Shown here in pieces: positions 1 through 6,491 of a DNA stretch of 6,491 nt; the first letter of the stretch is position 1; every line of letters starts with the position of its first letter. The position numbers were made by a program, and so were the translations under genes. The stretch is from contig DDYO01000018.1 of assembly GCA_002348045.1 (NCBI GenBank), forward strand, positions 1 through 6,491, in the 5' to 3' direction. The notes beneath the pieces were generated by a model. It worked only from the letters and a program-made list of their open reading frames with translations, did not search any database and was not told where the DNA came from. Origin of the DNA: Anaerolineales bacterium UBA2232. GTDB taxonomy: Bacteria; Chloroflexota; Anaerolineae; UBA2200.

Positions 1-759
1 ACCGACCTGCGCACCGCCGAGATGATCAAGTACGCTTCTAACGCTTTTCTCGCCACCAAGATCTCGTTCATTAACCAGATGGCCAACATCTGTGAGGCCG
101 TGGGCGCCGACGTAGTGGAGGTTGCTCGAGGAATGGGCATGGACAAGCGCATCGGGCCTGCGTTTCTGGCGGCGGGACTGGGCTGGGGGGGGTCGTGCTT
201 TCCCAAGGATGTCAAGGCGCTGACGCACATTGCTGCCATGCATGGATGTCACCCTCAGCTCCTGAGGGCGGTGACCGAGATCAACTACGACCAACGCAAG
301 CAGGTGGTCATCAGGCTACGGGAGATACTGGGTACCTTTCGGGGCAAGGTGGTCGGCTTGCTTGGTCTGTCCTTCAAGCCGAACACGGATGACATGCGTG
401 ATGCTGCTTCGGTGGACATCGCCCATTTCCTCAGAAACGAAGGCGCCCAGGTAAGAGGATACGATCCTGTTGCCATCGCCAATGCCCGCAAAGTCCTTCC
501 GCACGTTACCTTCTGCGATACGCCCTACGGTGTGGCCGAAGGCGCAGATGCACTGATCCTGGTTACCGAGTGGAACGAGTTCAAGCAGCTGGACATGCAG
601 AGGATCGCTGCATCCATGCGCAGACCGGTGCTGATGGATGCTCGCAACATCTACGATCCTCGCAAGATGCGCAGCCTTGGCTTCGTGTACGCCGGCATAG
701 GCCGAGGAAGTATCGGGCTCGATGAGCCCGAGGCTCCCGACGTGGAGTTGTTGCCATGA
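1..759 (+). CDS. UDP-glucose 6-dehydrogenase, first copy (5' end outside window)
   Basis: This is the C-terminal 252 residues of a UDP-glucose 6-dehydrogenase, an NAD(P)-linked cytosolic enzyme that oxidises UDP-glucose twice to UDP-glucuronate, a precursor of acidic surface polysaccharides. The frame is open from base 1, so the ATG at 22 is an internal methionine and not the start; the Rossmann domain that binds the nucleotide cofactor lies outside the window. Visible are the central-domain motif with the conserved lysine (EMIKYASN, from residue 7), the catalytic cysteine in [10 protein letters not shown] (Cys66 of the visible part, codon 196-198), and the C-terminal UDP-binding domain with [14 protein letters not shown] and [10 protein letters not shown]. 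It aligns without gaps to residues 196-431 of the downstream copy at roughly 77% identity by hand count, then diverges into an acidic, proline-containing tail. The gene ends with TGA. The family call is very safe; the sugar substrate is inferred from the family. Confidence 0.95.
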
Positions 760-839
760 CGCTGGCGGGACCTATGAGGAGTGTCCATCCCTGAACCGGG
801 GAACAAGGCGGCTTGATGCGTCGTGCCGAGGAAATGGCT

Positions 840-868
840 TTGACAGGCGTGTAGTCAAGTGTTATACT
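840..868 (+). promoter_or_regulatory. Sigma-70-type promoter in front of the second dehydrogenase
   Basis: A perfect -35 hexamer TTGACA (840-845) is followed after exactly 17 bases by TATACT (863-868), one base from the consensus -10 TATAAT. Transcription would start near 874-877 and give a leader of about 50 bases before the ATG at 925. This is the only strong promoter-like element I found, and it lies in the only sizeable gap upstream of the second dehydrogenase. It implies that this copy, and possibly the genes behind it, can be transcribed independently of the first copy. The match is seen directly; activity is inferred. Confidence 0.8.
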
Positions 869-875
869 CGAATCA

Positions 876-902
876 GCGGGCGTCTACTGCCCCGAAGCCC
901 GC
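876..902 (+). promoter_or_regulatory. Leader hairpin between promoter and start of the second dehydrogenase
   Basis: GCGGGC (876-881) and GCCCGC (897-902) form a perfect 6-bp GC-only stem around a 15-base loop. It begins right at the predicted transcription start and ends five bases before the SD sequence AAGGAG (908-913). There is no run of T behind it, so it does not look like a terminator. It could stabilise the 5' end of the mRNA or affect ribosome access, or be chance in GC-rich DNA. Confidence 0.35.
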
Positions 903-924
903 GCCCTAAGGAGATGGTAGATTC

Positions 925-2244
925 ATGAGGAACATCTGCGTGATCGGCGTTGGATACGTGGGATTGGTTACCGGAGCCTGCCTGGCGGACCTGGGCAACC
1001 GAGTCGTGTGTGTGAACCGCAGTGAGGAAAAGGCCAGCAATCTCAAAAAGGGCATCCTGCCCATCTTTGAGCCGGGTCTTGAGGAGATCGTGCGCCGCAA
1101 CTATGATGCGGGCCGTCTGGATTTCACCACCTCATACGATGAGGGCCTGAAGGATGTGGAGTTCGTTTTCATTGCCGTAGGCACTCCCTCAGGAAGCGAG
1201 GGTGAGGCTGACCTCTCCCACGTTACCGACGCTGCAGAGGAAATCGCCAAGCGGCTGGTGCATCCCGTGGTCATTATCAACAAGAGCACAGTGCCTATTG
1301 GAACCGGTGACTGGGTTGCAGATGTTGTCAATACTTACCGCGTCGGCCAGGCTGAGTTTGCGGTGGTTTCCAATCCAGAGTTCTTGAGGGAAGGTTCAGG
1401 CGTCTACGACTTTATGAATCCTGACCGAATCGTCTTAGGCTCCACCAATCCGGCGGCGGCGCAGAAGGTTGCCGAATTGTACACCCCGCTGCCGGCGCCC
1501 ACGATAATTACGGACCTGCGCACCGCCGAGATGATCAAATATGCGTCCAACTGCTTCCTGGCCACCAAGATCTCGTTCGTCAACGAGATGGCCAACATCT
1601 GCGAGGCATTGGGCGCCGACGTCATCGAGGTTGCCCGAGGTATGGGTGCTGACAAGCGAATTGGCCATGCGTTCCTGAGCGCGGGCGTAGGTTGGGGGGG
1701 CTCTTGTTTCCCCAAAGATGTCAAGGCACTCGCCCACATTGCGGCGACCCATGGCTGCCATCCGCAGATGCTGCGAGCCGTCATGGAAATCAACTATGAC
1801 CAGCGGAAGCGGGTTATCCAAAAGCTCCGGGAGGTCCTGGTTTCGTTCCGCGGCAAGACGGTTGGTATCCTGGGACTCTCCTTCAAACCCAATACCGATG
1901 ACATGCGCGACGCCCCATCAATCGAGATTATCCACATGCTTCAGCACGAGGGTGCGCGTATCAAAGCATATGACCCGGTGGCCATGAACAATGCCAAACG
2001 AATCTTGGATCATGTGGAATACTGCGACGATCCCTACTCCGTCGCGGAGGACGCTGACGCTCTGGTCCTGATCACCGAATGGAACGAGTTCAAGCAGTTG
2101 GACATGCAGCGGATTCTGGGTTCCATGCGGCAGCCGTTTCTCCTTGATGGCCGCAACATCTACGAGCCGACCAAGATGCGATCCCTTGGGTTCGTGTACC
2201 GAGGCATTGGGCGCGGGTACGATGCCAATGGCCAACCCCTGTAG
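925..2244 (+). CDS. UDP-glucose 6-dehydrogenase, second copy (complete, 439 aa)
   Basis: This complete cytosolic UDP-glucose 6-dehydrogenase converts UDP-glucose to UDP-glucuronate with two molecules of nicotinamide cofactor. The start is ATG behind AAGGAG (908-913), and translation opens directly into the Rossmann glycine motif GVGYVG (residues 8-13). Further landmarks are the second-half nucleotide-domain segments FIAVGTP (82-88) and STVPIGTG (121-128), NPEFLREG with Glu152, the conserved Lys205 in EMIKYASN, the catalytic Cys261 in [10 protein letters not shown], and the UDP-binding C-terminal domain from about residue 310 ([21 protein letters not shown] region). The length is normal for the bacterial family. 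One oddity: the end of the second beta strand reads VCVNRSEEK, with Asn31-Arg32-Ser33 where NAD-dependent relatives usually carry Asp. It is a close paralog of the gene ending at 759, has its own promoter, and is followed after 11 bases by acpS. The names ugd, tuaD or rkpK are used for such genes; I cannot choose between them. Confidence 0.96.
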
Positions 2245-2255
2245 GAAGTGTCTCA

Positions 2256-2630
2256 GTGATCAGCACTGGTGTGGACATCGTCGAAATAGAGCGTATCGGA
2301 AGGGCCTGTCGGCGATGGGAGGAGCGTTTCCTGCAGCGAGTGTACACTCCCTCTGAGCGTTCTCTGTGTAGAGGTCGAGTGCCCGAGCTCGCGGCCCGAT
2401 TTGCGGGCAAAGAGGCCATGTCCAAGGCCTTGGGCACGGGTCTTGTTGGCGTTTCCTGGCGGGAAATGGAAGTGCTGGCTGACGCGCTCGGAAAGCCTTT
2501 CGTGGTGCTGCATGGGCGGGCCGCGAAAAGAGCGGAGACACTCGGCCTTGCCGAGTTTGCTATTAGTCTCTCACATTCGAAGGACTTGGCGATCGCTTTG
2601 GTGGTGGCGGGCAGCAATGGTAAAGATTGA
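2256..2630 (+). CDS. acpS: Holo-[acyl-carrier-protein] synthase
   Basis: AcpS transfers the 4'-phosphopantetheine arm from coenzyme A to a serine of apo acyl carrier protein, making the active carrier for fatty acid synthesis. At 124 residues it has the usual length of the short AcpS-type phosphopantetheinyl transferases. The magnesium-binding Asp is in GVDIVEIERI (Asp7), the second metal ligand Glu53 is in RFAGKEAMSKALGTG (residues 48-62), GKPFVVL (79-85) follows, and SLSHSKD (104-110) closes the domain. The start is GTG at 2256, preceded by AGGAAG (2243-2248), which itself overlaps the stop of the dehydrogenase. No earlier start gives a better N-terminus, since MISTGVDIVE is the standard AcpS opening. 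The last 14 bases overlap the next gene, suggesting translational coupling. The call is secure. Confidence 0.96.
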   Translation: MISTGVDIVEIERIGRACRRWEERFLQRVYTPSERSLCRGRVPELAARFAGKEAMSKALGTGLVGVSWREMEVLADALGKPFVVLHGRAAKRAETLGLAEFAISLSHSKDLAIALVVAGSNGKD

Positions 2631-2871
2631 CGGTAACCTGCGGGCGAAGGTGCAGCAGCATCCCGACGAACCGGTGCGGCTGATCGTAAGAGTGGACGGT
2701 GACCTCTCGGAGGCGGCGAGGCGTCTTGCCGCTCGTGGAGCCAAGGCGGCCAAGACCCTCAAGCTGATTAATGCGGTTGTCGTGACATGCCGAGGCAAGG
2801 ACGTCTCGGCGTTGGCACAAGAGCCCTTTGTGCGGTCGGTAGAAGAGGACCACAAGGTGCGTACACAGTAG
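2617..2871 (+). CDS. Free-standing subtilisin propeptide-like protein (inhibitor I9 fold)
   Basis: This 84-residue protein has no signal peptide and matches the layout of the subtilisin propeptide / inhibitor I9 domain: strand RLIVRVDGD (21-29), helix SEAARRLAARG (31-41), strand TLKLINAVVVTC (47-58), helix GKDVSALAQEP (60-70), and final strand VRSVEEDHKV (72-81). The VEED motif followed by a short C-terminal tail (VRTQ) is the hallmark of propeptides and of the independent inhibitors of yeast proteinase B type, whose tails enter the protease active site. The start ATG (2617) lies inside the end of acpS, in another frame, with only a weak GC-rich SD (GGCGGG region) upstream, so it is probably translated by coupling to acpS. 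A subtilisin-like protease begins 108 bases downstream. Role inferred: inhibitor of, or folding helper for, that protease. The fold is assigned from pattern, not from a search; a degraded propeptide remnant is the main alternative. Confidence 0.75.
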   Translation: MVKIDGNLRAKVQQHPDEPVRLIVRVDGDLSEAARRLAARGAKAAKTLKLINAVVVTCRGKDVSALAQEPFVRSVEEDHKVRTQ

Positions 2872-2882
2872 CAGTAGTACTT

Positions 2883-2903
2883 GTCGCTGGGCCGCCCAGC
2901 GGT
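2883..2903 (+). other. Strong hairpin between the I9-like gene and the protease gene
   Basis: CGCTGGG (2885-2891) and CCCAGCG (2895-2901) pair perfectly around the loop CCG, and two G-U wobbles extend the stem to 2883-2903. It begins 12 bases after the stop codon of the I9-like gene. The sequence behind it (GTTCAACATG) lacks a T tract, so it is not a convincing intrinsic terminator. A weaker second stem, GCCG (2921-2924) with CGGC (2932-2935), follows in the same gap. They may tune mRNA stability so that the small protein and the protease are made in different amounts; this is inference. Confidence 0.4.
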
Positions 2904-2967
2904 TCAACATGCTGCATCGGGCCGGCTGTAGCGGCGTCCCTTTGATGATAGAGTCGGTGTCCCCAGC

Positions 2968-2974
2968 AAGGAGG
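2968..2974 (+). promoter_or_regulatory. SD AAGGAGG fixing the protease GTG start
   Basis: AAGGAGG is a full-strength Shine-Dalgarno sequence five bases before GTG at 2980. It decides the start of the protease in a frame that is otherwise open back to the TAG at 2929, and it argues for independent translation initiation rather than fusion to the I9-like protein upstream. Confidence 0.85.
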
Positions 2975-2979
2975 CGACC

Positions 2980-4197
2980 GTGGGCGATATCAAGATTGCA
3001 CATGGGCTGCTTGAGAGCATGCGTGCGCCTGGTGCGGCGCCTGAGCACCGGGTAATCGTCGCCTATCGGCGTGACGTCTCCCTGGCCAGCAGGCCTGCTG
3101 TTGGCAGGGCTGCCCTGAGGCAGCTGACCCTGATTCCGGCAACCGCCCTGAGCCTGAACCTGGACCAGGTGCGGCAGTTGGCAGCCGACCCCACAGTTGA
3201 ACGCATTTGGCCGGACCTTGTCGTTCGCACTTGTTTGAACGCCTCGGTACCCCACATCCGCGCCCCAGAAGTCTGGACCGCCGGGTACTCTGGTAGGCAG
3301 GTACCCGTCGGTATCGTCGACACAGGCATCGATGCAGGTCATCCGGACTTTGTGGGTCGGATTGCGGCGATGTACGACGTGACGGGCGAAGGCTCCAAGG
3401 ACAATCATGGGCATGGGACCCATGTTGCCGGAATCGTGGGGGGTGCAGGGAGCCTCTACCGCGGCGTTGCGCCCGACTGCGCGCTGCACGTGGCCAAGGT
3501 CCTGCATGCTGACGGCTCGGGCTACATGAGTGAAGTCATCGCCGGGCTTGAATGGGTTGTCGAACAAGGCGTGAAAGTGGTTAACCTTTCCCTGGGGGGC
3601 GTGGGTCCCTGCGATGGTTCGGACGCCCTTTCCGTGGCTTGCGATGCGGCGGTCGATCGAGGAATTGTGGTCTGCGTGGCGGCAGGCAACTATGGTCCGC
3701 AGGCTGCCTCTGTAGGGCCTCCAGGATGCGCCCGTAAGGTCCTAACGGTCGGTGCTTCATCAGTTGTCGATGCTGTACCGTCGTTCTCTGCCCGCGGCCC
3801 CACGTCCGATGGGCGCATCAAACCGGACATCCTCATGCCTGGAGTGGACGTTGTGTCGTGTAGAGCAACCGACACCAGCATGGGCGCGCCATTGGACACG
3901 CTGTACACGCGAGCTTCAGGGACGAGCATGGCTGCTCCCCATGCCGCAGGTGTTGCGGCCCTTCTGCTGGAGGCCTTCCCCGGCCTAACTCCGGCACAAG
4001 TGAAGGACCGCATGATGACCACAAGCTGTGATCTCAGCCTTGATCCCAACACTCAGGGAAAAGGACGGGGAGATGCTTACCATGCCTACCTGGGCACTCC
4101 TTCCGGGCCTCCGGTCACACCTCCGGCATCTGGATGCCTGACAGCAGTCGCAAACTGGTTCGTAGTTGCCGCAACGGCCTTTCGGCGGGGTGGTTAG
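2980..4197 (+). CDS. Subtilisin-family (S8) serine protease, no signal peptide
   Basis: This 405-residue subtilase hydrolyses peptide bonds with an Asp-His-Ser triad: Asp114 in GIVDTGIDAGHPDF, His145 in NHGHGTHVAGI and Ser316 in SGTSMAAPHAAG. The oxyanion-hole Asn237 sits in AAGNYGP. Residues 23-87 (HRVIVAYRRD to VVRTCLN) resemble a short propeptide of the I9 type, with VERIWPDLVV as its last strand, so the mature enzyme probably begins near residues 85-90. The start is GTG behind AAGGAGG. No hydrophobic N-terminal signal is visible, and nine cysteines are present; both fit a cytosolic enzyme better than a classically secreted one. The C-terminus has a proline-rich linker (GTPSGPPVTPPASG, 372-385), then about 15 hydrophobic residues (387-401) and RRGG, a possible tail anchor. 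The I9-like gene just upstream is its likely partner. Protease activity is safe; location and substrate are unknown. Confidence 0.95.
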   Translation: MGDIKIAHGLLESMRAPGAAPEHRVIVAYRRDVSLASRPAVGRAALRQLTLIPATALSLNLDQVRQLAADPTVERIWPDLVVRTCLNASVPHIRAPEVWTAGYSGRQVPVGIVDTGIDAGHPDFVGRIAAMYDVTGEGSKDNHGHGTHVAGIVGGAGSLYRGVAPDCALHVAKVLHADGSGYMSEVIAGLEWVVEQGVKVVNLSLGGVGPCDGSDALSVACDAAVDRGIVVCVAAGNYGPQAASVGPPGCARKVLTVGASSVVDAVPSFSARGPTSDGRIKPDILMPGVDVVSCRATDTSMGAPLDTLYTRASGTSMAAPHAAGVAALLLEAFPGLTPAQVKDRMMTTSCDLSLDPNTQGKGRGDAYHAYLGTPSGPPVTPPASGCLTAVANWFVVAATAFRRGG

Positions 4198-4256
4198 CCA
4201 GAGCTGCACCTGGTCCGAGATACCCTTTCTAGACTTTCACCAAGAGGACAACAGCC

Positions 4257-6278
4257 ATGACCCTAAATCCAATCTGGTTCGTGTTCCCCATCGTTGGAGT
4301 GTTGGGCACAGTGTTGGCGTACTACCTTGCTGTTCTGACCCTGCGACACGAACCGGGTCCGCCCGAGGTTGTCAGGTTCTCCGCCATCATACAGAAGGGT
4401 GCGGCAACCTTTCTTCGTCGGCAGTACCGCGCGATGTTGGTGCCAGGCATGCTTTTTGCGGGCTTTCTGCTGGTCGCTCTCAATGTGTACCTCATGCTGA
4501 CCTTCGTCATGGGGGTGGTTACGTCAGTCCTGGCTGGCTACGTGGGGATGCGGATCGCGACACAGGCGAACGGACGAACGACCTTCGCCGCGCGACTCGG
4601 ACCCAACCACGCCCTGGATGTTGCTTTCACCGGTGGGGCTGTGCTGGGAATGGCGGCAGTTAGCCTGGGCGTCTTTGGTATTTCCAGCGTGTACTTGATT
4701 TTTGCCAGTATCGGGGCGCTTCCAGATCCGCTCACTGTCCTAACCGGCTACTCCTTGGGAGCGAGTTTCGCTGCGATATTTGCTCGCATCGGGGGAGGAA
4801 TCTTCACCAAGGCAGCCGATGTCGGAGCTGATATGGTAGGCAAAATGGAGGTAGGTATCCCAGAAGATGATCCGCGCAACGCGGCGGTCATCGCTGATAA
4901 CGTAGGCGACAATGTGGGTGATGTCGCAGGAATGGGTGCGGACACTTACCAGGCCTACGTAGATACTACGATTGCCTCGCTTCTCCTGGGGGCGACAGCC
5001 ACCACTGCGGTGGGTGCTCGGTTCGGAGAAAAAGCCCTGATCTTCCCTCTCGCCGTGATGGTTGCGGGGATCGTGGGTTCGGTGCTGGGAATCGTGACGG
5101 TCAAGTTCCTTGCCCGCACCGAGAAGGTGCCGCCCGAAACGCTATTGAGACTGGGCATGGTAAGCAGTGGCGGATTCACTGTGATAGGTATTCTGGGCCT
5201 CGCCGTCGTCTATTTGGGTGACATACGTGCTTTCGTCGCCACGGCAACGGGCCTAGCCTCCGGCGTGGTCATCGGATTGATTACCGAGCACTACACCTCG
5301 GGCCGTCCCGTTGCGCTAATCGCTGCATCGTCCGAGTCAGGGGCAGCGACGACCATCATCACGGGTTTGGGTGTTGGAATGCAAAGCACGGTGTTGCCAA
5401 TGATCATCTTGGGAGTCTCCATGGTGGTGTCTTTTGGTGCCATGGGCGTCTATGGCATCTCGCTCTCTGGAGTTGGGCTTTTGTCAATACTAGGCATCAC
5501 GCTGGCCATGGATGGCTATGGCCCCATTGCGGATAACGCGGGCGGCATCGCCGAGATGACACACCAAGACCCGCGGATTCGCCGCATCACCGACCGGTTG
5601 GACGCAGCGGGTAACACGACGGCGGCCATTGCCAAGGCCTTTGCCGTGAGCGCGACGGCGGCGGCGGCTCTGTCATTGCTCACCGCGTACGCTCAGGCTG
5701 CGGCCGTTGACCGTTTGGACATACGGGACGCTCGGGTGATGGCTGGCCTGATCATTGGTGGCTCTCTTCCCGCCTTGGTATCTTCCATGTCGCTCAAGGC
5801 AGTGGGTCGTACCGCTGGAGAGATCGTAGCCGAGGTACGACGGCAGTTCAGCGAGATCGCTGGACTGCGAGAGGGCCGCGTCGAGCCAGATTATCAGAGG
5901 TGCATCGACATCGCTGCGGCGGGTGCCCTGGCGCAATTGGTCTTGCCATGTGTGACAGCGCTGGCCGCTCCGTTTGTGGTCGCGTTCACACTGGGTCGGG
6001 AGGCTTTGGCTGGGTTCATAGCCGGGAACATCGTAAGCGGCATTTTTCTGGCCATTTTCATGGCCAATGCCGGTGGAGCATGGGACAACGCCAAGAAGTT
6101 GATCGAATCCGGCGCGCATGGCGGCAAAGGTTCACGGGCCCACCAGGCCAGCGTGATCGGGGATACCGTTGGAGATCCATTGAAAGACACGGCAGGCCCG
6201 ACGCTCAATATCCTGGTCGAGCTGGTCGCAGCCGTTTCGCTGGCGTTCGTGCCATTGTTTCTCCGTTTCATCCGGTAG
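4257..6278 (+). CDS. hppA: Membrane-bound proton-translocating pyrophosphatase, K+-dependent type
   Basis: This integral membrane enzyme splits pyrophosphate to phosphate and uses the energy to pump cations across the membrane. At 673 residues it has the normal length and is hydrophobic throughout, consistent with the roughly 16 helices of the family. Substrate and metal motifs are intact: DVGADMVGKMEVG (188-200), EDDPRN (203-208), DNVGDNVGDVAGMGAD (214-229), MDGYGPIADNAGG (418-430) and GDTVGDPLKDTAGP (635-648). GNTTAAIAK (452-460) carries Ala456 and Ala459 where potassium-independent enzymes have Lys and Thr, so potassium dependence is expected. At the ion gate, Gln232 replaces the Glu of sodium-pumping Thermotoga-type enzymes and Asp236 occupies the site of the plant-enzyme Glu, so proton pumping is more likely than sodium, though not certain. 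The start ATG follows AAGAGGA (4242-4248), 59 bases after the protease gene; the next gene begins eight bases after its stop. Confidence 0.96.
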   Translation: MTLNPIWFVFPIVGVLGTVLAYYLAVLTLRHEPGPPEVVRFSAIIQKGAATFLRRQYRAMLVPGMLFAGFLLVALNVYLMLTFVMGVVTSVLAGYVGMRIATQANGRTTFAARLGPNHALDVAFTGGAVLGMAAVSLGVFGISSVYLIFASIGALPDPLTVLTGYSLGASFAAIFARIGGGIFTKAADVGADMVGKMEVGIPEDDPRNAAVIADNVGDNVGDVAGMGADTYQAYVDTTIASLLLGATATTAVGARFGEKALIFPLAVMVAGIVGSVLGIVTVKFLARTEKVPPETLLRLGMVSSGGFTVIGILGLAVVYLGDIRAFVATATGLASGVVIGLITEHYTSGRPVALIAASSESGAATTIITGLGVGMQSTVLPMIILGVSMVVSFGAMGVYGISLSGVGLLSILGITLAMDGYGPIADNAGGIAEMTHQDPRIRRITDRLDAAGNTTAAIAKAFAVSATAAAALSLLTAYAQAAAVDRLDIRDARVMAGLIIGGSLPALVSSMSLKAVGRTAGEIVAEVRRQFSEIAGLREGRVEPDYQRCIDIAAAGALAQLVLPCVTALAAPFVVAFTLGREALAGFIAGNIVSGIFLAIFMANAGGAWDNAKKLIESGAHGGKGSRAHQASVIGDTVGDPLKDTAGPTLNILVELVAAVSLAFVPLFLRFIR

Positions 6279-6286
6279 GAGTCGGG

Positions 6287-6491
6287 ATGAGTGCACTGAT
6301 CGGTATCCCGTGCTACAGCGACAAACCCAGCACGACCGGCGCCGTGCGGTTCTGGATGGGACAGAGCTACTGCCGAGCTTTGGGTCAGGCTGACGGAACG
6401 CCTGTCCTCATTCCGCTCTTGGAGAACGAACGATTCCTGGCCCACGGCATCGATTCTCTGGATGGGCTGCTACTGGCTGGCGGCGGTGAAG
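6287..6491 (+). CDS. Class I glutamine-amidotransferase-like hydrolase, peptidase C26 type (3' end outside window)
   Basis: Only the first 68 residues are inside the window. They read like the N-terminus of the peptidase C26 / gamma-glutamyl-GABA hydrolase (PuuD-like) family: opening strand ALIGIPCY (3-10), the helix with YCRAL (28-32), GTPVLIPLL (37-45), and LDGLLLAGGGE (58-68), which is the strand and glycine turn where relatives have GG(D/E). The nucleophilic cysteine and the His/Glu of the triad would be further downstream and cannot be checked. Family members cut gamma-glutamyl amide bonds, for instance in putrescine breakdown; the substrate here is unknown. The ATG at 6287 follows AGGAG (6277-6281), which overlaps the stop codon of hppA, so the two genes are almost certainly co-transcribed. 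Confidence 0.85.
   Translation, partial: MSALIGIPCYSDKPSTTGAVRFWMGQSYCRALGQADGTPVLIPLLENERFLAHGIDSLDGLLLAGGGE

Follow-up and report, generated by a model that had tools for sequence, protein, structure and literature searches.

The regulation of intracellular subtilases in bacteria is described as poorly known (PMC6220982). Stand-alone propeptide-like inhibitors of the I9 kind are known in eukaryotes, where SUB1-ProM, PBI2, POIA1, SPI-1 and TgMIC5 are given as precedents (PMC6993865), and the free propeptide of pernisine is reported to inhibit its own protease with a Ki' of ~20–330 pM (PMC10580911).

In the window, i.e., the whole stretch of 6,491 nucleotides analysed here, the gene for a small I9-like protein stands in front of the gene for an S8 protease (Table 1), a pairing that had been noticed in the initial annotation and is confirmed here. 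The 84-residue protein probably acts in trans, as a dedicated and product-like inhibitor of the adjacent subtilase, and may assist its folding as well. Among the matches listed in the open-access literature there was no stand-alone I9/S8 pair from bacteria, and the named entries in the profile search were called "hypothetical protein". The stand-alone gene offers a candidate regulator that is linked genetically to its protease and occurs in 139 of the 155 genomes with the protease in one class sample; stand-alone I9 inhibitors, described in eukaryotes, would reach a bacterial operon, and more than 100 natural pairs of protease and predicted inhibitor (128 loci) become usable for specificity studies.

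Table 1. Features of the stand-alone/subtilase locus, with positions counted from the first letter of the window.
Feature	Position	Strand	Basis or comment
acpS	2256..2630	+	genomic context; not generally part of the pairing
stand-alone I9-type propeptide-like protein, predicted inhibitor, 84 aa	2617..2871	+	own ORF with stop, homology, predicted fold
C-terminal segment EEDHKVRTQ	2842..2868	+	alignment; Glu76 = P9, Asp78 = P7, Val81 = P4, Gln84 (last residue) = P1-equivalent
signal-less S8 subtilase, 405 aa	2980..4197	+	PF00082; relatives
cis propeptide, residues 23–85; Trp77 = P9, Asp79 = P7; predicted junction after Cys85	3046..3234	+	alignment, model
catalytic core: Asp114 (3319–3321), His145 (3412–3414), Asn237 (3688–3690), Ser316 (3925–3927)	3319..3927	+	invariant alignment columns, motif positions
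conserved C-terminal Gly-Cys-Leu and helix, behind a Pro-rich linker	4132..4194	+	alignment, model

The stand-alone protein and its neighbours in the window

With a stop codon of its own, the 84-residue protein is a separate gene product outside any enzyme precursor. Its C-terminus, VEEDHKVRTQ, is similar to that of yeast proteinase B inhibitor 2 (approximately VEED-x-x-V-x-T-N). The subtilisin E propeptide (1scj_B) is matched by the 84-mer in phmmer at E 9e-4, and a family profile of 58 sequences (the window 84-mer, the protein P0002 and 56 sequences from the loci) matches the Tk-subtilisin propeptide at E 2.2e-9; homology to I9-type propeptides is thus found at the profile level for the stand-alone family. 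Cis propeptides are matched by a seed HMM of the stand-alone proteins as well, with a score of at least 20 bits in 55 cases. The Pfam profile Inhibitor_I9 (PF05922) scores the window 84-mer at 16.3 bits, below the curated cut-off of 21.2, which counts against the dedicated-inhibitor reading, and matches 16 of the 58 family members at E ≤ 0.1 (best, 5e-5). PF26036 is a further family entry listed for the window protein.

The AlphaFold2 model of the 84-mer alone (pLDDT 92.6) shows the complete subtilisin-propeptide (I9-type) fold with a looser tail; Foldseek relates it to the ProN-Tk-SP chain of 3afg (E 1.3e-4, TMq 0.79), and subtilase propeptides or precursors are its top matches. The I9-type fold assumed in the initial annotation is therefore borne out by phmmer, the family profile, AlphaFold2 and Foldseek, while a PF05922 match at the curated cut-off is not. 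From the secondary structure of the model (DSSP: H6-14 E19-26 H30-39 E43-48 E53-59 H60-67 E72-77), the proposed strand-helix-strand-helix-strand order has to be corrected to a helix followed by strand-helix-strand-strand-helix-strand.

The protease gene starts with GTG, preceded by AAGGAGG at 2968–2974. Its product matches PF00082 at E 2.2e-61 and has the catalytic Asp, His and Ser together with the oxyanion Asn of an S8 subtilase; these four residues, whose roles we assign from analogy with subtilisin, are invariant in 29 aligned relatives. It can be called AprX-like after the names given to some relatives in their sources. The protein does carry a shorter propeptide-like region of its own, as had been noted, with its first helix reduced to a three-residue stub in the predicted model; phmmer gave no PDB match to this region alone at E ≤ 1. 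A crude hydropathy test showed no signal peptide in either partner, in agreement with the original view of the protease. By sequence and model, the protease begins with a cis propeptide of ~63 residues that is I9-like and not of the LIPY type of intracellular subtilisins; the string LIPA in the cis propeptide leads into a strand and is followed by no Y/F.

Coupling of the stand-alone gene to acpS had also been proposed. The last 14 nt of acpS (2617–2630) indeed overlap the stand-alone ORF, and the coupling is a feature of the window's close relatives, but the arrangement is not general: acpS was found in the examined upstream stretch of only 12 of 156 loci, the window included and two of them at a distance of 400–700 nt, and was thus rejected as a general partner. 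A promoter/terminator scan of positions 2200–4300 yielded no promoter-like site and three terminator-like sites, with 1.3 expected, none of which lies between the stand-alone and protease genes.

Pairing across genomes and the C-terminal signature

Co-occurrence was analysed in 396 genomes of the class of genome G002, with thresholds of E ≤ 1e-70 for the protease and E ≤ 1e-13 for the stand-alone protein. Both genes were found in 139 genomes, the protease only in 16, the stand-alone gene only in 3 and neither in 238. In each of the three, a protease start follows the stand-alone gene and is cut by a contig end (L254–L256). Ten loci of the 16 protease-only genomes were inspected; nine are without an upstream stand-alone gene and one, partly masked, contains a partial one. 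The lack of a stand-alone gene at threshold in 16 of 155 protease genomes is counted against a dedicated inhibitor.

The adjacency seen in the window is conserved, the stand-alone gene lying directly upstream of the protease gene in 128 of 156 loci and in 91 of 110 held-out loci, i.e., loci that were not seeds. The gap has a median of 26 nt and is at most 150 nt in 107 of 122 cases; eight genomes keep the stand-alone gene away from the protease. Little weight is placed on L130 and L210, with too little upstream sequence, and on the partly masked L191. Over 527,408 nt in six frames (frames of at least 40 aa), every match of the stand-alone HMM that reached 20 bits lay either upstream of the protease or on a cis propeptide; given this and the recurrence of the pair in most of the relatives examined, the pairing is more than chance.

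The free-standing nature of the protein, claimed for the window, extends to 127 of the 128 adjacent cases. The exception is an in-frame tandem fusion of both partners (L219) with Arg at the catalytic Ser position, and therefore either a copy without activity or an error of the draft sequence; it is also the one tandem that could speak for the split of a two-propeptide enzyme, which had been put forward as a possible origin. L233 was rejected as a fusion, since its own frame stops and the separate ORF is nested in another frame. Apart from L219, the catalytic Ser motif is kept in all proteases (149 of 150; 146 by loose patterns and three by eye, with strict patterns giving 121 of 150), and the partners of the stand-alone proteins therefore look active. 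With the family profile, the best cis propeptides of the paired protease reach 51.0 and 50.3 bits, and some other long frames of the sample score about as well, with up to 49.7 bits.

Beyond this sample, Pfam I9 was searched in 168 genomes, comprising 149 from one phylum (that of G742, which has a locus titled Desulforudis) plus a further 19 titled outside Chloroflexota; none of the 61 matches (33 + 28) falls in an open frame shorter than 253 aa, and, considering how few family members this profile finds, diverged stand-alone proteins could escape the search. The family profile gave 22 matches in the 39 genomes behind loci between L006 and L079; at least four of these genomes belong to Chloroflexota. 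Twenty-one of these matches lie in frames of at least 349 aa, and the remaining one in a 95-aa frame of G773 (L062, titled Litorilinea aerophila) that is followed by the protease (L263). A 188-aa frame (G238:C589) was rejected as a stand-alone protein, for it has an S8-like precursor start and a signal-like N-terminus and is cut by the contig end.

According to the alignment, 61 of 127 stand-alone proteins have as their last residue precisely the one equivalent to P1 of the propeptide cleavage site, and 100 of 127 end between −1 and +4 of it. This end near P1, which is read from the alignment and not from a complex, would allow the tail to fill S4–S1 and upholds the earlier suggestion that the C-terminus is set like a P4–P1 ligand. 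P9 is Glu in 121 and P7 is Asp in 123 of the 127 stand-alone proteins, whereas P9 is aromatic and P7 is Asp in all 150 cis propeptides of the paired proteases, resulting in a clean trans versus cis contrast at P9. By analogy with Glu69/Asp71 of the BPN' propeptide, described as capping residues (PMC6993865), Glu76/Asp78 of the 84-mer would be a helix-capping pair.

The P1 residue is identical in the stand-alone protein and the neighbouring cis propeptide in 37 of 125 pairs, compared with a mean of 22.3 after shuffling (p 0.0005, without correction for relatedness); this is no more than suggestive of P1 matching within cognate pairs, and identity in only these 37 is counted against the dedicated-inhibitor reading. 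Equally counted against it is Gln, an unusual P1 residue, at the P1-equivalent in 8 of 8 loci of the window's clade. The seven relatives in this clade run 8–15 residues past the P1-equivalent, and these stand-alone proteins may therefore be cut as temporary inhibitors.

Possible roles of the stand-alone protein

The predicted fold, the propeptide homology, the conserved pairing, the C-terminal end point and the Glu/Asp signature are shown by computation. We count the fold, co-occurrence, adjacency, C-terminal end, P9/P7 signature, retention of the gene when moved, active-looking partners and the precedents named above in favour of a dedicated inhibitor; against it counts that the protease's own cis propeptide could suffice. 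That the stand-alone protein is mainly a trans folding chaperone, serving as a full-length I9 template for a cis propeptide short of helix 1 and the capping Glu, is unlikely. The helix-1 stub of the cis propeptide model and its aromatic P9, as opposed to Glu in the stand-alone proteins, speak for such a chaperone, as does the description of bacterial subtilase propeptides as both chaperones and inhibitors (PMC6993865, PMC10580911). However, the cis β1–β2 linker shows no difference between loci with and without an adjacent stand-alone gene (123 vs. 27; Mann–Whitney p 0.85), by which a long cis helix-1 region compensating for an absent stand-alone protein is rejected, and the protease occurs without the gene in the 16 genomes mentioned above.

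The fast divergence of the stand-alone proteins (mean pairwise identity of 32%, compared with 64% for the catalytic domains, in 119 pairs of proteins) and the further S8 matches in each of five genomes examined would suit a protein that targets other subtilases, own secreted or foreign ones, and is kept with the paired protease incidentally. This is very improbable given that no stand-alone protein without a paired protease was seen in the 396 genomes, contig ends considered, or in the small frames of a 400-genome phylum sample (which has seven positive genomes, six of them shared with the former), that neither partner has a recognisable signal peptide by the hydropathy test, and that partner distances correlate (r 0.65, 0/500 permutations, shared ancestry not removed). 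A functionless vestige from the fission of a two-propeptide enzyme, for which the tandem fusion L219 speaks, albeit with Arg in place of the catalytic Ser, is hardly credible: the ORF is kept at ~32% mean identity with Glu, Asp, Val and the chain end conserved, and the gene is retained where it has moved from the protease.

For the dedicated inhibitor, we infer co-transcription, binding, inhibition, a cytoplasmic site and release. The 84-mer would fold as a free subtilisin propeptide and dock at the propeptide surface of the protease, with its Glu-x-Asp pair capping two helices of the enzyme and its free V-R-T-Q tail in subsites S4–S1, in the manner of a propeptide's product end after cleavage. 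The signal-less protease would mature by self-cutting its short, helix-poor cis propeptide, and the inhibitor, probably from the same transcript and made just ahead of the protease, would silence the mature cytoplasmic enzyme until the inhibitor itself is diluted, degraded or outcompeted. Conceivable, if rather doubtful, is a wider two-propeptide circuit, in which the degenerate cis propeptide (aromatic-x-Asp) would serve processing and the full-length trans propeptide of the same operon (Glu-x-Asp) would be needed to fold and silence the protease; the stoichiometry of the two genes would then set intracellular proteolysis throughout the class, in one genome group jointly with oligoendopeptidase F.

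Comparison with known systems

In Bacillus subtilis, an intracellular inhibitor, IPI, is likewise reported for the intracellular subtilisin Isp1; it differs in having an Ig-like fold and, as stated for completely sequenced genomes, in genes that are not near a subtilisin gene, and inhibition as its main role is questioned in the same source (PMC3901451). The LIPY/F intracellular subtilisins are also signal-less S8 proteases held inactive in the cell (PMC6220982), but by a cis pro-peptide with the LIPY/F motif and no separate gene. For both partners, Tk-SP and Tk-subtilisin of Thermococcus kodakarensis come closest in fold and in profile searches; their propeptide is made within the enzyme precursor and cut off post-translationally, whereas the 84-mer has a separate gene. 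Like the 84-mer, the eukaryotic stand-alone I9 inhibitors (yeast proteinase B inhibitor 2, Pleurotus POIA1, Arabidopsis SPI-1, Toxoplasma MIC5 and Plasmodium SUB1-ProM) are small free proteins of propeptide fold; POIA1 takes rank 42 in the fold search with the 84-mer model, and SUB1-ProM is described from a conserved locus beside subtilase genes (PMC6993865), as is found here. In contrast to these, the 84-mer is bacterial, and its predicted inhibitor role would be directed at the one intracellular-looking S8 protease, equipped with a cis propeptide of its own, directly before which it is encoded.

The stand-alone propeptide domain and its protease

Sequence comparison and modelling indicate that the 84-residue protein encoded in front of the S8 protease (P0001, hereafter the stand-alone) is a propeptide domain. 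The propeptide-like fold proposed in the initial annotation agrees with an AlphaFold2 model (mean pLDDT 92.6), which has the I9 topology plus one additional helix at the N-terminus; its tail is looser. Foldseek ranked ProN-Tk-SP first among the matches; next came pro-subtilisin E, the propeptide of Tk-subtilisin and the prosegment of BPN', with POIA1 at rank 42. From the single sequence the matches are weak, yet both are to propeptide domains: the subtilisin E propeptide (E 9e-4) and Pfam I9, which scored 16.3 bits, under its cut-off. In the protein database, the stand-alone is listed under PF26036.1. A family profile of 58 stand-alones matched the Tk-subtilisin propeptide at E 2.2e-9; two designed PPR proteins were also listed, without any stretch passing by itself.

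Gene order in the window
Feature	Position	Strand	Basis and remarks
UDP-glucose dehydrogenase-like gene, 3' end	1-759	+	judged by eye; cut by window edge
UDP-glucose/GDP-mannose dehydrogenase-like gene, complete	925-2244	+	Pfam
acpS	2256-2630	+	Pfam domain
Stand-alone ORF, 84 aa	2617-2871	+	ORF reading; 14-nt overlap with acpS
S8 protease, 405 aa	2980-4197	+	Pfam domain
H+ pyrophosphatase	4257-6278	+	Pfam domain

The two dehydrogenase-like genes adjoin and resemble each other by eye. The protease belongs to PF00082, contains the catalytic residues and has Tk-SP as its best solved relative; its named relatives in the protein search are Chloroflexi or Anaerolineae. The shorter propeptide-like region noticed earlier within the protease itself was confirmed as a cis propeptide (residues 23-85), modelled (mean pLDDT 81.7) with strands 23-29, 47-49, 54-59 and 73-78 and a helix at 61-68, helix 1 being reduced to a three-residue stub (35-37). 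By a crude test, mean hydropathy over 12 residues, the window protease has no hydrophobic N-terminal stretch, and a value above 1.8 was reached in 2/150 related proteases and 0/119 stand-alones. The Ser motif is kept in 149/150 proteases. At the protease C-terminus (window 4099-4194), conserved Gly-Cys-Leu residues and then a short helix come after a Pro-rich linker; [GA]C[LWIRFM] occurs within the last 60 residues of 112/129 complete relatives, G385 and C386 are invariant in an alignment of 29 sequences, and the element perhaps serves as a membrane or partner attachment.

Adjacency and co-occurrence of the two genes

The pairing suggested by the initial annotation recurs widely. A seed HMM built from 17 stand-alones, of which 16 belong to the locus set, found a same-strand stand-alone upstream of the protease in 128/156 loci (155 protease loci plus the window; the genome listing was taken down to about E 9e-93, with ten weaker genomes outside). 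Among the seed-free loci L131-L240, the fraction is 91/110, or 89/108 with at least 330 nt upstream, and elsewhere in the 527,408 nt no match of at least 20 bits occurred apart from 55 on cis propeptides. Six of the loci lacking a stand-alone (L147, L150, L152, L173, L175, L177) hold a second paralogue, in an open frame of 704-948 aa, and the genomes concerned have a normal pair elsewhere; L114 also has a long open frame, yet retains the stand-alone. From stand-alone stop to protease start, the median is 26 nt, with 107/122 at most 150 nt and 18 at or below zero (of the 128 loci, this excludes L219 and five in which the protease start was not placed); in the window, the two genes stand 108 nt apart, and a good ribosome site precedes the GTG start. 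acpS lies upstream in 12/156 loci, window counted, and overlaps in several near relatives. In a search of 5.8 billion proteins, the 84-mer sequence by itself found a single relative and the profile 44 entries, query counted, against at least 1223 protease relatives at 1e-40 among 7998 candidates; genomes revealed more than this search.

In 396 genomes from the class of G002 (locus L002, titled Caldilineales bacterium), which we take to be Anaerolineae, both genes occurred in 139, the protease only in 16, the stand-alone only in three and neither in 238 (Fisher p 8e-84, relatedness not removed). Stand-alones were called at E <= 1e-13, in the gap between 54.5 bits and the 51.0 bits of the top cis propeptide; with the threshold relaxed to E <= 1e-4, the family profile matches 178/396 genomes, cis propeptides counted. 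Absences are soft, because at most four (protease) or 13 (profile) candidates were scored per genome. In each stand-alone-only genome (G550, G576, G594), the gene is closely followed by the start of the protease, which the contig end truncates, and one protease-only genome, G618, is partly masked, with a partial stand-alone. Across 400 genomes of the phylum, small-frame stand-alones occurred in seven, all among the ten protease-bearing ones and six of them shared with the class sample.

Eight genomes carry the stand-alone apart from the protease. In G410 and G435 it lies on another contig, followed by a GDP-mannose dehydratase in one and preceded by a transpeptidase gene, at the contig end, in the other. 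In G457, G557, G614, G578, G545 and G596 (L248, L249, L250, L251, L252, L253), a same-strand oligoendopeptidase F (M3; Pfam on two) follows, at 18-58 nt in four genomes and at 679 and 692 nt in G614 and G557, where small ORFs intervene (L249, L250); this hints at a shared protein-turnover unit.

Beyond the group of protease-bearing relatives, free-standing I9 genes look rare on profile evidence, because the profile, run on the 39 genomes to which loci between L006 and L079 belong, hit frames of at least 349 aa, presumably enzyme precursors, and a single 95-aa frame, in G773 (its locus is titled Litorilinea aerophila), which the protease follows, and because Pfam I9 gave 61 matches in 149 + 19 other genomes, none in frames below 253 aa. 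Pfam I9 recognises 16 of the 58 family members at E <= 0.1, and may therefore overlook diverged stand-alones.

C-terminal signature, function and known systems

The tail VEEDHKV aligns with VEEDHVA of BPN', and gapless extension places Gln84 on the last residue of the 78-residue BPN' propeptide chain. Cis propeptides show W-x-D-x-x-V-H-T-C|L-D at the cleavage junction, whereas aligned stand-alones read E-x-D-x-x-V-[HR]-[TA]-[ML] and then end, exactly at P1 in 61/127 and between -1 and +4 in 100/127 (fused L219 left out). Glu occupies P9 in 121/127 and Asp P7 in 123/127 stand-alones (L084, whose alignment ends early, left out), while in the cis propeptides P9 is Trp/Tyr/Phe and P7 is Asp in 150/150, a count that excludes the six loci lacking a cis match. 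P9 of the window cis propeptide is Trp77 (3208-3210), where the BPN' propeptide has Glu. In BPN' and SUB1, the residues equivalent to the P9/P7 pair cap catalytic-domain helices, according to PMC6993865.

PMC10580911 describes tight inhibition of a subtilase by its own free propeptide, and PMC6993865 eukaryotic stand-alone propeptide proteins that inhibit subtilases. Since the anatomy of the stand-alone fits this free-propeptide mode, inhibition in trans would be its most likely function, a reading that we consider probable by analogy. The main rival is a role in folding; counting against it is the negative outcome of a test for a proposed complementarity, in which the stand-alone would make up for a helix lost from the cis propeptide. 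The only tandem fusion, L219 (open frame from 1483), carries the stand-alone domain in frame with the protease and has Arg at the catalytic Ser position; it is either a tandem-propeptide protein that is inactive or the product of a faulty draft. Because it lacks the catalytic Ser, it says little on ancestry or function.

Inhibitors of the stand-alone I9 kind are already known, the named examples being eukaryotic. The Bacillus subtilis intracellular subtilisin inhibitor IPI differs in having another fold than I9, and IPI genes are not near subtilisin genes, according to PMC3901451. Within the open-access literature, a conserved pair of bacterial genes that supplies one propeptide in cis and another in trans appears to be a novel form of this known kind.
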